Made by a program: the position numbers and the translations under genes
Shown here: positions 1-64,000 of the stretch, piece after piece
Position numbering within the stretch: position 1 is the first letter of the stretch
Layout of the letters: the number at the start of each line of letters is the position of its first letter
The notes under the pieces: generated by a model
Told to the model about the DNA's origin: nothing
The model's input: only the letters and a program-made list of their open reading frames with translations
Databases searched by the model: none
NCBI RefSeq assembly: GCF_002930645.1
Contig: NZ_PSNW01000001.1
Coordinates: forward strand, 124,001-188,000
Direction of reading: 5' to 3'
Length of the DNA: 64,000 bases
Source: Solimonas fluminis
GTDB lineage: Bacteria; Pseudomonadota; Gammaproteobacteria; Nevskiales; Nevskiaceae

Positions 1-432
1 CTTGTTCAGCAGCTGGATGCGGCTGACGCGCAGCGAAAGCTCGCCGGCCTTGGTGCGCATCAGCGTGCCCGCGGCACCGACGATATCGCCCACGTCCCAG
101 GTCTTGAAGTCGTTGTAGGCGTCCTCGCCCAGGGCGTTCTGCTGGACGAACAGCTGGATGCGGCCGGACTGGTCCTGCAGTTCCACGAAGCTGACCTTGC
201 CCTGCCCGCGCTTGGCCATCAGGCGACCGGCCACGCGGAACTCGGTGGCATCGGCCTCCAGCGAGGCAGCGTCGCGCTCGCCGTAGCTGCCATGCAGGAA
301 CTCCGCCATGGTGTCGCGGCGGAAGTCGTTGGGATAGGCATTGCCGGCGGCGCGCAGCTTGTCCAGCTTCTCGCGCCGCGCCGCCATCACATAGTTCTCG
401 TCCTGCGGCGGCTGCTTCTGTTCTTCGGTCAT
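1..432 (-). CDS. lysS: Lysyl-tRNA synthetase, N-terminal part (cut by window edge)
   Basis: The class II enzyme charges tRNA-Lys with lysine in the cytoplasm. The 144 visible codons encode the N-terminal OB-fold anticodon-binding domain: an early MAARREKLDKLRAAG helix, then YPNDFRRD and GRLMAKRGQGKVSFVELQD, which are hallmarks of LysS. The rest lies left of the window. The ATG at 432 lies 3 bases after the prfB stop, so the two genes form the prfB-lysS operon known from other gammaproteobacteria. Identification is by recognised family sequence and by this neighbour. Confidence 0.93.
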   Translation of the reverse strand, partial: MTEEQKQPPQDENYVMAARREKLDKLRAAGNAYPNDFRRDTMAEFLHGSYGERDAASLEADATEFRVAGRLMAKRGQGKVSFVELQDQSGRIQLFVQQNALGEDAYNDFKTWDVGDIVGAAGTLMRTKAGELSLRVSRIQLLNK

Positions 433-435
433 GGC

Positions 436-1531
436 TTAGAGCCCCTGCTTGAGGCTGGCTTCAATGAAAGGATCGAGGTTGCCGTCCAGCACCTTCTGCG
501 TGTCGGCGATTTCCACGCCGGTGCGCAGGTCCTTGATGCGGGACTGGTCGAGCACGTAGGAGCGGATCTGGCTGCCCCATTCGATGTCGCTCTTGGAATC
601 CTCGACCTTCTGCTTCTCGGTGTTGCGCTTCTGCAGCTCGATGTCGTACAGGCGCGCCGCCAGCATCTTCATCGCGCGGTCGCGGTTGGCGTGCTGCGAG
701 CGCTGCGTCTGGCAGGCCACGACGATGCCGCTGGGGATGTGCTTGATGCGGATGGCCGATTCGGTCTTGTTGACGTGCTGGCCGCCGGCGCCCGAGGAGC
801 GGAAGGTGGCCACTTCCAGGTCCGCCGGGTTGATCTCGATGTTGATGTTGTCGTCCACCTCGGGCGAGACGAACACGCCCGCGAACGAGGTGTGGCGGCG
901 GTTGCCCGAATCGAACGGGGACTTGCGCACCAGGCGATGCACGCCGGTCTCGGTACGCAGCCAGCCGTAGGCATAGGAGCCCTCGATGAACAGGCTGGCG
1001 GACTTGATGCCCGCGACTTCGCCGTCGGAACGCTCCAGCAGCTCCACCTTGAAGCCCTTGCCTTCCGCCCAGCGCATGTACATGCGCAGCAGGATGTCGG
1101 CCCAGTCCTGGGCCTCTGTGCCGCCGGCGCCGGCCTGCAGCTCGATATAGGCGTTGGCAGTGTCCATCTCGCCGCTGAACATGCGGCGGAACTCCATCTC
1201 GTCGGCCAGCTTGCCCAGCTTGAGCACGTCGCGCTCGACCTCGGCCACCGTGCCGGCATCGTCCTCGGCCTCGGCCAGGTCGAGCAGGTCGTTGGCGTCG
1301 TTGAGGCCGTTGTGGGCGCGGTCGATGGACTCGATCACTTCGAGCAGCATGGCGCGCTCGCGGCCCAGGTTCTGGGCGTACTCCGGCTTGTTCCAGACCT
1401 CCCCGCCCTCCAGTTCGGCGTTCACCTCGGCGAGGCGGTCCTTCTTGTTATCGTAGTCAAAGATAGCCCCGGAGCGCGTCGAAACGCGCTCGCAGGGCTG
1501 TGATCTCGCTCTTGATCTGCTGGATTTCCAT
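436..1531 (-). CDS. prfB: Peptide chain release factor 2, with programmed +1 frameshift
   Basis: RF2 recognises UGA and UAA stop codons and triggers peptide release on the ribosome. The gene needs two frames. An ATG at 1531 opens 24 codons ending RGYL, then an in-frame TGA (1457-1459). A +1 shift at CTT-TGAC enters the long frame beginning DYDNKK, giving about 364 residues, the usual RF2 length. The long frame has the GGQ peptidyl-hydrolase loop ([13 protein letters not shown]). The upstream continuation of the long frame (to 1686) is not protein-like and was rejected as the start. lysS follows 3 bases later. Confidence 0.95.
1456..1475 (-). promoter_or_regulatory. prfB autoregulatory frameshift site
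   Basis: On the minus strand the sequence reads CGGGGCTATCTTTGAC. A purine-rich Shine-Dalgarno-like stretch precedes CTT and an in-frame TGA followed by C, the weak context used in the known RF2 autoregulation. When RF2 is scarce the ribosome shifts +1 and completes the protein. Confidence 0.9.
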
Positions 1532-1725
1532 GATCGGCCGGAGGGGCCCGCCAGAGGGGCCGTGAAAATGAGCCGCGGATTATAGCCGCAGCGCCGCCGC
1601 ATCGGTTGTCGGCCGCCGCGCCCGCATGATAGAAATCGAGGGATAGCAGACGGTTGCCACTGGCGACTGTTATATTTGCCGAACAACTAGGATTCCCGTC
1701 AGGGAAGGATCACAGGGGAGAAAGC

Positions 1726-3225
1726 ATGAAACGTCGGTTCGGTCTTTTCGCAATGCTGCTGGCACTGGGCATGATTGCCCCGGTCCAGGCCCAGGACGAG
1801 GCCGCACCGGCCGAAGCCACGGCCGAAGCCGCCCCTGCGGACGCCGCCGCTGAAGCTCCGGCCGATGCCGCCGCCGAAGCTCCGGCCGACGCCTCTGCCG
1901 AGGCCGCCCCCGCGGATGCCGCCGCCGAGGCCCCGGTCGAGGAGGCTGCCGCCCCCGCCGAGGAAGCCCCGGTGGACGACTCCGCCGCCGCCTCTTCCGA
2001 CGACTCGTACAGCGACGAGGGCAGCTCGGGCGAAGAGTCCGCGGGCGCCGGCTCCGCCCTGGCCCATCGCCGCTGGTACGTGTCGCCGATGTTCTCCTAC
2101 ATCTACGCCGACGACGACCGCGGTACGGACGACGGCCTGGGCGGCGTCATCTCCATCGGCAAGAAGGTCACCGACGGCATGGCGCTGGAACTGATCGGCG
2201 TCTACGGGCGGATGGATGCCGAAAGCGGCAGCGGCTCGGCCGAGATCAAGGGTGTCGGCCTCGGTGCGCTGATCTCCTTCTTCAACAGCATGCCGAACCT
2301 GTACACCAAGCTGAACCTGATGTACGGCGCCGCCTCCGATCATCCCGGCCCGATTCCCGACTACAAGACCACGCTGTTCGACGTGGGCCTGGGCTACCTG
2401 TATCCGCTCAGCGAGAAGATCATCCTGCGCGCCGAAGCCCTGTACCGCGTGGACGCCCATGGCCGCAACCTGGCCGGCACCACCCCGGACGAGAACAAGC
2501 ACTTCTATGACGGCGTCTTCAACGTCGGCGTCCTGATCCCGCTGGGCCACACCGCCAAGGCCGCCGAGCCGGCGCCGGAAGTGGTCGAGACGGTATGCCC
2601 GCCGGCTCCGGAAGGCGCCACGGTGGACGACAAGGGCTGCGCGGTGGATTCCGACGGCGACGGCGTGCCCGATGGCCTCGACCAGTGCCCGGACACTCCG
2701 GCCGGCAAGCAGGTCAATGAGCAGGGCTGCACGATCGACGGCGACGGCGACGGCGTGCCCGACGACATCGACGAGTGCCCGAACACCCCGGCCGGCGCCA
2801 AGGTCCTGGCCAACGGCTGCGCCCTGACCGGCGACTGCCGCAAGCCGCGCGCCGGCGAGCAGGTCGACGAGAATGGCTGCGCCGCCAACAAGTTCATCCT
2901 CAAGGGCGTGAAGTTCGAGTTCGACTCGGACCGCCTGACCGAGGACGCCAAGACCATCCTGATCGACGTGGGCGCCACCCTGAACTCCTACCCGGAGATC
3001 AAGGTCGAGCTGGAAGGCCACACCGACAACGTCGGCACCGACGCCTACAACCTGGGCCTGTCGGAGCGCCGTGCCAACGCGGTGAAGACCTTCCTCAGCG
3101 GCCAGAACGTCACCGCCGACCGGATGACCCCGGTGGGCTATGGCGAGGCCCAGCCGATCGACACCAACGACACCGAAGCCGGCCGCGAGAACAACCGCCG
3201 CGTGGAGCTGAAGGTCGTTGAGTAA
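1726..3225 (+). CDS. OmpA-family outer membrane protein with thrombospondin type 3 repeats
   Basis: This is a 499-residue envelope protein expected to anchor the outer membrane to peptidoglycan. Visible in order: a signal peptide (MKRRFGLFAMLLALGMIAPVQAQ), a low-complexity Ala/Pro/Glu stretch (about 25-110), a beta-barrel-like region with alternating aromatic strands (about 120-290), calcium-binding type 3 repeats (DSDGDGVPDGLDQCPDTPAG and a second copy), and a C-terminal OmpA domain with the peptidoglycan-binding pattern HTDNVGTDAYNLGLSERRA. I chose the ATG at 1726 because it gives the signal peptide and follows AGGGGAG. An in-frame ATG at 1654 would bury the signal. A terminator follows, so it is probably monocistronic. 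Confidence 0.9.
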   Translation: MKRRFGLFAMLLALGMIAPVQAQDEAAPAEATAEAAPADAAAEAPADAAAEAPADASAEAAPADAAAEAPVEEAAAPAEEAPVDDSAAASSDDSYSDEGSSGEESAGAGSALAHRRWYVSPMFSYIYADDDRGTDDGLGGVISIGKKVTDGMALELIGVYGRMDAESGSGSAEIKGVGLGALISFFNSMPNLYTKLNLMYGAASDHPGPIPDYKTTLFDVGLGYLYPLSEKIILRAEALYRVDAHGRNLAGTTPDENKHFYDGVFNVGVLIPLGHTAKAAEPAPEVVETVCPPAPEGATVDDKGCAVDSDGDGVPDGLDQCPDTPAGKQVNEQGCTIDGDGDGVPDDIDECPNTPAGAKVLANGCALTGDCRKPRAGEQVDENGCAANKFILKGVKFEFDSDRLTEDAKTILIDVGATLNSYPEIKVELEGHTDNVGTDAYNLGLSERRANAVKTFLSGQNVTADRMTPVGYGEAQPIDTNDTEAGRENNRRVELKVVE

Positions 3226-3305
3226 AGCAGCGAGCCGCGTGGAGGGGGCCCATGCCATCAGGCATGGGGATCCTGGCGCGGCGAGTCTGTGGGTTTAGCT
3301 GATCG

Positions 3306-3336
3306 AACCCCGCCCTGACCGGCGGGGTTTTTCTTT
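3306..3336 (+). terminator. Intrinsic terminator of the OmpA-family gene
   Basis: A 9-bp stem, AACCCCGCC with GGCGGGGTT around loop CTGACC, is followed by TTTCTTT. It lies 80 bases after the stop codon. Confidence 0.88.
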
Positions 3337-3368
3337 GGGACCTTGCCCAGGGCTGCTACCCTGCCCGC

Positions 3369-3740
3369 ATGTCCGAACTCAATGATCCCCGCGTCCTGTT
3401 CGCCGCCGAGCGTACCCTGCTGGCCTGGAACCGGACCTGTCTGACCCTGATGGCCTTTGGCTTCGTGATCGAGCGCTTCGGCCTGTTCCTGCGCTATGTG
3501 GCGCCGGAGACGGCGGCGACGCCCGGGCCGCGGCTGGCTTCGCATCTCGTGGGAGTGGGGTTCATCCTCTGCGGCGTTCTGCTGGCGCTGTTGTCCAGCG
3601 CGCAGTACGCGAGGGTGCTGCGCAGCCTGCGCGGGGCGGAGATTCCGTCGGGGCACTGGGTGCACCTGGCCACCGCGACCAACCTGGTGACGGCGGCCCT
3701 GGGCATGGCGGTGGCGGGCTATCTGTTCTCCCAGGGCTGA
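3369..3740 (+). CDS. DUF202 (YidH-like) inner membrane protein
   Basis: A 123-residue protein. The motif FAAERTLLAWNRTCLTLMAFGFVIERFG is the DUF202/YidH signature, followed by two more hydrophobic segments (about 60-82 and 100-120), making three membrane spans. The biochemical role of this family is not established. It stands alone between a terminator upstream and a convergent flavoprotein gene downstream. Confidence 0.85.
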   Translation: MSELNDPRVLFAAERTLLAWNRTCLTLMAFGFVIERFGLFLRYVAPETAATPGPRLASHLVGVGFILCGVLLALLSSAQYARVLRSLRGAEIPSGHWVHLATATNLVTAALGMAVAGYLFSQG

Positions 3741-3779
3741 AGTGGCCTTCGCGGCCAACGGCCGCTCCGACGTACGTGC

Positions 3780-4958
3780 TCAGGCCGCCCCCGCCGCCGC
3801 ACCCGACGCCCAGGCCCACTGGAAGTTGAATCCCCCCAGCCAGCCCGTCACGTCCATCACCTCGCCCACGAAATGCAGCCCCGGCACGAGCTTCGATTCC
3901 ATGGTGGTGGAGGACAGCTCCCGGGTGTCCACGCCGCCCAGGGTCACCTCGGCGGTGCGGTAGCCCTCGGTGCCGGACGCGGTGATCGGCCAGCTGGCCA
4001 GCTGCCCGGCGAGGTCCTTCAGTTCCTGGGGGCGGTACTGGCGCATGGGCCTGCTCTGGAACCAGGCTTCGCAAAGGCGCTGGGCGAAGCGCTTGGGCAG
4101 GGCCTCGGCCAGGATCGTGCGCAGTTCCGCCAGGGGGCGCTCCTGCTGCTGCCCCTGCAGCCAGGCCAGGGCATCGCGGTCCGGCAGCAGGTCCAGCTGC
4201 AGGGGCTCGCCGGCTTGCCAGTAGCTGGAGATCTGCAGGATCGCCGGGCCGCTGAGGCCGCGGTGGGTGATCAGCATCTGGTTGCGGAAGGCCTGGTGGC
4301 CGGCACGGGCCTCCACCTCGAAGGAGACGCCGCTGAGGTCCTGGTACTGCTCCTGGGGCCGGCCGCTGAGGGTCAGGGGCACCAGGCCTGCGCGGGTCGG
4401 CAGGACGCCGTGGCCGAACTGCCGCGCCAGCTGGTAGCCGAAGCCGCTGGCGCCCATGCTGGGGATCGACAGGCCGCCGGTGGCCACCACCAGGCGCGGC
4501 GCGACAAAGCGGCCACGGGCGGTGCTGACGGCGAAGCCCTCGCCCTGGCGGCTCACTTCCCCCACCGCGCAGTCCACCTCGATGCGCACGCCGCCGGCGG
4601 CGCACTCGTCCAGCAGCAGGCGCACGATCTGCTTGGAGGAGTCGTCGCAGAACAGCTGGCCCAATTCCTTTTCGTGGTAGGCGATGCCGTGGCGCTCCAC
4701 CAGGGCGATGAAGTCCGCCGGGGTATAGCGCGCCAGCGCGGACTTGCAGAAATGCGGGTTGGCGGACAGGAAGTTCTGCGGCCCGGTGTGCAGGTTGGTG
4801 AAGTTGCAGCGCCCGCCGCCGGACATGAGGATCTTCTTGCCCACCCGGTTGGCATGCTCGACGACCAGCACGCGCCGCCCGCGCTGGCCAGCGGTCAGCG
4901 CGCACATCAGGCCGGCGGCGCCGCCGCCGAGGACGATCAGGTCATGGTCAGGATGCAT
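3780..4958 (-). CDS. HI0933-like (YhiN family) FAD-dependent oxidoreductase
   Basis: A 392-residue flavoprotein. The N-terminus HDLIVLGGGAAGLMCALTAGQRG is the dinucleotide-binding GxGxxG fold. GKKILMSGGGRCNFTN is the signature of the HI0933/YhiN family (aminoacetone oxidase-like). The C-terminal GEVMDVTGWLGGFNFQWAWASG closes the FAD site. The substrate is unknown for most members. It is divergent from rluF with 32 bases between the starts, so the two share a promoter region. Confidence 0.88.
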   Translation of the reverse strand: MHPDHDLIVLGGGAAGLMCALTAGQRGRRVLVVEHANRVGKKILMSGGGRCNFTNLHTGPQNFLSANPHFCKSALARYTPADFIALVERHGIAYHEKELGQLFCDDSSKQIVRLLLDECAAGGVRIEVDCAVGEVSRQGEGFAVSTARGRFVAPRLVVATGGLSIPSMGASGFGYQLARQFGHGVLPTRAGLVPLTLSGRPQEQYQDLSGVSFEVEARAGHQAFRNQMLITHRGLSGPAILQISSYWQAGEPLQLDLLPDRDALAWLQGQQQERPLAELRTILAEALPKRFAQRLCEAWFQSRPMRQYRPQELKDLAGQLASWPITASGTEGYRTAEVTLGGVDTRELSSTTMESKLVPGLHFVGEVMDVTGWLGGFNFQWAWASGAAAGAA

Positions 4959-4990
4959 GGGGCGCGTAGCGTAGGCGATACTTCGCGCCC

Positions 4991-5689
4991 ATGCGACTCA
5001 ACAAGTACATCAGCGAGACCGGCATCTGCTCGCGCCGCGAGGCCGACGGCTGGATCGAGGCCGGCAGGGTCCAGGTCAACGGCCAGGTGGCGACGCTGGG
5101 GACCCAGGTCGAGGAGGGCGACGAGGTGCGGGTGGACGGCCGGCCGGTGGGACGCCGAGCCCAGAAGCATGTCTACATCGCCCTGAACAAGCCGCCCGGC
5201 ATCACCTGCACCACCGAGCGGCACGTGCGCGGCAACATCGTGGACTACATCGGCCATGCCGAGCGAATCTTTCCCATCGGCCGCCTGGACAAGGATTCCG
5301 ACGGCCTGATCCTGCTCACCAGCAACGGCGACATCGTCAACGAGATCCTGCGCTCCGAGAACAACCACGAGAAGGAATACGTGGTGGACGTGGACCAGTG
5401 GGTGACCGAGGACTTCCTGAAGGGCATGGGCGGCGGGGTGCCGATCCTGGACCAGGTGACCAAGCCCTGCCGCGTCTGGAAGGCCGGCCCGCGGCGCTTC
5501 CGCATCGTGCTGACCCAGGGCCTGAACCGGCAGATCCGCCGCATGTGCGAACACTTCGGCTACGAGGTGCGGCGCCTGCAGAGGGTGCGCATCATCAATA
5601 TCGAGCTCGGCGAGCTGAGGCCCGGCCAGTGGCGGGACCTGAAACCCGAGGAGCTGCGCGGGCTGCTGCCGGCCCGCGAGCAGTGGTGA
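4991..5689 (+). CDS. rluF: 23S rRNA pseudouridine synthase, RluF type
   Basis: Isomerises uridine to pseudouridine in 23S rRNA (position 2604 in E. coli RluF). The 232 residues comprise an N-terminal S4 RNA-binding domain ([19 protein letters not shown]), then the RsuA-family catalytic core with the active aspartate in [18 protein letters not shown], and the [14 protein letters not shown] motif. The length and the [14 protein letters not shown] segment fit RluF better than RluB, RluE or RsuA. Confidence 0.85.
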
Positions 5690-6071
5690 GCATCCCCTTC
5701 CCGTCCCTAGGACCAAGGTCGGATACCGGTTCCGGGCTCGGGCGCGCAGACTGAATCCGGGGGCTTGAAACAGGGGGCATGCGATGACGCTGCGATACCA
5801 CGATCATCGTCCGGGCGGCTGGCATCCGGTATGGCGCGCCGCCCGCGGCTTGCGCAGGGAGCCCCAGGGGTCCGCCCCCGGCCATCGTCCCGGGAAGCCG
5901 GAGGCCATGGTGGCGCTCCGGCCGGCCCTGTACTAGGCGGGACCGCCGATGTTCTGGCTCGGCTTTGCAATCGGGATGACGCTCGGAGCCCTGGTCGCCT
6001 TCACCACGCTGGCCGCCGCGCATGTCGGCGCAGGCCAGCGCTGAACACCCCTCCCGGACGGGCAACGAAAA
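5690..6071. other. Intergenic stretch with two tiny open frames
   Basis: No conserved gene is recognised in this 380-bp gap. A 50-codon frame (5784-5936, starting MTLRYHDHRPGGW) is very rich in Arg and Pro and may be chance. A 31-codon frame at 5949-6044 is more protein-like and is listed separately. Confidence 0.5.
5949..6044 (+). CDS. Possible 31-residue single-span membrane peptide
   Basis: MFWLGFAIGMTLGALVAF opens one hydrophobic segment with small-residue spacing (GxxxG-like), ending VGAGQR. No strong ribosome binding site is seen. The composition resembles bacterial small membrane proteins, but there is no family recognition and this could be chance. Confidence 0.35.
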   Translation: MFWLGFAIGMTLGALVAFTTLAAAHVGAGQR

Positions 6072-6091
6072 AGGCCGGGTTTCCCCGGCCT
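6072..6091 (-). terminator. Terminator of the acyl-CoA dehydrogenase gene
   Basis: An 8-bp stem AGGCCGGG/CCCGGCCT with loop TTTC. On the minus strand it is followed by TTTTTCG. It lies 27 bases beyond the stop of the minus-strand gene. Confidence 0.85.
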
Positions 6092-6117
6092 CTTCGTGAC
6101 TGCGGCCCGCCTGGAAG

Positions 6118-7905
6118 CTAGAAATTGGCGACGTCCAGTTCCATCAGCGAAGCGGAGCCGGCACGGGCCTGCTTGAGCAGCGCGGCGGTCTCCGGATAGA
6201 GCTTGGCGAAGTAGAAGCGCGCGGTGGTCAGCTTGGACTTGTAGAAGGCGTCGCCGCTGTCCAGCTTCTTCACCGCCACGCCGGCGGCGTAGCACCAGGA
6301 GAACGAGAACACCAGGTGGCCGATGATGCGCAGGTAGGGCACGGCGGCGGCACCGACCTCGTCCGGGTTCTTCATCGCCTTCTGGCCGATCTCCATCGTG
6401 ACCTTCTGCACGTCACCCAGCAGCGCGGCCAGCGGGTCGCAGAACTCCTTCATCGCCGGGTTCTCGGCGTGATACTTCAGGAGGTCCTGGATCACCTTGC
6501 CGAACTTCATCAGCTTGGCGCCGCCGTCGGCCAGCACCTTGCGGCCCAGCAGGTCCAGCGCCTGGATGGTGTTGGTGCCCTCGTAGATCATGTTGATGCG
6601 CGCATCGCGCACGTGCTGCTCCAGGCCCCATTCGGCGATGTAGCCGTGGCCGCCCAGCACCTGCATGGCCAGCGTGGTGGAGTCATAGCCGTTGTCGGTG
6701 ATGAAACCCTTGATCACCGGCGTCAGCAGCGCGACGAGGTCGGCATTCTCCTTGCGCACCTTCTCGTCCGGGTGCTTGTGCTCCATGTCGATCGCCAGGC
6801 CGGCCCAATAGCTGAAGGCACGAGCGGCTTCGACGTAGGCCTTCTGCGTGAGCAGCATGCGGCGCACGTCGGGATGCACGATGATCGGGTCGGCCGGCTT
6901 GTCCTTGGCCTTGGGGCCGGTCAGCGAGCGGCTCTGCAGGCGGTCCTTGGCGTAGGCCAGGGAGTTCTGGTAGGCCACTTCGGCCAGGCCCACGGACTGC
7001 ATGCCCACGCCCAGGCGCGCGCTGTTCATCATCACGAACATGGCGTTGAGGCCCTTGTTGGGCTCGCCCACCAGGGTGCCGACGGCGCCGTCGAAGTTCA
7101 TGACGCAGGTGGCGTTGCCGTGGATGCCCATCTTGTGCTCGATGGAGCCGCACTTGAAGTCGTTGCGCTTGCCCGGGTTGCCGTCGGCGTCCGGGATGAA
7201 CTTGGGCACGATGAACAGCGAGATGCCCTTGGTGCCCGGAGGCGCATCCGGCAGGCGCGCGAGCACCAGGTGGATGATGTTCTTGGACATGTCGTGCTCG
7301 CCGGCCGAGATGAATATCTTGGTGCCGGTGATGCGGTAGGTGCCATCGCCCACAGGCTCGGCCTTGGTCTTGAGGATGCCCAGGTCCGTGCCCGCGTGGG
7401 ATTCGGTAAGGCACATGGTGCCGGTCCACTCGCCGGAGACCAGCTTGGGGAGGTACAGCTGCTTCTGCTCCGGGGTACCGAAGGCATGCAGCGCGTTGTA
7501 GGCGCCGTGCGACAGGCCCGGGTACATGGTCCAGGCCTGGTTGGCGGAGTTCATCATCTCCATGAAGGCGCTGTGCACCACGTGCGGCAGGCCCTGGCCA
7601 CCGAAGTCCGGGTCCATGCCCAGCGCGCCCCAGCCGGCTTCCACGAACTGGGCGTAGGCCTCCTTGAAGCCGGTGGGCGTGGTGACCACGCCGTCACCCT
7701 GGTACTTGCAGCCTTCGCGGTCGCCGACCTGGTTCAGGGGGTACAGCACCTCGGCGCAGAACTTGCCGCCTTCCTCGAGGATGGAGTTGATCGTGTCGCT
7801 GTCGATGTCGGCGTGCGCCGGCAGCTTCTTGAGGGCGGCCTCGACATTGAGCATCTCGTGCAGGACGAACTGCATGTCGCGCAGCGGCGGAGTGTACTGA
7901 CCCAT
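6118..7905 (-). CDS. Acyl-CoA dehydrogenase (long, about 600-residue type)
   Basis: An FAD enzyme that introduces the alpha-beta double bond in acyl-CoA thioesters. At 595 residues it is the long form with an extra C-terminal domain, as in DmdC-like (methylmercaptopropionyl-CoA) and related dehydrogenases. Seen: CLTESHAGTDLGILKTKA (FAD/substrate loop), ITGTKIFISAGEHDMSKNIIHLVLARL, VLGGHGYIAEWGLEQHVRDARINMIYEGTNTIQALDLLGRK (typical of the family, with the likely catalytic Glu in YEGT). The substrate cannot be told from sequence. It is a single gene with its own terminator. Confidence 0.88.
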   Translation of the reverse strand: MGQYTPPLRDMQFVLHEMLNVEAALKKLPAHADIDSDTINSILEEGGKFCAEVLYPLNQVGDREGCKYQGDGVVTTPTGFKEAYAQFVEAGWGALGMDPDFGGQGLPHVVHSAFMEMMNSANQAWTMYPGLSHGAYNALHAFGTPEQKQLYLPKLVSGEWTGTMCLTESHAGTDLGILKTKAEPVGDGTYRITGTKIFISAGEHDMSKNIIHLVLARLPDAPPGTKGISLFIVPKFIPDADGNPGKRNDFKCGSIEHKMGIHGNATCVMNFDGAVGTLVGEPNKGLNAMFVMMNSARLGVGMQSVGLAEVAYQNSLAYAKDRLQSRSLTGPKAKDKPADPIIVHPDVRRMLLTQKAYVEAARAFSYWAGLAIDMEHKHPDEKVRKENADLVALLTPVIKGFITDNGYDSTTLAMQVLGGHGYIAEWGLEQHVRDARINMIYEGTNTIQALDLLGRKVLADGGAKLMKFGKVIQDLLKYHAENPAMKEFCDPLAALLGDVQKVTMEIGQKAMKNPDEVGAAAVPYLRIIGHLVFSFSWCYAAGVAVKKLDSGDAFYKSKLTTARFYFAKLYPETAALLKQARAGSASLMELDVANF

Positions 7906-8068
7906 GAACGGTCTCCTGGTAGGGGAAGTAAAAGGAAAACAAGCCTGAAAAGTGATGGCCGTACTCTACCGTATGTTGGGGCCGAAGCCCATGCCCCGGC
8001 AGGAAATTCTTACTCCGGATGAAGGGGAGTTCACAAGTGCCGGCCCATGACGGGCGCGGGCACGAAGA

Positions 8069-8096
8069 AAGGGAGCGGCCTCGGGGCCGCTCCCTT
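8069..8096 (-). terminator. Terminator of deaD
   Basis: A perfect 12-bp stem AAGGGAGCGGCC/GGCCGCTCCCTT with loop TCGG lies 20 bases after the deaD stop. On the minus strand it is followed by TCTTCG. Confidence 0.8.
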
Positions 8097-8116
8097 GTAG
8101 TGCCGCAGGCCGCGGA

Positions 8117-10123
8117 TCAGTAGCGCGGCTTCTTGGGGCCGCGATGCTCCGGCTTGCCGCCGCCGTGGCTGAAGCCGCCCGGCCCGCGGTGGCTGGACTT
8201 GCCATGGCTGATGCGCTGGCCGCCGGAGGCGACGCGCGGCGCCATCGGCTTGCCCAGGCCCATCGGCTTGCCGGGCTTCTTCGGCGGGGTGGAGTACGGC
8301 AGTTCCGGCGTGTCCCCCGCGCGGCTGATGCGCAGCTGCTGGCCGCAGACCCAGGTCTTCTGCAGGTCGCGGTAGACGTCCTTGGGCATGCCCTGCGGCA
8401 GGTCCACGAAGCTGTGGTCCTCGCGGATGTCGATGCGGCCGATGTATTCGCTGTCCAGGCCGGCCTCGTTGGCGATGGCGCCGACGATGTTGCCCGGCTG
8501 CACGCCGTGGACATGGCCCACCTCGATTCGGAAGGTCTCGGTCGGCTCGTCGTGGTTCTTCTCGCGGCGCGGGCGCTCGGGGCGCGGCTCGAAGCGCTCC
8601 TCGCGCTCCGTGCGCACCGGCTTGTCGAAACGCTCGGCGCGCGCCGGGGCTTCGCTGCGCTCCGCACGGGCCGAGTGCTCCGGCCGCTCGAAGCGTTCGG
8701 CGCGCATCGGGCGCTCCGGCGCGGCATAGTCGCGGCGCTCAGGGCGGCGCTCCTCCCGGAAGTCGCGGGCGGCCGGACGGGCGCCGGCCACCGGCGCGGT
8801 CGGCGCCGCCACCAGCAGCGGCGTATTGCCCTGCACCAGGCGGGCCAGCGCGGCGGCGATTTCCACCGCCGGCACGTTCTGCTCGCGCTCCACCGCCTCG
8901 ATCAGGTCGCGGAACACTTCCAGGCCCTCGCCGCCCAGCGCATCGACGATGCGCTGCTTGAAGCGGCCGATGCGCTGGTCGTTGACCGCGTCGGTGCTGG
9001 GAAGGTCCATGCGCTGGATCGACTGGCGCGTGGCACGCTCGATGGCCTGCAGCAGGTGACGCTCGCGCGGCGCCACGAACAGGATCGCGTCGCCGCTGCG
9101 GCCGGCGCGGCCGGTACGGCCGATACGGTGCACGTAGGACTCGGTGTCGGTCGGGATGTCGTAGTTGACGACATGGCTGATGCGCTCCACGTCGAGGCCG
9201 CGGGCAGCGACGTCGGTGGCCACGACGATGTCGACGGTGCCGTCCTTGAGCTTCTGCACGATGCGCTCGCGATCACGCTGGGCGATGTCGCCGTTGAGCG
9301 CCACCGCCGAGAAGCCGCGCGCCGAGAGCTTGTCGGCCAGGTCCGCGGTTTCGTTCTTGGTGCGGGCGAAGATGATCATGCCCTCGAAGCTCTCCACCTC
9401 CAGGATGCGCGTCAGCGCGTCCAGCTTGTGCATGCCGCTCACCATCCAGTAGCGCTGGCGGATGTTGGTGGCGGTGGTGGTCTTGGCCTTGATGGTGATC
9501 TCGGCCGGGCTCTTGAGGTAGGTCTGGGCGATGCGGCGGATCTGCGGCGGCATCGTGGCGGAGAACAGGGCCACCTGGCGGCTTTCCGGGGTCTGCTGCA
9601 GGATCTTCTCGACATCGTCGATGAAGCCCATGCGCAGCATCTCGTCGGCCTCGTCCAGCACCAGGTAGCGCAGCGCGTCGAGCTTGAGCGTCTGCTTCTC
9701 GATATGGTCGATCACGCGGCCCGGCGTGCCGACGATGACCTGCACGCCGCGGCGCAGGCCGGCCAGCTGCGGACCGTAGCTCTGGCCGCCGTAGATCGGC
9801 AGCACCTGGAAGCCCGGGATATGGGCGGCGTACTTCTGGAAGGCCTCGGCCACCTGGATGGCCAGCTCTCGGGTCGGCGCCAGCACCAGGACCTGCGGCT
9901 TCTTCTGGCTTTCATCCAGGCGCGACAGCGCCGGCAGGGCGAAAGCGGCCGTCTTGCCGGTGCCGGTCTGGGCCTGGCCCAGCACGTCGCGGCCGGCCAG
10001 CAGCTCCGGGATGGTCGCCGCCTGGATCGGCGAGGGCGACTCGTAACCGACCTCGGACAGGGCCTGCAGCACGGGCTCGCTGAGGCCGAGATCGGCAAAG
10101 CGGATGGAAGACTCGTCGGACAT
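8117..10123 (-). CDS. deaD: DEAD-box ATP-dependent RNA helicase DeaD/CsdA
   Basis: Unwinds structured RNA in ribosome assembly and mRNA decay, especially in the cold. The 668 residues carry: Q motif (FADLGLSEPVLQAL), motif I AQTGTGKTAAFALP, Ia PTRELAIQV, motif II LDEADEML, motif III SAT, VATDVAARGLDVERI and motif VI HRIGRTGRAG. A low-complexity Arg/Glu linker follows (about 450-545), then a DbpA-like RNA-binding domain (VGHVHGVQPGNIVGAIANEAGL), then a basic Gly/His/Lys tail. The domain order matches DeaD rather than RhlB or RhlE. A 325-base leader with an internal terminator precedes it. Confidence 0.93.
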   Translation of the reverse strand: MSDESSIRFADLGLSEPVLQALSEVGYESPSPIQAATIPELLAGRDVLGQAQTGTGKTAAFALPALSRLDESQKKPQVLVLAPTRELAIQVAEAFQKYAAHIPGFQVLPIYGGQSYGPQLAGLRRGVQVIVGTPGRVIDHIEKQTLKLDALRYLVLDEADEMLRMGFIDDVEKILQQTPESRQVALFSATMPPQIRRIAQTYLKSPAEITIKAKTTTATNIRQRYWMVSGMHKLDALTRILEVESFEGMIIFARTKNETADLADKLSARGFSAVALNGDIAQRDRERIVQKLKDGTVDIVVATDVAARGLDVERISHVVNYDIPTDTESYVHRIGRTGRAGRSGDAILFVAPRERHLLQAIERATRQSIQRMDLPSTDAVNDQRIGRFKQRIVDALGGEGLEVFRDLIEAVEREQNVPAVEIAAALARLVQGNTPLLVAAPTAPVAGARPAARDFREERRPERRDYAAPERPMRAERFERPEHSARAERSEAPARAERFDKPVRTEREERFEPRPERPRREKNHDEPTETFRIEVGHVHGVQPGNIVGAIANEAGLDSEYIGRIDIREDHSFVDLPQGMPKDVYRDLQKTWVCGQQLRISRAGDTPELPYSTPPKKPGKPMGLGKPMAPRVASGGQRISHGKSSHRGPGGFSHGGGKPEHRGPKKPRY

Positions 10124-10295
10124 GGGTACCCCTCGGGCGTCAGAAAAGGCTCTGAACGGCGACCGACCGCAGCACAGAGTGCGCTGCCGGCATGCAGGCC
10201 GGCAACGCGGAAAAGTCTCGGCCTCAAGGGCGGAAGGCTTTTCCTCAGGAAGGCGTCTGTGCGCCTTCGTAAGCCGGGGACCCAGGGGCTGCTCG

Positions 10296-10324
10296 AAAAA
10301 ACTTGCCGCAAATCATGCGGCAAG
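10296..10324 (-). terminator. Intrinsic terminator inside the deaD leader (attenuator candidate)
   Basis: On the minus strand CTTGCCGCA-TGATT-TGCGGCAAG is followed by six T. The stem is a perfect 9 bp. It lies upstream of deaD in the direction of transcription, 173 bases before its start codon, so transcripts from any promoter to its right must read through it to express deaD. Confidence 0.8.
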
Positions 10325-10423
10325 TCGCACATCCTAACCTATTCCCGGCGCCAATGCTGCATAGCAGCAAAATATCTACGCCCGGGCCGGGCGCCGCAAG
10401 CTCATTTTGCTGCTTGGCAAATA

Positions 10424-10438
10424 ATCACTTTTAGTGAT
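10424..10438. promoter_or_regulatory. Palindrome before the MarR gene, possible operator
   Basis: ATCACT-TTT-AGTGAT, a perfect 6-bp inverted repeat with a 3-base centre, lies 10 bases before the marR start codon, where a MarR dimer would block its own promoter. A TTGGCA (10414-10419) precedes it. Confidence 0.5.
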
Positions 10439-10448
10439 CATATAGCTC

Positions 10449-10949
10449 ATGACCTCGATATCCCCCGCCCCTCGCCCGCTGTTCAGCGAACTGCTGCCCG
10501 CCGAGTTCACGGGCAACCTCAGCTTCCTGCTGGCGCGCACCCGCCAGGACCTCGCCGAGGAAATGGACGCCGTGTTCGACGGCGACGGCCTGGGCATCCG
10601 CCACTACGCCATCCTCAGCCTGCTGTTCCGCAGGGGCGGCCTGCGCCAGACCGACATCGCCGCGGTCATGAGCCTGGACCGCACGACCACGATGAAGGTG
10701 ATGGACGAGCTGGAGGGCCGTGGCCTGCTGCAGCGCAGCCGCCACAGCGAAGACCGCCGGGCCAACGCCATCGACCTCACCGAGGCCGGGCGCGCCTGGC
10801 GCGAGCGCCACATGAACCGGGTGCTGGAACAGGAGCAGCGCTTCCTGTCCTCCCTGACCCCGGGCGAGCGCACCCTGCTGCAGGAACTGCTGCTCAAGCT
10901 GGTGTCCGGCGTCCACCAGCGCCGGAATGCCGATCATCATGAAGACTGA
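10449..10949 (+). CDS. MarR-family transcriptional regulator
   Basis: A 166-residue winged-helix repressor. GIRHYAILSLLFRRGGLRQTDIAAVMSLDRTTTMKVMDELEGRGLLQRSRHSEDRRANAIDLTEAG is the MarR DNA-binding core with the DxR wing (EDRR). It is the first gene of the efflux operon and most likely its local repressor, as EmrR is for emrAB. No clear Shine-Dalgarno sequence precedes the ATG, so translation may be leaderless or start elsewhere. It overlaps the next gene by 11 bp. Confidence 0.88.
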   Translation: MTSISPAPRPLFSELLPAEFTGNLSFLLARTRQDLAEEMDAVFDGDGLGIRHYAILSLLFRRGGLRQTDIAAVMSLDRTTTMKVMDELEGRGLLQRSRHSEDRRANAIDLTEAGRAWRERHMNRVLEQEQRFLSSLTPGERTLLQELLLKLVSGVHQRRNADHHED

Positions 10950-12273
10950 GTATCTGTCCCCCCGGGCCTGCGCCGTCCTGGCCCTCGCCGCGGCCCTGCT
11001 GGCCGGGCCTGCCGCCGCGGCCGAGACCGAGGCCGTGACCTATACCCTGCCGCAACTGGTGCAGCGGGCCCTGAGCCTGTCGCCGCCGCAGCGCATCGCG
11101 CAAGCCTCGGTGGGCCTGGCGGAGTCGCAGCGCGACACCGCCCTTGCCGCCCTGCTGCCGCAGCTCGGAGCCGGCGTCTCGCAGACCCGCCAGACCACCA
11201 ATCCGGCAACGCTGGGCTTCGAGTTTCCCGGCCTGCCCTCGCTGATCGGGCCTTATTCGGTGTTCGATGCCCGCGTGAAGCTGTCGCAGGCCGTGCTGGA
11301 CTTTGCCCGCCATAGCGAACTGTCCGGCGCCGGCCACGCGGTGGAGGCGGCACGCGCGGAAGCCGAGCAGAGCCGCGAGCGGATCGCCGCGCAGGTGGCG
11401 CTCAGCTACATCCAGGTGCTGGCCGGAGAGCAGGCGGTGGAAGCCGCGCGGGCCGACCTGGTGCTGGCGGAGGACCTGCTGACGCTGGCCCGCGACCAGC
11501 GCGAGGCCGGCGTCGCCTCCGGGGTGGACGTGGCCCGCGCGCAGACGGCCGTGGCGCAGGACCGCTACGCCCTGTCGGAGGCCGAGACCGCCATCGCCAG
11601 CTCGCGCCTGCAGTTGCAGCGCGCCGCCGTGCTGCCGATGGATGCGCCGCTGGCCCTCGGCGGGCAACTCGAAGCCTCGCCGGCCGCGACGCCGAGCGCC
11701 GCGCAGGCGCTGGACGAGGCGCGCGGCCACCGCGCGGAGCTGGCCGCGATCGAGGCGGCGCTGAAGCAGGCCGACGCCGAGCTGCGGGCCGCGCGGCAGC
11801 GCCGCTGGCCGACGCTAGCCCTGTTTGCGGACTACGGCCAGTCCTCGCGGACGCCGGTGCGCGCCGAGGAGGACACCTATCGCTATGGCGCCAGCCTGGA
11901 GTTGCCGCTGTACAGCGGCGGCGCCCTGCGCGCCGGCGAGGACGCGGCGCGGCTGAAGCTGGAGCAGCAGCGCGAGCGCGCCGAGGACCTGCGCCAGCAG
12001 GTGGAGCAGGACGTGCGCCTGGCCCTGGCCACGGTGCAGAACACCGCTGAGCAGGTGAAAGCCGCCACCGCCACGCGCGACCTCGCCGGACGCGAGCTGG
12101 AACTGGCGCGCGACCGCTTCCTCCACGGCGTGGCCAACAATGTCGACGTGGTCAGCGCGCAGGCCAGCCTGGCGCGCGCGCGCAGCCAGCATATCGCCGC
12201 GCTGGCCGCCTACCAGCAGGCCCGCGTCAACCTGGCCGCGGCCCAGGGCCGCGCCCATGCCTTCGAACTCTGA
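10939..12273 (+). CDS. TolC-family outer membrane efflux protein
   Basis: Forms the outer membrane and periplasmic duct of a tripartite pump. A signal peptide (MKTEYLSPRACAVLALAAALLAGPAAAA) is followed by two OEP repeats rich in long amphipathic helices (QALDEARGHRAELAAIEAALKQADAELRAARQRRWPTLALFADYG in the second half). About 444 residues, normal for the family. The ATG at 10939 gives the best signal peptide; an in-frame ATG at 10927 is the alternative. Followed by emrA and emrB homologues, so this operon encodes its own duct. Confidence 0.87.
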   Translation: MKTEYLSPRACAVLALAAALLAGPAAAAETEAVTYTLPQLVQRALSLSPPQRIAQASVGLAESQRDTALAALLPQLGAGVSQTRQTTNPATLGFEFPGLPSLIGPYSVFDARVKLSQAVLDFARHSELSGAGHAVEAARAEAEQSRERIAAQVALSYIQVLAGEQAVEAARADLVLAEDLLTLARDQREAGVASGVDVARAQTAVAQDRYALSEAETAIASSRLQLQRAAVLPMDAPLALGGQLEASPAATPSAAQALDEARGHRAELAAIEAALKQADAELRAARQRRWPTLALFADYGQSSRTPVRAEEDTYRYGASLELPLYSGGALRAGEDAARLKLEQQRERAEDLRQQVEQDVRLALATVQNTAEQVKAATATRDLAGRELELARDRFLHGVANNVDVVSAQASLARARSQHIAALAAYQQARVNLAAAQGRAHAFEL

Positions 12274-12289
12274 AAGCCGTACCGCTCCC

Positions 12290-13402
12290 ATGAACACCAC
12301 CCCCACTCCCTCCCCCGCCCCGGAAGAAGGCAACGGCCGCCGCCGCGTCATCGTGATGTCCGCACTGGCGCTCGCCATCCTGGGAGCCGCCGGCTGGTGG
12401 TGGCATTCCCGCAACTACGAGACCACCGACGACGCCTTCCTGGAGGCCGACGTGACGATGGTGGCGCCGCGCGTCGCCGGCACGGTGGTGGCCGTGCACG
12501 TGGAGGACAACCAGTTGGTGAAGGCCGGACAGCCGCTGTTCGAACTGGACCCGGCGGACTACCAGGCGCGCCTGCGCCAAGCCGAGGCCAACCTCGCCGC
12601 GGCGCAGGCCCAGGCCCGCTCCGCGCAGGCGGATCTCACCATGACCAATACCAGCGCCCCGGCCAACGTGGCACAGGCTCAGGCCGCGGTGCGCGCCGCG
12701 CGGGCACAGGCCGAACGCGCGCAGGCCGATGCCAGGCGCTACGAGTCGCTGTACGCCAAGGACGAGGTCTCCGCCCAGGCGCTGGACCAGGCCCGCAGCA
12801 GCGCGCGAGCCCTGCAGGCGCAGGCCGAGCAGGCCACCGCGCAGCTGGCCATGACCCAGACCGCCCCGCAGCAGACGGCCGCCAAGGAAGCGCAGCTGGC
12901 CAGCGCCCAGGCCGCGGTGGCGCAGGCCCAGGCCGCCCTGGACCTGGCGCGGCTGCAGCTGTCGTACACCCGCGTGGCCGCGCCCGGCGACGGCCGTATC
13001 ACGCGCAAGAACCTGCAGCCGGGCTCGCAGCTCGCCGCCGGCAGCCCGGTGCTGGCCCTGGTCGGCAAGGACACCTGGGTGGTGGCCAACTTCAAGGAAA
13101 CCCAGCTCCAGCACATGCGCGTCGGCCAGCCGGTCAGCGTCGGGATCGATGCCTATCCCGGCCGTGATTTCCGCGCGCGCGTGCACAGCCTGCAGGCCGG
13201 CACCGGCTCCGCCTTCGCTCTGCTGCCGGCGGAGAACGCCACCGGCAACTTCGTGAAGGTGGTGCAGCGCGTGCCGGTGAAGCTGGTCTTCGATCCGGCG
13301 CCGGACGCGGACCTGCACCTGGTGCCAGGCATGTCGGCGCAGCCGCGGGTGGACATCTCCGACGACGCGCACGGCGCCGCGCTGCAGGCTGCCGCGCGGT
13401 GA
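12290..13402 (+). CDS. emrA: EmrA/HlyD-type membrane fusion protein
   Basis: Periplasmic adaptor linking the MFS pump to the TolC duct. The 370 residues have one N-terminal membrane span (VIVMSALALAILGAAGWWW), the biotinyl-lipoyl half motif TDDAFLEADVTMVAPRVAGTVVAVHVEDNQLVKAGQPLFELDP, a long Ala/Gln-rich coiled-coil hairpin (about 95-215), then RVAAPGDGRITRKNLQPGSQL. The order and NYETTDDA motif match EmrA. Its stop overlaps the GTG of emrB by 4 bp. Confidence 0.88.
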   Translation: MNTTPTPSPAPEEGNGRRRVIVMSALALAILGAAGWWWHSRNYETTDDAFLEADVTMVAPRVAGTVVAVHVEDNQLVKAGQPLFELDPADYQARLRQAEANLAAAQAQARSAQADLTMTNTSAPANVAQAQAAVRAARAQAERAQADARRYESLYAKDEVSAQALDQARSSARALQAQAEQATAQLAMTQTAPQQTAAKEAQLASAQAAVAQAQAALDLARLQLSYTRVAAPGDGRITRKNLQPGSQLAAGSPVLALVGKDTWVVANFKETQLQHMRVGQPVSVGIDAYPGRDFRARVHSLQAGTGSAFALLPAENATGNFVKVVQRVPVKLVFDPAPDADLHLVPGMSAQPRVDISDDAHGAALQAAAR

Positions 13403-14991
13403 GCGGGGCGGTCGCCACGAACGCGCAGGCCGCTCCGCGTCCCGCCGCTTCGGCGGCGCGCTTCACCTACCTGATCGCCGTGGTCTGCGGCATGGCGGCG
13501 TTCATGGAGGTGCTGGACACGGCCATCGCCAACGTCTCGCTGGTGCACATCGCCGGCTCGCTGTCGGCCAGCACCGAGGAGGCCACCTGGGTACTGACCT
13601 CCTACCTGGTGGCCAATGCCATTGTGCTGCCGATGACCGGCTGGCTGTCGGACACCATCGGCCGCAAGCGCTACTACATCGGCTGCATCGTCGCCTTCAC
13701 CATCGCCTCCCTGCTCTGCGGCCTGGCGCCGTCGCTGCCGGCGCTGATCGGCCTGCGCATCCTGCAGGGTGCCGCCGGCGCCGGCCTGCAGCCGGTGTCG
13801 CAGGCGATCCTGGCGGATTCCTTCCCCCAGGAGCAGCGCGGCATGGCCATGGCGGTGTACGGCATGGCGGTGATCTCCGGACCGGCCTTCGGGCCGGCCC
13901 TGGGCGGATGGATCACCGACCAGTTCTCCTGGCACTGGATCTTCCTGATCAACGTGCCGGTGGGCATCGTGCTGGTGACCCTGGCCATGGCGCTGATCCG
14001 CGATCCGCCGGAACTGCGCGCCGTCACGCGCCAGCGCCGCGAATCCGGCATCCGCGTGGACTACCTGGGCTTTGCGCTGATCGCGCTGAGCATGGGCAGC
14101 CTGCAGCTGATCCTGGACCTGGGGCAGAAGCACGACTGGCTGGACTCGGATTTCATCCTGTCCTGCATCATGGTCTGCGTCTTCTCGCTGGCCCTGCTGG
14201 TCTACCGCGAGCTGACGCACGAGCACCCCATCATCAACCTGCGCCTGCTCGGCAACCGCAACTTCGCCATCGCCAATGTCCTGGTCGCCGGCATGTCGAT
14301 CCCGCTGCTGGGCCTGTCGGTGCTGCTGCCGCAGATGATGCAGACCCTGCTGGGCTACTCGGCGATGGATGCCGGCATCGTGGTGTCGCCGGGGGCCCTG
14401 GTCACGGTGGTGATGATGCCCATCGTCGGCAAGCTGGTGACGCGCGTGGACTCGCGCATCCTGTCGAGCTCCGGCTATGTCCTGATCTCGCTGGCCATGC
14501 TGATGCTGACCACCATCGACCTGGACATCGCGCATGGCCAGCTGGTGGCGCTGCGCATGTTCCAGATGTTCGGCCTGGCCTTCGTCTTCATCCCGCTCAA
14601 TGCCCTGGCCTATGCCGACACCCCCCCCGGCCAGACCAGCAGCGCCACCGCCATCATCAACCTGATGCGCAATCTCGGCGGCAGCGTCGGCGTATCGATG
14701 GTGACATTCTCGCTGTCGCGGGCGCACCAGGTGCACCACGCGAACCTCGCGGAGAACATCGATCCGCTGAACCCGGCCTACCAGGCCACGATGCAGTCGA
14801 TGAGCACGACACTGGGCAACGAGCAGGCCGCCCATGCCGCGATGTCGGGCATGATCGAGCGCCAGGCCGGCATGCTCGCCTACATCGACGTGTACTATCT
14901 GCTGGCCGCGCTGACCGCGATCATGGCCATGACCGTGTGGCTGGTGAAGCGCTCCAAGCCCCCGGCCTCGGCGCCGGTGGACTCGCACTAG
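13399..14991 (+). CDS. emrB: EmrB/QacA-type MFS drug efflux transporter (DHA2)
   Basis: Proton-driven export of hydrophobic compounds through a tripartite complex. The 530 residues fit 14 membrane spans. Seen: MEVLDTAIANVSLVHIAGSL (DHA2 motif D1), ATWVLTSYLVANAIVLPMTGWLSDTIGRKRYY (motif A), GAAGAGLQPVSQAIL and GPAFGPALGGWITD (motif C). It starts with GTG inside the stop of emrA (GTGA), indicating translational coupling. Confidence 0.9.
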   Translation: MSGAVATNAQAAPRPAASAARFTYLIAVVCGMAAFMEVLDTAIANVSLVHIAGSLSASTEEATWVLTSYLVANAIVLPMTGWLSDTIGRKRYYIGCIVAFTIASLLCGLAPSLPALIGLRILQGAAGAGLQPVSQAILADSFPQEQRGMAMAVYGMAVISGPAFGPALGGWITDQFSWHWIFLINVPVGIVLVTLAMALIRDPPELRAVTRQRRESGIRVDYLGFALIALSMGSLQLILDLGQKHDWLDSDFILSCIMVCVFSLALLVYRELTHEHPIINLRLLGNRNFAIANVLVAGMSIPLLGLSVLLPQMMQTLLGYSAMDAGIVVSPGALVTVVMMPIVGKLVTRVDSRILSSSGYVLISLAMLMLTTIDLDIAHGQLVALRMFQMFGLAFVFIPLNALAYADTPPGQTSSATAIINLMRNLGGSVGVSMVTFSLSRAHQVHHANLAENIDPLNPAYQATMQSMSTTLGNEQAAHAAMSGMIERQAGMLAYIDVYYLLAALTAIMAMTVWLVKRSKPPASAPVDSH

Positions 14992-15006
14992 GGAAACACT
15001 CAAGAG

Positions 15007-15906
15007 ATGCCTTTCGTCACCGTCCGCGACGGCCAGCGCCTGTACGTGCGCGTCATCGGCCGCGGCCAGCCCGCCCTGCTGCTGCACGGCATGGGCATGG
15101 ACAGCCGCTACTGGCTGCCCTTCCTGCTGCCGCAACTGCACCGCTTCCGCTTCCACCTGCCGGATTTCCGCGGCGCCGGCCGGTCCGCCGGCGTGCGGCT
15201 GAACCAGGCCGACATCTTCCAGAACCACATGGAGGACGTGCAGGACATCATCGGGCACTTCGGCCTGAGGGACTTCCTCCTGGCCGGCTACTCGCTGGGC
15301 GGTAGCACGGCGCTGCACCTGCTGCGGGCGGGCGGATTCGGCAGCGTGAAGCGCTACCTGCATATCGACCAGTCCCCTTGCGTGGGCAACCGCGAGGGCT
15401 GGACCTACGGCCTCTGGGGCGAGAGGCAGGCGGAGCTGTTCGCCGCGCTGCGCCGCCTGCAGGCCGTGCTGGCCGAGAGCCCGCAGGCCGGGCGCCTGAC
15501 CGAGCTGCCGCCGCCCGCGCGCCGGCAGGCGATGGATACGCTGGCCGATACCCTGGCTCAGATCGCCGGCAAGCCGGCGCTGCGCAGCACCCTGCGCGCC
15601 GCCTCGCACTGGCCCTGGCTGTTCTCGCGCCTGGTGCCGTCGACGCACCTGGGCGACCTGCGCGCCACGCTCTGCTCCTACCTGAGCGGCGGGCACGACT
15701 ACCGCCCCGCCCTGGCCGGCTGCCCCGTGCCGGTGACGGTGCTGGTGGGCATGCGCTCCGATCTCTACCATCCGGAGGGCCAGATGAGCATCGCGCGGCA
15801 GGTCCAGCAAGGCCGCATCCTGCGCTTCGAGAAGTCCGGCCACGTGCCGCTCAGCGACGAGCCGCTGCGCTTCATGCGCGAGCTGGGGCGGTTCCTGAGG
15901 GGCTAG
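15007..15906 (+). CDS. Alpha/beta hydrolase
   Basis: A 299-residue soluble hydrolase of unknown substrate. Oxyanion loop HGMGMDSRYW (about 27-36), nucleophile elbow GYSLGGS (Ser96), late acid and His in KSGHVPLSDEP. It follows emrB by 15 bases and is probably the last gene of the efflux operon. It might act on a compound related to the pump substrate, but that is inference. Confidence 0.8.
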   Translation: MPFVTVRDGQRLYVRVIGRGQPALLLHGMGMDSRYWLPFLLPQLHRFRFHLPDFRGAGRSAGVRLNQADIFQNHMEDVQDIIGHFGLRDFLLAGYSLGGSTALHLLRAGGFGSVKRYLHIDQSPCVGNREGWTYGLWGERQAELFAALRRLQAVLAESPQAGRLTELPPPARRQAMDTLADTLAQIAGKPALRSTLRAASHWPWLFSRLVPSTHLGDLRATLCSYLSGGHDYRPALAGCPVPVTVLVGMRSDLYHPEGQMSIARQVQQGRILRFEKSGHVPLSDEPLRFMRELGRFLRG

Positions 15907-15909
15907 CGT

Positions 15910-17307
15910 TCACATCACCCGGGACACCAGGGCCGGTGCCTGCTCGATGGCGTCCTCGATGATCTCCAGGGTATGCCGGCACTCGTCGCGGTCGGCCGGC
16001 CCGCCCAGGCAGACGCGCACCGCCTCCGGTGCCGTGCCGCTGACGGTGAAGGTGTCCGACACCACCACGCCGACCCCGTGGGCGCGCAGGTGGGTGGCGA
16101 ACTCGATGCGCGTCCAGGCCGGCGGCACCGTCAGCCAGAGGTGAAAGGCCTCGGGCCTGGTGCAGTAGTCCGCACGTCTCAGCACCTCGGCGGCCAGTTG
16201 CTGCCGCGCCATCGACTCCTCGCGGATCGCCAGGGTCATCGCGCGCACGGTACCGTCGTCGATCCAGCGCGTGGCCAGCCGCACCAGCGGCGGCGGCGCC
16301 ATCACCGTGGTGGTGCGCATGATCGCCGACAGGCGCGCGGTGTAGCGCGCGCTGGGCAGGGAGACGTAGCCGATGCGCATGCCGGCACCCAGGCACTTGG
16401 AGAAGCCGGTGACGTGGAAGGTCAGCTCCGGCGCCAGTGCCGCCAGCGATACCAGGCGCTGGCGGGGCAGGCAGGCGTAGGGGTCGTCCTCCACGATGGG
16501 CACGCTGTAGCGCCGCGCGATCTCGGCCACGGCCTCGCGGCGCTCCGCGGACAGGACCGCGGTGGTGGGATTGTTGAAGGTGGGATTCAGGTACAGCGCC
16601 TTGGGAGGATCGGCGGCGCAGAGCGCCCCGAAGGCCTCCGGATCGATTCCTTCATCGTCCGCCGGCAGGCCGGCCAGACGGATGCCGAGTTGCGCCGCCA
16701 GCCCCTTGATGCCGGGATAGGTCACCGCCTCGCAGGCGATGCTGTCGCCGGCCCGTGCCAGCAGCGTGAACAGCGCCAGCAGCGCGCCCTGTGCGCCCGG
16801 GCAGACCAGCACGCGGGAGCCATCCAGGCCGGGCACGTGGCGCGACAGCCAGTGCGCGCCGGCCTCGCGGTCCTCTGCCATGCCGCCGAACTCCTGGTAG
16901 CGCAGCATGGCGTAGGGGTCCACCTCCGCCAGGCTGGCGAAGCCCTCGCGCAGCCGCTGCAACAGCGCGCGGTCGCGCGGTTCCGGCGGCATGTTCATGG
17001 TCATGTCCACCAGGCCGGCCGGCGGCGAGCGCCGCACCGGGCCCGAACGGAGTGTCTCGCGCACGAAGCTGCCGCTGCCGGCACGGCTGTCGATCAGGCC
17101 GCGCTGCTGCGCCTCGGCATAGCCGCGGGCCACGGTGCTGAAGTTGAGGTCCAGCGCCGTCGCCAGCGAGCGCAGCGTCGGCAGGCGCTGCAGCGCCGCC
17201 AGCTTGCCCGACTGGATGTCCTCGGCCAGCGCGTCGGCCAGGGCAACGTAGGCCGGCTTGCTGCTGGCACGGATGGCGGCGGCCCAGCGGCTGGTTTCGT
17301 TGGACAT
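15910..17307 (-). CDS. MocR-type regulator (GntR helix-turn-helix fused to aminotransferase domain)
   Basis: About 465 residues. The N-terminal winged helix (YVALADALAEDIQSGKLAALQRLPTLRSLATALDLNFSTVARGYAEAQQRGLIDSRAGSGSFV) is GntR/MocR. The rest is a fold-type I PLP aminotransferase-like sensor with the Schiff-base lysine in HVTGFSKCLGAGMRIGY and the YLNPTFNNPTT segment. MocR proteins sense PLP or amine/amino-acid ligands. I start at the ATG at 17307, which follows GGAGAG; the upstream in-frame extension is not protein-like. It diverges from the Nit1C cluster and may regulate it. Confidence 0.87.
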   Translation of the reverse strand: MSNETSRWAAAIRASSKPAYVALADALAEDIQSGKLAALQRLPTLRSLATALDLNFSTVARGYAEAQQRGLIDSRAGSGSFVRETLRSGPVRRSPPAGLVDMTMNMPPEPRDRALLQRLREGFASLAEVDPYAMLRYQEFGGMAEDREAGAHWLSRHVPGLDGSRVLVCPGAQGALLALFTLLARAGDSIACEAVTYPGIKGLAAQLGIRLAGLPADDEGIDPEAFGALCAADPPKALYLNPTFNNPTTAVLSAERREAVAEIARRYSVPIVEDDPYACLPRQRLVSLAALAPELTFHVTGFSKCLGAGMRIGYVSLPSARYTARLSAIMRTTTVMAPPPLVRLATRWIDDGTVRAMTLAIREESMARQQLAAEVLRRADYCTRPEAFHLWLTVPPAWTRIEFATHLRAHGVGVVVSDTFTVSGTAPEAVRVCLGGPADRDECRHTLEIIEDAIEQAPALVSRVM

Positions 17308-17690
17308 GGGTGATCTCTCCGGTGGACCACCCGGCACTCGCAACAACTGTTCCACGTTGATTGCATACAAATCAAAAACAATCGAGCCGCCGTTGCACGC
17401 CGAATGCCCGCCGGTTGCACCGTGAAGCAGCGCGTGCGCCATCCCGATGCGGCGATTTATCCCTTTGAATCCAAGTGTTTCGCGGTGTTTCGCGAGCGGC
17501 GCCGCGAAGCCGCCGACAAGGCCTTCCCGGCATCGGAAAAAATTTCGCGCGGATTCCGCGATGTCTCACATTGATCGGATTCCAGCCGTGATCGCGGCGA
17601 AACAATTGGCACATCGGTTGCGCTGTAACCCGGTGCCGCGACAGGGAACGGCGAAATTCCCGAACCACCGAATCCACCTGGAGAGTCACC
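17308..17690. promoter_or_regulatory. Divergent control region of the MocR gene and the Nit1C cluster
   Basis: A 383-bp gap with no gene. It holds a sigma-54 promoter near its right end, three TTTCGCG repeats (near 17478, 17488 and 17550) partly in inverted form with CGCGAA, and two TTGCAC copies near 17395 and 17415. These could be activator or MocR sites, but I cannot assign them. Confidence 0.6.
17606..17621 (+). promoter_or_regulatory. Sigma-54 (RpoN) promoter of the Nit1C cluster
   Basis: TTGGCAC-ATCGG-TTGC has the invariant GG (17608-17609) and GC (17620-17621) with exactly ten bases between, matching the -24/-12 consensus. The expected start is near 17633, about 58 bases before the first cluster gene. 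Sigma-54 control implies an enhancer-binding activator and fits nitrogen-limited expression. Confidence 0.78.
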
Positions 17691-18173
17691 ATGCCCGCAG
17701 TCAGCACCCCCGCCACCAAGAAAGGCGATTTCTTCGTGGACTACGAGGAGAAGGTCTTCGAGGACGTCAAGGCCAAGCCCGGCGAGAAGGCCCTGGTCAC
17801 CTTCCACACCGTGGCCTTCGAGGGGTCCATCGGCCTGGTCAACATCCTGCAGGGCAAGCGGCTGCAGCGTAAGGGTTTCGAGACCTCGATCCTGCTCTAC
17901 GGCCCCGGCGTCACCCTGGGCATCCAGCGCGGCTTCCCCACCATCGGCGACGAGGCCTTCCCCGGCGCGCAGAACTTCAGCAAGCAGCTGGAATCGTTCA
18001 TGGCCGAGGGCGGCAGGGTGTACTGCTGCCGCTTCGCGCTGCAGATGCTCTACGGCCACGGCGAGCATTCGCTGCTGCCGGGCATCCGTCCGATCAACCC
18101 GCTCGACGTGCTGGACCTGATCCTGCTCCACCGCAATGACAACGCCTTCATGATCCATACCTGGACCGTGTAG
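17691..18173 (+). CDS. MSMEG_0572/Sll0783 family protein (Nit1C gene 1)
   Basis: A 160-residue protein of the nitrogen-starvation-response family that opens Nit1C clusters. Recognised from [40 protein letters not shown] and from the gene order. The fold resembles DsrE-like proteins ([23 protein letters not shown]), but the activity is unknown. First gene after the sigma-54 promoter. Confidence 0.85.
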
Positions 18174-18198
18174 GTCAGCCCCGCACGGAGCCATCGCC

Positions 18199-19223
<1,025 letters not shown>

Positions 19224-19224
<1 letters not shown>

Positions 19225-20372
19225 TGATGGAAACCACCGCCGTATCCCTGGCCTCGCTGGGCCAGCCGCTGATCACCGAACTGCAGGCCAGCGGCCTGCG
19301 CCTGGAGAATCCGCAGGCCGGGGCCGCCGCGCGCAAGGGCGGTGCCGGCCCCACCGACCACAAGGCCGTGACGGTGGAGGGGCACACGGTGATGGTGCCG
19401 GTACACAGCGACGCAGCCCGCGCCTCGCCATTCCTGGCGCGGGCGCCGGACGCGCGGGGCATCAGCGTGCTGGAACGCAACGGCCTGGCCGTGGGCCGCG
19501 TGGAGTTCCCGCGCCAGCCGAGGTTCTACAGGCTACAGACGCTCGACGGCATTCCCTACTCGAAGATCGCGCAACTGCACGGGGCCGACGTGCTGGCCAC
19601 CACGGTGCTGCAGACCTGCATCCGCTACGGCCGGCGCAGCACGTCCTGCCAGTTCTGCGCCATCGGCGAGTCGCTGAAGGAGGGCCGCACGATCAACCGC
19701 AAGACGCCGGAACAGCTCGCCGAGGTCGCGCGCGCGGCGGTGCTGCTGGACGGCGTGAAGCACATGGTCATGACCACCGGCACGCCCAACTTCACCGACC
19801 GCGGCGCGGAGATCCTCTGCGAGAGCGCCTTCGCGGTGAAGGCGGCGGTGGACCTGCCGATCCAGGCGCAGTGCGAGCCACCGGATGATCCGGCCTGGTT
19901 CGAACGCCTGAAGGATGCCGGCGTGGATGCCCTGGGCATGCACCTAGAGGCGGTCACGCCGGAGGTGCGCCAGCGCATCATGCCGGGCAAGGCCAGCGTC
20001 ACCGTGCCGGAATACCTGCAAGCCTTCGAGGATGCGGTGCGGGTCTTCGGCCGTGGCCAGGTCAGCACCTACATCCTCGCCGGCCTGGGCGACAGCGACG
20101 CGGCGATCCTGGCGATGTGCGAGCGCCTGATCGCCCTCGGCGTCTATCCCTTCGTGGTGCCCTTCGTGCCGGTGGGGGGCACGCCGCTGGAGCAGCATCC
20201 CTCGCCCGGCGCGGCGGCGATGCGCGGCCTGCTGGCGCCGCTGGGCCGCATGCTGGTCGAGGGCGGGCTGAAGTCGGCGGACATCAAGGCGGGCTGCGGC
20301 AAATGCGGCGCCTGTTCCTCGCTGTCCGCCTACGAGCGGGGCGCCGCGGAGGTGCGCACCCATGCCGGCTGA
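19224..20372 (+). CDS. MSMEG_0568 family radical SAM protein (Nit1C gene 3)
   Basis: A 382-residue radical SAM enzyme. The iron-sulfur cysteines are at codons 19617, 19647 and 19656, giving C-X9-C-X2-C (CIRYGRRSTSCQFC), unlike the classical CX3CX2C but characteristic of this family. TTGTPN and ILAGLGDSD form the barrel motifs; CGKCGACSSL near the end could bind a second cluster. The substrate is unknown. ATG codons at 19221, 19224 and 19227 are all possible; the gene overlaps the nitrilase stop, implying coupling. Confidence 0.88.
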
Positions 20373-20934
20373 CGGCGGCCTGCTCGACTGGGTTCCCGCC
20401 GGCGACCGCGGCGCGGGCCTGTTCCTGCCCAGCGAGTACCTCGTGAAACCCGCGACCGAACGCTGGGAGCGGCGCGAGGCCATGCGCCTGCGCCGCGAGG
20501 TGTTCTGCGCCGAGCAGGGCCTGTTCGGGCGCGACGACCGCGATACGGCCGATCGCTCCGCGCTGCTGCTGGTGGCGGTCTCCTGCCTGTCCGGCATGCC
20601 GGAGCAGGTGGTGGGCACGGTGCGCCTCCACGAAAGCGCCCCCGGCGAATGGCAGGGCTCGCGCCTGGCCGTACACCGGGACTACCGCCGCGTCGCCTGG
20701 CTGGGTAGCGAACTGATCCGGCTGGCGGTGGGCACCGCGCATGCGCGCGGGGCCTGGCGCTTCACCGCGCAGGTACAGGCGCAGAACGTGCCGCTGTTCC
20801 GCCGTCTGCACTGGCACACACTGGAAGAGATCGAGCTGCACGGCCGCCCGCACCACCGCATGCAGGCGAACCTGGCGCACTACCCGCCCTGCAAGGCCGC
20901 CGGCTTCGTCTCTATGCCCAGGCGCGCCGCATGA
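20362..20934 (+). CDS. MSMEG_0567/Sll0786 family GNAT acetyltransferase (Nit1C gene 4)
   Basis: A 190-residue GNAT-fold protein: LRREVFCAEQGLF (alpha1), VVGTVRLHE (beta4), WQGSRLAVHRDYRRVAWLGSELIRLAV (acetyl-CoA loop region), AQVQAQNVPLFRRLHWHTL. Family and place are those of Nit1C clusters. Overlaps its neighbours by 11 bp upstream and 4 bp downstream. The acyl acceptor is unknown. Confidence 0.86.
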   Translation: MPADGGLLDWVPAGDRGAGLFLPSEYLVKPATERWERREAMRLRREVFCAEQGLFGRDDRDTADRSALLLVAVSCLSGMPEQVVGTVRLHESAPGEWQGSRLAVHRDYRRVAWLGSELIRLAVGTAHARGAWRFTAQVQAQNVPLFRRLHWHTLEEIELHGRPHHRMQANLAHYPPCKAAGFVSMPRRAA

Positions 20935-21914
20935 ACCCGCATGCCCTGGTCGACGCCCTGCAGGACAGCCGCGGGCTGGCGCAGAAGCGCGACATCGCCG
21001 GCGTGGTTCAGGCGCTGGATCTCGGCGCGCACAGCCCGGTTCCGGTGGGCGACGACTGCGCCGCGATTGCCGACGGCGACGGCTGGCAACTGCTGGCCAT
21101 CGAAGGCTTCATCCCGGAGTTCGTCGAGCGCGATCCCTGGTTCGCCGGCTGGTGCGGCGTGATGGTGAATGTCTCCGACATCTACGCCATGGGCGGCCGG
21201 CCGCTGGCGGTGGTGGATGCGGTCTGGGCGCGCGACGCCGAGCGGCTGCAGCCGCTGCTGGCCGGGATCGCCGCCGCCTCGGCGGCCTACGGCGTGCCGG
21301 TGGTGGGCGGACACAGCAACCTGCGCGGCAGCGGCGAGAACCTGGCGGTGTCGATCCTGGGACGCGCCCGGCGCCTGCTGAGCAGCTTCGACGCCCGGCC
21401 CGGCGACGTGCTGGTCTGCGCGGTGGACCTGCGCGGCGCCTACCGCGAGCCCTTCCCCCACTGGAACTGCGCCGTGGGCACCGACCCGGCGCGCCTGCGC
21501 GGCGACCTGGAGCTGCTGCCGGCACTGGCCGAGGACGGCCTCTGCGCCGCCGCCAAGGACATCAGCCAGGCGGGGCTGATCGGCACCGCGATGATGCTGC
21601 TGGAGTGCTCCGCCGTCGGCGCCGTGATCGACCTGGATGCCATTCCCTGCCCTGCGGGCGCCGACCCGCAGCGCTGGCTGCTGTCGGCCTTCCCGAGCTA
21701 TGGCTTCATCCTGTCCGTGCCGCCGCGCCATGTGGACGCCGTGATCGCGCGCTTCCGCGGGCGCAACCTCGCCTGCTCCGCCATCGGCCGCTGCGACGAC
21801 GCGCGGCGACTGCTGCTGCGCGGCGACGGCGGCCACGCCCTGGCCTGGGACTTCCGCCGGGAGTCCGTGATCGGCTGCGCCCCGCCGTCGCAACCGGAGC
21901 TTCGCCATGCCTGA
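20931..21914 (+). CDS. AIR synthase-related protein, sll0787 family (Nit1C gene 5)
   Basis: A 327-residue member of the PurM/ThiL/SelD superfamily of ATP-dependent phosphate-forming enzymes. PVGDDCAAIADGDGWQLLAIEGF is the N-terminal ATP/metal motif and MVNVSDIYAMGGRPLAVVDAVWA the second. ISQAGLIGTAMMLLE is the usual glycine-rich helix. Probably activates an intermediate of the cluster pathway (inference). The start overlaps the stop of the acetyltransferase (ATGA). Confidence 0.86.
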   Translation: MNPHALVDALQDSRGLAQKRDIAGVVQALDLGAHSPVPVGDDCAAIADGDGWQLLAIEGFIPEFVERDPWFAGWCGVMVNVSDIYAMGGRPLAVVDAVWARDAERLQPLLAGIAAASAAYGVPVVGGHSNLRGSGENLAVSILGRARRLLSSFDARPGDVLVCAVDLRGAYREPFPHWNCAVGTDPARLRGDLELLPALAEDGLCAAAKDISQAGLIGTAMMLLECSAVGAVIDLDAIPCPAGADPQRWLLSAFPSYGFILSVPPRHVDAVIARFRGRNLACSAIGRCDDARRLLLRGDGGHALAWDFRRESVIGCAPPSQPELRHA

Positions 21915-22188
21915 GATGCGCTTTTCCGTCCGCTGGCCCGACGACTCCACGAGCCTGTGCTACTCGCCCTCCAGCACCATCCGGGACGCACTGGAAGCCG
22001 GCCGCCGCTACCCGCTGCCGGAGTTCGTCACGCGCAGCCGCGCGGCGCTGGAGCACGCCAGCGAACGCGTGGCGCAGAAGTACGGCTTCGGCTGCGGCCA
22101 GGCCCTGGCCCAGATCCGCGCCATCGAACAGCGCGCCGCCCTCTATCCCGAAGACGGCCATGTGGTCGTCGAATCCTTCGAATACTGA
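21907..22188 (+). CDS. MSMEG_0570 family nitrogen starvation response protein (Nit1C gene 6)
   Basis: A 93-residue protein: MPEMRFSVRWPDDSTSLCYSPS, then YPLPEFVTRSRAALEHASERVAQKYGFGC. It has no known activity, but the family occurs almost only in Nit1C clusters. Overlaps the previous gene by 8 bp. Confidence 0.84.
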   Translation: MPEMRFSVRWPDDSTSLCYSPSSTIRDALEAGRRYPLPEFVTRSRAALEHASERVAQKYGFGCGQALAQIRAIEQRAALYPEDGHVVVESFEY

Positions 22189-22203
22189 GTTGCCGAGGTC
22201 CCC

Positions 22204-23481
22204 ATGAATCCGCAGATTTCCAACGCCCCCGAAGCCCGCCGCGTGGCCGTCGCCATCGTCGGCGGCGGACAGGCCGGCCTGTCCATGAGCTGGCACCTGA
22301 AGCAGGCCGGCATCGAGCATGTGGTCTTCGAGCGCGACCGCTGCTTCAGCGAGTGGCGCAAGGCGCGCTGGGATTCCTTCTGCCTGGTGACGCCCAACTG
22401 GCAGTGCCGCCTGCCGGGCCATCCCTATGCCGGCCCCGATCCGCGGGGCTTCATGCTGCGCGAGGAGATCGTGGAATACCTCGACGCCTATGTCGCCCGC
22501 TTCAACCCGCCGCTGCTGGAAGGCGTGGAGGTGACGCAGTTGCAGCGCGGGGCGGACGGCCGCTTCCTGCTGTCCACCAGCGCCGGCGCCTGGATCGCCG
22601 ACCAGGTGGTCCTGGCCAACGGCGTGTACCAGAAGCCGGTCATCCCGCGCGAGGCCGAGCGCCTGCCGCCGGACATCCTGCAACTGCATTCCTCCAGCTA
22701 CCGCAACCCGCAATCGCTGCCGCCGGGGGCCGCCCTGGTGGTGGGCAGCGGCCAGTCCGGCTGCCAGATCGCCGAGGACATCCACCTCGCGGGACGGCAG
22801 GCGCATCTCTGCGTCGGGCGCGCGCCGCGCTCGCCGCGCGTCTACCGCGGCCGCGAGGTCACCGACTGGCTGACGGAATCCGGCTACTACGACATCCCCT
22901 ACGAAAACCACCCGCAGAAGGCGACCGTGCGGGAGAAGACCAACCACTACCTCACCGGCCGCGACGGCGGGCGCGAGATCGACCTGCGGCAGCGCGCGCT
23001 CGAAGGCATGCGCCTCCATGGCTCGTTCCGCGGCGTGGCAGCGGGACAGCTCCACTTCGCCCCCGACCTGCGCCAGAACCTGGACGAGGCCGACCGCTCC
23101 TACAACAACATCCGCACGCTGGTGGACCAGTACATCGCACAGGCCGGGATCGACGCGCCGCAGGAGCCGGCCTACCAGCCGCCTTGGGAACCCACGGAAG
23201 AGATCACCACGCTGGACTACGCCGCCGCCGGCATCACGAGCATCGTCTGGGCCATCGGCTTCACGCCGGACTACGGCTGGGTCGACCTGCCGGTGTTCAA
23301 CGGCCGCGGGCATCCGGTGCAGCGCCGCGGCATCACGCAGGTCCCCGGCGCCTACTTCCTGGGCCTGTCCTGGCAGAACACCTGGGGCTCCGGACGGCTG
23401 GCCGATGTCGGCAAGGACGCCGAGTACCTGCTCGGCAGCATCCGCCGGCTGGCAGGCATGCCGGTGGCGGCGGCCGCCTGA
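22204..23481 (+). CDS. MSMEG_0569 family flavin-dependent oxidoreductase (Nit1C gene 7)
   Basis: A 425-residue flavoprotein monooxygenase-like enzyme. The FAD motif is VAIVGGGQAGLSMSWHLKQ, the NADPH motif ALVVGSGQSGCQIAEDIH, with a typical FxGxxxHxxx-like surrounding (LQLHSSSYRNPQ) and C-terminal WAIGFTPDYGWVDLPVF. Last gene of the cluster. It probably oxygenates the nitrogen compound handled by the nitrilase (inference). It ends 7 bp from a convergent gene. Confidence 0.87.
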   Translation: MNPQISNAPEARRVAVAIVGGGQAGLSMSWHLKQAGIEHVVFERDRCFSEWRKARWDSFCLVTPNWQCRLPGHPYAGPDPRGFMLREEIVEYLDAYVARFNPPLLEGVEVTQLQRGADGRFLLSTSAGAWIADQVVLANGVYQKPVIPREAERLPPDILQLHSSSYRNPQSLPPGAALVVGSGQSGCQIAEDIHLAGRQAHLCVGRAPRSPRVYRGREVTDWLTESGYYDIPYENHPQKATVREKTNHYLTGRDGGREIDLRQRALEGMRLHGSFRGVAAGQLHFAPDLRQNLDEADRSYNNIRTLVDQYIAQAGIDAPQEPAYQPPWEPTEEITTLDYAAAGITSIVWAIGFTPDYGWVDLPVFNGRGHPVQRRGITQVPGAYFLGLSWQNTWGSGRLADVGKDAEYLLGSIRRLAGMPVAAAA

Positions 23482-23487
23482 ACGGAG

Positions 23488-23940
23488 TCAGTCCGGCAGC
23501 TTCGCCCGCAGGCCGGGCAGCGCAATGCCGGCCAGGCCGCGCAACGAGGCACGGCCGATATCCATCCAGTCGAAGTAGTCGCGCCACAGCACGATGCGGC
23601 CGTCCTGCACGCGGAAGGTGCCGCAGACCCAGAAGCACATCTGGAACGGACCGACCTTGAGCAGATCGGTGCGCTCGGTCAGCACGGTGTCGCCGTTGAC
23701 GGCGATGGAATGGATCTTCACGCCGAAGCCGCCGCCGCGGCTCAGGCCCTGCTCGAACAGGCGCGCCACCCTGCCGCCGCCGCGGATGGTGGGCAGCGAG
23801 ACGTTGGTGTAGACCAGGTCCGGGTCCAGCAATGCCGCCATGGTGGCGTAGTCGCGGCCCGCGATGGCATGGAGGAAGCGCGTGACGATGGCGTCCGGCT
23901 TGGCGATGGATTCCACTTTGCTCTTGCGGGTCGTGGCCAT
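23488..23940 (-). CDS. Limonene-1,2-epoxide hydrolase-like protein (SnoaL/NTF2 fold)
   Basis: A 150-residue NTF2-like protein. The LEH catalytic trio can be placed: Arg90 and Asp92 in VLTERTDLL and Asp121 in LWRDYFDWMD, so an epoxide hydrolase or related activity is plausible. Length and order fit the LEH family. Convergent with the Nit1C cluster, so not part of it. Confidence 0.75.
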   Translation of the reverse strand: MATTRKSKVESIAKPDAIVTRFLHAIAGRDYATMAALLDPDLVYTNVSLPTIRGGGRVARLFEQGLSRGGGFGVKIHSIAVNGDTVLTERTDLLKVGPFQMCFWVCGTFRVQDGRIVLWRDYFDWMDIGRASLRGLAGIALPGLRAKLPD

Positions 23941-24025
23941 GGGAGGTACTCGGCAGTTTCAGTCCCGGGCATCGTAGCGCCGCTGCCTGCGGCCGTGACT
24001 GGCCGCCGAGCCCCTGCCCCGGGGC

Positions 24026-24154
24026 TCAGAACACTTCGTGGCAGCCGCCGTCCAGGCAGAGTTGCGGCGCCGGCACGTCGAGATACCAGGCCGCGGCCGC
24101 CAGCATCAGCAGCACGAGGATCAGCAGCAGCCAGTTTCGGACGTTGTCGGACAT
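24026..24154 (-). CDS. Small single-span membrane protein (42 residues)
   Basis: MSDNVRNWLLLILVLLMLAAAAWYL is one clear membrane helix, followed by a short tail with two cysteines (LCLDGGCHEVF). No family is recognised. The ribosome site is weak, but the composition is far from random. Confidence 0.5.
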   Translation of the reverse strand: MSDNVRNWLLLILVLLMLAAAAWYLDVPAPQLCLDGGCHEVF

Positions 24155-24322
24155 GGAGCGCGGGCCTTCGGACCGGGGCATTCTGGCCCTTCTCCACTGG
24201 CTTTGACAGCCCTGCGCCCGGCAAGTGCCCGCCGGCAAGCGCACTCCGTTTGCAGGGGGATTTCGCCGGGAGGCGGCAGCTACCTTGGGCCGGGAAATCC
24301 ACACGCGCCGCGGGGAGCGAGC

Positions 24323-25291
24323 ATGTCCAAGACCGTCCTGCTGACGGGAGCCTTCGGCAACATCGGCAGCCATGTCCTCCGGCACCTGCTGGCCGCCAGG
24401 CATCGCGTGGTCTGCCTGGAGCTGGAATCCGACAGGAACCGCCGCACCGCCGCCGGCTTCGGCGACCGTATCCGCGTGGTCTGGGGCGACCTGCTCCAGC
24501 CGGAGGTGATCCGCGACAGCCTGGCGGGCGTCGATGCCGTGGTCCACATGGCGGCCGTCATCCCGCCGCTGTCCGAGCTCAAGCCCGCCCTGGCCACCGC
24601 CGTCAACGTGGACGGCACCGCGGGCCTGATCCGCGCCATGGAGGCTTCACCGCAGGCACGGCGGCTGGTCTTCGCTTCCAGCATGGGAGTCGCCGGACAG
24701 GAACAGCACCGCCGCCAGCCGCCGCTGACCGCGGACATGCCCGCTACGCCCTCGGACCACTACGGCGCCACCAAGCTGCGCTGCGAGGAACTGGTCCGGG
24801 CCAGCACGCTGGAATGGTCGATCCTGCGCATCGCCGCCTGCCCACCGATGGAACTCGGCACCGGCGATCCCAGCCAGCTGGCCATCATGTTCGAGGCCAC
24901 GGTCGACGGGCGCGCGGAGTTCGTGCACATGGACGACGCGGGCCTGGCCTTTGCCAACGCCGTGGATTGCGATGCCGCCATCGGCAAGACCCTGTTCATC
25001 GGCGGCGGCGAGCGCTGCCGGACGAACGCGCTGGACTTCTACAACCGCCTGCTCGGCACCATGGGCCTGGGCCCGCTGAAGCCAGAGAAATTCCGCCCCG
25101 GCCCGACCTACTTCTTCGGCGACTGGCTGGACACGCAGGAGAGCCAGGCCCTGCTGCGGTTCCAGCGCCACAGCCTGGACGACTACTTCACCGCCATGCG
25201 CGAGCGCGTGGGGTTCAAGCGGCACCTGATGCGGCTGGTGGCACCGCTGGCGAATCGGCATATCGAGAGGCATTCGCCGTACGGCCGATAG
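24323..25291 (+). CDS. NAD-dependent epimerase/dehydratase (extended SDR)
   Basis: About 322 residues. The Rossmann motif TGAFGNIGSHVLRHLL (GxxGxxG), VWGDLLQPEVIRDSLAGVDAVVHMAA, and the catalytic YGATK (Tyr-X3-Lys) define an extended short-chain dehydrogenase. The substrate is probably a nucleotide sugar or another hydroxy/keto compound; it cannot be told. The ATG at 24323 follows GGGGAGCGAGC. It is the last host gene before the prophage. Confidence 0.82.
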   Translation: MSKTVLLTGAFGNIGSHVLRHLLAARHRVVCLELESDRNRRTAAGFGDRIRVVWGDLLQPEVIRDSLAGVDAVVHMAAVIPPLSELKPALATAVNVDGTAGLIRAMEASPQARRLVFASSMGVAGQEQHRRQPPLTADMPATPSDHYGATKLRCEELVRASTLEWSILRIAACPPMELGTGDPSQLAIMFEATVDGRAEFVHMDDAGLAFANAVDCDAAIGKTLFIGGGERCRTNALDFYNRLLGTMGLGPLKPEKFRPGPTYFFGDWLDTQESQALLRFQRHSLDDYFTAMRERVGFKRHLMRLVAPLANRHIERHSPYGR

Positions 25292-25312
25292 GCAGCGGCG
25301 AAAACAAAAAAA

Positions 25313-25336
25313 CCCAGCCGAGAGGCTGGGCTTTTT
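25313..25336. terminator. Bidirectional intrinsic terminator
   Basis: CCCAGCC-GAGA-GGCTGGG is flanked on the right by CTTTTT and on the left by a long A run, so it can stop rightward transcription from the epimerase and leftward transcription from the tRNA-Asn locus. Confidence 0.88.
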
Positions 25337-25360
25337 GCTTGGTTCATAGAACCTGGTAAA

Positions 25361-25405
25361 TGGCTCCGCGACTTGGACTCGAACCAAGGACCCAGTGATT
25401 AACAG
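25361..25405 (-). other. Attachment site: 3' fragment of a tRNA-Asn(GTT) gene
   Basis: Read on the minus strand this is the anticodon loop CTGTTAA, variable loop, T-arm GGTTCGAGTCC, acceptor strand and encoded CCA of tRNA-Asn. The 5' half is absent: left of the anticodon the sequence no longer pairs as an anticodon stem or D-arm. This is the remnant left when a phage integrates at the anticodon/3' part of a tRNA gene. The restored full gene should lie at the other prophage end, outside the window. Confidence 0.85.
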
Positions 25406-25503
25406 GCTCATCGCTTTTCCCGTTAATTCATGGCCTTGAGTCAAATCTTCCAAATATGAGCGCTCCAACAATCCCTTTGGAATCAGGGGATGCATTCGCG
25501 ATA

Positions 25504-26469
25504 TTAGGAAGTCGGGGCGACCTTTTCCGGGGCACGGCGGTAGACCCTGTTCAGCGTGCGCGCGTCGATGTGGCCCAGGAGTCGGCCATCCTTGGCGTCG
25601 CTGCCGGCCTTGGCGCGGAGATCATGGAACGTGAAGCGCTCCGCGATCAGGCCCTGCTTCAGGCACTCGATTTGGTGCCGCTGCCAGAGCGTCTGGAAGC
25701 CGTCGGCGCTGTAGGGCTGGCCGTCGCGCCGGCAGATCACAAACAAGCTCCCCACGCCCTCGGCCGGCAGCTGGCCCGCGAGGTCCACTGCCGTTCGCAA
25801 CGCGCTCGACCAACTGACCACCAGGCGCTTGCCGGTCTTGCCTTGGCGAAAGTGGATTCCCTCACTAGTCAGCTGGGCGCGGCGGAGCTTCAGCAGGTCG
25901 CTCTCGCGCTGGCCGGTCACATAGGCCAGCGCCATCATCGCCTGGATCACGGGGCTCCCCGCCTCGAATACGGCCAGGTACTCCTCGTGGGTCACATAGC
26001 GGTCCCTGGGAGCCTCGGCGTTGCGCTCCACGCCCAGGCAGGGGTTTGCCTTGGCCAGGCGCCAGCGAACGGCCTTGGTGAAGACGTGGGACAGTAGGGC
26101 GATGTCCCGGTTGGCCTGGACCTTCGCCGGCGACTCGTCGAGATATTGGGCCACCTCGCCGCTGGAAATCTGATCGGGCGAGAGGGCGCCAAACACCTGA
26201 GTCAGTACCTCCAGGCGCCTCTCCTGGGTCTTTCTCGTGCTGGGCGCCTTCGTAGGCAGGATGTCCCGGGCGTACCTGAGGAATATCTCCCTCATGCGGA
26301 CGCGGCCATCGCCACTCAGCAGCTCTGCATAGGCCCGTAGCGCTTCGGGTTTCTCCTTGCCGAGCTTGATCCATTTGCCCTCGCTGGTGACATAGAACCA
26401 GAACCCGCGCGAGAAATACACGCGCGCCGGCATGTCCTTGTCCTTAGTTCTTTTCCGTCCCATTCCCAT
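25504..26469 (-). CDS. Phage tyrosine-recombinase integrase
   Basis: Catalyses site-specific integration at the adjacent tRNA-Asn. The 321 residues have an N-terminal arm-binding part (MPARVYFSRGFWFYVT), a SAM-like core-binding domain (about 55-150) and the catalytic domain with Arg188 (TGQRESDL), Lys in GKTGK (about 211-214), His282-X2-Arg285 (FHDLR), His300 (LLGHID) and nucleophile Tyr310 (LNRVY). It is 99 bases from the attachment site and just downstream of the DUF4224 gene. Confidence 0.94.
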   Translation of the reverse strand: MGMGRKRTKDKDMPARVYFSRGFWFYVTSEGKWIKLGKEKPEALRAYAELLSGDGRVRMREIFLRYARDILPTKAPSTRKTQERRLEVLTQVFGALSPDQISSGEVAQYLDESPAKVQANRDIALLSHVFTKAVRWRLAKANPCLGVERNAEAPRDRYVTHEEYLAVFEAGSPVIQAMMALAYVTGQRESDLLKLRRAQLTSEGIHFRQGKTGKRLVVSWSSALRTAVDLAGQLPAEGVGSLFVICRRDGQPYSADGFQTLWQRHQIECLKQGLIAERFTFHDLRAKAGSDAKDGRLLGHIDARTLNRVYRRAPEKVAPTS

Positions 26470-26474
26470 ACAGG

Positions 26475-26696
26475 TTACCTCCTCGCGTGCAGCGCGGAAA
26501 AGTTCGGCCGCTGCGTGGCTGGCTTGACGGCTCCCGTCATCGCCGCCGTCAGGGCCGCGAAGGTGATGCGCGCCCTCCCATCAGGCCGTACCAGGGGCGT
26601 AAGGCCCATCTCCCGCAGGGCTTCCAGCTGTTTGCTGGGCTGCTGATAGCCGGTGGCATCGGCCAGTTCCTCGTCGGATAGCATGCGATCGCTCAC
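26475..26696 (-). CDS. DUF4224 phage protein (excisionase-like partner of the integrase)
   Basis: MLSDEELADATGYQQPSKQLEALREMGLTPLVRPDGRARI is the DUF4224 helix-turn-helix-like signature, usually encoded directly before a phage integrase. I use the GTG at 26696 (73 residues), preceded by a G-rich stretch. An ATG at 26684 is an alternative, and the longer upstream frame lacks family character. It ends 5 bases before the integrase start and probably controls integration/excision direction (inference). Confidence 0.75.
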   Translation of the reverse strand: MSDRMLSDEELADATGYQQPSKQLEALREMGLTPLVRPDGRARITFAALTAAMTGAVKPATQRPNFSALHARR

Positions 26697-26872
26697 GGCT
26701 GCCCCGCCCGCGCTATCCTGCCGGCTGGATGAGACGGCGAAACGAAGACCCCAGCCCGGGCAGTGCAGCTCCGGGCGGGCGATTGCGAAGGGCAAGACAC
26801 AAGACGCGCGATTTTCCATTGAATGCGCCGCGGCTTAGGGGGTAACGTGCGCGCCATCGACCGGAGAAAAGC

Positions 26873-27091
26873 ATGTCCAGGCCCAAGCTGAACCGCGAGA
26901 CCGTGATCCTCGAGGTTGCGGGTGAGGAGGTGCATATCACCATCCTGAACGCCGGCGAGGACGCCTGGTCTATTGTGGAAGTGGTGGCCGGCTCCTTCCC
27001 GCCGCTCTCCTATCGTGAGGAAGGCTACCCTACGCGCGAGGCCGCCATACAGAAGAGCATCACGATTGCGGCTGATCTGCTCGGCGCCTAG
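26873..27091 (+). CDS. Small phage protein of unknown function (72 residues)
   Basis: A soluble 72-residue protein (MSRPKLNRETVILEVAGEEVHITILNAGEDAWSIVEVV...). The ATG has a good GGAGAAAAGC leader. The short alternating beta and alpha pattern ends SITIAADLLGA. No family is recognised. It runs opposite to its neighbours. Confidence 0.6.
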   Translation: MSRPKLNRETVILEVAGEEVHITILNAGEDAWSIVEVVAGSFPPLSYREEGYPTREAAIQKSITIAADLLGA

Positions 27092-27103
27092 AGAGCCGAT
27101 GGC

Positions 27104-27379
27104 GTGCGGCAACGAGACGAAAACCCCAACCCGGGCCCGGTCGGAGACCTGCGCGAGCACGTCGGCCAGCACTGGATCCGGTTGCATTGCACGCGCTGCA
27201 TGAACTCCCGGGAGTTCAACCCGCTGGACCTGATCGCGCGCTACGGCGAGATCTCCTGCTCGACCCTGGTCAGCAAGGCCGTCTGCGGCCGCTGCGGAGA
27301 GCGCATGCCGGAGTTCCGGCTGCGATCGCCCTGCCTGCCGGATCGGTCGGATGCGCCGCCCCTGCGGCCCGCGAGATGA
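27104..27379 (+). CDS. Small phage zinc-ribbon-like protein (91 residues)
   Basis: Two CxxC pairs, CTRC and CGRC, about 30 residues apart (LHCTRCMNSREF...VSKAVCGRCGERMPEF) suggest a zinc ribbon. The start is a GTG at 27104, 13 bases after the previous gene's stop, so the two are probably cotranscribed. Function unknown. Confidence 0.55.
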   Translation: MRQRDENPNPGPVGDLREHVGQHWIRLHCTRCMNSREFNPLDLIARYGEISCSTLVSKAVCGRCGERMPEFRLRSPCLPDRSDAPPLRPAR

Positions 27380-27384
27380 GGCGG

Positions 27385-28557
27385 CTACAGGGGGATGCAT
27401 AGCTCACTCCCCTGCAGCTTGTGCGAGATCCGCCTAGGCCGCTCCACGACGCTGATCCAGGGGTTTCGCCGGCGAAACTCAGCCTCCAGGCCATGGGCGC
27501 CGGCATGGCGCAGGTGGCCGAAGTAGCTGGCGGCCTGGCTGCGGCCGCGGCGCAGCTGCTCGGGCGTCGCGCGGATCTGGTTGCCGTGGACGTGGGCGCG
27601 CGACCAGGCGGCGAAGGCCTCCCTGGCGTGCGAGACCACGCGCCGGCGCACGCGCATGTGCGTTGGGTAAATCACGTAGCCCAGGAAGTCGCAGCCGTGG
27701 GTCAGCGGCAGCAGCTGGCGCTCGGCCTTGAGGTGCAGGTCCAGGTGCTCCCGCAGGAAGGCCTCGATGCGATCCTGCCACTCCAGCAGCTGCTCCCGGC
27801 TCTGGTGGATTAGCAGGAAGTCGTCGACGTAGCGGACATAGCGCTTGACCTTGAGGACGTGCTTGATGAACTGGTCCAGGGGATCGAGGTAGACGGTGGG
27901 CGCCAGGCACTGCGACAGCAGGTTTCCGATCGGCAGCCCGAAACCCGGCCGCGCGTTCTTCAGGCGCTTGTGGGGCGGCACCAGGGCCAGCTCTTCCGGG
28001 GTGGCTTGGTAGGTGACGCCGGCGGCGAGCGGATCGCCACGCAGGGCGGCATGAATGGCCCGCTGCAGCGTCAGCGGCAGGCCGCCAGCCTGCATGGCCT
28101 TCTTGAGCATCTGCCAGAGCTTCCGGCGGTTGACGCTATAGAAGAAGTTGGCGATGTCCAGCTTCAGGCACCAGCCGCCACCCTGGCCGGACTGGACCTG
28201 GCGGAAGAACTGCTGCACCCGCCGCACGGCCTGCAGCAGGCCCTTGCCCTTCCGGTTGGCGTAGCTGTCGTAGCAGGTCCGCGGCTCGTAGAGGGCTTCC
28301 AGCTTCGGCACGGCCCAGTGGTGGAAGACGCGGTCCCGGTAGGCCGGCGCGTGAATCTCGCGGGCCTTGGGGTCCTCGGCCACCATGCACACCGTCCGCG
28401 ACGGCACCAGGGTGTGGTCATTGATCTGATCGCGCAGCAGCAGCAGGTTGTCGATGGACCGGACATGGAACCGCGCCATGTCGCGGCCGGGCTTCTTGCC
28501 TCGCCGGGCCCGGTAATGGGCGCGCTCGAGGTCGCGGAGCGATACCCGCTCCGGCAT
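27385..28557 (-). CDS. DGR reverse transcriptase
   Basis: Copies the template-repeat RNA into cDNA with errors at adenines, which then replaces the variable repeats (mutagenic retrohoming). About 390 residues from the ATG at 28557: RT motif A LKLDIANFF (133-139), motif B GLPIGNLLSQ (207-216, the DGR-type [I/L]GxxxSQ), catalytic YVDD (243-246), then HLKAERQLLPLTHGCDFLGYVIYP (thumb boundary). VSLRDLERAHYRARRGKK is a usual DGR-RT beginning. The frame stays open upstream through the template repeat to an ATG at 28737 overlapping avd, so a longer product is possible. Confidence 0.94.
   Translation of the reverse strand: MPERVSLRDLERAHYRARRGKKPGRDMARFHVRSIDNLLLLRDQINDHTLVPSRTVCMVAEDPKAREIHAPAYRDRVFHHWAVPKLEALYEPRTCYDSYANRKGKGLLQAVRRVQQFFRQVQSGQGGGWCLKLDIANFFYSVNRRKLWQMLKKAMQAGGLPLTLQRAIHAALRGDPLAAGVTYQATPEELALVPPHKRLKNARPGFGLPIGNLLSQCLAPTVYLDPLDQFIKHVLKVKRYVRYVDDFLLIHQSREQLLEWQDRIEAFLREHLDLHLKAERQLLPLTHGCDFLGYVIYPTHMRVRRRVVSHAREAFAAWSRAHVHGNQIRATPEQLRRGRSQAASYFGHLRHAGAHGLEAEFRRRNPWISVVERPRRISHKLQGSELCIPL
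27464..27477. repeat. Prophage palindrome copy 1 (in reverse transcriptase gene)
   Basis: TTTCGCCGGCGAAA, extended by G/C to a perfect 16-bp palindrome. In the RT frame it encodes FRRR. Confidence 0.9.
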
Positions 28558-28562
28558 CCTGA

Positions 28563-28678
28563 CACTCACGGGGCGGCACGCGGAGACAGGGGACGACGAG
28601 ACCGTTGTTGTCGTCGTTGTTCCAGTTGACGTTGCCGTTGTTGAGGTTGACGAACCAGACGTGGCCCGGAGACCACGA
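28563..28678 (-). repeat. DGR template repeat (TR)
   Basis: A 116-bp non-varying donor. On the minus strand it reads as SPGHVWFVNLNNGNV followed by WNNDDNNGLVVPCLR, with nine AAC codons in the core, typical of adenine-rich DGR templates. It aligns without gaps to VR1 (116 bp) and to the first 112 bp of VR2. It lies between avd and the RT start. The only non-adenine difference shared by both VRs is at 28567 (C here, G in the VRs on the plus strand), near the end where initiation of homing occurs. Confidence 0.95.
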
Positions 28679-28733
28679 TCCCCACGCTCTTGGGACCCGG
28701 CTGCGCATCCTTGCTGCTGGTAGCGGAGCTTCG

Positions 28734-29177
28734 TCATGCGTTGACCCCGGTGGGGTGGCGCGGGTACTCAGTGTCGCGGGACGCTGCCGGTGGCCGGTGA
28801 TGCGTGGCCGCGGCATTCTGCCCGGAAGGATGCTTGCCAGAAGCCTTCAGCAGGCCCCAGGTCTGGCGACCGGCGCTGTAGGCCAGCTCGGCCAGGACCT
28901 CGTACTGCCCCGACGATTTGAAGCACTGCATGCGCCGGGCGGCCTGCATCAGCAGCTTGAGCCGATCGTTCCCCTTGCGCAGCTGAAGCAGCAGCGCCAG
29001 GCGCTCCTCCCCCGCCATCATGGCCTCCTGGGCCAGCAGGGCCGTCTGCTGGGCGGCATGGCGGATGTCCAGGCCCAGGTAGTGCTTGTACTTCGCGGGG
29101 AAGTCCGGCACCGCCCGCTCCAGCTCCTCGTGCAGGCGCTCGCAGGTCTTGATGATCTCGGGGAGGTTGGCGCGCAT
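28734..29177 (-). CDS. avd: DGR accessory variability determinant (Avd)
   Basis: A 147-residue, mostly helical basic protein of the four-helix-bundle Avd family: IIKTCERLHEELERAVPDFPAKYKHYLGLDIRHAAQQTALLAQEAMM and, near the end of the bundle, YEVLAELAYSAGRQTWGLLKASG, matching the GRxxGxW-like helix of Bordetella phage Avd. Avd is a pentameric partner that binds RT and template RNA and is required for cDNA synthesis. It sits in the canonical place between target gene and TR. A Pro/His-rich tail follows the bundle. Confidence 0.85.
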   Translation of the reverse strand: MRANLPEIIKTCERLHEELERAVPDFPAKYKHYLGLDIRHAAQQTALLAQEAMMAGEERLALLLQLRKGNDRLKLLMQAARRMQCFKSSGQYEVLAELAYSAGRQTWGLLKASGKHPSGQNAAATHHRPPAASRDTEYPRHPTGVNA

Positions 29178-29195
29178 CGCTAGGCCTGGAAAAAA

Positions 29196-29209
29196 GTCAG
29201 ATCACTGAC
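29196..29209. other. Hairpin at the end of VR1
   Basis: GTCAG-ATCA-CTGAC is a 5-bp inverted repeat with a 4-base loop. On the minus strand it spans the stop codon of target 1 and is followed by six T. The identical hairpin follows VR2 and is absent at TR. Confidence 0.75.
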
Positions 29210-29693
29210 GGGGCGGCACGCGGAGACAGGGGACGACGAGACCGCGGTAGCCGTCGTAGCGCCAGAGGACGCCGCCGCGGCGGAGGAGGACGAACCAGAC
29301 GCGGCCCGGAGACCACGAGGCGCCGCGGGCGGTGTAGACCCAGCCCGAGCTGGGCGCGTTGGGAGCGATCAGCGGGTTCACGGCCGGGCCGTGGCGCGAG
29401 CGATCGATGAGCAGCTGGATCTCCGTCTCCTCGGGGATCGCCCACTCGCCCTTGCGGCCCAGCAGGTCGCACTTCTTAGCCTGGGCCTCGGCCTGCTGGA
29501 GGTTGTCGGCGTTCTTCCAGCGGCGCACGTCGAAGTACAGGCCGAACTGCGGGAAGTGGGTGATGGCGTGGCCTTTCTTGGCGTCGGCCGGCAGCTCGGC
29601 GCCCTTGGCGTCCAGGCGCAGGAAGAGGGGCCTGCGGATGTCGATGATGATCGCCGGCGTGTCGGCCGGCGTGATGGTGGCGGGTGCGGTCAC
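29202..29693 (-). CDS. DGR target protein 1 (variable C-terminal lectin-like domain)
   Basis: A 163-residue protein whose C-terminus is VR1. After a non-conserved N-terminus (IIIDIRRPLFLRLDAKG) comes a segment shared with target 2: HAITHFPQFGLYFDVRRW, KKCDLLGRKGEW, LLIDRSRHGPAVNP. The C-terminal C-type-lectin-like (DUF1566-like) end is SPGRVWFVLLRRGGV then LWRYDGYRGLVVPCLRVPPRQ, where the residues at template asparagines vary. It has no signal peptide or membrane span. The start is a GTG with AGGAG six bases upstream. Confidence 0.9.
   Translation of the reverse strand: MTAPATITPADTPAIIIDIRRPLFLRLDAKGAELPADAKKGHAITHFPQFGLYFDVRRWKNADNLQQAEAQAKKCDLLGRKGEWAIPEETEIQLLIDRSRHGPAVNPLIAPNAPSSGWVYTARGASWSPGRVWFVLLRRGGVLWRYDGYRGLVVPCLRVPPRQ
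29203..29318 (-). repeat. DGR variable repeat 1 (VR1)
   Basis: 116 bp aligned to TR. Of 21 adenines in the TR core (CAC to the last AAC), 18 differ in VR1 and no non-adenine base differs in that core: for example AAC to CTC, CGC, GGC and TAC. The flanking parts (GTCTGGTTCGTC and GGTCTCGTCGTCCCC) are identical. It lies at the 3' end of target gene 1. Confidence 0.95.
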
Positions 29694-29729
29694 GATGAGC
29701 TCCTGTGGGATGAGGGAGTGCGGACAGAG

Positions 29730-29743
29730 GTCAGATCACTGAC
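29730..29743. other. Hairpin at the end of VR2
   Basis: Same GTCAG-ATCA-CTGAC inverted repeat as at VR1, again spanning the target stop codon. The flanks differ (CTCTGTCC instead of T6 on the minus strand), so the hairpin itself is what is conserved. Confidence 0.75.
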
Positions 29744-30335
29744 GGGGCGGCACGCGGAGACAGGGGACGACGAGACCGTTGTAGTCGTCGTTGGTGCAGA
29801 GGACGTTGCCGTTGTGGAGGTCGACGAACCAGACGCGGCCCGGAGACCCCTTCAGCCCGCGGTCGCAGTAGATGAGCCCTTGGTTGGGCATGTTGGGGAA
29901 GGACTGCGGGTTGACCGCCGGCTCGCGGAAATCGCGATCGATGATCAGGTTGTTCTCCCAGTCCTTGCCGACCACCCACTCGCCCTTGCGGCCGAGGAGG
30001 TCGCACTCGCGAGCCAGCTGCCAGGCCTCGGCGGTGCTGGATACGTTGCGCGGCGCCCGGATATCGAACATCAGGCCGGCGGTGTCGAAGTGGGTGATGA
30101 CGTGGTGGCTGCTGCCGCCCTCGACCATGTTGCCGCTGGCGTCGAGGAAGCGGCGCGGGAGATCGGCGGGATTCAGGATGACTGGGGCACGCTCGATCAG
30201 CAGGCCGCCGCCGAACTGCGCGGGCGGCGCAGCGGCAGTCGGCGCCGTGAGGGCGGCGGCAATGTCGCCGCTTATGGAGATGGAGAGGGCGTTGTCGCCC
30301 TCGCCTTTGTAGACTGAGATATGCAGGTTGGACAC
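29736..30335 (-). CDS. DGR target protein 2 (variable C-terminal lectin-like domain)
   Basis: A 199-residue homologue of target 1 with a longer N-terminus (MSNLHISVYKGEGDNALSISISGDIAAAL, an Ala/Pro linker, then LIERAPVILNPADLPRRFLDA). The shared core is HHVITHFDTAGLMFDIRAPRN, ARECDLLGRKGEW, NNLIIDRDFREPAVNPQ. The end is SPGRVWFVDLHNGNV then LCTNDDYNGLVVPCLRVPPRQ. No signal peptide. GTG start with AGGAG upstream. 42 bases separate it from target 1, and the pair looks like an ancient tandem duplication. Confidence 0.9.
   Translation of the reverse strand: MSNLHISVYKGEGDNALSISISGDIAAALTAPTAAAPPAQFGGGLLIERAPVILNPADLPRRFLDASGNMVEGGSSHHVITHFDTAGLMFDIRAPRNVSSTAEAWQLARECDLLGRKGEWVVGKDWENNLIIDRDFREPAVNPQSFPNMPNQGLIYCDRGLKGSPGRVWFVDLHNGNVLCTNDDYNGLVVPCLRVPPRQ
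29737..29848 (-). repeat. DGR variable repeat 2 (VR2)
   Basis: 112 bp aligned to TR. Only 7 of 21 core adenines differ (for example AAC to GAC, CAC, CTC, ACC, TAC), plus one G-to-C change (TGG to TGC) that adenine mutagenesis does not explain. It shares with VR1 the CAC-to-CGC and one AAC-to-CTC change. Confidence 0.93.
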
Positions 30336-30373
30336 GTTTGACTCCTGATTAAGCGCAGTGAGGCGCGTGATTC

Positions 30374-30387
30374 TTTCGCCGGCGAAA
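30374..30387. repeat. Prophage palindrome copy 2 (intergenic)
   Basis: TTTCGCCGGCGAAA, extended to a perfect 16-bp palindrome by C/G. It lies in the gap between target gene 2 and the Lar-like gene, outside any coding region. Confidence 0.9.
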
Positions 30388-30395
30388 GTGCCGGC

Positions 30396-30629
30396 CTACT
30401 CTTCCTCGTCGCCGATGAGCTCCCTGGCTCGAGCCAGGAACACCTCCTCGGTCATGACCTCGCCGCGATCCCAGGCGTCGCAAGCCTCTTCGCTCGTCGG
30501 ATGAAACTCCGTGCAGCGGCCGCAGCGGTTGCATTCAACGTGCGCCGGCATCCCGCCGATGGCGCAGCCCCTACCGCCGCAGACACAGGGCTTTGCGGGG
30601 TCGCAGATAGAGCGGTTGTGCTTGGACAT
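30396..30629 (-). CDS. Lar-like zinc-ribbon protein
   Basis: A 77-residue protein with CDPAKPCVCGGRGC and HVECNRCGRCTEFHPTSEEACDAWDRG. The CxxC pairs followed by an S-E-E-A-C-x-x-W helix resemble the Lar family, named for restriction alleviation, though many members have no tested function. It sits in the leftward accessory operon next to rdgC. Confidence 0.6.
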   Translation of the reverse strand: MSKHNRSICDPAKPCVCGGRGCAIGGMPAHVECNRCGRCTEFHPTSEEACDAWDRGEVMTEEVFLARARELIGDEEE

Positions 30630-30631
30630 GG

Positions 30632-31519
30632 CTACTCCCGCTCAACGCCCAGTGCGGTGATGAGGTCGTCCAGCAGCTCGCCAAGATCTCCGGCCATGAG
30701 GGCGAAGTCGGCGTCGTGGGCTTCTTCCTGGGTCTCGTCGGTGTCGGGGCGGACTTCCAGGAACTCGATGCGGCTGAGCTGCAGGCGCTCGGTAAGGGTG
30801 AAGCTGACGCGCTGGTTCCAGACCAGGGCGAGCTTGGTGACGACGCAGCCCTGCGTCAGGTGGTGACGGATATCGTCGCTGGCCAGGTCGTAGCGGCCGT
30901 AGGAGATCCGCGCTCCATCTTCGTCGCGGCCCTCGATCCGGCAGGAATCGCCGAGGGCCCAGCGGCCTGGAACTTCACGCGCCGCGACCCAGCCCGTGAA
31001 GGTGTTGGCCGGCGCCAGCGGGACTTCTGGGGTGGATACGGCGAGCTCGCCGCCCAGGGAGTTGCGCAGGTACTCCACCAGCTCCTCCGCGGCCCTGGTG
31101 CTGCTGCTGGCGACAACGATGCGGTGCCGCTGCAGGTCCAGCCACACGCGGAGCTGGCCGGGCTTCGCGAAGGCCTTGGGCAGCAACTCCAGGATGATCT
31201 GCTCCTTGAGATCCTTGACCATCTTGCGACCGGGCTTGTAGCCCTTCTGCCGCTCGATCTCGGCGCACTTCTCCTCGAGGTGCTTCTTGATCACGGCGCC
31301 GGGCAGGACCTTCTGCTCCCAGCCCAGCGCGGCCAGGTACTGACGGCCCTGGTTGCGCACCAGGGCGCCGTCGGTCCAGGGCGCTACCCAGCCGATGGTC
31401 CTCGCTACGGTGCCTTCACAGGGGCGGAGCGGGAACTCGGCCAGGATCTCTTCCAACTCGCCTGGCGTGAGGTCCCAGTCCTCGTCCAGGTCAAACCACA
31501 CCAGGGCTTTGAAGAACAT
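30632..31519 (-). CDS. rdgC: Recombination-associated protein RdgC
   Basis: RdgC is a ring-shaped dsDNA-binding protein that limits RecA and replication-fork recombination. The 295 residues show the family pattern throughout: MFFKALVWFDLDEDWDLTPGELEEILAEFPLRPC at the start, GWVAPW, LAALGWEQKVLPGAVIKKHLEEKCAEIERQKGYKPGRKMVKDLKEQIILELLPKAF, and FTGWVAAREVPGRWALGDSCRIEG. Phages carry it in place of other recombination-control genes. It lies between the Lar-like and P-loop genes in the leftward operon. Confidence 0.92.
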   Translation of the reverse strand: MFFKALVWFDLDEDWDLTPGELEEILAEFPLRPCEGTVARTIGWVAPWTDGALVRNQGRQYLAALGWEQKVLPGAVIKKHLEEKCAEIERQKGYKPGRKMVKDLKEQIILELLPKAFAKPGQLRVWLDLQRHRIVVASSSTRAAEELVEYLRNSLGGELAVSTPEVPLAPANTFTGWVAAREVPGRWALGDSCRIEGRDEDGARISYGRYDLASDDIRHHLTQGCVVTKLALVWNQRVSFTLTERLQLSRIEFLEVRPDTDETQEEAHDADFALMAGDLGELLDDLITALGVERE

Positions 31520-31526
31520 GGCGGCC

Positions 31527-31787
31527 TCAGGACCTAGCCCTAGCGCGGGCTTCGCCGGCCTCGACCTGGAACATGGCGTCCTGGTAGCTGATGACGCGGC
31601 GGTCGCGGCCGTCGCCCGGCGGCGGCGCGTTGGTGAGGTGCAGGGTGTCCACGGACGTGAAGACCTGGGTGGGGTCCCAGTTGTCGCGGATCCGCGTCAG
31701 GCGGTAGTGCTTGGCGATGCGCTTGCGGTCGCGGGTCTTGCCGCAACCCGGCGGGCCGAACACGATGATGCTCCTGGTGTGCTGCAT
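31527..31787 (-). CDS. Short P-loop protein (86 residues)
   Basis: RSIIVFGPPGCGKTRDRKRIAKHY is a clear Walker A motif at the very N-terminus. No complete Walker B ATPase core follows: the protein ends after 86 residues (VTDTLHL-like strand, then an Ala/Arg-rich tail). It could be a nucleotide-binding kinase-like fragment or a minimal phage P-loop protein. It is not a ParA homologue by length or motif. Confidence 0.65.
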   Translation of the reverse strand: MQHTRSIIVFGPPGCGKTRDRKRIAKHYRLTRIRDNWDPTQVFTSVDTLHLTNAPPPGDGRDRRVISYQDAMFQVEAGEARARARS

Positions 31788-31789
31788 GG

Positions 31790-32002
31790 CTACTCCTGGT
31801 TGAGGGTGGATTCCACGGACTGGGCGCAGCGGCTTGCCGCACGCTGTTCGCCGTACCCCACCAGGCAGATCGCGATGGCGGTGATCGCAATGCCACCGAG
31901 GACGAGCTCGATCACCAGCTGCAAGGTGCCGAGCGGTGCGTCCTCGTAGATGACGCGCTTGGGCGGCGGCGCCGGCGGCTGGGGCTTGATGTGGTCAGGC
32001 AT
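31790..32002 (-). CDS. Small membrane protein (70 residues)
   Basis: A Pro-rich cytoplasmic start (KPQPPAPPPKRVIYEDAPLG) then one span LQLVIELVLGGIAITAIAICLVGYG. No family recognised. It is 3 bases from the ParB-like gene upstream and 2 from the P-loop gene downstream, so all three are likely cotranslated. Confidence 0.6.
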   Translation of the reverse strand: MPDHIKPQPPAPPPKRVIYEDAPLGTLQLVIELVLGGIAITAIAICLVGYGEQRAASRCAQSVESTLNQE

Positions 32003-32005
32003 GGA

Positions 32006-33520
32006 TCAGGCCTTGAACTCGATATCCAGGTAGACGAAGCCGGCCTTGGTGCGATGGCGCTTGATCTTGGCCTTGGCAATCGCATTACCGAACTCGTTGG
32101 TTCCGCCCTTGAGCGGGAGAATCTCGGCCGCACGGCCCTGCTCTTTGCACCAGGTGCTGTACTCCTCGTGCATCTCGGCCGCCTGGATGTTGGAGCCCTT
32201 CTTCTTGACGCAACTGGCGGCCAGGAAGTCGAAGACGGATGAGTTCTGGCCCGCCTTGGCCGCCGGCTTCGCGACCTTCTTATCACCGACGCCGTCGATC
32301 AGTGCGCGGATCTTCTTGGCTGTCAGGTCGTCGCCGTAGTGCCTCCAGATGAGAGGACGGCCGATGGCTTTCTCGATCTTGCGGGCCTCCTCCTGGGTGA
32401 TCTGGTACAGCTCGTCATGCTCCAGATCCACCTTGGAGCCCGGCGCAACGATGTTGAGGGCCGGGGCAATGGTGTCGATGCCGCCGCAGAAATTGACCGA
32501 GTATTTCGACGACTCCGCGTTCTCCGGCAACACCTCACCACCATAGGTGGTATATCGACTGGCGAGATCGACCTTGACGGGCAGATCCACGCGCCGCCCC
32601 TTCTTCGGTTTGGACAGGTCGAAGCCGGCGAGCTGCAGGAATTTCATCGTCAGTTCCTCGCCGATGCGTTCGCCCTCGGCGTTAAGCGCTTTGACCTTGA
32701 CCTCGCGCTCCTTCCGCCTCGTTTCCGGGTCCTTGGCCTTGTCAGCCGCCAGTTTCGCCTTCAAGGTTGGGTCCGCCGCGATCTTCTTCTTCAGCTCCTC
32801 CCGCTCCTTCCGCTTGGCCTCGATCCTTTCTTGCCTGAGCTCGAAGGCCTCTTTGGCGTCTTTCACCCGATCGCGTAGCTGCTGGCGGGTGGGCGGCCTC
32901 GACCAGGCATAGCCGCCCTCGAAGTCCCCCAGCGTCTTGCCGAACTGCACCGCGTCGTATCCCTTGAGCTGCTGGAGATCATGGGCCATTTCCATCGACG
33001 TGACCTTGCCCTCCTCCACCAGAGCCTGGATGCGCTCATCCAGCTCCCCCAGCCGGGAATGGCGGCTCATCCAGGCGGGGGTCTGGCCAGCCTGTTTGCA
33101 GGCCTCGTCGAAGCCCACCAGTGCGACGAGCTTTGCCGCGCCGTCGCAGGTTTCGATCAGGGTCAGGCTCGCACGCTGCAGGTTCTCCACCAGGTGGAGG
33201 ATCTCCACGTCGGTGTCGGAGAGGTCGTCGCGCACGATGGCAGGAATGCCGTCGAGCCCGGCGAGCTGGGCGGCGCGCCAGCGGCGTTCGCCGGCGATGA
33301 TCTCCCAGGGCTCGATGGTCTTCGTACCGTCCGCACCCGGCTTGGCCGTCCGGATCACGATGGGCTGCACTACGCCCTGGGCGCGGATAGAATCCGCCAG
33401 CTCCTGCAAGGCCTCCGGGTTGAACAGCTTGCGCAGCTGCTTGGCGTAGGGGCGCAGCTGGTTGATCTGCGCCTTGACCAACTGGTAGTCCAGGGTCTCG
33501 ATTTTCGCGGGCATGTTCAT
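32006..33520 (-). CDS. ParB/KorB-like DNA-binding protein of the phage
   Basis: A 504-residue ParB/RepB/Spo0J-family protein. The N-terminal domain has the CTP-binding signatures GERRWRAAQLAG (77-88) and ENLQR (112-116), preceded by LADSIRAQGVVQPIVIR. A central helix-turn-helix region (about 140-165) is followed by a Lys/Glu-rich coiled region (about 215-290) and a C-terminal domain without recognised fold. Such proteins load at palindromes, slide as clamps and act in partition (ParB) or global repression (KorB). No ParA is seen in the window. It may read the repeated prophage palindrome (inference). Confidence 0.85.
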   Translation of the reverse strand: MNMPAKIETLDYQLVKAQINQLRPYAKQLRKLFNPEALQELADSIRAQGVVQPIVIRTAKPGADGTKTIEPWEIIAGERRWRAAQLAGLDGIPAIVRDDLSDTDVEILHLVENLQRASLTLIETCDGAAKLVALVGFDEACKQAGQTPAWMSRHSRLGELDERIQALVEEGKVTSMEMAHDLQQLKGYDAVQFGKTLGDFEGGYAWSRPPTRQQLRDRVKDAKEAFELRQERIEAKRKEREELKKKIAADPTLKAKLAADKAKDPETRRKEREVKVKALNAEGERIGEELTMKFLQLAGFDLSKPKKGRRVDLPVKVDLASRYTTYGGEVLPENAESSKYSVNFCGGIDTIAPALNIVAPGSKVDLEHDELYQITQEEARKIEKAIGRPLIWRHYGDDLTAKKIRALIDGVGDKKVAKPAAKAGQNSSVFDFLAASCVKKKGSNIQAAEMHEEYSTWCKEQGRAAEILPLKGGTNEFGNAIAKAKIKRHRTKAGFVYLDIEFKA

Positions 33521-34398
33521 GCGGCAACTCCGGTGAGGTCTTTGCGGATTTCGCCGAGCAATTCGGCGTCGTAGGGAAGCGTCTGGATCAGCGAATCAAG
33601 CAGGAACAACTTGTCCTGCAGGCGTGCAATGGGCTTGGCGCCCAGGCCGCTGACGGCGTGGGCCAGGGCCATGCCCGCATCTGCGGCGCGATGGCTGGCA
33701 TCGGCCGCGGCCTTGAAGCGGCTGCTCATGCAGTTGTCCAAGACGCGCACGGCCCGCGGCTGGTCGGCCATGCGGTAGGTGCCGGCAATGGTCTTCTTGG
33801 CGCCCGGGCTATAGGTCAGCACCTGGCGTGAGGCAAGCAACGACAGCGAGACCGCGACAGCGGGGGTGTTAACGCCCAGCTGCTTGGCGAGCGCAGGCGC
33901 GGTGATGGGCTTCGTGGCCTCGGTCATGGCCTGGTAGGCGCGGCAGACGATGCTGCCGGCGCGGACCGCCATGGGCGCCTCCCCGGAGAAGTCCACGGCT
34001 ACGTTGCGCGGAGCGGCAGGCGGCACGGGCGCTGCGTCGCCTCCTGACGGAGCCTTGGCCTCTGCGCAGGGGGCAGCGCCGCCCGACTTGGCCTGCGGGT
34101 ATCCGATGCCGGCAACCTGTTCCGGCGTGGCCCTGGCGAGCTCCACGGCCCGCGCCAGCGGCTTGCCGCGGCGCGGGAAGTACTGCACCCGGCCGGTGCT
34201 GGTGCGCTCGCTATAGATGTGGCCCTGGCGGTGCGCGGTGTCCAGGGCATCTCGGAGCTGAGGCACTTGGTAGAACGCCTTCAATTGGGAGTGCAGATGG
34301 GGTAGCTCGATACCTGGATCCAGCCGGATGGCGGCAACAACCTGGATGCACAGCAGATCCACTGCGCCGTCTTTCGCCGGCGAAAATGCGGCGTTCAT
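33517..34398 (-). CDS. Phage protein with two predicted winged-helix segments
   Basis: A 293-residue protein. An N-terminal segment (LHSQLKAFYQVPQLRDALDTAHRQGHIYSERTSTGRVQYFP) and a second at about 165-215 (ITAPALAKQLGVNTPAVAVSLSLLASRQVLTYS) both look like winged helices, joined by an Ala/Pro linker. Its stop overlaps the ParB-like start (ATGA), so the two are translationally coupled and may work together. Its ATG at 34398 overlaps the upstream gene by 4 bp. A palindrome copy lies at codons 5-9 (FSPAK). Confidence 0.65.
   Translation of the reverse strand: MNAAFSPAKDGAVDLLCIQVVAAIRLDPGIELPHLHSQLKAFYQVPQLRDALDTAHRQGHIYSERTSTGRVQYFPRRGKPLARAVELARATPEQVAGIGYPQAKSGGAAPCAEAKAPSGGDAAPVPPAAPRNVAVDFSGEAPMAVRAGSIVCRAYQAMTEATKPITAPALAKQLGVNTPAVAVSLSLLASRQVLTYSPGAKKTIAGTYRMADQPRAVRVLDNCMSSRFKAAADASHRAADAGMALAHAVSGLGAKPIARLQDKLFLLDSLIQTLPYDAELLGEIRKDLTGVAA
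34372..34385. repeat. Prophage palindrome copy 3 (start of the winged-helix gene)
   Basis: TTTCGCCGGCGAAA within codons 5-9 of the gene starting at 34398, where it reads TCG CCG GCG AAA (SPAK), a different frame from copy 1. Confidence 0.9.
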
Positions 34399-34598
34399 CG
34401 GCGGTCCCTCGCGGTGTTGACCAGGACGGCAAACGGGTTCGGGCGCTTGAGACCCAGGCGGCGATTCAGCTTCACCACGTCGGCCGCGTGATAGCCGAAC
34501 ATGAAGAACTTGTAGCGGGAGAGCGAGTCCCAAGCCTTCGCCTCAGACTCTTCCAGGTCGCGCAGAAGCTGCTCACGATTGTCGGCGGCGAGTCTCAT
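34395..34598 (-). CDS. Small phage protein (67 residues)
   Basis: A helical protein, MRLAADNREQLLRDLEESEAKAWDSLSRYKFFMFGYHAADVVKLNRRLGLKRPNPFAVLV. This pattern (aromatic YKFxMFGY, then LNRLxGLxxPNPF) recurs in small temperate-phage proteins, but no function is known. It overlaps both neighbours by 4 bp. Confidence 0.65.
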   Translation of the reverse strand: MRLAADNREQLLRDLEESEAKAWDSLSRYKFFMFGYHAADVVKLNRRLGLKRPNPFAVLVNTARDRR

Positions 34599-34807
34599 AG
34601 CGGCAAGGCCCGCTGCGGGTTGGGCTCGCCGTCCAGGGTCGGCGTGTCGGCCTTGGTGATAACCAGGGCGTGATCGCTGAGCTCGTACCGGTAGCCCTCG
34701 GCGGCGATGTTGCGGACGCCGGCGCCGCGCATGAGCGTGGCGATGGATCGCGCCGGGCCTGCGAAGCTGCGGCAGGCGTGCTCCAGCTGCTCAAAGAGGC
34801 CGTCCAT
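34595..34807 (-). CDS. Small phage protein (70 residues)
   Basis: MDGLFEQLEHACRSFAGPARSIATLMRGAG and a C-terminal part rich in beta strands (YRYELSDHALVITKADTPTL). Function unknown. The ATG at 34807 overlaps the upstream stop, and the stop overlaps the downstream start; longer open frames over it are Pro/Arg-rich shadows. Confidence 0.6.
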   Translation of the reverse strand: MDGLFEQLEHACRSFAGPARSIATLMRGAGVRNIAAEGYRYELSDHALVITKADTPTLDGEPNPQRALPL

Positions 34808-35085
34808 CACTGCGCCTGCCCGTTGTTGCGGAGCGCGGCGAGGAGGTCCGGCGGCAGGCGCCCTTCCTGCTCGAAGCGCTCCAGCACGAGGATGGAGTGC
34901 ATAACGCCCTTGTACTCGCGGATCCGCTGCTGGACCTTGTCCGGGTGCATGGCTTTCTTGCCCTTGCGGGCGATGGTCAGCCGCGGGAGGTTGACCTGGG
35001 CGCGGGCGCACTCATCGACAATGGCGTCTGCCTGTTCGGCCAGCGGCACCGGCACGAAGGTGGGCGAAGGCTGCGGGCGCGACAT
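34807..35085 (-). CDS. Small phage protein (92 residues)
   Basis: A soluble basic protein (AEQADAIVDECARAQVNLPRLTIARKGKKAMHPDKVQQRIREYKGVMHSILVLERFEQEGRLPPDLLAALRNNG). No family recognised. In the coupled leftward operon. Confidence 0.6.
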   Translation of the reverse strand: MSRPQPSPTFVPVPLAEQADAIVDECARAQVNLPRLTIARKGKKAMHPDKVQQRIREYKGVMHSILVLERFEQEGRLPPDLLAALRNNGQAQ

Positions 35086-35089
35086 GGCG

Positions 35090-35350
35090 TCAGGCCAGCC
35101 AGGCGTAGAGGCCCAGGGCGATCAGCACCGCGGCCATGATGAAGAGCGCCGCCGGCAGCGGGCCTGGGCCGGGGTTCTCGTCCAGGTCTTCCTGGCTCGA
35201 CGGGCGCAGGCGCAGGACGGCGGGCTCGCCGCGGCCGGGCTTGAGATCGCGCTGGCAGTGGACGCGGCGCGGCTGGCTGACGTCTACGGCCATGGGCAGG
35301 TGGCGGCGCGCGCCGTTGAGCGCCTGGCGCTGGCGGATGGTCTGGCTCAT
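35090..35350 (-). CDS. Small phage protein with C-terminal membrane anchor (86 residues)
   Basis: A basic N-terminal half, an acidic stretch (SSQEDLDENPGPGPL), then one span AALFIMAAVLIALGLYAWLA at the very end, as in tail-anchored proteins. Function unknown. Its start overlaps the upstream gene's stop. Confidence 0.58.
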   Translation of the reverse strand: MSQTIRQRQALNGARRHLPMAVDVSQPRRVHCQRDLKPGRGEPAVLRLRPSSQEDLDENPGPGPLPAALFIMAAVLIALGLYAWLA

Positions 35351-35856
35351 CTGGGCATCCCCTCGGTGGACATGTGAAGCAGGCCGCCCGGCATCAGGCG
35401 GCGCATGCGGGCAAGCAGCTCGGCGACGCCTTCCTGCATCTCGTCATCCTCGAAGCCGGCGATGAAGCCCTCGGCTTCGGCCAGGATCTCGCTGAGTTCC
35501 TGGTACAGCGGCTGCTCGGAACGAAGGCGGTCGCGCAGGTCGGCCGGATCGACAACCGGCGTGACGGTGACCAGGTACAGGTGGCCGGTTGCCCGCTGGA
35601 CGAAGTCGCCGGCGACGGTTTCCAGGCCGTCTGCATCCATGTGGACGGTGAAGCCCGGGTAGTCGAAGGCGCTGCGGTGGGTGTTGGCGAAGCTGCGGAG
35701 CAGCAGCGCCGGGACGGCCCGGGTTTCGCTGATCAGCAGCGACAGCGGCGGAAAGTCCTCGGGCTGAGCTGGGACCGGGTCGCTGACGCGATGCGCAGAA
35801 TCCTCGGCGGGAGCGGCGTCGAACGGGCCGGGCTTGAGCCTGTTTGAGTGGCTCAT
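35347..35856 (-). CDS. Phage protein of unknown function (169 residues)
   Basis: Pro-rich start, then a globular core (SLLISETRAVPALLLRSFANTHRSAFDYPGFTVHMDADGLETVAGDFVQRATGHLYLVTVTPV) and a helical end. No family recognised. In the leftward operon, overlapping both neighbours by 4 bp. Confidence 0.6.
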   Translation of the reverse strand: MSHSNRLKPGPFDAAPAEDSAHRVSDPVPAQPEDFPPLSLLISETRAVPALLLRSFANTHRSAFDYPGFTVHMDADGLETVAGDFVQRATGHLYLVTVTPVVDPADLRDRLRSEQPLYQELSEILAEAEGFIAGFEDDEMQEGVAELLARMRRLMPGGLLHMSTEGMPR

Positions 35857-36416
35857 GCCTGCCTCCCGATGGCGCCCCGTGGTATCACCGTGCGCGTCAT
35901 GGTATGCATCATCGCGGCGATTTGCCGCGCTTCCATCTCTGTGATGGGATCAAACTCACTGTCCCCCTTAGACTCGTCTCCCGGTCCACTGGGTGCGTAG
36001 AGCTTGTTGGTGGCAATGAAGGCCGTTGCCAGTTGCTCAAGCTTTTTCTGGAAAGCAGGCATCAGCGCCCCCAGCATTAGTTCTGCCTCGAGCCTCTGGC
36101 CTGGAGTCATCTGCACCAACCAGGCTACCTTGCCGGCGTTTTTGCCACGGCATTTGGCGATGCCATGGCGGAATGTCGTCACCGCCAGAACGCAGCAAAT
36201 GACGTTGGTCACGATGCGCTCCTCGATTCCGGGATTGACGACAAAGCGCGCCTCAACCTTCGCCGTGAGCTCGTCGTCCAGATCTTCCAGCCGCAAACCG
36301 TTTTCGGTCAGGAGGCGCCTCAGGAACTTCTCGGCGTTTTCGCGCTCACCGCCCTCGCCTCGGCGGGAGAGTTCCAGGTATTTGCGCAGGCGAGCTTTGA
36401 TGGCGTCGTCACTCAT
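35853..36416 (-). CDS. DUF2786-like phage protein (187 residues)
   Basis: The start AIKARLRKYLELSRRGEGGERENAEKFLRRLLTENGLRLEDL resembles the DUF2786 domain (helical pair with a Lx(3)A-rich repeat and neA-like spacing). A central hydrophobic stretch (RIVTNVICCVLAVTTFRHGIAKCRG) follows, then an acidic tail. DUF2786 proteins are often beside or fused to phage metal-dependent enzymes; the function is unknown here. Confidence 0.6.
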   Translation of the reverse strand: MSDDAIKARLRKYLELSRRGEGGERENAEKFLRRLLTENGLRLEDLDDELTAKVEARFVVNPGIEERIVTNVICCVLAVTTFRHGIAKCRGKNAGKVAWLVQMTPGQRLEAELMLGALMPAFQKKLEQLATAFIATNKLYAPSGPGDESKGDSEFDPITEMEARQIAAMMHTMTRTVIPRGAIGRQA

Positions 36417-36949
36417 GCCCCGCCCTCCGGCTGCTCGTCGCCGTAGTCGCGGTCGGCGTTCTCCAGCTCGCGGAGCGCGCGTATGTCGCGCGTCAGCTTG
36501 TCCCAGTCGTGGCCGCCGGTGGCCAGGTCCTTGCCCGGCTCGTCCACGCGCGAGCCGAGGATGGCCAGACGGGTGCGGGTGGCGGCCTCGAGCAAGGCCG
36601 TGACGAATTGCTCGACCTCGTCCAGGTCGATGCGCTCCTCGCCGAACTGGATGTTGCCCCTGAAGGTACAGCCGTAGAGCCGGTGGCGGCCGATGCGGAC
36701 CAGGGGCTCGGAGCGCGGCCGGTAGTAGTCCGGCGCCGACATCGAGACTTCAATGCGGCCCGGCGGGAGGTCCTCGCCCATGCCGAAGTTGTAGGGGACC
36801 TCAACGATCCGGGAGATCGCGTTGATCTGCGCGGTGGGCTTGACCGTCTTGGGCGCCGGCGGCGCCGGCAGCTTCAGCAGAGGCTCGCCGCAGAGGGGCC
36901 GGGCTGCTTTCGCCGGCGAAACTGGGGCTTTGGGGGTGCTGGTGTGCAT
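36413..36949 (-). CDS. First gene of the leftward operon, unknown function (178 residues)
   Basis: Starts MHTSTPKAPVSPAKAARP with a GGAG six bases upstream; an in-frame ATG at 36982 lies inside the operator region and was rejected. The core is PYNFGMGEDLPPGRIEVSMSAPDYYRPRSEPLVRIGRHRLYGCTFRGNIQFGEERIDLDEVEQFVTALLEAATRTRLA. No family recognised. Its promoter must overlap the two 15-bp operators to its right. Confidence 0.6.
   Translation of the reverse strand: MHTSTPKAPVSPAKAARPLCGEPLLKLPAPPAPKTVKPTAQINAISRIVEVPYNFGMGEDLPPGRIEVSMSAPDYYRPRSEPLVRIGRHRLYGCTFRGNIQFGEERIDLDEVEQFVTALLEAATRTRLAILGSRVDEPGKDLATGGHDWDKLTRDIRALRELENADRDYGDEQPEGGA
36908..36921. repeat. Prophage palindrome copy 4 (first gene of the leftward operon)
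   Basis: TTTCGCCGGCGAAA within codons 10-14 of the gene starting at 36949, read as SPAK. Confidence 0.9.
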
Positions 36950-36975
36950 GGCCGCTCCGATGAACTGGAGCGGAT

Positions 36976-37013
36976 TAAACACCCTGTTTATACAGGAGTC
37001 AACACCGTGTTTA
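36976..37013. promoter_or_regulatory. Left operator pair of the lysogeny switch
   Basis: TAAACA-CCC-TGTTTA (36976-36990) is a perfect 15-bp palindrome and TCAACA-CCG-TGTTTA (36999-37013) has one arm mismatch. They are 23 bp apart and precede the leftward operon. The same sequence recurs between the repressor and Cro-like genes. Confidence 0.8.
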
Positions 37014-37069
37014 GTTTTGCCCTACTTTTGATTTGCTACGCTTTAATATCGGTTCGAGGGGGCGGACGA

Positions 37070-37570
37070 ATGGCGCTAATCAGTTGCAGGGAATGCGGAG
37101 CCAAGGTCAGCGACAAGGCCAACGGGTGTCCGCAGTGCGGTGCTCCAGTGCCGAAAAAGAGAGACGCCGTCAGTTCACTGGCGCGCTGGCTGCTCATCAT
37201 CTTCCTGGGTATCCCTGCGCTCGTCGGCTTCTTGGCCGCAGTGTCATCTGGCGGCACTGATTCGCCGGCGAGCCCCAAGGCGACTGCCAAGAAAGAAGAC
37301 AGCGAGGCCGTACTCGCCGCACGCGCGTGTAGCGAGGCTCAGAGAGCTGTTCGCGCCAGGCTCAAGGCACCTGCCACCGCCGAGTTTCCCGGCTGTGTTT
37401 TTGGCATGCATGAGTACGTCATAAAATCCAACCCTGAGCGAACGAAGTACTTCGTACAGGGCTTCGTCGATGCCGAAAACTCGTTCGGCGCCAAGCTGAG
37501 AAACAAGTTCGGCGTGATTCTGACCCGCAACGGCGAATCTTGGACCGCCGACAAAGTGGCGATCGAATAA
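37070..37570 (+). CDS. Zinc-ribbon membrane protein, candidate lysogenic-conversion gene
   Basis: 166 residues: an N-terminal zinc ribbon MALISCRECGAKVSDKANGCPQCGAPV, a Lys-rich turn, one span (WLLIIFLGIPALVGFLAAVS) and a C-terminal domain outside or inside the membrane (ARACSEAQRAVRARLKAPATAEFPGCVFGMHEYVIKS...). The Met at 37070 follows GAGGGGGCGG; the upstream in-frame extension is rejected. It lies between the two operator clusters and converges with the repressor, where phages often keep genes expressed in lysogeny such as superinfection exclusion (inference). Confidence 0.65.
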   Translation: MALISCRECGAKVSDKANGCPQCGAPVPKKRDAVSSLARWLLIIFLGIPALVGFLAAVSSGGTDSPASPKATAKKEDSEAVLAARACSEAQRAVRARLKAPATAEFPGCVFGMHEYVIKSNPERTKYFVQGFVDAENSFGAKLRNKFGVILTRNGESWTADKVAIE

Positions 37571-37572
37571 CT

Positions 37573-37944
37573 CTAGCTGGCGCTTTTCTCGCCCAGCCCT
37601 TTGATGATCTGCGACACGGCAGCCGCATCCGCCTCGCTCAGCTCGGCGACGTAGCGTGCGAAGGTCTCACGCAGCTCCTGGTGAGCGCGAGATCCGGCGG
37701 AAGGCTTCAGCGGTTGATAGTTGACCTTTAAAGTCTGGATTGGATCGACATATTCCGCATCCAACTCTTGTGGTTCACAGCCCAGGAGTTTCGCTGCGCG
37801 AATTAGCTCGCCCTTGCTGACCCCACGCTTTGCCCAGTTAACAACCGTCTGCGCACTGACCCCCATGGCGACGGCAAATTCCGCCTGCTTCATCCCTGAG
37901 GCTCGGAGCTTCGCCTCAAAAATGTGACCGCTTTCCTTGCTCAT
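37573..37944 (-). CDS. CI-like phage repressor (helix-turn-helix)
   Basis: A 123-residue XRE-family DNA-binding protein: GMKQAEFAVAMGVSAQTVVNWAKRGVSKGELIRAAKLLGC. The C-terminal half is helical and lacks the S24 peptidase domain, so this short repressor is not self-cleaving and induction must work some other way. The start codon overlaps one operator. Divergent from the Cro-like gene. Confidence 0.8.
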   Translation of the reverse strand: MSKESGHIFEAKLRASGMKQAEFAVAMGVSAQTVVNWAKRGVSKGELIRAAKLLGCEPQELDAEYVDPIQTLKVNYQPLKPSAGSRAHQELRETFARYVAELSEADAAAVSQIIKGLGEKSAS

Positions 37945-38016
37945 AAAGTAATTGTTTATTGAGCTTCGCTGCAGCGCAATAAACGCGGTGTTTGCATAAC
38001 ATACACACCATGTTTA
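37944..38016. promoter_or_regulatory. Right operator cluster between repressor and Cro-like genes
   Basis: Three 15-bp sites: TAAAGT-AAT-TGTTTA (37944-37958, overlapping the repressor start), TAAACG-CGG-TGTTTG (37980-37994) and TACACA-CCA-TGTTTA (38002-38016). All keep the TGTTTA/TAAACA pattern of the left pair. This is the usual arrangement of two divergent promoters sharing operators. Confidence 0.78.
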
Positions 38017-38027
38017 TTCTGTGGCTC

Positions 38028-38321
38028 ATGAGCGCACTTCTGCGAGCAATCGACATGGTCGGGACCCAGGCAAAAATGGCCGAAGATCTCGGCGTTTCGC
38101 CTATGGCCGTGAGCAATTGGGTCAAGCGCGGCGTGCCGCCCCGTCGCGCTCCCCAGATCGAAGCCCTTGTCCAAGGCCGGGTCACTTGCGCTGAACTCTG
38201 CCCCGAGGTTTTTGCCCGGGTTCTGAGACCATCCATTGGTCAGGGCATCGAAGGCCAGGGCCTCGATCAAAACCCGGCTCACGCCACGCCGGCGCCGTCG
38301 GCCGAACAGAGGGCCGCATGA
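38028..38321 (+). CDS. Cro/YdaS-like DNA-binding protein
   Basis: 97 residues from the ATG at 38028; an ATG at 38010 inside the operator is possible. LLRAIDMVGTQAKMAEDLGVSPMAVSNWVKRGVPPRRAPQIEALVQGRVTCAELCPEVF is the YdaS/Cro-type helix-turn-helix. It is divergent from the repressor, so it is the lytic-side regulator. The Ala/Pro-rich tail lacks structure. Confidence 0.78.
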   Translation: MSALLRAIDMVGTQAKMAEDLGVSPMAVSNWVKRGVPPRRAPQIEALVQGRVTCAELCPEVFARVLRPSIGQGIEGQGLDQNPAHATPAPSAEQRAA

Positions 38322-38373
38322 GCCGCCCCACCCCCAGTCTCCTCCAGCCAGCGCCAACCACGCTGGCACCTTC

Positions 38374-38407
38374 GCCGGCCGCATTCCCCCGCGGCCGGTC
38401 TTTCTAT
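38374..38407 (+). terminator. Terminator after the Cro-like gene (tR1-like)
   Basis: CCGGCCGC-ATTCCCCC-GCGGCCGG is an 8-bp stem followed by TCTTTCTATT, 53 bases after the Cro-like stop. It is in the place of lambda tR1, so an antiterminator might act here. Confidence 0.7.
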
Positions 38408-38524
38408 TCCTGGGCGAGCGCTCGATGAGCCAGCCCAACTCCTTGGTGGAAACTTCGCCGCTTGGAGACCTGCTCCGGCGCGTGGATGACGCGCAGCGTG
38501 CGCGTGTGGAGAGGAGAGTGTCGC

Positions 38525-38779
38525 TTATTCGCGCTCGCCTTCTCGGGCTGCGAACTCGCCCATCGCGAAGAGATGGTCGAGCACCTTTGTTACTTGCGGG
38601 GCGAGTTTCTCTCCTAAAAGCAAGGATTCGAGATCCTCGGTGGTGTCTTGCACGGCGCGCTGATGGAGATCTCTGATGGTTCCGCCTCGCAATTTTGCGA
38701 TTTCCCCCAGGCAGACGATAACGGTGTGCTTCAACGCGATGATCTGCGCTGCAAGGTGGATTGTCGTTTCTTCTTCCAT
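38525..38779 (-). CDS. Small phage protein (84 residues), opposite strand
   Basis: MEEETTIHLAAQIIALKHTVIVCLGEIAKLRGGTIRDLHQRAVQDTTEDLESLLLGEKLAPQVTKVLDHLFAMGEF is an acidic, largely helical protein with GAGGA before the ATG. It runs against the rightward genes; a plus-strand frame over it (38425-38676) turns Arg-rich and was not accepted. Function unknown. Confidence 0.55.
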   Translation of the reverse strand: MEEETTIHLAAQIIALKHTVIVCLGEIAKLRGGTIRDLHQRAVQDTTEDLESLLLGEKLAPQVTKVLDHLFAMGEFAAREGERE

Positions 38780-38940
38780 GCCGGTCCTCGGTGTCGGGGG
38801 TGTGCTGTGAGAGGCCCCACTCTACCGCCACCGCTGGACCGGCTCCATTTCCCTGCTCCTGTTTCATAGCGCTCCCCCTGACTTCCCTGCGCCCCACGGC
38901 GTGACCCCTAGAACGATAGGCCTGAGGAGACGGGCACACC

Positions 38941-39534
38941 ATGAAGGAAATTCCTTCACTGCTGCTGGATACGCTGGACGAGGTGATCCTGCGGCACACG
39001 GAGCGGTATCTCACTGCCAGCAACATCAGCGAGGAGACGCATGCTCTGCGCGTGCGTGAGTTGATCCTGGAACGCACGCCGGCCCGCAAGCGGGTGGCCA
39101 GCGACTTCCCCCTGGGCGAGGACCTGTTCCATGTCCAGGACCAGGGCGGCCAGAAGATCCGCCGCTGGCGAAATCCCAACATCTCGGCGCGCATGTCGGT
39201 AGGCGTGCTCGAGGCGATGGTCCAGGCCCTGGGCGAGCCGTACATCCTGCACTGCAAGCAGGAGCTGGCGCAGCGCATGGGCGGCATGTTCGTCCCCTGC
39301 CCGTCCGGCACCGCGCCGGAGGTGACCTCCGTAGCGGACTTCATGCGGGAGGTGGGCGAGCTGCTGAACTCCTGGGCGACGGTGGCTGTGGGCGGCATCA
39401 ACGGCGAGGACGATCCCGCCAAGCTGCGGGAGTCCATGCGCGAGATCGACGACGTGATCGCACAGGCCATGCGCATGCGCAACATGCTGGAGGCGGCGCT
39501 GGCCGAGGCGCTGGCTCCTAGGGGCGCGGCATGA
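38941..39534 (+). CDS. Phage early protein of unknown function (197 residues)
   Basis: A soluble protein (MKEIPSLLLDTLDEVILRHTERYLTASNISEETHALRVRELILERTPARKRVASDFPLGEDLFHVQDQGGQKIRRWRNP...). A CII-like role is possible from the position but no domain is recognised. Good GGAGA leader. Four bases overlap the next gene. Confidence 0.65.
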   Translation: MKEIPSLLLDTLDEVILRHTERYLTASNISEETHALRVRELILERTPARKRVASDFPLGEDLFHVQDQGGQKIRRWRNPNISARMSVGVLEAMVQALGEPYILHCKQELAQRMGGMFVPCPSGTAPEVTSVADFMREVGELLNSWATVAVGGINGEDDPAKLRESMREIDDVIAQAMRMRNMLEAALAEALAPRGAA

Positions 39535-39758
39535 TCCCGCTGCAGACGCGGGTCTACCTGATCGACAAGCGCCATGTGGCGGCCATCCTGCGTGGCGAGG
39601 GGTGCATCGCCAACCTGCCCTTCGATGCGGAACTGGTGGGCTACTCCCCTGGCAAGGACAACGCACTGGGGGTGCTGTACTTCAGCGCGACCTTCGCGCC
39701 CGTGCCCCGCGGTGAGCAGGTGCCCATGGTGCCGGCTGTGTTCCGGAAGCGCGCATGA
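39531..39758 (+). CDS. Small phage protein (75 residues)
   Basis: A compact beta-rich protein (RVYLIDKRHVAAILRGEGCIANLPFDAELVGYSPGKDNALGVLYFSATFAPVPRGEQVPMVPAVFRKRA). Function unknown. Coupled by 4-bp overlaps to both neighbours. Confidence 0.65.
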   Translation: MIPLQTRVYLIDKRHVAAILRGEGCIANLPFDAELVGYSPGKDNALGVLYFSATFAPVPRGEQVPMVPAVFRKRA

Positions 39759-39988
39759 AGCGGTATCGCCACGTAGGCCTGCGCAAGCCGCCGCATTACT
39801 TCCCCTGCGATCCGGCCTACTACCTGGACGGGTTCCCCGGGCAGGCCTTGATGACCAGCGGCTTCGCCTGGCGCTGCCCGGCTTGCCGGGACACGCCTGC
39901 CGACTCCGCGCAGTGCCAGATCTGCAACCGGACCGGGCAGGTCGCGCTGGATGACAGGCGGGTGCACCGCGCGCAGGTGAGTGGATGA
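39755..39988 (+). CDS. Small phage zinc-finger-like protein (77 residues)
   Basis: WRCPACRDTPADSAQCQICNRTGQV carries two CxxC pairs in a zinc-ribbon/knuckle arrangement after an aromatic-rich start (HYFPCDPAYYLDGFPG). Directly coupled to the replication gene, so perhaps a replication accessory (inference). Confidence 0.65.
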   Translation: MKRYRHVGLRKPPHYFPCDPAYYLDGFPGQALMTSGFAWRCPACRDTPADSAQCQICNRTGQVALDDRRVHRAQVSG

Positions 39989-42213
39989 GCGAAGCGCTCG
40001 ATCCCGTGCAGTCCGCGCTCGATGAGCTGAGAGGCTTCGGCTTAGTCGTGGATCGCCTGCTGCTGGGGCCGCCGGCCTCGGGCAAGGTGCACCGCGTTGA
40101 CGTGGAGGGCCAGAAGCGCGGCAAGAAGGCGGGCTGGTACATCGCCTACGAGGTGCTCCTTGACGACGGCCGGCGCGTGGTGGTCGGCAGCTACGGCATC
40201 TGGCAGGGCTCGGAGAGCAATGCCCAGAAGTTCAAGATCCGCGGCGGCAAGCTGGACGAGTCGGCCCGGGCGCGTGTCCAGGAGCGGCAGAAGCAGCTCG
40301 CGGCCGAGGCCGAACGAGCCGAGCATGACCTGCTGCGCGAGGTGCAGAAGCGCGCCGCGGAGATCTGGAAGCAGCTGCCCGGGGATTCGATCCGCTCGCC
40401 ATATCTTCAGGCCAAGGGAGTGAGGCCGTACGGACTGCGCCAGGCGCGAGACGGGGGCATTGTGGTGCCGGCACGCAATACGGCCGGCATGATCACGCAG
40501 CTGCAGTTCATCTCGGGTGACGGAGGCAAGAAGTTCCTGACCGGGCCGGGCAAGAAGGGCAGCTTCCACATGCTCGGCGCGGTGGCCAATGAGAAGCCGC
40601 TGGTTTTCGCCGAGGGCTACGCCACCGGCGCCACGATCCACGAGGCCACGGACTGGCCGGTGGTGGTCTGCTTCGACTCCGGCAATGTCCTGGTGGTGGC
40701 CAAGCTGCTGCGCGTGGTGTACCCGGACGTGCGCTTCATTTTCGCCGGCGACGACGACCACGAGAAGAAGGAAAACGCCGGGCTCAAGACCGCCACCGAG
40801 GGCGCCAAGGCGTTCAAGGGCGCGATGGTGATGCCTCGCTTCGAGGATCCCGCCGGGAAGACGGACTTCAACGACATGGCGGCGGAGCAGGGCCTCGCCG
40901 CGGTCAAGGAACGCCTGCTCAAGGCCTGGACCCCTACGCTCCCGGCTGCGCCTCAGGGGGCGTCCACGGGCAGCTGGAAGGATGAGCTGGTCTGGGGCGA
41001 TACCGGCCTCAAGGCGATGACGCACAACGTCATGCTGGTGCTGCTGAACCACGAGGCCTGGCAGGGCGTGCTGGCCTTCGACCAGTTCGCCAAGCGCATC
41101 GTGAAGCGCCGGCCACCACCCTACGGTGGCGAAGCCGGGGCGATGACGGATTCGGACGAGATCGAAATGGCGGCTTGGTTCGGTCGCAAGGACACTTTCC
41201 GGATCGCGGTGCCGACCATGGTGGCACGCGAGGCCTCCATCGCGGTGGCCAAGCGCTTCGCCTTCCACCCGCTGCGGGATTGGCTGGACTCCCTGACCTG
41301 GGACGGCACAGAGCGCATCCCCACCTTCTTCAGCGACTTCTGCGGCACCGACCAGACGGAGATGCACAAAGGGTTTGCCCTCAACTTCTTCATCTCCTCC
41401 GTCGCTCGCGTGCGCCAGCCGGGTTGCAAGGCGGACTTGATGCTGGTGCTGGAAGGCGAACAGGGCGCCAGAAAGTCAACGCTGGTCAACATGCTGTTCG
41501 GCGATGAGTACTTCGCCGACCTGGGCACACCGCCCAGCGACAAGGATTTCTACGTCATCATTCAGGGCCGGTGGGGCGTCGAGATCGGCGAGCTGTCGAG
41601 CTTCGCCAAGGCGGAGAGCTCACACATCAAGCGCGCGGTCTCCTCGCGCATCGACCGCTTCCGGTCGCCCTATGGCCGCAACGCCGAGGACTACCCCCGG
41701 GAATGCATCTTCGTGGGCACGGTCAACAACTCGGACTGGCAGCGCGACGAGACCGGCGGCCGCCGATACATGCCGGTGGTGGTCCGTGACGTGAACATCG
41801 ACGCGATCCGCGATGTGCGGGAGCAGCTGTGGGCCGAGGCCGATGCGAGGTTCAAGCGCGGCGAGCCCTGGCACATCCTGCCGGAAGGCGCCTACGAGGC
41901 CCAGGAACAGCGCTACGTCGAGGATATCTGGGCGGAGCAGATTTACCGCTGGCTGGAAGGCAAGGCGGCAGAGGACCGCTACCTGGCCCGTCTCGGCTAC
42001 TACCACCGCAAGCCGGTGGAGATCACCACGGCCGCCGACATCCTGCTCTTCGCCCTGGACGTGGAGCGCAAGAAGCAGGACAAGCCGCTGCAGACGCGCG
42101 TGGGGAACCTCATGCGCCGCTTCGGCTGGGGCCGGCAGCAGAAGCGATTGGGCGCGACTCGGGTGTGGCAATACACACGCCCGCCCGAGGACGCGGCAAA
42201 GGTGGAGACATGA
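39985..42213 (+). CDS. Phage primase-helicase: Toprim-like domain plus VapE-type P-loop domain
   Basis: A 742-residue replication protein. An N-terminal part (about 1-135) with a Lys/Glu coil is followed by a Toprim-like region (KPLVFAEGYATGATIHEA..., VVCFDSGNVLVVAKLL, IFAGDDDHEKKENAG) as in phage primases. The C-terminal half is a VapE/DUF5906-type ATPase: WDGTERIPTFFSDFCG, Walker A LEGEQGARKSTLVNMLFG, then VEIGELSSFAKAESSHIKRAVSSRIDRFRSPYGRNAEDYPRECIFVGTVN. It primes and unwinds DNA at the phage origin (inferred). Iteron-like repeats follow immediately. Confidence 0.85.
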   Translation: MSEALDPVQSALDELRGFGLVVDRLLLGPPASGKVHRVDVEGQKRGKKAGWYIAYEVLLDDGRRVVVGSYGIWQGSESNAQKFKIRGGKLDESARARVQERQKQLAAEAERAEHDLLREVQKRAAEIWKQLPGDSIRSPYLQAKGVRPYGLRQARDGGIVVPARNTAGMITQLQFISGDGGKKFLTGPGKKGSFHMLGAVANEKPLVFAEGYATGATIHEATDWPVVVCFDSGNVLVVAKLLRVVYPDVRFIFAGDDDHEKKENAGLKTATEGAKAFKGAMVMPRFEDPAGKTDFNDMAAEQGLAAVKERLLKAWTPTLPAAPQGASTGSWKDELVWGDTGLKAMTHNVMLVLLNHEAWQGVLAFDQFAKRIVKRRPPPYGGEAGAMTDSDEIEMAAWFGRKDTFRIAVPTMVAREASIAVAKRFAFHPLRDWLDSLTWDGTERIPTFFSDFCGTDQTEMHKGFALNFFISSVARVRQPGCKADLMLVLEGEQGARKSTLVNMLFGDEYFADLGTPPSDKDFYVIIQGRWGVEIGELSSFAKAESSHIKRAVSSRIDRFRSPYGRNAEDYPRECIFVGTVNNSDWQRDETGGRRYMPVVVRDVNIDAIRDVREQLWAEADARFKRGEPWHILPEGAYEAQEQRYVEDIWAEQIYRWLEGKAAEDRYLARLGYYHRKPVEITTAADILLFALDVERKKQDKPLQTRVGNLMRRFGWGRQQKRLGATRVWQYTRPPEDAAKVET

Positions 42214-42215
42214 AT

Positions 42216-42465
42216 GTCACCACCGTCACCAAGGTGGCACCACCTTGTCACCACCGCGAAAGCCTGCAATTTCGCGGGTTGTCACCACCGTCACCACCTT
42301 GACCACTCACAGGCGCGCGCACCTGCGCGCACGTATGCGCCCGCGTACATGCACGTGCGTGAGGTGTTCTGTTGGTGGTGACGGTGGTGACAGTGGTGAC
42401 AAGCCAGATGGAATCAGGGGTTTTCAGCGGCACAACCTGCTGTCACCACCATGAGACGTGGTGAC
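42216..42465. repeat. Iteron-like GTCACCACC array, candidate phage replication origin
   Basis: Exact GTCACCACC at 42216, 42247, 42281, 42290 and 42442, exact inverse GGTGGTGAC at 42374 and 42383, and one- or two-mismatch copies at 42225, 42236, 42392 and 42457. The left set faces the right set around a roughly 50-bp stretch of alternating purine and pyrimidine (about 42309-42362). The array lies right after the primase-helicase gene. A 30-codon frame (42210-42302) made of the repeats is probably not a gene. Confidence 0.7.
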
Positions 42466-42482
42466 AGGGAGCGAGGGAAGCG

Positions 42483-42902
42483 ATGACGGAAACAGAGATC
42501 GAGCGGCTGGAGAATCGCCTGGAGAACTGGGCGCGATGGGCCAAGGCCGATGGGCATGAACGTGCGCGCTGTGCCAGCGCCGAAGGAGCGTATGTCGCGC
42601 CTGCCGCTGACGAGGACAGGCTGGTCCGATCGTCCGCCTGCCCTGTCGATGCCAGGGACGCCCGCTTCATCGAAGAGGCCCTGGTCTCTCTGCCCAGCAA
42701 GGCGGACCGCCTGTTCATCGTGTACGTCTACTTGCTTCGCCGTTATCCAGGCGAGATCGCGAGGAAGCTAAAGTTCGACGTGGACCATTACGAGGCCCTG
42801 AAGCAGCGCACCTTGCGCCGTCTCGCTGATCGAATCGCGGCTGCCAGCAGCGTGCGCCTGATCGCGCGAGGCAAGCCGATCTGGGCAGGGCTTGCAAAGT
42901 GA
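42483..42902 (+). CDS. Putative late-gene regulator (Q-like position)
   Basis: 139 residues. The N-terminal helix is TEIERLENRLENWARWAKADGHERARC. The C-terminal half, FIEEALVSLPSKADRLFIVYVYLLRRYPGEIARKLKFDVDHYEALKQRTLRRLADRIAA, looks like a sigma-70 region 4/ArpU-type helix-turn-helix found in phage late regulators and Q-type antiterminators. A strong promoter overlaps its end and an intrinsic terminator follows before the late genes, as around lambda Q. The antiterminator role is inferred from this arrangement. Confidence 0.65.
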   Translation: MTETEIERLENRLENWARWAKADGHERARCASAEGAYVAPAADEDRLVRSSACPVDARDARFIEEALVSLPSKADRLFIVYVYLLRRYPGEIARKLKFDVDHYEALKQRTLRRLADRIAAASSVRLIARGKPIWAGLAK

Positions 42903-42921
42903 ATTCGCACGGCGGTATAAA
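42892..42921 (+). promoter_or_regulatory. Putative late promoter (pR'-like)
   Basis: TTGCAA (42892-42897), an 18-base spacer, and TATAAA (42916-42921): a near-consensus sigma-70 promoter overlapping the end of the Q-like gene. Expected start near 42928. Confidence 0.65.
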
Positions 42922-42953
42922 GCCATCCACAACTTGATCCCTCCTCCAGGAGC

Positions 42954-42980
42954 GCACGGCAGCCGGTACGGCTGCCGTGC
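42954..42980. other. Perfect 11-bp inverted repeat in the late leader
   Basis: GCACGGCAGCC-GGTAC-GGCTGCCGTGC lies between the late promoter and its terminator. It has no T tail, so it may be a pause or antitermination element or a short leader-RNA structure. Confidence 0.65.
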
Positions 42981-43000
42981 TGCGAACGAAGGAAAATGAA

Positions 43001-43030
43001 GGCCCGCCAACCAGCGGGCCTTTCTCGTTT
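43001..43030 (+). terminator. Intrinsic terminator before the late operon (tR'-like)
   Basis: GGCCCGC-CAACCA-GCGGGCC followed by TTTCTCGTTT, ending 7 bases before the HNH gene. It stands between the late promoter and all structural genes. Confidence 0.8.
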
Positions 43031-43036
43031 GGACGC

Positions 43037-43348
43037 ATGAGCGGGCTCTACGGCTACCGATGGCAGAAGGCTCGCGCGGCATTCCTCCGCGAGCATCCGC
43101 TCTGCACGCACTGCCAGCGCCGCGGCCTGGTTACGCCGGCCGCCATCGTTGATCACATCACTCCGCATCGCGGCGATGAGGTGCTGTTCTGGGACGTGGC
43201 GAACTGGCAGCCGCTGTGCAAGCCCTGTCACGACAGCTGGAAGCAGGCCATCGAGAAGGGCAAAGAGGCCTGGGGAGCGGACGGCAACGGCCTGCCCACC
43301 AGTCCGGCTCACCCGTGGAACCGGAACGACACCCGGAGGGGTGGGTAA
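43037..43348 (+). CDS. HNH endonuclease
   Basis: 103 residues: CTHCQRRGLVTPAAIVDHITPHRGDEVLFWDVANWQPLCKPCHDSWKQ has the HNH core with two CxxC zinc pairs and the catalytic DH. Phage HNH proteins beside terminase aid cos cleavage by the large subunit, as in HK97, suggesting cos-type packaging. I start at the ATG at 43037; an earlier in-frame ATG lies across the terminator. Confidence 0.85.
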   Translation: MSGLYGYRWQKARAAFLREHPLCTHCQRRGLVTPAAIVDHITPHRGDEVLFWDVANWQPLCKPCHDSWKQAIEKGKEAWGADGNGLPTSPAHPWNRNDTRRGG

Positions 43349-43442
43349 AAACTCAGGGCCGCCTGCTTCTAGACCGGCGTCCCAAGCTTTGTTCGCAAGA
43401 TCGCGAAATGAAGGGGGTGGGGGTTAAACAGTAGGAGGTACC

Positions 43443-43925
43443 ATGCAAGGCAGACCGCCAACGCCGACGGCCCTGAAGGTCGTTGGAGGCAACCCCGGAC
43501 ACCGGCCGCTGAACAAGCAGGAGCCGGACCCGATGAAGCTGAAGGACCTCACGCCGCCGGCGTGGCTTCCGGAAGACGCACAGGCGGTGTGGAGCGAGCT
43601 GGCGCCGGTGTACGAGCGGGCCGGCCTGCTGACCGAGGTGGACGTGGAGCAGTTCGCGCAGCTCTGCTACGCGGCATGGCAGTTCCGGGTGACGGCCGAC
43701 AAGGTTGCGAAGCATCCGGTCAACGTCTCGTCCACCACGGGCAATGAGTTCATGAACCCCCTGGCCAGTTACCAGTCGATGATGGCCAGCATGGCGAACA
43801 AGCTGGCGGTGCAGTTCGGCGGAACCCCCGCTGCGCGCTCGCGTATCGCCATCCAACCGCAGGGCGATCTGTTCGGCGGCGACCCGCTGGGCCAATTCCT
43901 CCGCTCCGCGCCGAAGTCGGCGTAG
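43443..43925 (+). CDS. Terminase small subunit (P27 family)
   Basis: Recognises phage DNA for packaging. The start MQGRPPTPTALKVVGGNPGHRPLNKQEPDP with PPAWLPEDAQAVWSELAPVYERAGLLTEVDVEQFAQLCYAAWQ is the P27-type TerS. 160 residues. Excellent AGGAGG ribosome site. Four bases before TerL. Confidence 0.88.
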   Translation: MQGRPPTPTALKVVGGNPGHRPLNKQEPDPMKLKDLTPPAWLPEDAQAVWSELAPVYERAGLLTEVDVEQFAQLCYAAWQFRVTADKVAKHPVNVSSTTGNEFMNPLASYQSMMASMANKLAVQFGGTPAARSRIAIQPQGDLFGGDPLGQFLRSAPKSA

Positions 43926-43928
43926 GCC

Positions 43929-45728
43929 ATGGGGACCGCGGTACCGCCCGAGGGTCAGCAGCGGGCGGCGACGGCCGGTGTCCTGCCCTACACCGACGGC
44001 ACGCAGCACTTGCCGCGCGCCGGCTACGAGGACGATCCGGTCCGCGACTACGCCGACCAGGTGGTCTCCGGCGGGATCGTCGCAGGCCCGCACGTCCGGG
44101 CTGCCTGCGCTCGGCACCTGCGCGACCTGGAGGACGGCCACAAGCGCGGCCTGAGGTTCGATAAGGACCTTGCGCTCTACTACATCGCCTTCGTGGAGAA
44201 CTTCCTCTGCCTGAATGGCGGGCAGTTCGAGGGACGGCCGTTCCTGCTCGGCCTGTGGCAGAAGTTCATCCTCGGCTCGCTGTTCGGCTGGCTGAAGACG
44301 AACGGCAAGCGCCGCTTCACGCAGGCGTACATCGAGATCGGCAAGGGCAACGGCAAGAGCCCGCTGGCTGCGGCCATCGGCCTGGCCGGGCTGATCATCG
44401 ACCAGGAGCCGCGCGCGGAGATCTACGCCGCGGCGACGAAGAAGGATCAGGCGATGATCCTCTTCCGCGACGCGGTGGCGATGGTGGATCAGTCCCCGCT
44501 GATCGCCAGCCGCATCCAGAAGAGCGGCCGCGATGAGAAGGTCTGGAACCTCAGCTACCCGTTGCTGGGCAGCTTCTTCCGCCCGATCAGCGCGGACGAC
44601 GGGCAGTCCGGCCCGCGCCCGCATGTCTCGCTGGTGGACGAGCTGCACGAGCACAAGTCCGCCGCGGTGCTGGACATGCTCGAAGCCGGCCAGAAGGGCC
44701 GCGAGCAGCCGCTGCTGGTGTCGATCACCAACAGCGGCACCGACCGGCAATCGGTCTGCTACATCCACCATGAGGCCGGCGTCAAGCTGGTCAACGCGAA
44801 GCCCGGCGAGGAGGGCTTCGACGATTCACGATTCGTCTACATCTGCGCCCTGGATGTCGGCGACGACTGGAAGCGAGACCCGGCCTGCTGGATCAAGGCC
44901 AACCCGAACCTGGGCGTCTCGATCTTCCTGGACTACCTGGAACGCCAGGTGCTCCAGGCCAGGAACATGCCGAGCAAGGCGAACAAGGTGGCCCGCCTCA
45001 ACTTCTGCGTCTGGACGGACGCGGAGGAAGCCTGGATCGGCGCCGAGGCCTGGCTGAAGTGCGAGGTGCCACTGGACCTGGAGAAGTTTCGCCGGCGAAA
45101 CGCGACGATGGGCATCGATCTGTCGAAGCGCCGCGACCTCACGGCGGTGGCGTACTTCGTGCCGGACGACGCAGGCGGCGGCGATGCCTTCGTGGATTTC
45201 TGGTCCCCGGCCGACAACCTGGCGGACCGGGCCTGGGAAGACAAGGTCAACTACCTGCAGTGGCGTGATGAGGGGTTCCTCCACGCCGTGCCGGGTTTAT
45301 CGGTGGAGTATGACCGGGTCTGCCGGGATCTCCGCCGCCGCATCGATGACCTGGACCTGCAGGTCGATACGGCCGCCTTCGATCGGTGGCGCATTGAGGA
45401 GTTCCAGAAGGAGCTCGACAAGATGAGCTTCGACCTGCCGCTGAAGGAGTTCGGGCAGGGCTTCAAGGACATGGCGCCCGCAGTGGAGCGCCTGGAAAAC
45501 CTGCTGCTGAACGAAAAGCTGCGGGTGCACATGAACCCGGTCCTGCGCTGGAACGCCGCCAGCGTGGTTACCGAGGAAGACGCGGCGGGCAATCGCAAGT
45601 TCACAAAGCGCAAGGCAACGGGCCGCATCGACGGCATCGTGGCTCTGGCTATGGCCGTGAGCGTGGCGGTGCTGGCGGAAGGCGACAACGGCAACCTGGA
45701 TGATTTCTTCAGAAACCCGGTGATCTGA
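43929..45728 (+). CDS. Terminase large subunit
   Basis: ATPase and nuclease that pumps DNA into the prohead. The 599 residues show Walker A GKGNGKSP (138-145), the DELHEH segment with the Walker B acid (SLVDELHEHKS), then the RNase H-like nuclease beginning GIDLSKRRDLTAVAYF. Its stop overlaps the portal start by one base. A palindrome copy lies at 45087-45100 (FRRRN). Confidence 0.93.
   Translation: MGTAVPPEGQQRAATAGVLPYTDGTQHLPRAGYEDDPVRDYADQVVSGGIVAGPHVRAACARHLRDLEDGHKRGLRFDKDLALYYIAFVENFLCLNGGQFEGRPFLLGLWQKFILGSLFGWLKTNGKRRFTQAYIEIGKGNGKSPLAAAIGLAGLIIDQEPRAEIYAAATKKDQAMILFRDAVAMVDQSPLIASRIQKSGRDEKVWNLSYPLLGSFFRPISADDGQSGPRPHVSLVDELHEHKSAAVLDMLEAGQKGREQPLLVSITNSGTDRQSVCYIHHEAGVKLVNAKPGEEGFDDSRFVYICALDVGDDWKRDPACWIKANPNLGVSIFLDYLERQVLQARNMPSKANKVARLNFCVWTDAEEAWIGAEAWLKCEVPLDLEKFRRRNATMGIDLSKRRDLTAVAYFVPDDAGGGDAFVDFWSPADNLADRAWEDKVNYLQWRDEGFLHAVPGLSVEYDRVCRDLRRRIDDLDLQVDTAAFDRWRIEEFQKELDKMSFDLPLKEFGQGFKDMAPAVERLENLLLNEKLRVHMNPVLRWNAASVVTEEDAAGNRKFTKRKATGRIDGIVALAMAVSVAVLAEGDNGNLDDFFRNPVI
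45087..45100. repeat. Prophage palindrome copy 5 (in terminase large subunit)
   Basis: GTTTCGCCGGCGAAAC, a perfect 16-bp palindrome counting the flanking G and C, encoding FRRR in TerL. Confidence 0.9.
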
Positions 45729-47041
45729 TGACTGCATTGGTGAAGGTACAGCAGCCCGGGCTGATCAAGTCTACGCTGCTGCGATGGCTGGGGGTGCCGA
45801 TCCATCTGACAGATGGTGAGTTCTGGGCGACCTATTACGGGAACAGCGTTGCGGGACAGTCGGTCACGATCGACAGCACGCTCAAGCTCTCAACGGCATG
45901 GGCCTGCATTCGTTTGATCTCGCAGACGATTGCGACCCTGCCCATCAACATGTACCAGCGTGCTGCCGATGACAGCAAAAGCATCGCGCGCGATCACCCG
46001 CTGCACGAGTTGCTTCGCTATCAGCCGAATGCAGACATGACCGCAGTGCAGTTCTGGGAGGTGTACATCGCCAACCTGCTGCTGGGCGGTATGTCCTACA
46101 GCCAGAAGCACCGCAACGGAGCCGGGCGCCTGGTGGCGCTGGACCTTCTACTTCCGCAGCGCATGCAGCGTACGAGGACGCCCGAGGGATCGTTCCAGTA
46201 CCGCTACACGGAGAGGAATGGCGCGGTTCGCGAGATCCCGGAGGCGCAGATCTGGTGTCAGCCGGGGTTTTCTCTTGACGGGGAGACCGGTCTCTCGGCG
46301 ATCTACTATGGCGCCAAGGTGTTCGGCACGGCGCTAGCCGCGGACGAGGCAGCTGCAAAAACATTCCAGAACGGCATGTTGCCGACGGTGTACTTCTCGA
46401 TGCCGACCACTCTCACGCAAAAGCAGCGTGATGAGTTCCGCGAGAACAAGAAGAAGATCACCGGAGCCATCAACGCCGGTGAGTCTCCGCTCCTCGAGGC
46501 CGGCATGAAGGCCGAGACCATCGGCATCAACCCCGCAGATGCGCAGCTGCTGGAGAGCCGTGGCCGCAGCGTAGAGGAAATTTGCCGCTGGTTTGGTGTG
46601 CCGCCCTGGATGGTGGGCCATGCAGGAAGTGGCCAGACCAAATGGGGGACGGGTATGGAGCAGGAGCTGATTGGCTTCCTGACCTTCACCCTGCGCCCGC
46701 TGCTGAGCCGCATTGAGCAAGGCATTCGAAAGGACCTTCTGCTTCCGGCTGAGCGCTCGCGCTACTTTGCCGAGTTCGCTGTGGAAGGCCTGCTCCGTGC
46801 GGACAGCGCGGCCCGCGCGCAGTTCTTCAGCACGATGGTGCAGAACGGCCTGATGACCCGCAATGAGGCTCGGGCCAAGGAAAACCTGCCGCCGGTTGAA
46901 GGTGGAGATATCCTCACGGTCCAGTCCAATCTGCTGCCGCTGGACAAGCTCGGCGGCACTACGGCTGCCGCCGAGAACGTCAAGAATGCCATCCTCGCGT
47001 GGATCAACGAGGACAAGACGGGCATGCAGCTCGCCGCATGA
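45728..47041 (+). CDS. Portal protein (HK97-type)
   Basis: Dodecameric ring through which DNA enters and leaves the head. The 437 residues match the HK97/phage_portal family: TLKLSTAWACIRLISQTIATLPINMYQR, WEVYIANLLLGGMSYSQ, ESRGRSVEEICRWFGVPPWMVGH, and the C-terminal helices. Its stop overlaps the next start. Confidence 0.92.
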   Translation: MTALVKVQQPGLIKSTLLRWLGVPIHLTDGEFWATYYGNSVAGQSVTIDSTLKLSTAWACIRLISQTIATLPINMYQRAADDSKSIARDHPLHELLRYQPNADMTAVQFWEVYIANLLLGGMSYSQKHRNGAGRLVALDLLLPQRMQRTRTPEGSFQYRYTERNGAVREIPEAQIWCQPGFSLDGETGLSAIYYGAKVFGTALAADEAAAKTFQNGMLPTVYFSMPTTLTQKQRDEFRENKKKITGAINAGESPLLEAGMKAETIGINPADAQLLESRGRSVEEICRWFGVPPWMVGHAGSGQTKWGTGMEQELIGFLTFTLRPLLSRIEQGIRKDLLLPAERSRYFAEFAVEGLLRADSAARAQFFSTMVQNGLMTRNEARAKENLPPVEGGDILTVQSNLLPLDKLGGTTAAAENVKNAILAWINEDKTGMQLAA

Positions 47042-47286
47042 TCGTGAAGCGTATTGCTGGCGCCACGCGGGTGCTCGGCGCACCTGCAGATTGGAAAGAC
47101 GACGGCAGCTGCGTTGGGCTTCCGGTCCGTGACGTCGCAACCCCGGAGGGCCCGTTCATGGTCTCCGCCTGGGAGCCGACACCAGAAGAACTCGCCGCCC
47201 TCGCCCGTGGCGAGACCCTGAAGTTATGGATTCGCGGGACCAGTCATCCCGTCGTTGCTGTGTCCGTTGGAGATATCCAGGAATGA
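47038..47286 (+). CDS. Small phage protein between portal and protease (82 residues)
   Basis: Starts MIVKRIAGATRVLGAPADWKDDGSCVGLPVRDVATPEGPFMVSAWEPTPEELAALARGETLKLWIRGTSHPVVAVSVGD. Compact and beta-rich. Small proteins of this kind occur between portal and protease in other HK97-like phages; function unknown. Overlaps both neighbours by 4 bp. Confidence 0.7.
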   Translation: MIVKRIAGATRVLGAPADWKDDGSCVGLPVRDVATPEGPFMVSAWEPTPEELAALARGETLKLWIRGTSHPVVAVSVGDIQE

Positions 47287-47966
47287 ATCGCAAGTCTGCC
47301 TCTATCCAGTACCGCGCTTTCGAATACGACGTGAAGTCCGTTGGCGAGAAAGGAGCCTTCTCGGGCTACGCCTCGGTGTTCGGTGTCGTTGATAGCTATA
47401 ACGAGATCGTCGCTCCTGGTGCCTTCGTGGAAAGCCTGGCCCAGACACGTGCCAAGGGTCGTTCCTTGCCGGTGCTCTGGCAGCACCGAGTGGGCGAGCC
47501 GATCGGGGACTGGAAGATGGAGTCGCTGAAGGAAGATGCCCATGGCCTCTTTGGCGATGGTCAGCTCTGGCTGGACGATGCGCCGTATGCGCGTATCGCA
47601 CAGCGCGGCATGGCGTCTCGCTCCATCACCGGCCTGTCTATCGGCTACTACGTTCGCCAGTCGAGCTACGACGAGAAGACCAAGCTCCGGACGCTGCAGC
47701 AGCTGGACCTGGTCGAGATCTCGGTAGTCACCACGCCAGCGAACGACGATGCCCGCATCGAGACCGTCAAGAGCAAGCTGGCCCACGGTGGCCTTCCCAC
47801 ACTTTCTGAGTTCGAGCAGCTCCTGCGTGAGGCAGGCTTCTCCAAGACCCAAGCCGCGGTGATCGCCAATCGCGGCTTGAAGCATCTGCTCAACCGGGGT
47901 GAGCCCGGGGGCGCCGGCGGCGATGTCGCGGGCCTTCTCGGCTCCATTCAATTCCCCAAGTTCTGA
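47283..47966 (+). CDS. Prohead (maturation) protease
   Basis: Removes the capsid delta or scaffold part during head assembly. The 227 residues show the U35/HK97 protease pattern: GYASVFGVVDSYNEIVAPGAF, VLWQHRVGEPIGDW (active His), MASRSITGLSIGYYV (active Ser in S-I-G), LDLVEISVVTTPAND. The start at 47283 overlaps the previous gene. Confidence 0.92.
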   Translation: MNRKSASIQYRAFEYDVKSVGEKGAFSGYASVFGVVDSYNEIVAPGAFVESLAQTRAKGRSLPVLWQHRVGEPIGDWKMESLKEDAHGLFGDGQLWLDDAPYARIAQRGMASRSITGLSIGYYVRQSSYDEKTKLRTLQQLDLVEISVVTTPANDDARIETVKSKLAHGGLPTLSEFEQLLREAGFSKTQAAVIANRGLKHLLNRGEPGGAGGDVAGLLGSIQFPKF

Positions 47967-47978
47967 ACGAGGTTACCC

Positions 47979-49406
47979 ATGAAACTCTATGCAACCCTGG
48001 GCTCCGTTATCGCGGTGGCCCTGATGTCCATGCTGTTCGTCGGCGATGCCAGCGCCGCAGTGATTCCCATCGGCGGCATGGCCAGCATTGCCGGCATCGG
48101 CATGCCGATGCTGATGGCCGGTATCGGCGCCAGTGGCGCCTATGGTGGCTTCCAGCTGCGGCGCCATCTCGGCACCAAGGGCGGTGAAGGCGGCGGCAGT
48201 GGCGGTGACAACGATGACCCCGAAGCCGGCATGAAGAAGGCGGCTACCGAACTCAAGCGCCTCGGTGATGAACTGAAGAGCTTTGCCGAGACCGCCAAGT
48301 CTGAGATCAAGAAGAACGGCGAAATGTCCGCCGAGACCAAGGCCAAGGTCGATGAACTTCTGGTGAAGCAGGCCGAGCAGCAGAACGAGTTCTCCGCCCG
48401 CATCGCCGAGCTGGAGCAGAAGTCGGTACGCCGCGGTTCGGGTGAGCCGGCGCAGGCCAAGAGCGTCGGCGAACAGTTCGTGGAACACGCTGACTTCAAG
48501 GCCGCGGCCGAGAACTTCGACGGCAAGTCGAAGATCCGCGTTGGCATGAAGTCCGTCACCTCGCTGCCCAACAGCGGCGGCGCCCTGGTGCGTCCGGACC
48601 GCATCGCCACCCCCGTCATGCTGCCCGACCGTCGCCTGACGGTGGTGGATCTGCTGACGCCGGGGCGGACCAGCTCCAACCTGGTCGAGTATGTCCGCGA
48701 AACCGGCTTCGTGAACAACGCCAACGTGGTCAGCGAGGGTGCGCGCAAGCCGGAATCGAACATCACCTTCGAGCTCGACGACGCCAAGGTGCGCACCATC
48801 GCCCACTGGATCAAGGCCAGCCGACAGATCCTCTCCGACGCGCCGGGCCTGGCCTCGATGATCGACGGCCGCCTGCGCTATGGGCTGGACTTCAAGAAGG
48901 AGCTGCAGGTCCTCAAGGGCAGCGGCGTTGGCGAGAACCTGCACGGCATCATCCCCCAGGCTTCGGCCTTCACGCCGGCCTTCACGCCGATGCTGCAGAC
49001 GCGTATCGACATCCTGCGTCTGTCGCTGTTGCAGGCCGAGCTGGCTGAGTATCCGGCGACCGGCATCGTCCTGCACCCCACGGACTGGGCCCAGATCGAG
49101 CTGACCAAGACCACTGAGGGTGCGTATGTCTTCGCCAACCCGGTCGCGTTGGCTGGCCCGGTCATGTGGGGTCGGCCGGTGGTTGCCACCCAGGCGATGG
49201 ATCTCGGCGAATTCCTGACTGGCGCCTTCCGCCTCGGCGCGCAGTACTTCGACCGCGAGCAGGCCGCCATCCTGGTGGCCACCGAGAACGAGGATGACTT
49301 CGTGAAGAACCTGATCACGATCCTCGCGGAAGAGCGCGGCACGCTGGCGGTGTACCGCCCCGAGGCCTTCAACACCGGTGACTTCGGCGACTTCGACGGC
49401 ACCTGA
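47979..49406 (+). CDS. HK97-fold major capsid protein with an unusual hydrophobic N-terminus
   Basis: The shell-forming subunit, 475 residues. The HK97-fold part is recognised from about residue 85 on: a helical delta-type region (MKKAATELKRLGDELKSFAETAKSEIKKNGEMSAETKAKVDELLVKQAEQ), then SLPNSGGALVRPD, LRYGLDFKKELQVLKGSG and a long C-terminal domain. The first 60 residues are odd: MKLYATLGSVIAVALMSMLFVGDASAA is a signal-peptide-like span, followed by a second hydrophobic stretch and a Gly-rich linker. GAGGTTACCC precedes the ATG at 47979; the alternative ATG at 48231 has no good ribosome site. Confidence 0.9.
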   Translation: MKLYATLGSVIAVALMSMLFVGDASAAVIPIGGMASIAGIGMPMLMAGIGASGAYGGFQLRRHLGTKGGEGGGSGGDNDDPEAGMKKAATELKRLGDELKSFAETAKSEIKKNGEMSAETKAKVDELLVKQAEQQNEFSARIAELEQKSVRRGSGEPAQAKSVGEQFVEHADFKAAAENFDGKSKIRVGMKSVTSLPNSGGALVRPDRIATPVMLPDRRLTVVDLLTPGRTSSNLVEYVRETGFVNNANVVSEGARKPESNITFELDDAKVRTIAHWIKASRQILSDAPGLASMIDGRLRYGLDFKKELQVLKGSGVGENLHGIIPQASAFTPAFTPMLQTRIDILRLSLLQAELAEYPATGIVLHPTDWAQIELTKTTEGAYVFANPVALAGPVMWGRPVVATQAMDLGEFLTGAFRLGAQYFDREQAAILVATENEDDFVKNLITILAEERGTLAVYRPEAFNTGDFGDFDGT

Positions 49407-49420
49407 TCGTAGGCCTGGCG

Positions 49421-49455
49421 AAGAGGGGCCGGCGCATACCGGCCCCTCTTTTTTG
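49421..49455 (+). terminator. Intrinsic terminator after the major capsid gene
   Basis: A perfect 12-bp stem, AAGAGGGGCCGG/CCGGCCCCTCTT, loop CGCATA, then TTTT. It probably reduces transcription of downstream genes relative to capsid. Confidence 0.85.
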
Positions 49456-49465
49456 GGGGGGACTC

Positions 49466-49813
49466 ATGAATCAAACCTGGATTGCCTGTCGCGGCTTCGA
49501 TGACGCCGTGCTGGGCAGGGTGCGGCGCGGAGATGTCGTTGACGGAATCTCCGAGGCGCGCCGCCGCAGCCTTGAGGGCAACGGCTTGATTGCGCCCGAT
49601 AACAAAATGGCCCCTGGGCCGCAGAACCAGATGCGCCCTGCGCCACTGGGAAAAGCATCAACCGCTGGGCGGGATCAACCGTCGTCTGCATCGCCAGCGG
49701 CCCCAGCCTCACCGCAGACGACTGCGAATCTGTTCGGGCCTGGCGTTTCGCCGGCGAAACGTCCGCGCAAGAAGCGCGGCGCGTCATCGTCATCAACAGC
49801 AGCTTCAGGATAG
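49466..49813 (+). CDS. Small head-region protein, probably read on by a -1 frameshift
   Basis: The frame opens MNQTWIACRGFDDAVLGRVRRGDVVDGISEARRRSLEGNGLIAPDNKMAPGPQNQMRPAP, which looks like a real short phage protein. After about codon 61 it becomes Ser/Ala/Pro-rich, the mark of a non-coding frame in GC-rich DNA, while the -1 frame turns protein-like. A GGGAAAA heptamer sits at the switch. The protein therefore either ends here by default or is extended by frameshifting. Confidence 0.6.
   Translation: MNQTWIACRGFDDAVLGRVRRGDVVDGISEARRRSLEGNGLIAPDNKMAPGPQNQMRPAPLGKASTAGRDQPSSASPAAPASPQTTANLFGPGVSPAKRPRKKRGASSSSTAASG
49648..49654 (+). promoter_or_regulatory. Candidate -1 slippery site GGGAAAA
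   Basis: The heptamer reads G-GGA-AAA in the frame of the 49466 gene, fitting X-XXY-YYZ and close to the G-GGA-AAG used in lambda tail genes. A -1 slip leads to AGC ATC AAC CGC TGG, the start of the DUF115-like coding frame, which has no ATG or GTG between its opening at 49603 and 49828. Confidence 0.6.
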
Positions 49814-50292
49814 CCCCCTGGGCCGATGTGCTGTACGCCTGCGATGAGCCCTGGTGGAAGGTTCATGCCCAGGAGGTGCGCCGGATGTTCCATGCGGAAC
49901 TCTGGACCCAATGCGAGGCTGCGGCTTCGCGGTACGGACTGCAGCGCATGCCCTCTCAAAACCTGCCCGGACTGAGCGATCGGCCGGGGCATATCAACCA
50001 GGGCGGCAACAGCGGCTACCAGGCCATCGGCCTGGCACACCAGTTCGGCGCCTCCCGGGTGCTGTTGCTGGGCTATGACATGCAGCGCACCGGCGGCAAG
50101 AGCCACTGGCACGGGGATCACCCGAGGCCGCTGGGGAATCTGGGGAAGCTGCTCCCCAACAAGTGGGTGCTGCAGATGGACCGGCTGGCCCAGGACGCCG
50201 TAGAGCGTGGCCTGGAAATCATCAACTGCTCGAGGGAGACGGCCCTGCGCTGCTTCCCTCGCAAACCTATCGTGGAGTGCCTCGGCGAATGA
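49654..50292 (+). CDS. DUF115/MptE-like phage protein (start by frameshift or unusual codon)
   Basis: The coding frame contains NRWAGSTVVCIASGPSLTADDCESVRAW, RRVIVINSSFRIAPWADVLYACDEPWWKVH and YQAIGLAHQFGASRVLLLGYDMQRTGGKSHWHGDHPRPLGN, which resembles the DUF115/6-hydroxymethylpterin pyrophosphokinase-like Rossmann family found beside phage and flagellar glycan genes. The frame opens at 49603 without a normal start codon before GTG 49828, which would remove the conserved N-terminus. It overlaps the next gene by 4 bp. A palindrome copy lies at 49746-49759. Confidence 0.65.
   Translation, partial: SINRWAGSTVVCIASGPSLTADDCESVRAWRFAGETSAQEARRVIVINSSFRIAPWADVLYACDEPWWKVHAQEVRRMFHAELWTQCEAAASRYGLQRMPSQNLPGLSDRPGHINQGGNSGYQAIGLAHQFGASRVLLLGYDMQRTGGKSHWHGDHPRPLGNLGKLLPNKWVLQMDRLAQDAVERGLEIINCSRETALRCFPRKPIVECLGE
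49746..49759. repeat. Prophage palindrome copy 6 (in DUF115-like gene)
   Basis: GTTTCGCCGGCGAAAC, 16 bp, encoding RFAGET in the -1 frame, a third reading of the same sequence. Confidence 0.9.
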
Positions 50293-51215
50293 GGGACCTG
50301 ATCATCAACGGCATGCACGGCCTGGGGGACAACATCCACCAGCGTGCCCTGGTGCGGCAGCTCACCAGGACGAACCGCGTCTGGCTGCGCACGCCCTGGC
50401 CTTGCGTCTACCACGACCTGGCCGGGCCCAACCTGAAGTTGGTGCAGCCGGTGACGCGGCTGCGCACCCAGGCGAAGAACGCCGCCCGCGAGGCCCAGAA
50501 ATTCACGCGCGAGCGTGTGCCCGCCGCCCGGACAGTTCAGGTCAGCTATCAGCCCCAGGCTGTGCGGAATGAGGGCTCGGTGCTGGCGGCCCTGCTCAAG
50601 TCTGCCGGCGGCGAGCCGCGCAGCGCGGACTTCCGCCTGCCGGTGCCGCAGGCCTGGCACGACCGTGCCGCGGCCTGGATCGCGCGCTGGAACCCGCAGA
50701 AGCCGCTGCTGCTGTTCCGGCCCCTGCACGAGCGCAGCGAGTGGGGCGGCTGCCCCGCGCGCAACCCGGACCACGCGGCCTATGCGGAGCTGCTGGAGTC
50801 GATCCGCGACCGCTACTTCGTCGTCAGCATCGCGGACCTGGAGCCGCAGCGCGAATGGCTCGTGGGCCCGCGGGTACAGGGCGACGTGGAATGCCATGCC
50901 GGCGAGCTGGACTTCGAGACCATCGCGGCGCTGACCGAGCGCGCCGGGCTGGTGTTCAACACCCCGGGGTTCATGACGGTGCTGGCCCAGGCCGTCGGCG
51001 CGCCGGCGGTGACGGTGTTCGGCGGCTACGAGGACGCCGAGTCCTTCTCGGCCGGCGCGCACTACACCGCCTGGCTGCCGATCGAACCGATCCAACCCTG
51101 CAACTGCTTCTCACACGGACATGCCTGCGACAAGCGCATCGACATGCCCGCCGCCCTCGCCGCCCTGCAGAGCTTCGCCGATGAAACTCTCAACCGTCAG
51201 CCGCTCGCGGCTTAA
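50289..51215 (+). CDS. Glycosyltransferase family 9-like (heptosyltransferase-type) protein
   Basis: 308 residues from the ATG at 50289, overlapping the upstream stop. NGMHGLGDNIHQRALVRQLTR is the N-terminal GT9 motif; PLLLFRPLHERSEWGGCP and GLVFNTPGFMTVLAQAVGAPAVTVFGGYEDAESFSAGAHYTAW are the nucleotide-sugar-side C-terminal domain. It likely transfers a sugar to a phage or host surface component. It overlaps the methyltransferase gene by 35 bp. Confidence 0.78.
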   Translation: MRDLIINGMHGLGDNIHQRALVRQLTRTNRVWLRTPWPCVYHDLAGPNLKLVQPVTRLRTQAKNAAREAQKFTRERVPAARTVQVSYQPQAVRNEGSVLAALLKSAGGEPRSADFRLPVPQAWHDRAAAWIARWNPQKPLLLFRPLHERSEWGGCPARNPDHAAYAELLESIRDRYFVVSIADLEPQREWLVGPRVQGDVECHAGELDFETIAALTERAGLVFNTPGFMTVLAQAVGAPAVTVFGGYEDAESFSAGAHYTAWLPIEPIQPCNCFSHGHACDKRIDMPAALAALQSFADETLNRQPLAA

Positions 51216-51774
51216 CCTCCGCCCGCTCGACTGGACCGGCCTGGAGCGCCGGTTCATGAATGAGAGCGAGCTGGAGACCCTGGTGGCGCTGGTGGCCAGC
51301 GTGAAGCCGAAGGGCGTGCTGGAGTTCGGCGTGAACACCGGCCGCACCTCCAAGGCGATCCTGCGGCACGTACCGGGGATCCAGTGCTACCAGGGCATCG
51401 ACGTGCTGCCGGGCTACGTCACGGAGCGCCTGGTGCAGCGCAAGGAAGTCCCGGAGGATCCCGGCCACCTCGCCCGCGGGGACAGCCGGTTCCACCTGGT
51501 GCTGAGCGCCCAGGGCTCGCTGGACCTGACGGCGGCTGACCTGCAGCGCTGCGACGCCGCCTTCATCGACGGTGACCATGGCCGCAGGGCCGTGGAGCAC
51601 GATTCGCGCCTGGCGCGCCAGCTGGTGCGTCCCGGCGGGATCATCATCTGGCACGACTATCACGACCTCGGCAACGTCGATGTGCGTGAGGTCCTGCACG
51701 AGCAGGCCGCCGCCGGCGCGAACATCCAGCACGTGAAAGGCACCTGGCTGGCCTTCGAGCGGGTGGCGGGATGA
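51181..51774 (+). CDS. Class I SAM-dependent methyltransferase
   Basis: About 197 residues from the ATG at 51181. The SAM motif I is KGVLEFGVNTGRTSKAIL and a later acidic strand is DAAFIDGDHGRRAVEHDSRLARQLVRPGGIIIWHDYHD, typical of Methyltransf_24-type enzymes acting on sugars or other small groups. It follows the glycosyltransferase in the capsid-connector interval. Confidence 0.8.
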   Translation: MKLSTVSRSRLNLRPLDWTGLERRFMNESELETLVALVASVKPKGVLEFGVNTGRTSKAILRHVPGIQCYQGIDVLPGYVTERLVQRKEVPEDPGHLARGDSRFHLVLSAQGSLDLTAADLQRCDAAFIDGDHGRRAVEHDSRLARQLVRPGGIIIWHDYHDLGNVDVREVLHEQAAAGANIQHVKGTWLAFERVAG

Positions 51775-52121
51775 GTACCCCCAACCTGGTCACCCTGGAG
51801 GAGGCACGTCAGCAGGTGCGACTGGACGCCGATCTCTTGGACGAAAATCTGGCGCTGTATATCCAGGCCGCGTCCGAACAGTGCGTGGAGTTCCTGGGCC
51901 GGCCGCTGTACCTGACTGCCGAGGAGCTGGCCGCGGCACAGGCCTCGACCAGCGACCGCGAGGACGACCCGAACGCCATGGTGGTCAACGGCTCGATCCG
52001 GGCGGCCTGCCTGCTGATCGTTGCGGATCTGTACCGCTTCCGCGAGAACCGGGACCAGAGCCCGATCAACCAGGCGGCCACGAACCTGCTATGGAAGTTC
52101 CGCGTGGGATTGGGTGTCTGA
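51771..52121 (+). CDS. Head-tail connector (HK97 gp6-like)
   Basis: 116 residues: NLVTLEEARQQVRLDADLLDENLALYIQAASEQCVEFLGRPLY, then a helical C-terminus (SIRAACLLIVADLYRFREN), the gp6-like adaptor pattern. It builds the ring under the portal. Overlaps the methyltransferase gene by 4 bp. Confidence 0.88.
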   Translation: MSTPNLVTLEEARQQVRLDADLLDENLALYIQAASEQCVEFLGRPLYLTAEELAAAQASTSDREDDPNAMVVNGSIRAACLLIVADLYRFRENRDQSPINQAATNLLWKFRVGLGV

Positions 52122-52216
52122 TGGCCTGCGAAGCCTGCCGCCGCCGGCGCGAGAAGCTGAAGGAAGCCCTGCGCAACCTGAGGAAGAAGCCATGCCCCTC
52201 CCCGCCGGCACGCTGA
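52121..52216 (+). CDS. Tiny phage protein with CxxC (31 residues)
   Basis: MACEACRRRREKLKEALRNLRKKPCPSPPAR starts on the last base of the connector stop and ends inside the next gene. The CxxC-plus-basic-helix pattern recurs as a tiny gene at this place in other siphophages. Function unknown, and translation is unproven. Confidence 0.5.
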   Translation: MACEACRRRREKLKEALRNLRKKPCPSPPAR

Positions 52217-52557
52217 CCCATCGGCTGGTCGTGCAGCGCCCCATTGAAAGTCGAGGCGCCTCGGGCGGAGTGGCCACGACCTTCGAGGACTTCCTTGAGG
52301 TCTGGGCGCGTCCGCTCTCCGGCAAGAGTGCGGAGCGCTATACGGGTAGCCAGGTGATCTCCGCCAACTCGCAGATCTGGGAGGTGCGTTATCGCCGCAC
52401 CATCACAGCCACCATGCGCCTGAAGTGGATCGTGGATGCTGGCTCGCCAGAACTTGCCCGCTACTTCGACATTCAGGGGTCGCCGCTGCCGGACGAGCTG
52501 AACGAGCGCATGGCATTGGTGACCATCGAGCGCGAATCCGCCGGGTGGCGCCAGTGA
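52192..52557 (+). CDS. Head closure (stopper) protein
   Basis: 121 residues: LPAGTLTHRLVVQRPIESRGASGGVATTFEDFLEVWARPLSGKSAERYTGSQVISANSQIWEVRYRRTITATMRLKW is the SPP1 gp16/phage_H_T_join pattern. It closes the head after packaging. The ATG is at 52192. Confidence 0.87.
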   Translation: MPLPAGTLTHRLVVQRPIESRGASGGVATTFEDFLEVWARPLSGKSAERYTGSQVISANSQIWEVRYRRTITATMRLKWIVDAGSPELARYFDIQGSPLPDELNERMALVTIERESAGWRQ

Positions 52558-52985
52558 GCGGCGCGCTGGATGGCGTCGCGCAGCTCATGCGCCAGCTTGA
52601 GGAGCTGGGCCTGGCGGCGAATGGCAAGGCGCTGCGCGCCGCGGTCCGAGCCGGCTCGCGGCCGGTGGTCAAGCGCGCCAAGCAGCTGATCCCGGAAGGC
52701 GCGGATGCGCACCGCACCTATCGCGGCCGGCTTGTTACCCCCGGCTTCGCCAAGCGGAGCATCCGTACGGTGACCAAGCTCAGCCGGGACAAGCAAAAGG
52801 CAAGCGTCGCCATTGGCGTGCGAGCAGAGGCGTTCTATGCCACGCAATTCGTGGAGCTTGGCACCTCACGCCAAGCGCCCCAGCCTTGGCTCCGGCCCGC
52901 GATGGAGCAGACCCAGCAGGAGCAGCTTGCGGCCTTGGGCGATTCGCTAAAGAAGACCATCGAGAAGGCGGCGAAGAAGAAGTGA
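52554..52985 (+). CDS. HK97 gp10-like tail-head joining protein
   Basis: 143 residues starting with GTG at 52554 (GTGA overlap). MRQLEELGLAANGKALRAAVRAGSRPVVKRAKQLIPEGADAHRTYRG and YATQFVELGTSRQAPQPWLRPAMEQTQ are the gp10 family pattern (FVEFGT and P-x-L-R-P). Part of the neck. Confidence 0.88.
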   Translation: MSGALDGVAQLMRQLEELGLAANGKALRAAVRAGSRPVVKRAKQLIPEGADAHRTYRGRLVTPGFAKRSIRTVTKLSRDKQKASVAIGVRAEAFYATQFVELGTSRQAPQPWLRPAMEQTQQEQLAALGDSLKKTIEKAAKKK

Positions 52986-53383
52986 AGGACCAGCTCTACA
53001 CCATCCTGAGCACCGCCTCGGGAGTGGAGGCGCTTGTCTCCGATCGCATCTATGCCCTGGTGATTCCGCAGCGCGCCTGGAAGGACCAGCAGGTGCAGCC
53101 GTGCATCGTCAGCTCGCAAACGAGCCTGGAGGAGAACGTCTCCTATTGCGGCGCCACGGGCCTTGCCCGCACGCGCTTCCAAATCGACGCCTACGCGGTG
53201 GAGTACGAGGCCGCCGGCGAGGTTGCGGCGGCCATCAAGGCGGCGTTGCGTGACTACCGCGGCCTGGTGGGGGGTGTGCTGATCAAGCACGCCGCCCTGG
53301 AATCCGAATTCGACCTTACCGACCCGGAACCCGGCCTGTTCCGTGTCCAGCAAACCTGGGCCTTCTGGCATACGACGGAGTGA
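52982..53383 (+). CDS. Tail completion protein (DUF3168-like)
   Basis: 133 residues, GTG start overlapping the upstream stop. KDQLYTILSTASGVEALVSDRIYALVIPQRAWKDQQVQPCIVSSQTS, ARTRFQIDAYAVEYEAAGEVAAAIKAALRDYRG fit DUF3168, the tail terminator that links tube and head. Confidence 0.82.
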   Translation: MKDQLYTILSTASGVEALVSDRIYALVIPQRAWKDQQVQPCIVSSQTSLEENVSYCGATGLARTRFQIDAYAVEYEAAGEVAAAIKAALRDYRGLVGGVLIKHAALESEFDLTDPEPGLFRVQQTWAFWHTTE

Positions 53384-53386
53384 ACA

Positions 53387-53812
53387 ATGGGTGAAGAAAC
53401 CATCGGCAATGATTTCAAGTTCCAGCTCGGCAATGGTGCGTCGCCCGAGCTGTTCGAGGATTTCTGCGCCGTGATCGACGTGGGCGAGCTGGGCGAGGAA
53501 AGCCCGCTGGTGCGCCTGACCTCGCTGTGCGACGACGTGGAGCGCTACCGCGCCGGCCTGGCCGACGGCCTGGAGATTCCCCTGCAGGCGAACTTCGCCC
53601 AGGGCGACGAGCAGATCCGCGTACTCTACGAGGCCTTCAAGGCCAAGACGGAGCTGAACTTCCGCCTGGTCACCAAAGCCTCGCCGATGGATTCGTTCGC
53701 CTTCACATCGATCGTCCGCGGCTGGCGCATCTCGCCGCCGGTGGGCGACCGCACGACGGTGACCTTCACGCTGAAGATCGTCAGCGAAGTAGTGTGGGAC
53801 GAGGCTGCCTGA
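53387..53812 (+). CDS. Major tail tube protein
   Basis: 141 residues: GNDFKFQLGNGASPELFEDFCAVIDVGELGEESPLVRLTSLCDDVERYRAGLADGLEIPLQANFAQGDEQ is the siphophage tail-tube pattern. Place before the chaperones and tape measure supports it. Its stop overlaps the next ATG. Confidence 0.87.
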   Translation: MGEETIGNDFKFQLGNGASPELFEDFCAVIDVGELGEESPLVRLTSLCDDVERYRAGLADGLEIPLQANFAQGDEQIRVLYEAFKAKTELNFRLVTKASPMDSFAFTSIVRGWRISPPVGDRTTVTFTLKIVSEVVWDEAA

Positions 53813-54174
53813 TGGATGTCGCTGCCCTGATGGCCCGCGCTGCCGCGGTGCCGACCGTGGAGGCCGAGGTTGACGGCATCAAGGTGACGCTTCGTGCGCC
53901 GTCGGCCGCCGCCAACTCGGCCTATGCCTTGGCATGGCGTGCCGGCCAGCGAGACGAGGCGCTGGCCGGCCTGCTTCGCCACTGCGTGGTGGACAGCAGT
54001 GGCCAGCCCTGCCTGACTGATGAGCAGGCGCTGATGCTGGCGAAGGCTGACGATGCCCTGACCCAGCCGCTGGTCCGCAAGATCAACGAGTTCTCGGAGC
54101 GGCAAAAAAAGCCTCACGCCCCAGGAACTGATGCTGTGCCGGATCAGCCTGCTCCTGGGGCGCCCGCCGTCTGA
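53812..54174 (+). CDS. Tail assembly chaperone (gpG-like, unshifted product)
   Basis: 120 residues, directly before the tape measure gene. An acidic-helical protein (VPTVEAEVDGIKVTLRAPSAAANSAYALAWRAGQRDEALAGLLRHCV) that ends with a Pro-rich tail. Near its end a run of seven A codes QKK and is the probable frameshift site leading into the gpT-like frame. Confidence 0.8.
   Translation: MDVAALMARAAAVPTVEAEVDGIKVTLRAPSAAANSAYALAWRAGQRDEALAGLLRHCVVDSSGQPCLTDEQALMLAKADDALTQPLVRKINEFSERQKKPHAPGTDAVPDQPAPGAPAV
54104..54110 (+). promoter_or_regulatory. Slippery run of seven A for tail-chaperone frameshifting
   Basis: CAA AAA AAG in the gpG-like frame. A -2 slip (or +1) yields AGC CTC ACG CCC CAG GAA CTG (SLTPQEL), the start of the gpT-like frame. 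-2 shifts are known for Mu-like tail chaperones, -1 for lambda; -1 here would stop after six codons. Confidence 0.65.
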
Positions 54175-54430
54175 GGTTGAAGCACTCCCCGTAACGGACC
54201 TGACCCTTCTCACGGCCTACTGGGCTGACGAGCCCTGGGGGCCGTGGCGGGACAACGTGCACGCGGCAATCGTCGCCGCCGCTGTCGTCAACTCCAGTAA
54301 CCCGCCTCCCCAGAGGCCGGTGAATTACACCCGCTTCATGCTCCGCCCGCGCAAGGCCGGCCAGGCCGAGAACCGCGGCTCCTTGCTCTCTGCGTTGCGC
54401 CTGATGGCGCGTAGGAAACCCCGTGACTGA
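54110..54430 (+). CDS. gpT-like extension of the tail chaperone (read by frameshift)
   Basis: SLTPQELMLCRISLLLGRPPSEVEALPVTDLTLLTAYWADEPWGPWRDNVHAAIVAAAVVNSS is the conserved gpT-type part with W-x-x-E-P-W-G-P-W-R-D-N. It has no good ribosome site, though an ATG exists at 54131, so it is most likely fused to gpG by frameshift. It overlaps the tape measure start. Confidence 0.75.
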   Translation, partial: SLTPQELMLCRISLLLGRPPSEVEALPVTDLTLLTAYWADEPWGPWRDNVHAAIVAAAVVNSSNPPPQRPVNYTRFMLRPRKAGQAENRGSLLSALRLMARRKPRD

Positions 54431-56315
54431 TCTCGCCAAACTCGTGGTCCGGCTGGAGGCCGAGACCGCGAAGTATCAGGCTGAGCTGGACAAGGCCAAG
54501 CGAAAGCTGAGCGGCTTCGAAACGGACGTCAATGCGTCCGCCAAGAAGATCGGCTCGGCCATCGGCGTTGGCCTGGCTGCCGGCGCTGTTGGTTTTGCTG
54601 CCATGGTCCGTGGTGCCCTCGACACCGCTGACGCCATGGACGAGCTGTCGCAGAAGACTGGCGCTTCGGTGGAGGCGCTGTCGGCTCTGGACTATGCGGC
54701 GCGCTTTGAGGGTGTGGAGGGCATGGGGCAGGCGCTGACCAAGCTGGCCCGATCCATCGAAGCGGCGCAGAGTCCGACCAGCGAGCAGGCGGAGTACTTC
54801 AGGGCGCTTGGCGTTGCGACGAAGACGGCGGAAGGGAATCTCCGCTCTGTTGACGACGTGCTGCTAGACGTAGCCGAAGGCATCTCCAAGTTCGGCGATG
54901 GCACGGAGAAGACGAACGCCGCGGTGGCGCTGTTTGGCAAGACCGGCGCAGATCTGATCCCTTTCCTCAATCGTGGTCGAGATGGCATCCGCGAGCTGAC
55001 CGAGGAAGCGCGGGGCCTCGGCCTGGTGCTGGATGGGCCAACAGCTGCCGCCGCCGCCCAGTTCAACGACAACCTCAACCGGGCGCAGGGTGTCGTGCAA
55101 GGCCTTGCCACGCGTTCGGCTGCGAATCTCGCGCCCAGCCTGGCGCTGATCACGGATCGAATGGCTGCTGCCGTGAGGGACAGCGGGTCGCTAAACGCTG
55201 CCTTCAAGGCGCTGGAAATCACGATGAAGACGGTGATTGCCGGCGGCGCTGTGCTGGGCCAGACCTTTGACTTCCTGGGTAAGTCACTTGGCGCCAGTGC
55301 TGCTGCATTGGTTGCTGCGGCTGGTGGTGACTGGGATGAGGCCAGGAAGATTCTGATCGAGGCTGGCAAGGATATTCGCCAGGATACGGCTGACACTGGG
55401 AAGTTCATCAACGATCTGTACTTCGGCGCCGCCGAAGCTCTCAATGCAACGGCCACTGCGGCAGACAATGCTTCCCAGAAAACCTTCAAGCTTGCTCGGA
55501 GCTCCAATGATGCTGCTAAGGCGGCACGCGCGGCGGCGCAGGCTCAGAAGGAATTCAATTCTGAGCTGGAGAAATACAACCAGAACTTGATCAGGGAAGA
55601 GGACGACTCGCTTGATCCAGTGAGAAAGCGCGCTCAGCTACTCGAATCCATCATGACGCCGCTGGAGAAGTATCAGAAGGCCATGCGCGAGCTGGATGAG
55701 TCTGGGCTGCGGGAAATGGACCCTTCTAAGTATCAGCAACTCAAGCGCTCGTACGAAGATCAGTATGACGCCGCGATGCGCGGCATCGAGAAGGTAGGCG
55801 AACTGCGGGATGTATTCGCTGGCTCTGTGCTCGACATGGAGGCCATGGCCAAGCGCGGCGCTGAGAACATCCAGGACTCGCTGGCTGATTTCTTCCTCAA
55901 CCCTTTCGAAAAAGGACTAAAGGGCCTCGCGCAAGGCTTCACCTCCATGCTCCAGCGCATGGCCGCAGAGGCCGCAGCTTCCGAGGTCATGAAGGGCTTT
56001 CTGAACCTGGGCATGTCGGCGCTTCAGGGGTCCAGCTTCGGCCTGCCAGGCCTGGACCAACCGATCAGTGGTGCGCTTGCCGGAGGTGGCCCAGCCCATG
56101 CCGGTAATGCCTACCTCGTTGGCGAAGAGGGCCCGGAGCTCTTCGTCCCGAATTCCAGCGGTACGGTAGTGCCCAACGGCAAATCCATGGGCGCGCCGCC
56201 CGTGGTGCAGAACTTCTACATCAATGGCCAGGGAGGCGCCGGCCGCCAGACGGCTGATCAGGTTGGGGCGGCTGCCTACAGTGGCGCGCTGCGCGCCTGG
56301 CGGAGGAACGGATGA
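54423..56315 (+). CDS. Tape measure protein
   Basis: 630 residues, sets tail length: at 1.5 angstrom per residue about 95 nm, a moderate siphophage tail. The N-terminal coiled coil is VVRLEAETAKYQAELDKAKRKLSGFETDVNASAKKI, with Ala-rich hydrophobic segments (about 45-62) and LSQKTGASVEALSALDYAARFEGVEGM of lambda-like tape measures. It ends with a Gly-rich region and the tip-binding ELFVPNSSGTVVPNG. Confidence 0.9.
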   Translation: MTDLAKLVVRLEAETAKYQAELDKAKRKLSGFETDVNASAKKIGSAIGVGLAAGAVGFAAMVRGALDTADAMDELSQKTGASVEALSALDYAARFEGVEGMGQALTKLARSIEAAQSPTSEQAEYFRALGVATKTAEGNLRSVDDVLLDVAEGISKFGDGTEKTNAAVALFGKTGADLIPFLNRGRDGIRELTEEARGLGLVLDGPTAAAAAQFNDNLNRAQGVVQGLATRSAANLAPSLALITDRMAAAVRDSGSLNAAFKALEITMKTVIAGGAVLGQTFDFLGKSLGASAAALVAAAGGDWDEARKILIEAGKDIRQDTADTGKFINDLYFGAAEALNATATAADNASQKTFKLARSSNDAAKAARAAAQAQKEFNSELEKYNQNLIREEDDSLDPVRKRAQLLESIMTPLEKYQKAMRELDESGLREMDPSKYQQLKRSYEDQYDAAMRGIEKVGELRDVFAGSVLDMEAMAKRGAENIQDSLADFFLNPFEKGLKGLAQGFTSMLQRMAAEAAASEVMKGFLNLGMSALQGSSFGLPGLDQPISGALAGGGPAHAGNAYLVGEEGPELFVPNSSGTVVPNGKSMGAPPVVQNFYINGQGGAGRQTADQVGAAAYSGALRAWRRNG

Positions 56316-56941
56316 GCTTCCTGGAAGCGCCGGCATTCCCGGCTTGTCCCTCGTTCGGCTACAGCTTCAGCCCGGGATACTCCGTGCGCATCGTGCAGAT
56401 GGAGTCTGGCCGCGAGTTGCGCAACCGGAATTGGGCGCGCCCTTTGATCCGAGTGAGCTGCACTGTGGGCCCGCGCGAGGAGGAGGAGATTTACTCGCTC
56501 CTGGGCTTCTGGCATGCGGTGGGTGGCACGGAATGCGGTTTCCGCTTCCGCAACCCGGCTGACTGCCTCAGCTGTGCCATTGGCCAAACGCCGGCTGCCA
56601 CCGACCAGCCGCTGGTTTCCACGGGTGACAGCCCGGCAGCCTACCAGCTGACGAAGCGCTACACGCGCGGGGCGCGCTCCCAGGACATCGATATCGTCAA
56701 GCCGGTCCCTGGCGCGGTGATCGTCGCCAATCAGCTGGGTGAGCTGCAGCCCCCGACCGCCTACACCCTGGACACCACGACCGGCATCCTCGTGCCCAAT
56801 GGTGGCTTCGTGGGTGTTCCTGCGACTTGGGGCGGGGAATTTGACCTGCCGATGCGCTTTGACTCGGAGTTCCCGATCGAGATCATCGATCAGCGCATCC
56901 AGTCCGTGACCTTCACCCTGGTGGAGCTGCGCAACCCATGA
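56312..56941 (+). CDS. Distal tail protein (DUF2460)
   Basis: 209 residues: FLEAPAFPACPSFGYSFSPGYSVRIVQMESGRELRNRNWARPLIRVSC and the C-terminal FDLPMRFDSEFPIEIIDQRIQSVTFTLVELR match DUF2460, the GTA gp12-type distal tail protein under the tube. Confidence 0.88.
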   Translation: MSFLEAPAFPACPSFGYSFSPGYSVRIVQMESGRELRNRNWARPLIRVSCTVGPREEEEIYSLLGFWHAVGGTECGFRFRNPADCLSCAIGQTPAATDQPLVSTGDSPAAYQLTKRYTRGARSQDIDIVKPVPGAVIVANQLGELQPPTAYTLDTTTGILVPNGGFVGVPATWGGEFDLPMRFDSEFPIEIIDQRIQSVTFTLVELRNP

Positions 56942-57834
56942 GGCAGATCTCGCTGGCTGACCTCAACAGCCTGAAGCAAGGCGTCACGACCTGGGCCATT
57001 GGCTGGCAGCTGATCAACACGCAGGGCCAGTACTTCCGCTCCACTGACCATGACCGTGCGATCCAGGTTGCGCGCACCATCAATGGCATTGTGCTGGACG
57101 GGGAATACCCGCCGTTCTCTTCGATCCAGAGCAGCGAGCTGCAACTCTCGTCGGACATGGCCGTCAACAACCTGGACCTTGACATCCTGCTTCAGCAGAA
57201 CGGCATCACCGCAGCCGATATCCGCGCTGGCCTCTTTGACAACGTGGCGTGCACACTTTTTTTGGTGAACTGGGCCAACCCGACTGACAGCGGGATCATC
57301 CTGCAGCACGGCATGGTCGGCGACTTCAAGACCTTCGTAAATGGCCTGGCGAAGGGGGAACTGCGCGGTCAGGCCCAGAAGCTCGCGCAACAGGTCTTGC
57401 AGGCTGTTTCCCTGACCTGCCGTGTACGCCACCTGGGTCAGGCGCCCTGCTCGGTGGACGTGGCCTCCCTGACGGTTACCGGCGTGGTGGATACGGTCAT
57501 CAACCGTCGCGTGCTCGAGACGACCCTGGATCTCGGTGCAACGCCCTCGGCCCCAGGCCACTTCGTCGGCGGCCTGCTGACCTTCACCAGCGGCGCCAAC
57601 GCCGGCTTCGCACGCGAGGTGAAGCTGGACAGCTCCGGCGATCCCGCTGTCCTGGGCCGCATCGAGCTCTTCGAGCCTTTTCCGTTCACCGCGGCTCCCG
57701 GCGACACCTTCAGCCTGGAGCCCGGCTGCGATCGCACCTGGGAGACCTGCCGCGACCGCTTCGGCGCGCAGCTGGACTTCGACGGCGAGCCCGACGTGCC
57801 CGGCCCGACCGAGATGCTGCGGGGTGTCGATTGA
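56938..57834 (+). CDS. Tail hub protein (DUF2163/BR0599 family)
   Basis: 298 residues. HDRAIQVARTINGIVLDGEYPPFSSIQSSELQLSSDMAVNNLDLDILL is the DUF2163 start and RTWETCRDRFG at the end is the BR0599 cysteine motif, corresponding to GTA gp13. Start overlaps the upstream stop. Confidence 0.88.
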   Translation: MRQISLADLNSLKQGVTTWAIGWQLINTQGQYFRSTDHDRAIQVARTINGIVLDGEYPPFSSIQSSELQLSSDMAVNNLDLDILLQQNGITAADIRAGLFDNVACTLFLVNWANPTDSGIILQHGMVGDFKTFVNGLAKGELRGQAQKLAQQVLQAVSLTCRVRHLGQAPCSVDVASLTVTGVVDTVINRRVLETTLDLGATPSAPGHFVGGLLTFTSGANAGFAREVKLDSSGDPAVLGRIELFEPFPFTAAPGDTFSLEPGCDRTWETCRDRFGAQLDFDGEPDVPGPTEMLRGVD

Positions 57835-58250
57835 ACGGCGCAGACGTGGTCCTGGCCGCCCGCCGCTGGGTGGGCACCCCCTACCTGCACCAGGCGCGCC
57901 TGCAGGGCGTGGGCGTGGACTGCATCGGTCTGGTGCTGGGCGTCGGCGCCGAGGTCGGCGCCTGGCCGGCGAGCTTCAACTACACCGGCTATGGCCGGTT
58001 GCCGCACAATAATAACCTCCTGCAGGAGGCCCAGCGCCACTTCCTGCAGATCCCGATCGAGGACGTTCAGCCCGGCTGCATCCTGATGATGCGCTGGTTC
58101 ACTGAGCCGCGGCACGTCGCCGTTTTTGCCGGCGAAACCTTGATCCACGCCGCCAACAACTTCCGGCGCGTCGTTGAACACCGTTACGACGAGAAGAGCC
58201 GAAAACGCACCCTGTACGCGTTCCGCTTTCCTGGGGTGAGCTATGTCTAA
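57831..58250 (+). CDS. NlpC/P60-type tail peptidase
   Basis: 139 residues starting with TTG overlapping the hub stop (TTGA). The Cys of VDCIGLVLGV (Cys31) and the His in PRHVAVFAGE are the cysteine-peptidase pair of NlpC/P60; the protein corresponds to GTA gp14. It cuts peptidoglycan during DNA entry. A one-mismatch palindrome copy lies at 58124. Confidence 0.87.
   Translation: MNGADVVLAARRWVGTPYLHQARLQGVGVDCIGLVLGVGAEVGAWPASFNYTGYGRLPHNNNLLQEAQRHFLQIPIEDVQPGCILMMRWFTEPRHVAVFAGETLIHAANNFRRVVEHRYDEKSRKRTLYAFRFPGVSYV
58124..58137. repeat. Prophage palindrome copy 7 (one mismatch)
   Basis: TTTTGCCGGCGAAA in the tail peptidase gene, encoding FAGET; one base differs from TTTCGCCGGCGAAA. Confidence 0.8.
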
Positions 58251-61200
58251 CATCGGACAGGTGGCCGTTACCCTGGCCGGCGCCTACGTGGGCGGCATGG
58301 TCGGAATGCCAGGCCTGGGCGCATCGCTGGGCAACCTGGTGGGCCAGGCGCTCTTCCCGACGAAGCTGCCTACGAATGTGGGCCCGCAGATCGCCGACCA
58401 GCAGGTCACGACCTCTGCCATCGGTGCTGCCTGGCCTTGGGTGTTCGGGCAGGACGCAGTGGCCGGAAATCTCCTGTGGAAGGATAAGGTCGTCAACCAT
58501 CCTCACACGACCGAAGCCGGCGGCAAGGGTGGCCCGACCCAGAAGAGCATCTACTACACCGCCACGGTCAGCTACGCCGTGGGCCTCTGCTACTGCTACG
58601 ACGCCCCGATCGCGGGCATCACCCGAATATGGCGCAACGAGAAGCTGGTTTACGACGTTCGCCCGCAGCAGCCCGCCGAGACGGATGAGGCCTATGCGGA
58701 GCGCGTCGCCGCCAGCGAAGGCTATGCCGAAGGCTTCACGCTGTACCTCGGCACCTCCGATCAGATGCCTGATCCCACGATAGAGGCTGTCAAGGGCATT
58801 GGCAATACGCCGGCCTACCGCAACCGAGCCTACATCGTTCACACGGATGCGGATGTCACTGATACGGGCGGCCGAATCCCGAACATGCGCTACGAGTTGG
58901 TCGCCGGGGGTACCGATGCCACGGCGACGGTTATCCAGCGTGCGTCGGCGGTGATGTATCCATGGCTGTCTACTGGAATCGACCCACGCCGCTGCGAAAA
59001 TGATCATGAGTACCGCTACTTTGGCGAAGCCTGGAGCGATAGTGAGGGCACAACTGAGTGGCATTCGAGCTTGGCAGAAGCACTGGACGACGCCACGGCT
59101 GAGACCGAAGCCAATTGTTCCGGCGCGCAGCTGATTGGCTGGTCCATTGACGCCGTCAATATCAATTGGTCAGGCGCGTTGCGCCCATATGCCGGCAGCG
59201 CCCCCGCCGAGCAGGAAGTCCTATACCTGCACCTTCAGACTGTGCCGCTCGAAGACATCAACTTGGGCTACCACCCAGCCCTCGAGAATGTAGAACCAGG
59301 CAGCGGTTCAACCTGTGCTGCAGTTCAAGCTGCTGGAGCCCAGCTCAATGATGGAAATCGACTCTGGTGGTCCGGTCGATACACCGATGAGAGTCCGGAT
59401 GCGCAAAATGGCCTAGGGGTCTATTTCCGCGCAGACAACAATGTTTCGACCGCCCCCATTTATCCTCGAGAGCGAAACTCCAACAACTGCATTTTCGAGC
59501 CCTCGGGTGGGCAGTTGCATATCGTTCCGGACCTGATTATCGGCATCCGAAGGAAGCCTCGAGCTCCGGCGCCGCCCTGTACGCCGCGCTGCAGCGATCC
59601 TTACCCGCTGCTGCCCGAGAATCCAAACTATTGCGCCATCGGCGGCCGGGTCGAGCACATGGTTGGCTACTCGGAGGCAAGTGGTAGCTTCAAGGCTTTG
59701 GCCAACTACCGTGTATCCAGCAGAATCGTCACCGACTATCCCCTTGGACCAATCATCGTTGCCGGGTCTCCGGGGGATAATCAGGCAGCATGGGAGTCCG
59801 CCTATGCGGCGGCTCAAGCGGCGAACGCCAGGATTCGCCCCGGTCTGGTCTATGGCGTCGATTACCCCGTAGTACCTACCAAGGCCTACGTCCGCAGCTA
59901 CCAGCAGTATGCCCTGGAGCCGTACCCGCCAACCGTAGGTAGCATCGTACGCGCCATCTGCGAGGAGGTGCGCATCCCTTCCAACCGCATTGACGTCAGC
60001 GATCTCACGGATACCCTGCCCGGATATAGCCTGTCCACGCTGATGACGGCGCGCCAGGGCATTGAGCCCCTCCAGGCCTATCAGTTTTTCGACTGCGTCG
60101 AGTCCGATGCCCTGCTGAAGTTCCCGGCGCGCGGCCAGCCCATCGTGCTGACGCTGAGCGAGGACGAGCTGGGCGCCCGTTTCGCCGGCGAAACCGCGCC
60201 TCCGCTGGTCGCCACGCAGATCCAGCAGGCCGTTGAGCTGCCGCGGTTCGTTCGGGTCCATTACAAGATGGGTGCCAAGGACTACCAGCCCGGCATGCGG
60301 CAGTCGCCGCCCCGCATGACCACGGATTCCGTCAACGCCAAGGACGTGCAGCTGGCAATCAATATGACGGATGAGAAGGCAGCCCAGATCGCCCAGGTCA
60401 TTCACCAGGACGACTGGTGGGGTCGTGAAACCTACGAGACCCATGTTTCTCCGGCGCTCCTACAGGTGGAGTGCGCCGATTGCGTAGGCCTGCCTGTGGA
60501 GGGTCAGATCGAGAGGGCGCGTATCGTCGGGGTGAGCTTCGCGCCTCCATTCAGCCCGCTGAAGTGGTCACTGCGGCGGGATGACGACGGCGTATATGTA
60601 AGCTACGCCAAAGGCACTGCCGCGCCGCCCTCTGACGACCGCGTGGGCGTCTCGGGGCCGACCCGGCTGCTGATCATCGACGGTCCCGCCCTGGACAGCA
60701 GCGCCAACGATGCCGGCGTCTACGTGGCGGTTTGGGGGGAATTTAGCCGCTGGGCGGGCGCGCAGGTCATGAGCTCGATTGACGGCGGGGCCAGCTACAA
60801 GGAAAGGGTCACGATCCTCACGCCTGCAACCGTGGGTCGTGTCGTAGGCGTGCTAGATGCCGGACCGACCGTAAACGTCTGGGACTACGCGTCAGTGCTG
60901 GTTGTGGACATGGATCAGGGTGTTCTCTCGACTTCGACGCAAGAGGCCGTCCTCAATGGCGCGAACCCTTGCTTTGTCGGCGCCGATGGGCGCTGGGAGG
61001 CGCTGCAGTACGTCAACGCGACCCTGTTGGGCGAATTCGACGGGAAAAAGCGCTTCCAGGTGACCACGATGCTGCGCGGCCGCCGCGGGACGGAATGGAC
61101 GCAGCCGCTGCACGAGGTTGGTGATTGGGTCGTATTGGTGGGCCCGGGTATGGCGCGGGTGGCCGGGGAGGAAGCCGATATCGGGCGGGCAGCGCAGTGG

Positions 61201-61617
61201 AAGGCTGTCACGCTGGACATGATGGAGGAGGCGGCTGCCGCACAGGGCTTCATCGGACACGGCGTTGCGCTCATGCCTTACAGCGTTTCGCAGCTGGCAG
61301 GTCGCCGCCTAGCCAACGACGACATCGAGATCACCTGGCTGCGCCGTTCGCGCCTTGGCGTGGAGTGGCGCGACTACGTTGACGTGCCCCTCAATGAGTC
61401 GTCGGAGTTGTACTTGGTGGAGATCCTGAGCCCCCAAGGAAGCACGTTGCGGACGCTCAATGTCGCCGTTCCTGCGTTTGTTTACAGCGCCGCAGCCCAG
61501 TCGGAAGACTTTGGGGGCCCTGTGACCAGTCTGCAGGTCCGAGTCCGGCAAATCTCTGAAATTGTCGGGCCTGGCTATCCAGCCTTGGCGGCTCTGGAAC
61601 TCCCCCTGGTCGCATAA
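58243..61617 (+). CDS. Tail tip/host-specificity protein (lambda J and GTA gp15-like)
   Basis: 1124 residues. The N-terminal GAYVGGMVGMPGLGASLGNLVGQALF is the gp15/J-like transmembrane-like helix, then SYAVGLCYCYDAPIAGITRIWRNEKLVYD and PTIEAVKGIGNTPAYRNRAYIV of the hub domain. A region of about 215 residues (58,990-59,640) is Cys-rich and atypical for the family. The C-terminal half (from about 560) returns to the family pattern (LMTARQGIEPLQAYQFFDCVESD, FVRVHYKMGAKDYQPGMRQSPP, and fibronectin-like repeats near the end). It recognises the host. Confidence 0.88.
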   Translation: MSNIGQVAVTLAGAYVGGMVGMPGLGASLGNLVGQALFPTKLPTNVGPQIADQQVTTSAIGAAWPWVFGQDAVAGNLLWKDKVVNHPHTTEAGGKGGPTQKSIYYTATVSYAVGLCYCYDAPIAGITRIWRNEKLVYDVRPQQPAETDEAYAERVAASEGYAEGFTLYLGTSDQMPDPTIEAVKGIGNTPAYRNRAYIVHTDADVTDTGGRIPNMRYELVAGGTDATATVIQRASAVMYPWLSTGIDPRRCENDHEYRYFGEAWSDSEGTTEWHSSLAEALDDATAETEANCSGAQLIGWSIDAVNINWSGALRPYAGSAPAEQEVLYLHLQTVPLEDINLGYHPALENVEPGSGSTCAAVQAAGAQLNDGNRLWWSGRYTDESPDAQNGLGVYFRADNNVSTAPIYPRERNSNNCIFEPSGGQLHIVPDLIIGIRRKPRAPAPPCTPRCSDPYPLLPENPNYCAIGGRVEHMVGYSEASGSFKALANYRVSSRIVTDYPLGPIIVAGSPGDNQAAWESAYAAAQAANARIRPGLVYGVDYPVVPTKAYVRSYQQYALEPYPPTVGSIVRAICEEVRIPSNRIDVSDLTDTLPGYSLSTLMTARQGIEPLQAYQFFDCVESDALLKFPARGQPIVLTLSEDELGARFAGETAPPLVATQIQQAVELPRFVRVHYKMGAKDYQPGMRQSPPRMTTDSVNAKDVQLAINMTDEKAAQIAQVIHQDDWWGRETYETHVSPALLQVECADCVGLPVEGQIERARIVGVSFAPPFSPLKWSLRRDDDGVYVSYAKGTAAPPSDDRVGVSGPTRLLIIDGPALDSSANDAGVYVAVWGEFSRWAGAQVMSSIDGGASYKERVTILTPATVGRVVGVLDAGPTVNVWDYASVLVVDMDQGVLSTSTQEAVLNGANPCFVGADGRWEALQYVNATLLGEFDGKKRFQVTTMLRGRRGTEWTQPLHEVGDWVVLVGPGMARVAGEEADIGRAAQWKAVTLDMMEEAAAAQGFIGHGVALMPYSVSQLAGRRLANDDIEITWLRRSRLGVEWRDYVDVPLNESSELYLVEILSPQGSTLRTLNVAVPAFVYSAAAQSEDFGGPVTSLQVRVRQISEIVGPGYPALAALELPLVA
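60180..60193. repeat. Prophage palindrome copy 8 (in tail tip gene)
   Basis: GTTTCGCCGGCGAAAC, 16 bp, encoding RFAGET. Confidence 0.9.
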
Positions 61618-61671
61618 CCCATCAGACATCTGCCAGCGCCGATCGGCTCTGGCAATCAAGCGAGAAACGAT

Positions 61672-62922
61672 ATGCCAACTGTTACTGGAGCCCAAATCCC
61701 GGTCATCGACGCGAGCCAGGGGAACAAAGAACTTACCCACAACGAGGCGATGGTGCAGATCGGAACATTCTTCTCGGGCGTCCTATCTGCGAGTGTGACC
61801 GACCCTCCGTCAGAGCCGGTCAATGGCAATGCGTACTTGGTCCCTGATGACGCGACCGGCGTGTGGACGGGGATGGATCAGAAGATCGCGCTCTATTTCT
61901 TCGGATACCGCTTCATCGATCCATTTCCCGGGGTGTTGATTTATGTTGCCGATCTGGGACAGTGGTGGACCTACAACGGGTCAAGCTGGGGTGCGTACAA
62001 CCCTGGTGCGGGTGTCATTGGCCCCGGATCTTCGGTATCAGGCAATATCCCGGCGTTCAATGGGACGGGCGGCGACAGTCTCCAGGACAGCGGGAAAGCC
62101 TTCTCGACCGACGGTACCCTCTCCAGCGATTCGGACGACAAGATTCCGACCGAGAAAGCCGTCAAAACCTACGTCGATGCCCTTGTCGCCGCGCAGGATT
62201 CGATGGTATTCAAGGGCGCCATCGACTGCAGCGCCAACCCCAACTACCCCGCAGCCGATGCGGGCCACGTCTACAAGGTCAGCGTCGCCGGCAAGATCGG
62301 CGGCGCCAGCGGCCCGAACGTGCAGGCGGGCGACACCCTCTACTGCATCACCGACAGTAGCGCCTCGGGCGACCATGCCACCGTCGGCGCGAATTGGGTC
62401 ATCGTGCAGGTCAACATCGACGGCGCCGTCATTGGTCCAGCGAGCTCAACCGATGGCGGCCTGGCCCTTTTCGACGGCACGACTGGCAAGCTCGTCAAGG
62501 GCGACGGCCTCACGGTCAGCAACGACGACTTCCTGCAGCGCAAGGCCGGCGCCTGGGCGAACCGCACGCCTGCGCAGGTCGCGGCCGATCTGCAGGCTCT
62601 GATACAGGCCCCGCGCATCCAGGCTGTGACCTCGTCCGCCACCGTGACGCCGACCTTCTCGGATGACATGGTGAAGATCACCGCCCAGGCCGCGGCGCTG
62701 GCTCTCGCGAACCCGACCGGGACGGCCGTCCCAGGCGCTGGCTTGGTCATCCGCATCAAGGACAACGGCACGGCGCGCGCGATCAGCTACGACACGCAAT
62801 ACCGGGCAATCGGCGTGACACTTCCGACGACGACGGTCATCAACAAGACGCTTTACCTGGGCTGTATCTGGAATGCCGACGACACGAAGCTCGACGTCGT
62901 CGCCGTGGCGCAGGAGGCATAA
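61672..62922 (+). CDS. Tail fibre-like protein with N-terminal DUF2793-like part
   Basis: 416 residues. The N-terminus resembles DUF2793 (NEAMVQIGTFFSGVLSASVTDPPSEPVNGNAYLVPDDATGVWTGMDQKIALYFFGY...YNGSSW). It is followed by PTEKAVKTYVDALVAAQDSMVFKGAIDC and glycine/Asp/Ala repeats of fibre shafts. Probably a host-binding fibre attached to the tail tip. Confidence 0.78.
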   Translation: MPTVTGAQIPVIDASQGNKELTHNEAMVQIGTFFSGVLSASVTDPPSEPVNGNAYLVPDDATGVWTGMDQKIALYFFGYRFIDPFPGVLIYVADLGQWWTYNGSSWGAYNPGAGVIGPGSSVSGNIPAFNGTGGDSLQDSGKAFSTDGTLSSDSDDKIPTEKAVKTYVDALVAAQDSMVFKGAIDCSANPNYPAADAGHVYKVSVAGKIGGASGPNVQAGDTLYCITDSSASGDHATVGANWVIVQVNIDGAVIGPASSTDGGLALFDGTTGKLVKGDGLTVSNDDFLQRKAGAWANRTPAQVAADLQALIQAPRIQAVTSSATVTPTFSDDMVKITAQAAALALANPTGTAVPGAGLVIRIKDNGTARAISYDTQYRAIGVTLPTTTVINKTLYLGCIWNADDTKLDVVAVAQEA

Positions 62923-62925
62923 GCG

Positions 62926-63615
62926 ATGCTGCCGGCCAAGATCATGCGTATGCGCAATCCATCCGCAAGTAGCGGCGGGGACCCTCATTGGGCGAATGTG
63001 GTCGCGTTGCTACATTTCGACGGAGCCGACGCCTCCACCAGCATTGTCGATGAAGCGGGCGGTTCATGGTCCGCTGTCGGCAACGCCCAGCTCGACACGG
63101 CACAAGCCAAGTTCGGCGCATCTTCATTGCTGCTCGATGGATCAGGCGACCGCGCGATCGGCACCGCGGGCAACAACTTCCTGCTCGACGGCGACTTCAC
63201 CATCGAGGGCTGGTGCCGCTACAACAGCGCGGCCTCAAACAACAACCGTCGCTTCTTCGACCTCAAGCCCACCGGCACCGGCAACTCGCTATTTATCTAT
63301 CGCAGCAGCCTGTCACAAGTCACCGTCAACGTCGGCGGCACGACTGCTGGCGGGTCTATGTCAAATGACGTATTCGTTCATCTGGCGGTGGCCAGGGTGG
63401 GATCATCGGTGCGCTTCTTCATTGACGGCACGCAGGCAGGATCGACGATCACCAATTCCGCCACTTTAGGCAATAACACCGTGGCGCCTGTGATTGGCTC
63501 CGATCTTGCCGGCCGTGACTGGAACGGCTGGATCGACGAGGTCCGCATCACCAAGGGCGTCGGCCGCTACACGTCCAGCTTCACTCCTCCGACGGCGGCA
63601 TTCCCCAACTCCTAG
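62926..63615 (+). CDS. LamG/concanavalin-like tail protein
   Basis: 229 residues. WANVVALLHFDGADASTSIVDEAGGSWSAVGNAQLDTAQAKFGASSLLLDGSGD and the terminal WNGWIDEVRITKGVGRYTSSFTPPTAAFP are the LamG jelly-roll pattern, common in phage receptor-binding proteins. Directly follows the fibre gene. Confidence 0.8.
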   Translation: MLPAKIMRMRNPSASSGGDPHWANVVALLHFDGADASTSIVDEAGGSWSAVGNAQLDTAQAKFGASSLLLDGSGDRAIGTAGNNFLLDGDFTIEGWCRYNSAASNNNRRFFDLKPTGTGNSLFIYRSSLSQVTVNVGGTTAGGSMSNDVFVHLAVARVGSSVRFFIDGTQAGSTITNSATLGNNTVAPVIGSDLAGRDWNGWIDEVRITKGVGRYTSSFTPPTAAFPNS

Positions 63616-63686
63616 CCAGCGGTCACTCGTAGCAAGTGACCATGTGCAAGCGGCATTCAGAGTTTTCGCAGTTGGGTACTTTCATC

Positions 63687-63710
63687 GCCCCGCAAGGGGC
63701 CTTCTTGTTT
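63687..63710 (+). terminator. Weak terminator-like hairpin before the lysis gene
   Basis: GCCCC-GCAA-GGGGC followed by CTTCTTGTTT. The stem is short, so it may attenuate rather than end transcription. Confidence 0.5.
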
Positions 63711-63721
63711 CTGGAGGAACC

Positions 63722-64000
63722 ATGATCAGCCTTCCCGACTTCTGGATGGGCCGCGACAAGATACATCCGAAGGACCTGTCGCAGGAGATCCGCGACAACG
63801 CCGCGCTGACGGTGGCCAAGGTCAACAACCTGCTGGCGATCGCGAAGATCGATGCCAAGGTCTCCAGCGGCTGGCGGCCGCCGGCGATCAATGCGGGCGT
63901 GAAGGGAGCGGCGAAGAAGTCCAGGCACATGACCGGGCAGGCAGTGGATCTCGCGGACCCGAAGGGCGACCTCGATCGCTGGTGCCTGGACAACCTTGCG
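63722..64000 (+). CDS. M15-family peptidase endolysin, N-terminal part (cut by window edge)
   Basis: 93 visible codons. SRHMTGQAVDLAD has the zinc motif of M15 peptidases (S-x-H-x3-G-x-A-x-D, His69 and Asp76), after an N-terminus SLPDFWMGRDKIHPKDLSQEIRDNAALTVAKVNNLLA. It cuts the peptidoglycan stem peptide for lysis. GGAGG precedes the ATG. Confidence 0.88.
   Translation, partial: MISLPDFWMGRDKIHPKDLSQEIRDNAALTVAKVNNLLAIAKIDAKVSSGWRPPAINAGVKGAAKKSRHMTGQAVDLADPKGDLDRWCLDNLA

Follow-up and report, generated by a model that had tools for sequence, protein, structure and literature searches.

Receptor binding is the best-known function of phage diversity-generating retroelements (DGRs), and Mtd of Bordetella phage BPP-1 has a lectin fold. 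A DGR has already been reported in Burkholderia phage Magia (MT701587), whose authors propose adaptation to changing conditions or a change in host range (PMC7883833).

Sequence analysis of the window, a 64,000-nucleotide stretch of the Solimonas fluminis genome, confirmed that a prophage carries a complete DGR on the minus strand. As the initial annotation had claimed, TR/VR pairs, a DGR-class reverse transcriptase (RT), an Avd-type protein, and two targets were all located; the targets are C-type-lectin proteins. In phage Magia, Pseudomonas phages LPPA56, Cruim01, phPA-G, and Haboob, and Shewanella phage QDWS, two short targets, Avd, TR, and RT follow one another in the same order as in the window. 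Each of these phages has two VRs, an RT of the same clade, and short targets that match the clade target HMM, and the stretches examined contain RecT, Bet, methylase, repressor, or integrase. They differ from the window in the RT (~36% identical) and in the sequence of the VR 3' flank. The Magia targets are genes 47 and 57 in the published description (PMC7883833), but genes 47 and 46 in our analysis. BPP-1 (analyzed as phage vB_BbrP_003) shares with the window the VR-avd-TR-RT order and an adenine-specific VR, but has one 381-aa target and an RT outside the clade. The DGR of Stenotrophomonas sp. SKA14 also has several DUF1566 targets per cassette but, according to the available part of its description, has two TRs and six VRs (PMC6642488). 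We consider it reasonably probable, judging from sequence, that the cassette is a genuine early-arm DGR of a temperate phage that diversifies two probably intracellular binders.

Organization of the cassette and prophage

The cassette runs in a single direction in the anticipated order, target 2, target 1, avd, TR, and RT:

29736..30335, minus strand: target 2, 199 aa, C-type-lectin (Lcl_C/DUF1566), VR2 at the 3' end
29737..29848, minus strand: VR2, 92% identity to TR
29202..29693, minus strand: target 1, 163 aa, C-type-lectin (Lcl_C/DUF1566), VR1 at the 3' end
29203..29314, minus strand: VR1, 83% identity to TR
28734..29177, minus strand: avd, 147 aa, PHROG 3206 "Avd protein of DGR", E 1.3e-7
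28563..28674, minus strand: TR, 112 bp, from repeat search and TR/VR alignment
27385..28557, minus strand: DGR reverse transcriptase, 390 aa from its probable start, by RVT_1, PHROG 1423, IGNLLSQ and YVDD motifs, and tree
25504..26469, minus strand: tyrosine integrase adjoining attL, PF00589 4.3e-11, PHROG 1 4.8e-45
25360..25405, no strand: attL, 46-bp direct repeat matching the tRNA-Asn 3' end, partner copy 1794-1839 bp beyond the window end
30632..31519, minus strand: RdgC, same leftward gene run, PF04381 1.1e-87

TR, VR1, and VR2 were recovered as three copies by a repeat search without any adenine preference. This search sets the TR at 112 bp, while the 116 bp originally given holds for a longer TR-VR1 alignment. 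Of the 22 TR adenines, 21 lie within 12 variable codons (9 AAC, 2 GAC, and 1 CAC) and one lies in the boundary motif. TR, VR1, and VR2 were the top matches among 34 in a whole-genome TR search, followed by a 33-bp match (E 0.04), and the search found no remote extra VRs elsewhere in the genome.

The prophage is ~40.4 kb long and is integrated in tRNA-Asn. Seventeen called genes, from 36949 to 27385, are separated by gaps of 60 bp or less, except for the TR spacer. The location of the short targets among lysogeny and recombination genes was thus upheld, the packed leftward arm containing RdgC, a ParB-like gene, and the integrase; this layout, with targets of 199 and 163 aa, is not the single long target beside tail genes of the BPP-1 tail-fiber type. 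Comparison of the late region with phages yielded no near DNA match, and the plasmid DNA match was limited to an rdgC fragment.

Adenine-specific variation

Over 112 bp, VR1 differs from TR by 19 mismatches, 18 of which fall on one of the 22 adenines of TR (hypergeometric P 5e-16), while VR2 differs by nine, seven of them at TR adenines (P 1.3e-4), in agreement with the adenine-specific variation noted earlier. The two VRs have separate sets of changes. Both share a non-A mismatch at 28567 (G in TR, C in the VRs), which is a clade-wide TR/VR boundary marker. VR1 has no non-A change other than this boundary base, so its last copying event was recent relative to point mutation. VR2 carries one further non-A change and retains 14 of 21 mutable adenines.

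In the VR of one target, four of nine AAC codons were converted to Arg, compared with at most one in each of 125 other VRs (Fisher P 2e-5, a post hoc test in which sites within one VR are not independent). An altered RT spectrum, considered because A-to-C changes are in excess where AAC codons begin (first base), was rejected, since loci L079 and L039 show the same excess; only the Arg excess is distinctive. Outcomes at AAC codons are non-random (chi-square 663). Nevertheless, selection on VR residues is not claimed, because, in the part of the source available, the BPP-1 RT is described as having an enzyme bias towards Tyr, Ser, and Asp (PMC12875486).

Reverse transcriptase and Avd

RTs of the DGR class carry (I/V/L)GxxxSQ and YxDD motifs. 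The window RT contains both IGNLLSQ and YVDD, which bears out its earlier assignment. It matches RVT_1 (E 1.3e-15) and PHROG 1423 (E 1.5e-85), both scored on the longer open frame 28737-27385, and a profile built from the window RT and three relatives has as its best PDB match 8ub7 (E 4.1e-43), which we take to be the BPP-1 RT complex. None of the NCBIfam RT models matched the window RT at its cut-off. In PADLOC, a generic RT model has the top score and defense-RT models score lower. A group II intron, retron, or defense RT was rejected because of the presence of TR/VR and avd, which are decisive. The RT probably starts at 28557, directly 3' of TR; the open frame has its first ATG at 28737, and a start there is disfavored, since the frame would pass through TR. 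A second RVT_1 match is located elsewhere in the genome (C30). The Avd-type accessory protein is recognized by PHROG 3206, while the Pfam bAvd and NCBIfam Avd models match below cut-off only; avd homologues are present in 79 of the 81 loci surveyed below.

The window RT has a one-residue insertion immediately after IGNLLSQ, found in none of 95 other aligned RTs, deviates at 19 of 141 columns conserved among 80 relatives, and has a terminal branch of 0.55 compared with a median of 0.064. These features, together with the retained adenines and additional non-A change of VR2, would fit a decaying, inactive copy, in which VR diversity is the work of an ancestor. Such decay appears improbable, given that every reading frame is intact, YVDD is retained, and VR1 is free of non-A change beyond the boundary base. 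The insertion is unusual, so the window copy could conceivably have a recent defect.

The clade and its activity in nature

The cassette is not unique: TR and VRs were found in 78 of 81 surveyed loci (window counted), and the remaining three start too near the RT. Two VRs are present in 45 of the 78 loci, three in 4, and one in 29. In the RT tree, a single clade (87 of 96 tips, support 0.999) holds the window, the other 80 loci, and the six named phages; within it, the node uniting the window with the 80 loci has a support of 0.451. Three phages outside the clade have one long target each, a comparison that strengthens the interpretation given in the initial annotation. The window cassette shows the features of an early-arm two-target clade, i.e., RT placement in the clade, short Lcl_C targets, and an integrase downstream.

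The TR/VR finder gave 1879 of 1923 mismatches at A, a tally that is partly built in, because the finder tolerates A mismatches. When it was set to C, G, or T, pairs with at least seven such mismatches appeared in 24, 67, and 28 of the 81 loci, respectively, compared with 78 for A; these pairs are taken to be largely true pairs read in reverse roles. A fixed-span count and VR-to-VR comparison are better tests. When 130 TR-VR pairs (obtained with the A-tolerant finder) were counted over fixed spans of 90 bp, mismatches occur at 1819 of 2939 TR adenines and at 108 of 8761 other positions. In 76 overlapping comparisons of close relatives, VRs differ at 1026 of 1760 TR-A sites and at 63 of 6146 sites elsewhere. 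The best pair, L037 and L039, whose RTs are 99.8% identical, differs at 19 of 26 and 13 of 26 TR-A sites and at 0 of 92 other sites per VR. Since the VRs of relatives differ almost only at TR adenines, the clade is, on this comparative evidence, active in nature, and we infer retrohoming from the same differences. A single near-identical IMG/VR record (L006, L012, and L020), identical across the 14,832 bases compared, presumably represents the same genome as the window. L013 and L014, from two IMG datasets, differ at 1 of 20,117 positions, and this position is not in the VRs.

Boundary motif and inverted repeat at the VR ends

A GC-rich TR/VR boundary with differences beyond it (IMH and IMH*) was found. 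The marker base is G in 49 of 50 TR flanks and C in 89 of 89 VR flanks from 53 representative loci, the latter partly by construction, as VR flanks were anchored on GTCAG. It is a candidate for the direction-setting IMH/IMH* difference. An inverted repeat lies at the end of each VR of the window:

29196..29209, minus strand: 14-bp inverted repeat GTCAG-TGAT-CTGAC, then six T, end of VR1
29730..29743, minus strand: 14-bp inverted repeat GTCAG-TGAT-CTGAC, without the T run, end of VR2

The repeat at the VR1 end belongs to a VR 3' motif common across the clade and is missing after TR. The BPP-1 type target site is described, in the portion of the source available, as a 7-10 bp GC-rich hairpin after VR with a 4-nt GRNA loop (PMC3240598); the window repeat is not of this type, having a 5-bp stem and a TGAT loop. 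Perfect stems of at least 6 bp were seen in 3 of 89 VR flanks (3.8 expected). A weaker stem is frequent, with four core pairs in 54 of the 89 flanks (shuffled mean 8.7), but no covariation of its outer pair was seen among them, and a conserved cruciform was therefore rejected. A terminator role for the hairpin is possible; terminator-like sites in the region number 14, little above the 8.5 (sd 3.1) found in shuffles.

Target proteins and gene neighborhood

As proposed initially, the VRs lie at the 3' ends of two homologous genes. Both genes code for Lcl_C/DUF1566 proteins. Target 1 and target 2 match PF07603 below the Pfam cut-off (E 8.6e-7 and 5.9e-4, respectively), and all 78 aligned clade targets match it with E up to 0.01. 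Structure prediction of both targets, suggested by the initial annotation, yielded a C-type-lectin fold: the target 1 model (pLDDT 92.5) and the AlphaFold2 model of target 2 (pLDDT 84) have the Legionella Lcl C-terminal domain (8q4e) as best PDB match (E 2.3e-3 and 1.8e-3), which is also the sole PDB profile match of the targets. Lcl, unlike the window targets, belongs to a collagen-like adhesin of bacteria, going by the title of the entry and its NCBIfam name. The N-terminal extension of target 2 is modeled with low confidence and contains two strands. A tblastn search of phages with target 2 gave no match at E 1e-5, and no relative of target 1 was found at E 0.001 in 57 other genomes of the same family.

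A lipobox and hydropathy scan, which is not a signal-peptide predictor, detected a lipobox in none of 116 clade targets, and one passed the membrane-like hydropathy threshold. Phage structural proteins, however, normally assemble into virions without a signal peptide. This counts against intracellular binding, as do the nearest named relatives, all adhesins (8q4e Lcl, and weak NCBIfam matches to Lsa25, FimD, and Lcl), and the circular phage genome, on which the cassette and the last called gene of the tail region are only ~4 kb apart. The targets may instead be virion-associated binders (tail-tip or decoration proteins) coded in the early arm, the DGR serving adsorption as in BPP-1, a reading that we regard as possible but doubtful. 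It draws on the resemblance of the fold to cell-surface adhesins, on an N-terminal strand segment in target 2 and many long targets that could dock to a partner, on the int end adjoining the tail end on the circular genome, and on the proposal of adaptation or host-range change made for Magia (PMC7883833). In addition, the three phages examined among the nine tips outside the RT clade diversify one long target each, and one such target is encoded among annotated virion genes. Against it, the tail-tip protein (4/4, two being near-identical contigs) and primase (17/17), where found, are on the strand opposite to the cassette, 49 of 78 loci have two or three targets, the targets are without a long tail-attachment domain, and the window tail region already encodes its own distal proteins.

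Clade cassettes neighbor repressor, recombination, methylase, or integrase genes. In the flanks examined, an integrase is present in 44 of 81 loci, downstream every time; 19 of 53 representatives have the CI-like repressor cluster, which always lies upstream and on the same strand. Several observations do not favor an early-arm system of intracellular binders: 37 of the 81 loci yielded no integrase homologue, 10 of 45 integrase ORFs are on the opposite strand, the window repressor-like gene falls outside the CI-like cluster, and there is no universal neighbor gene among the clade loci hinting at function. The strand and arm of a CI-like repressor are a usual site of lysogen-expressed genes, and the position shared with such repressors in the 19 representatives would suit cytoplasmic or released lectins that aid the lysogen rather than the phage (superinfection exclusion, competition, or post-lysis attachment). 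We find this quite improbable, as the scan recognized no export signal in the 116 clade targets.

Proposed function

For the favored early-arm DGR with two intracellular binders, the known DGR mechanism would have TR RNA serve as the template for adenine-mutagenized cDNA made by RT with Avd, and this cDNA would replace the 3' end of each target gene. Both small C-type-lectin binders would be made inside the infected or lysogenic cell, expressed from the leftward arm alongside the RdgC, ParB-like, and integrase genes. In each target, a fixed fold would display as many as 12 variable residues, and the phage population could thereby sample binding specificities against changing partners. The likeliest partners would be intracellular host or rival-phage proteins, e.g., defense proteins, rather than an adsorption receptor. 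More tentatively, and with a probability that we put low, the clade may be an intracellular antibody-like system, in which DGR lectins from the early arm neutralize host defense proteins or rival phages, here with an Arg-rich face and perhaps with an RT spectrum altered via the RT insertion.

The clade-wide TR/VR boundary motifs and the RT variant provide material for mechanism studies. The cassettes define a broad phage clade, with one to three short lectin targets that have no recognized export signal and lie beside recombination and lysogeny genes. The clade makes diversification of non-structural phage proteins a testable question, for which sequenced phages with this layout exist, and the same is true of the binding partners of early/lysogeny-arm targets, unlike the textbook DGR case.

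Organization of the cassette and its prophage

The initial annotation described a complete two-target diversity-generating retroelement (DGR). Re-reading of both strands bore out its one-directional order, target 2, target 1, avd, TR, RT, with everything on the minus strand, and a repeat search without adenine preference recovered three repeat copies. Over 112 bp, VR1 differs from TR at 19 positions, 18 of them TR adenines, and VR2 at 9, 7 of them TR adenines, in agreement with the adenine-specific variation that defines DGRs. One non-A difference is common to both VRs (G in TR, C in VR, at 28567); this base marks the TR/VR boundary clade-wide, being G in 49/50 TR flanks and C in 89/89 VR flanks, the latter having been anchored on that same motif. 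Of the 12 variable codons in TR, nine are AAC, two are GAC, and one is CAC. Both VR1 and VR2 are free of stop codons, and a whole-genome search found no additional VRs. A terminator-like element follows target 1:

29196-29209: inverted repeat then six T, belonging to a clade-wide VR 3' motif near GTCAGTAATTGGCCTTTTTG

The window RT matches RVT_1 (E 1.3e-15) and the PHROG reverse transcriptase family (E 1.5e-85); the best PDB match of a profile built from it and three relatives is 8ub7 (E 4e-43), which we take to be the BPP-1 DGR RT complex. Avd has a PHROG match (E 1.3e-7), its Pfam and NCBIfam matches being below cut-off only. The cassette is real, complete, and of a known kind. A second RVT_1 gene in the genome (G000:C30:212427-213059, L001) has a stronger family match than the DGR RT.

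The cassette lies in a prophage of about 40.4 kb inserted in tRNA-Asn, delimited by:

25360-25405, with a second copy 1794-1839 bp past the window end: 46-bp att repeat, the 3' end of tRNA-Asn

At the distal copy there is an intact tRNA-Asn (L098:2795-2870). The prophage carries integrase, repressor-like and regulator genes, primase/helicase, terminase, portal, capsid, and tail genes. A run of 17 genes (36949 to 27385, as called with a simple custom gene caller) ends downstream with the cassette; it occupies the strand opposite that of the structural genes, and no gap in it exceeds 60 bp, the TR spacer excepted. One promoter-like site was found, with 1.3 expected.

Relatives of the cassette

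Searching IMG/VR with a profile yielded 124 confirmed RT relatives, of which 80 were kept; these and locus L017 form the 81 loci surveyed, the window's own record among them. TR and VR were present in 78/81 loci, with two VRs in 45, three in 4, and one in 29; in the other three, the DNA starts only 76 to 436 bases before RT. Avd was present in 79/81. In 130 TR-VR pairs (fixed 90-bp spans), 1819/2939 TR adenines differed, versus 108/8761 other positions. Integrase homologues occurred in 44/81 loci, every one downstream of RT (35/45 ORFs on the same strand), and were not found in the available DNA of the remaining 37. Primase was on the opposite strand in 17/17 loci where found, as was a tail-tip homologue in 4/4, two of these being the near-identical L013 and L014. 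Among 53 representatives no neighbour was universal; clusters, named from sequence reading or from the window member, included CI-like repressors (19), C5-methylase-like proteins (12), ParB-like proteins (10), and RdgC (7). Two small window genes also have homologues: a small P-loop protein of 86 aa, weakly matching IetA (31527-31787; PADLOC, E 4e-5), in 17/81 loci, and a 77-aa cysteine-rich protein adjoining target 2 (30396-30629) in 15/81. The latter has no Pfam match and is, by eye, presumably Lar-like.

The clade is sparse in genomes: an RT match at E 1e-60 was found in 3/368 other same-class genomes (39-43% identity), and a species-genome scan gave 5 loci (27-32% identity).

Nine of the 113 phage records matching the RT were examined. 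Six (LPPA56, Cruim01, Magia, QDWS, phPA-G, and Haboob) carry two VRs, located in a pair of short genes (118 to 220 aa) with products that the target HMM recognises; for Magia, a DGR with short target frames is reported in PMC7883833. In the stretch examined, an integrase or a CI-like repressor is annotated in five of the six, and SSB and methyltransferase genes are present in Cruim01. The phages also encode RecT (Magia), Bet (Haboob), and cytosine methylases (QDWS, Haboob). In contrast to the window's two short targets, vB_BbrP_003 (BPP-1 type) has one VR in a long protein, as do VP58.5 and phiARM81mr (381, 410, or 578 aa). Genes next to the VR gene carry virion-protein annotations in phiARM81mr and are mostly unnamed in the other two. 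A tree of 96 RTs places the window, the 80 loci, and the six two-target phages together in a clade of 87 (support 0.999), outside which fall vB_BbrP_003, VP58.5, phiARM81mr, and six distant loci; the node joining the window RT to the 80 loci has support of 0.451.

VR variation and codon outcomes

VRs were compared between loci whose RTs share 90% identity or more (76 comparisons, 58 overlapping pairs of loci). Differences fell at 1026/1760 TR-adenine sites versus 63/6146 other sites, 25 of the 63 coming from one row, L021/L028 (VR at -762), that is probably out of register; six comparisons showed no difference. Between L037 and L039, from two IMG datasets with RTs 99.8% identical, the VRs of both targets were rewritten (19/26 and 13/26 adenine sites, 0/92 others).

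Across 126 distinct VRs, AAC codons became mostly Tyr, Gly, Ser, Asp, or Leu, and rarely Cys, Ile, or Arg. According to PMC12875486, BPP-1 RT converts AAC mainly to Tyr, Ser, and Asp and disfavours Arg, so much of the clade's outcome may be an enzyme signature; the leading residues named there for AAC do not include Gly or Leu.

The window copy departs from this pattern. Four of nine AAC codons in VR1 (29203-29314) became Arg; in a post hoc comparison, none of the 125 other VRs had more than one such Arg, and Arg occupied 8/1118 AAC sites in other loci. In this single element, the excess may stem either from selection favouring a basic face or from an enzyme that has changed. The RT itself is a long single branch of the tree, departs at 19/141 columns conserved in 80 relatives, and carries:

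27895-27915, minus strand: one-residue RT insertion directly after IGNLLSQ (alignment with 95 other RTs)

Here the window RT reads SQ-CLAPTV-YLD, against five residues (FFANV, for example) in relatives, and the inserted column is empty in all 95 other aligned RTs.

Function of the targets

Both targets match Lcl_C below the Pfam cut-off, while all 78 aligned clade targets match it at E up to 0.01 (best 5e-32). AlphaFold2 models (mean pLDDT 84 for target 2 and 92.5 for target 1) had as best PDB match the Legionella Lcl C-terminal domain 8q4e, with modest E values of 1.8e-3 and 2.3e-3, respectively; no PDB match of either model reached E 0.001. Residues 1-50 of target 2 were modelled with low confidence and include two short strands. 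The initial annotation noted no signal peptide in the two targets. In a heuristic screen of the clade, which is not SignalP, of 116 targets passing the family HMM, none had a lipobox and one exceeded the membrane-like hydropathy threshold.

It had also been proposed that target binding probably does not serve tropism directly, partly from the genes' location. When the phage genome is circular, only ~4 kb, spanning attP, separate the cassette from the last tail-region gene called, so distance alone is no argument against a virion role. Gene position, agreement among clade members, and the lack of any recognised export signal favour non-structural, intracellular binding, which we infer to be the best-supported reading.

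In Roux et al. 2021 (PMC8144416), viral targets are classed as 'structural' or 'unknown', those of DGR clades 1, 4, and 6 being mostly annotated as tail proteins. The literature considered also included PMC10743442, PMC11792537, PMC12724379, PMC6642488, PMC3521204, and PMC3240598. Early-arm phage DGRs were treated as a class in no title or abstract opening among the matches listed. The interest of the finding lies in what the clade diversifies.
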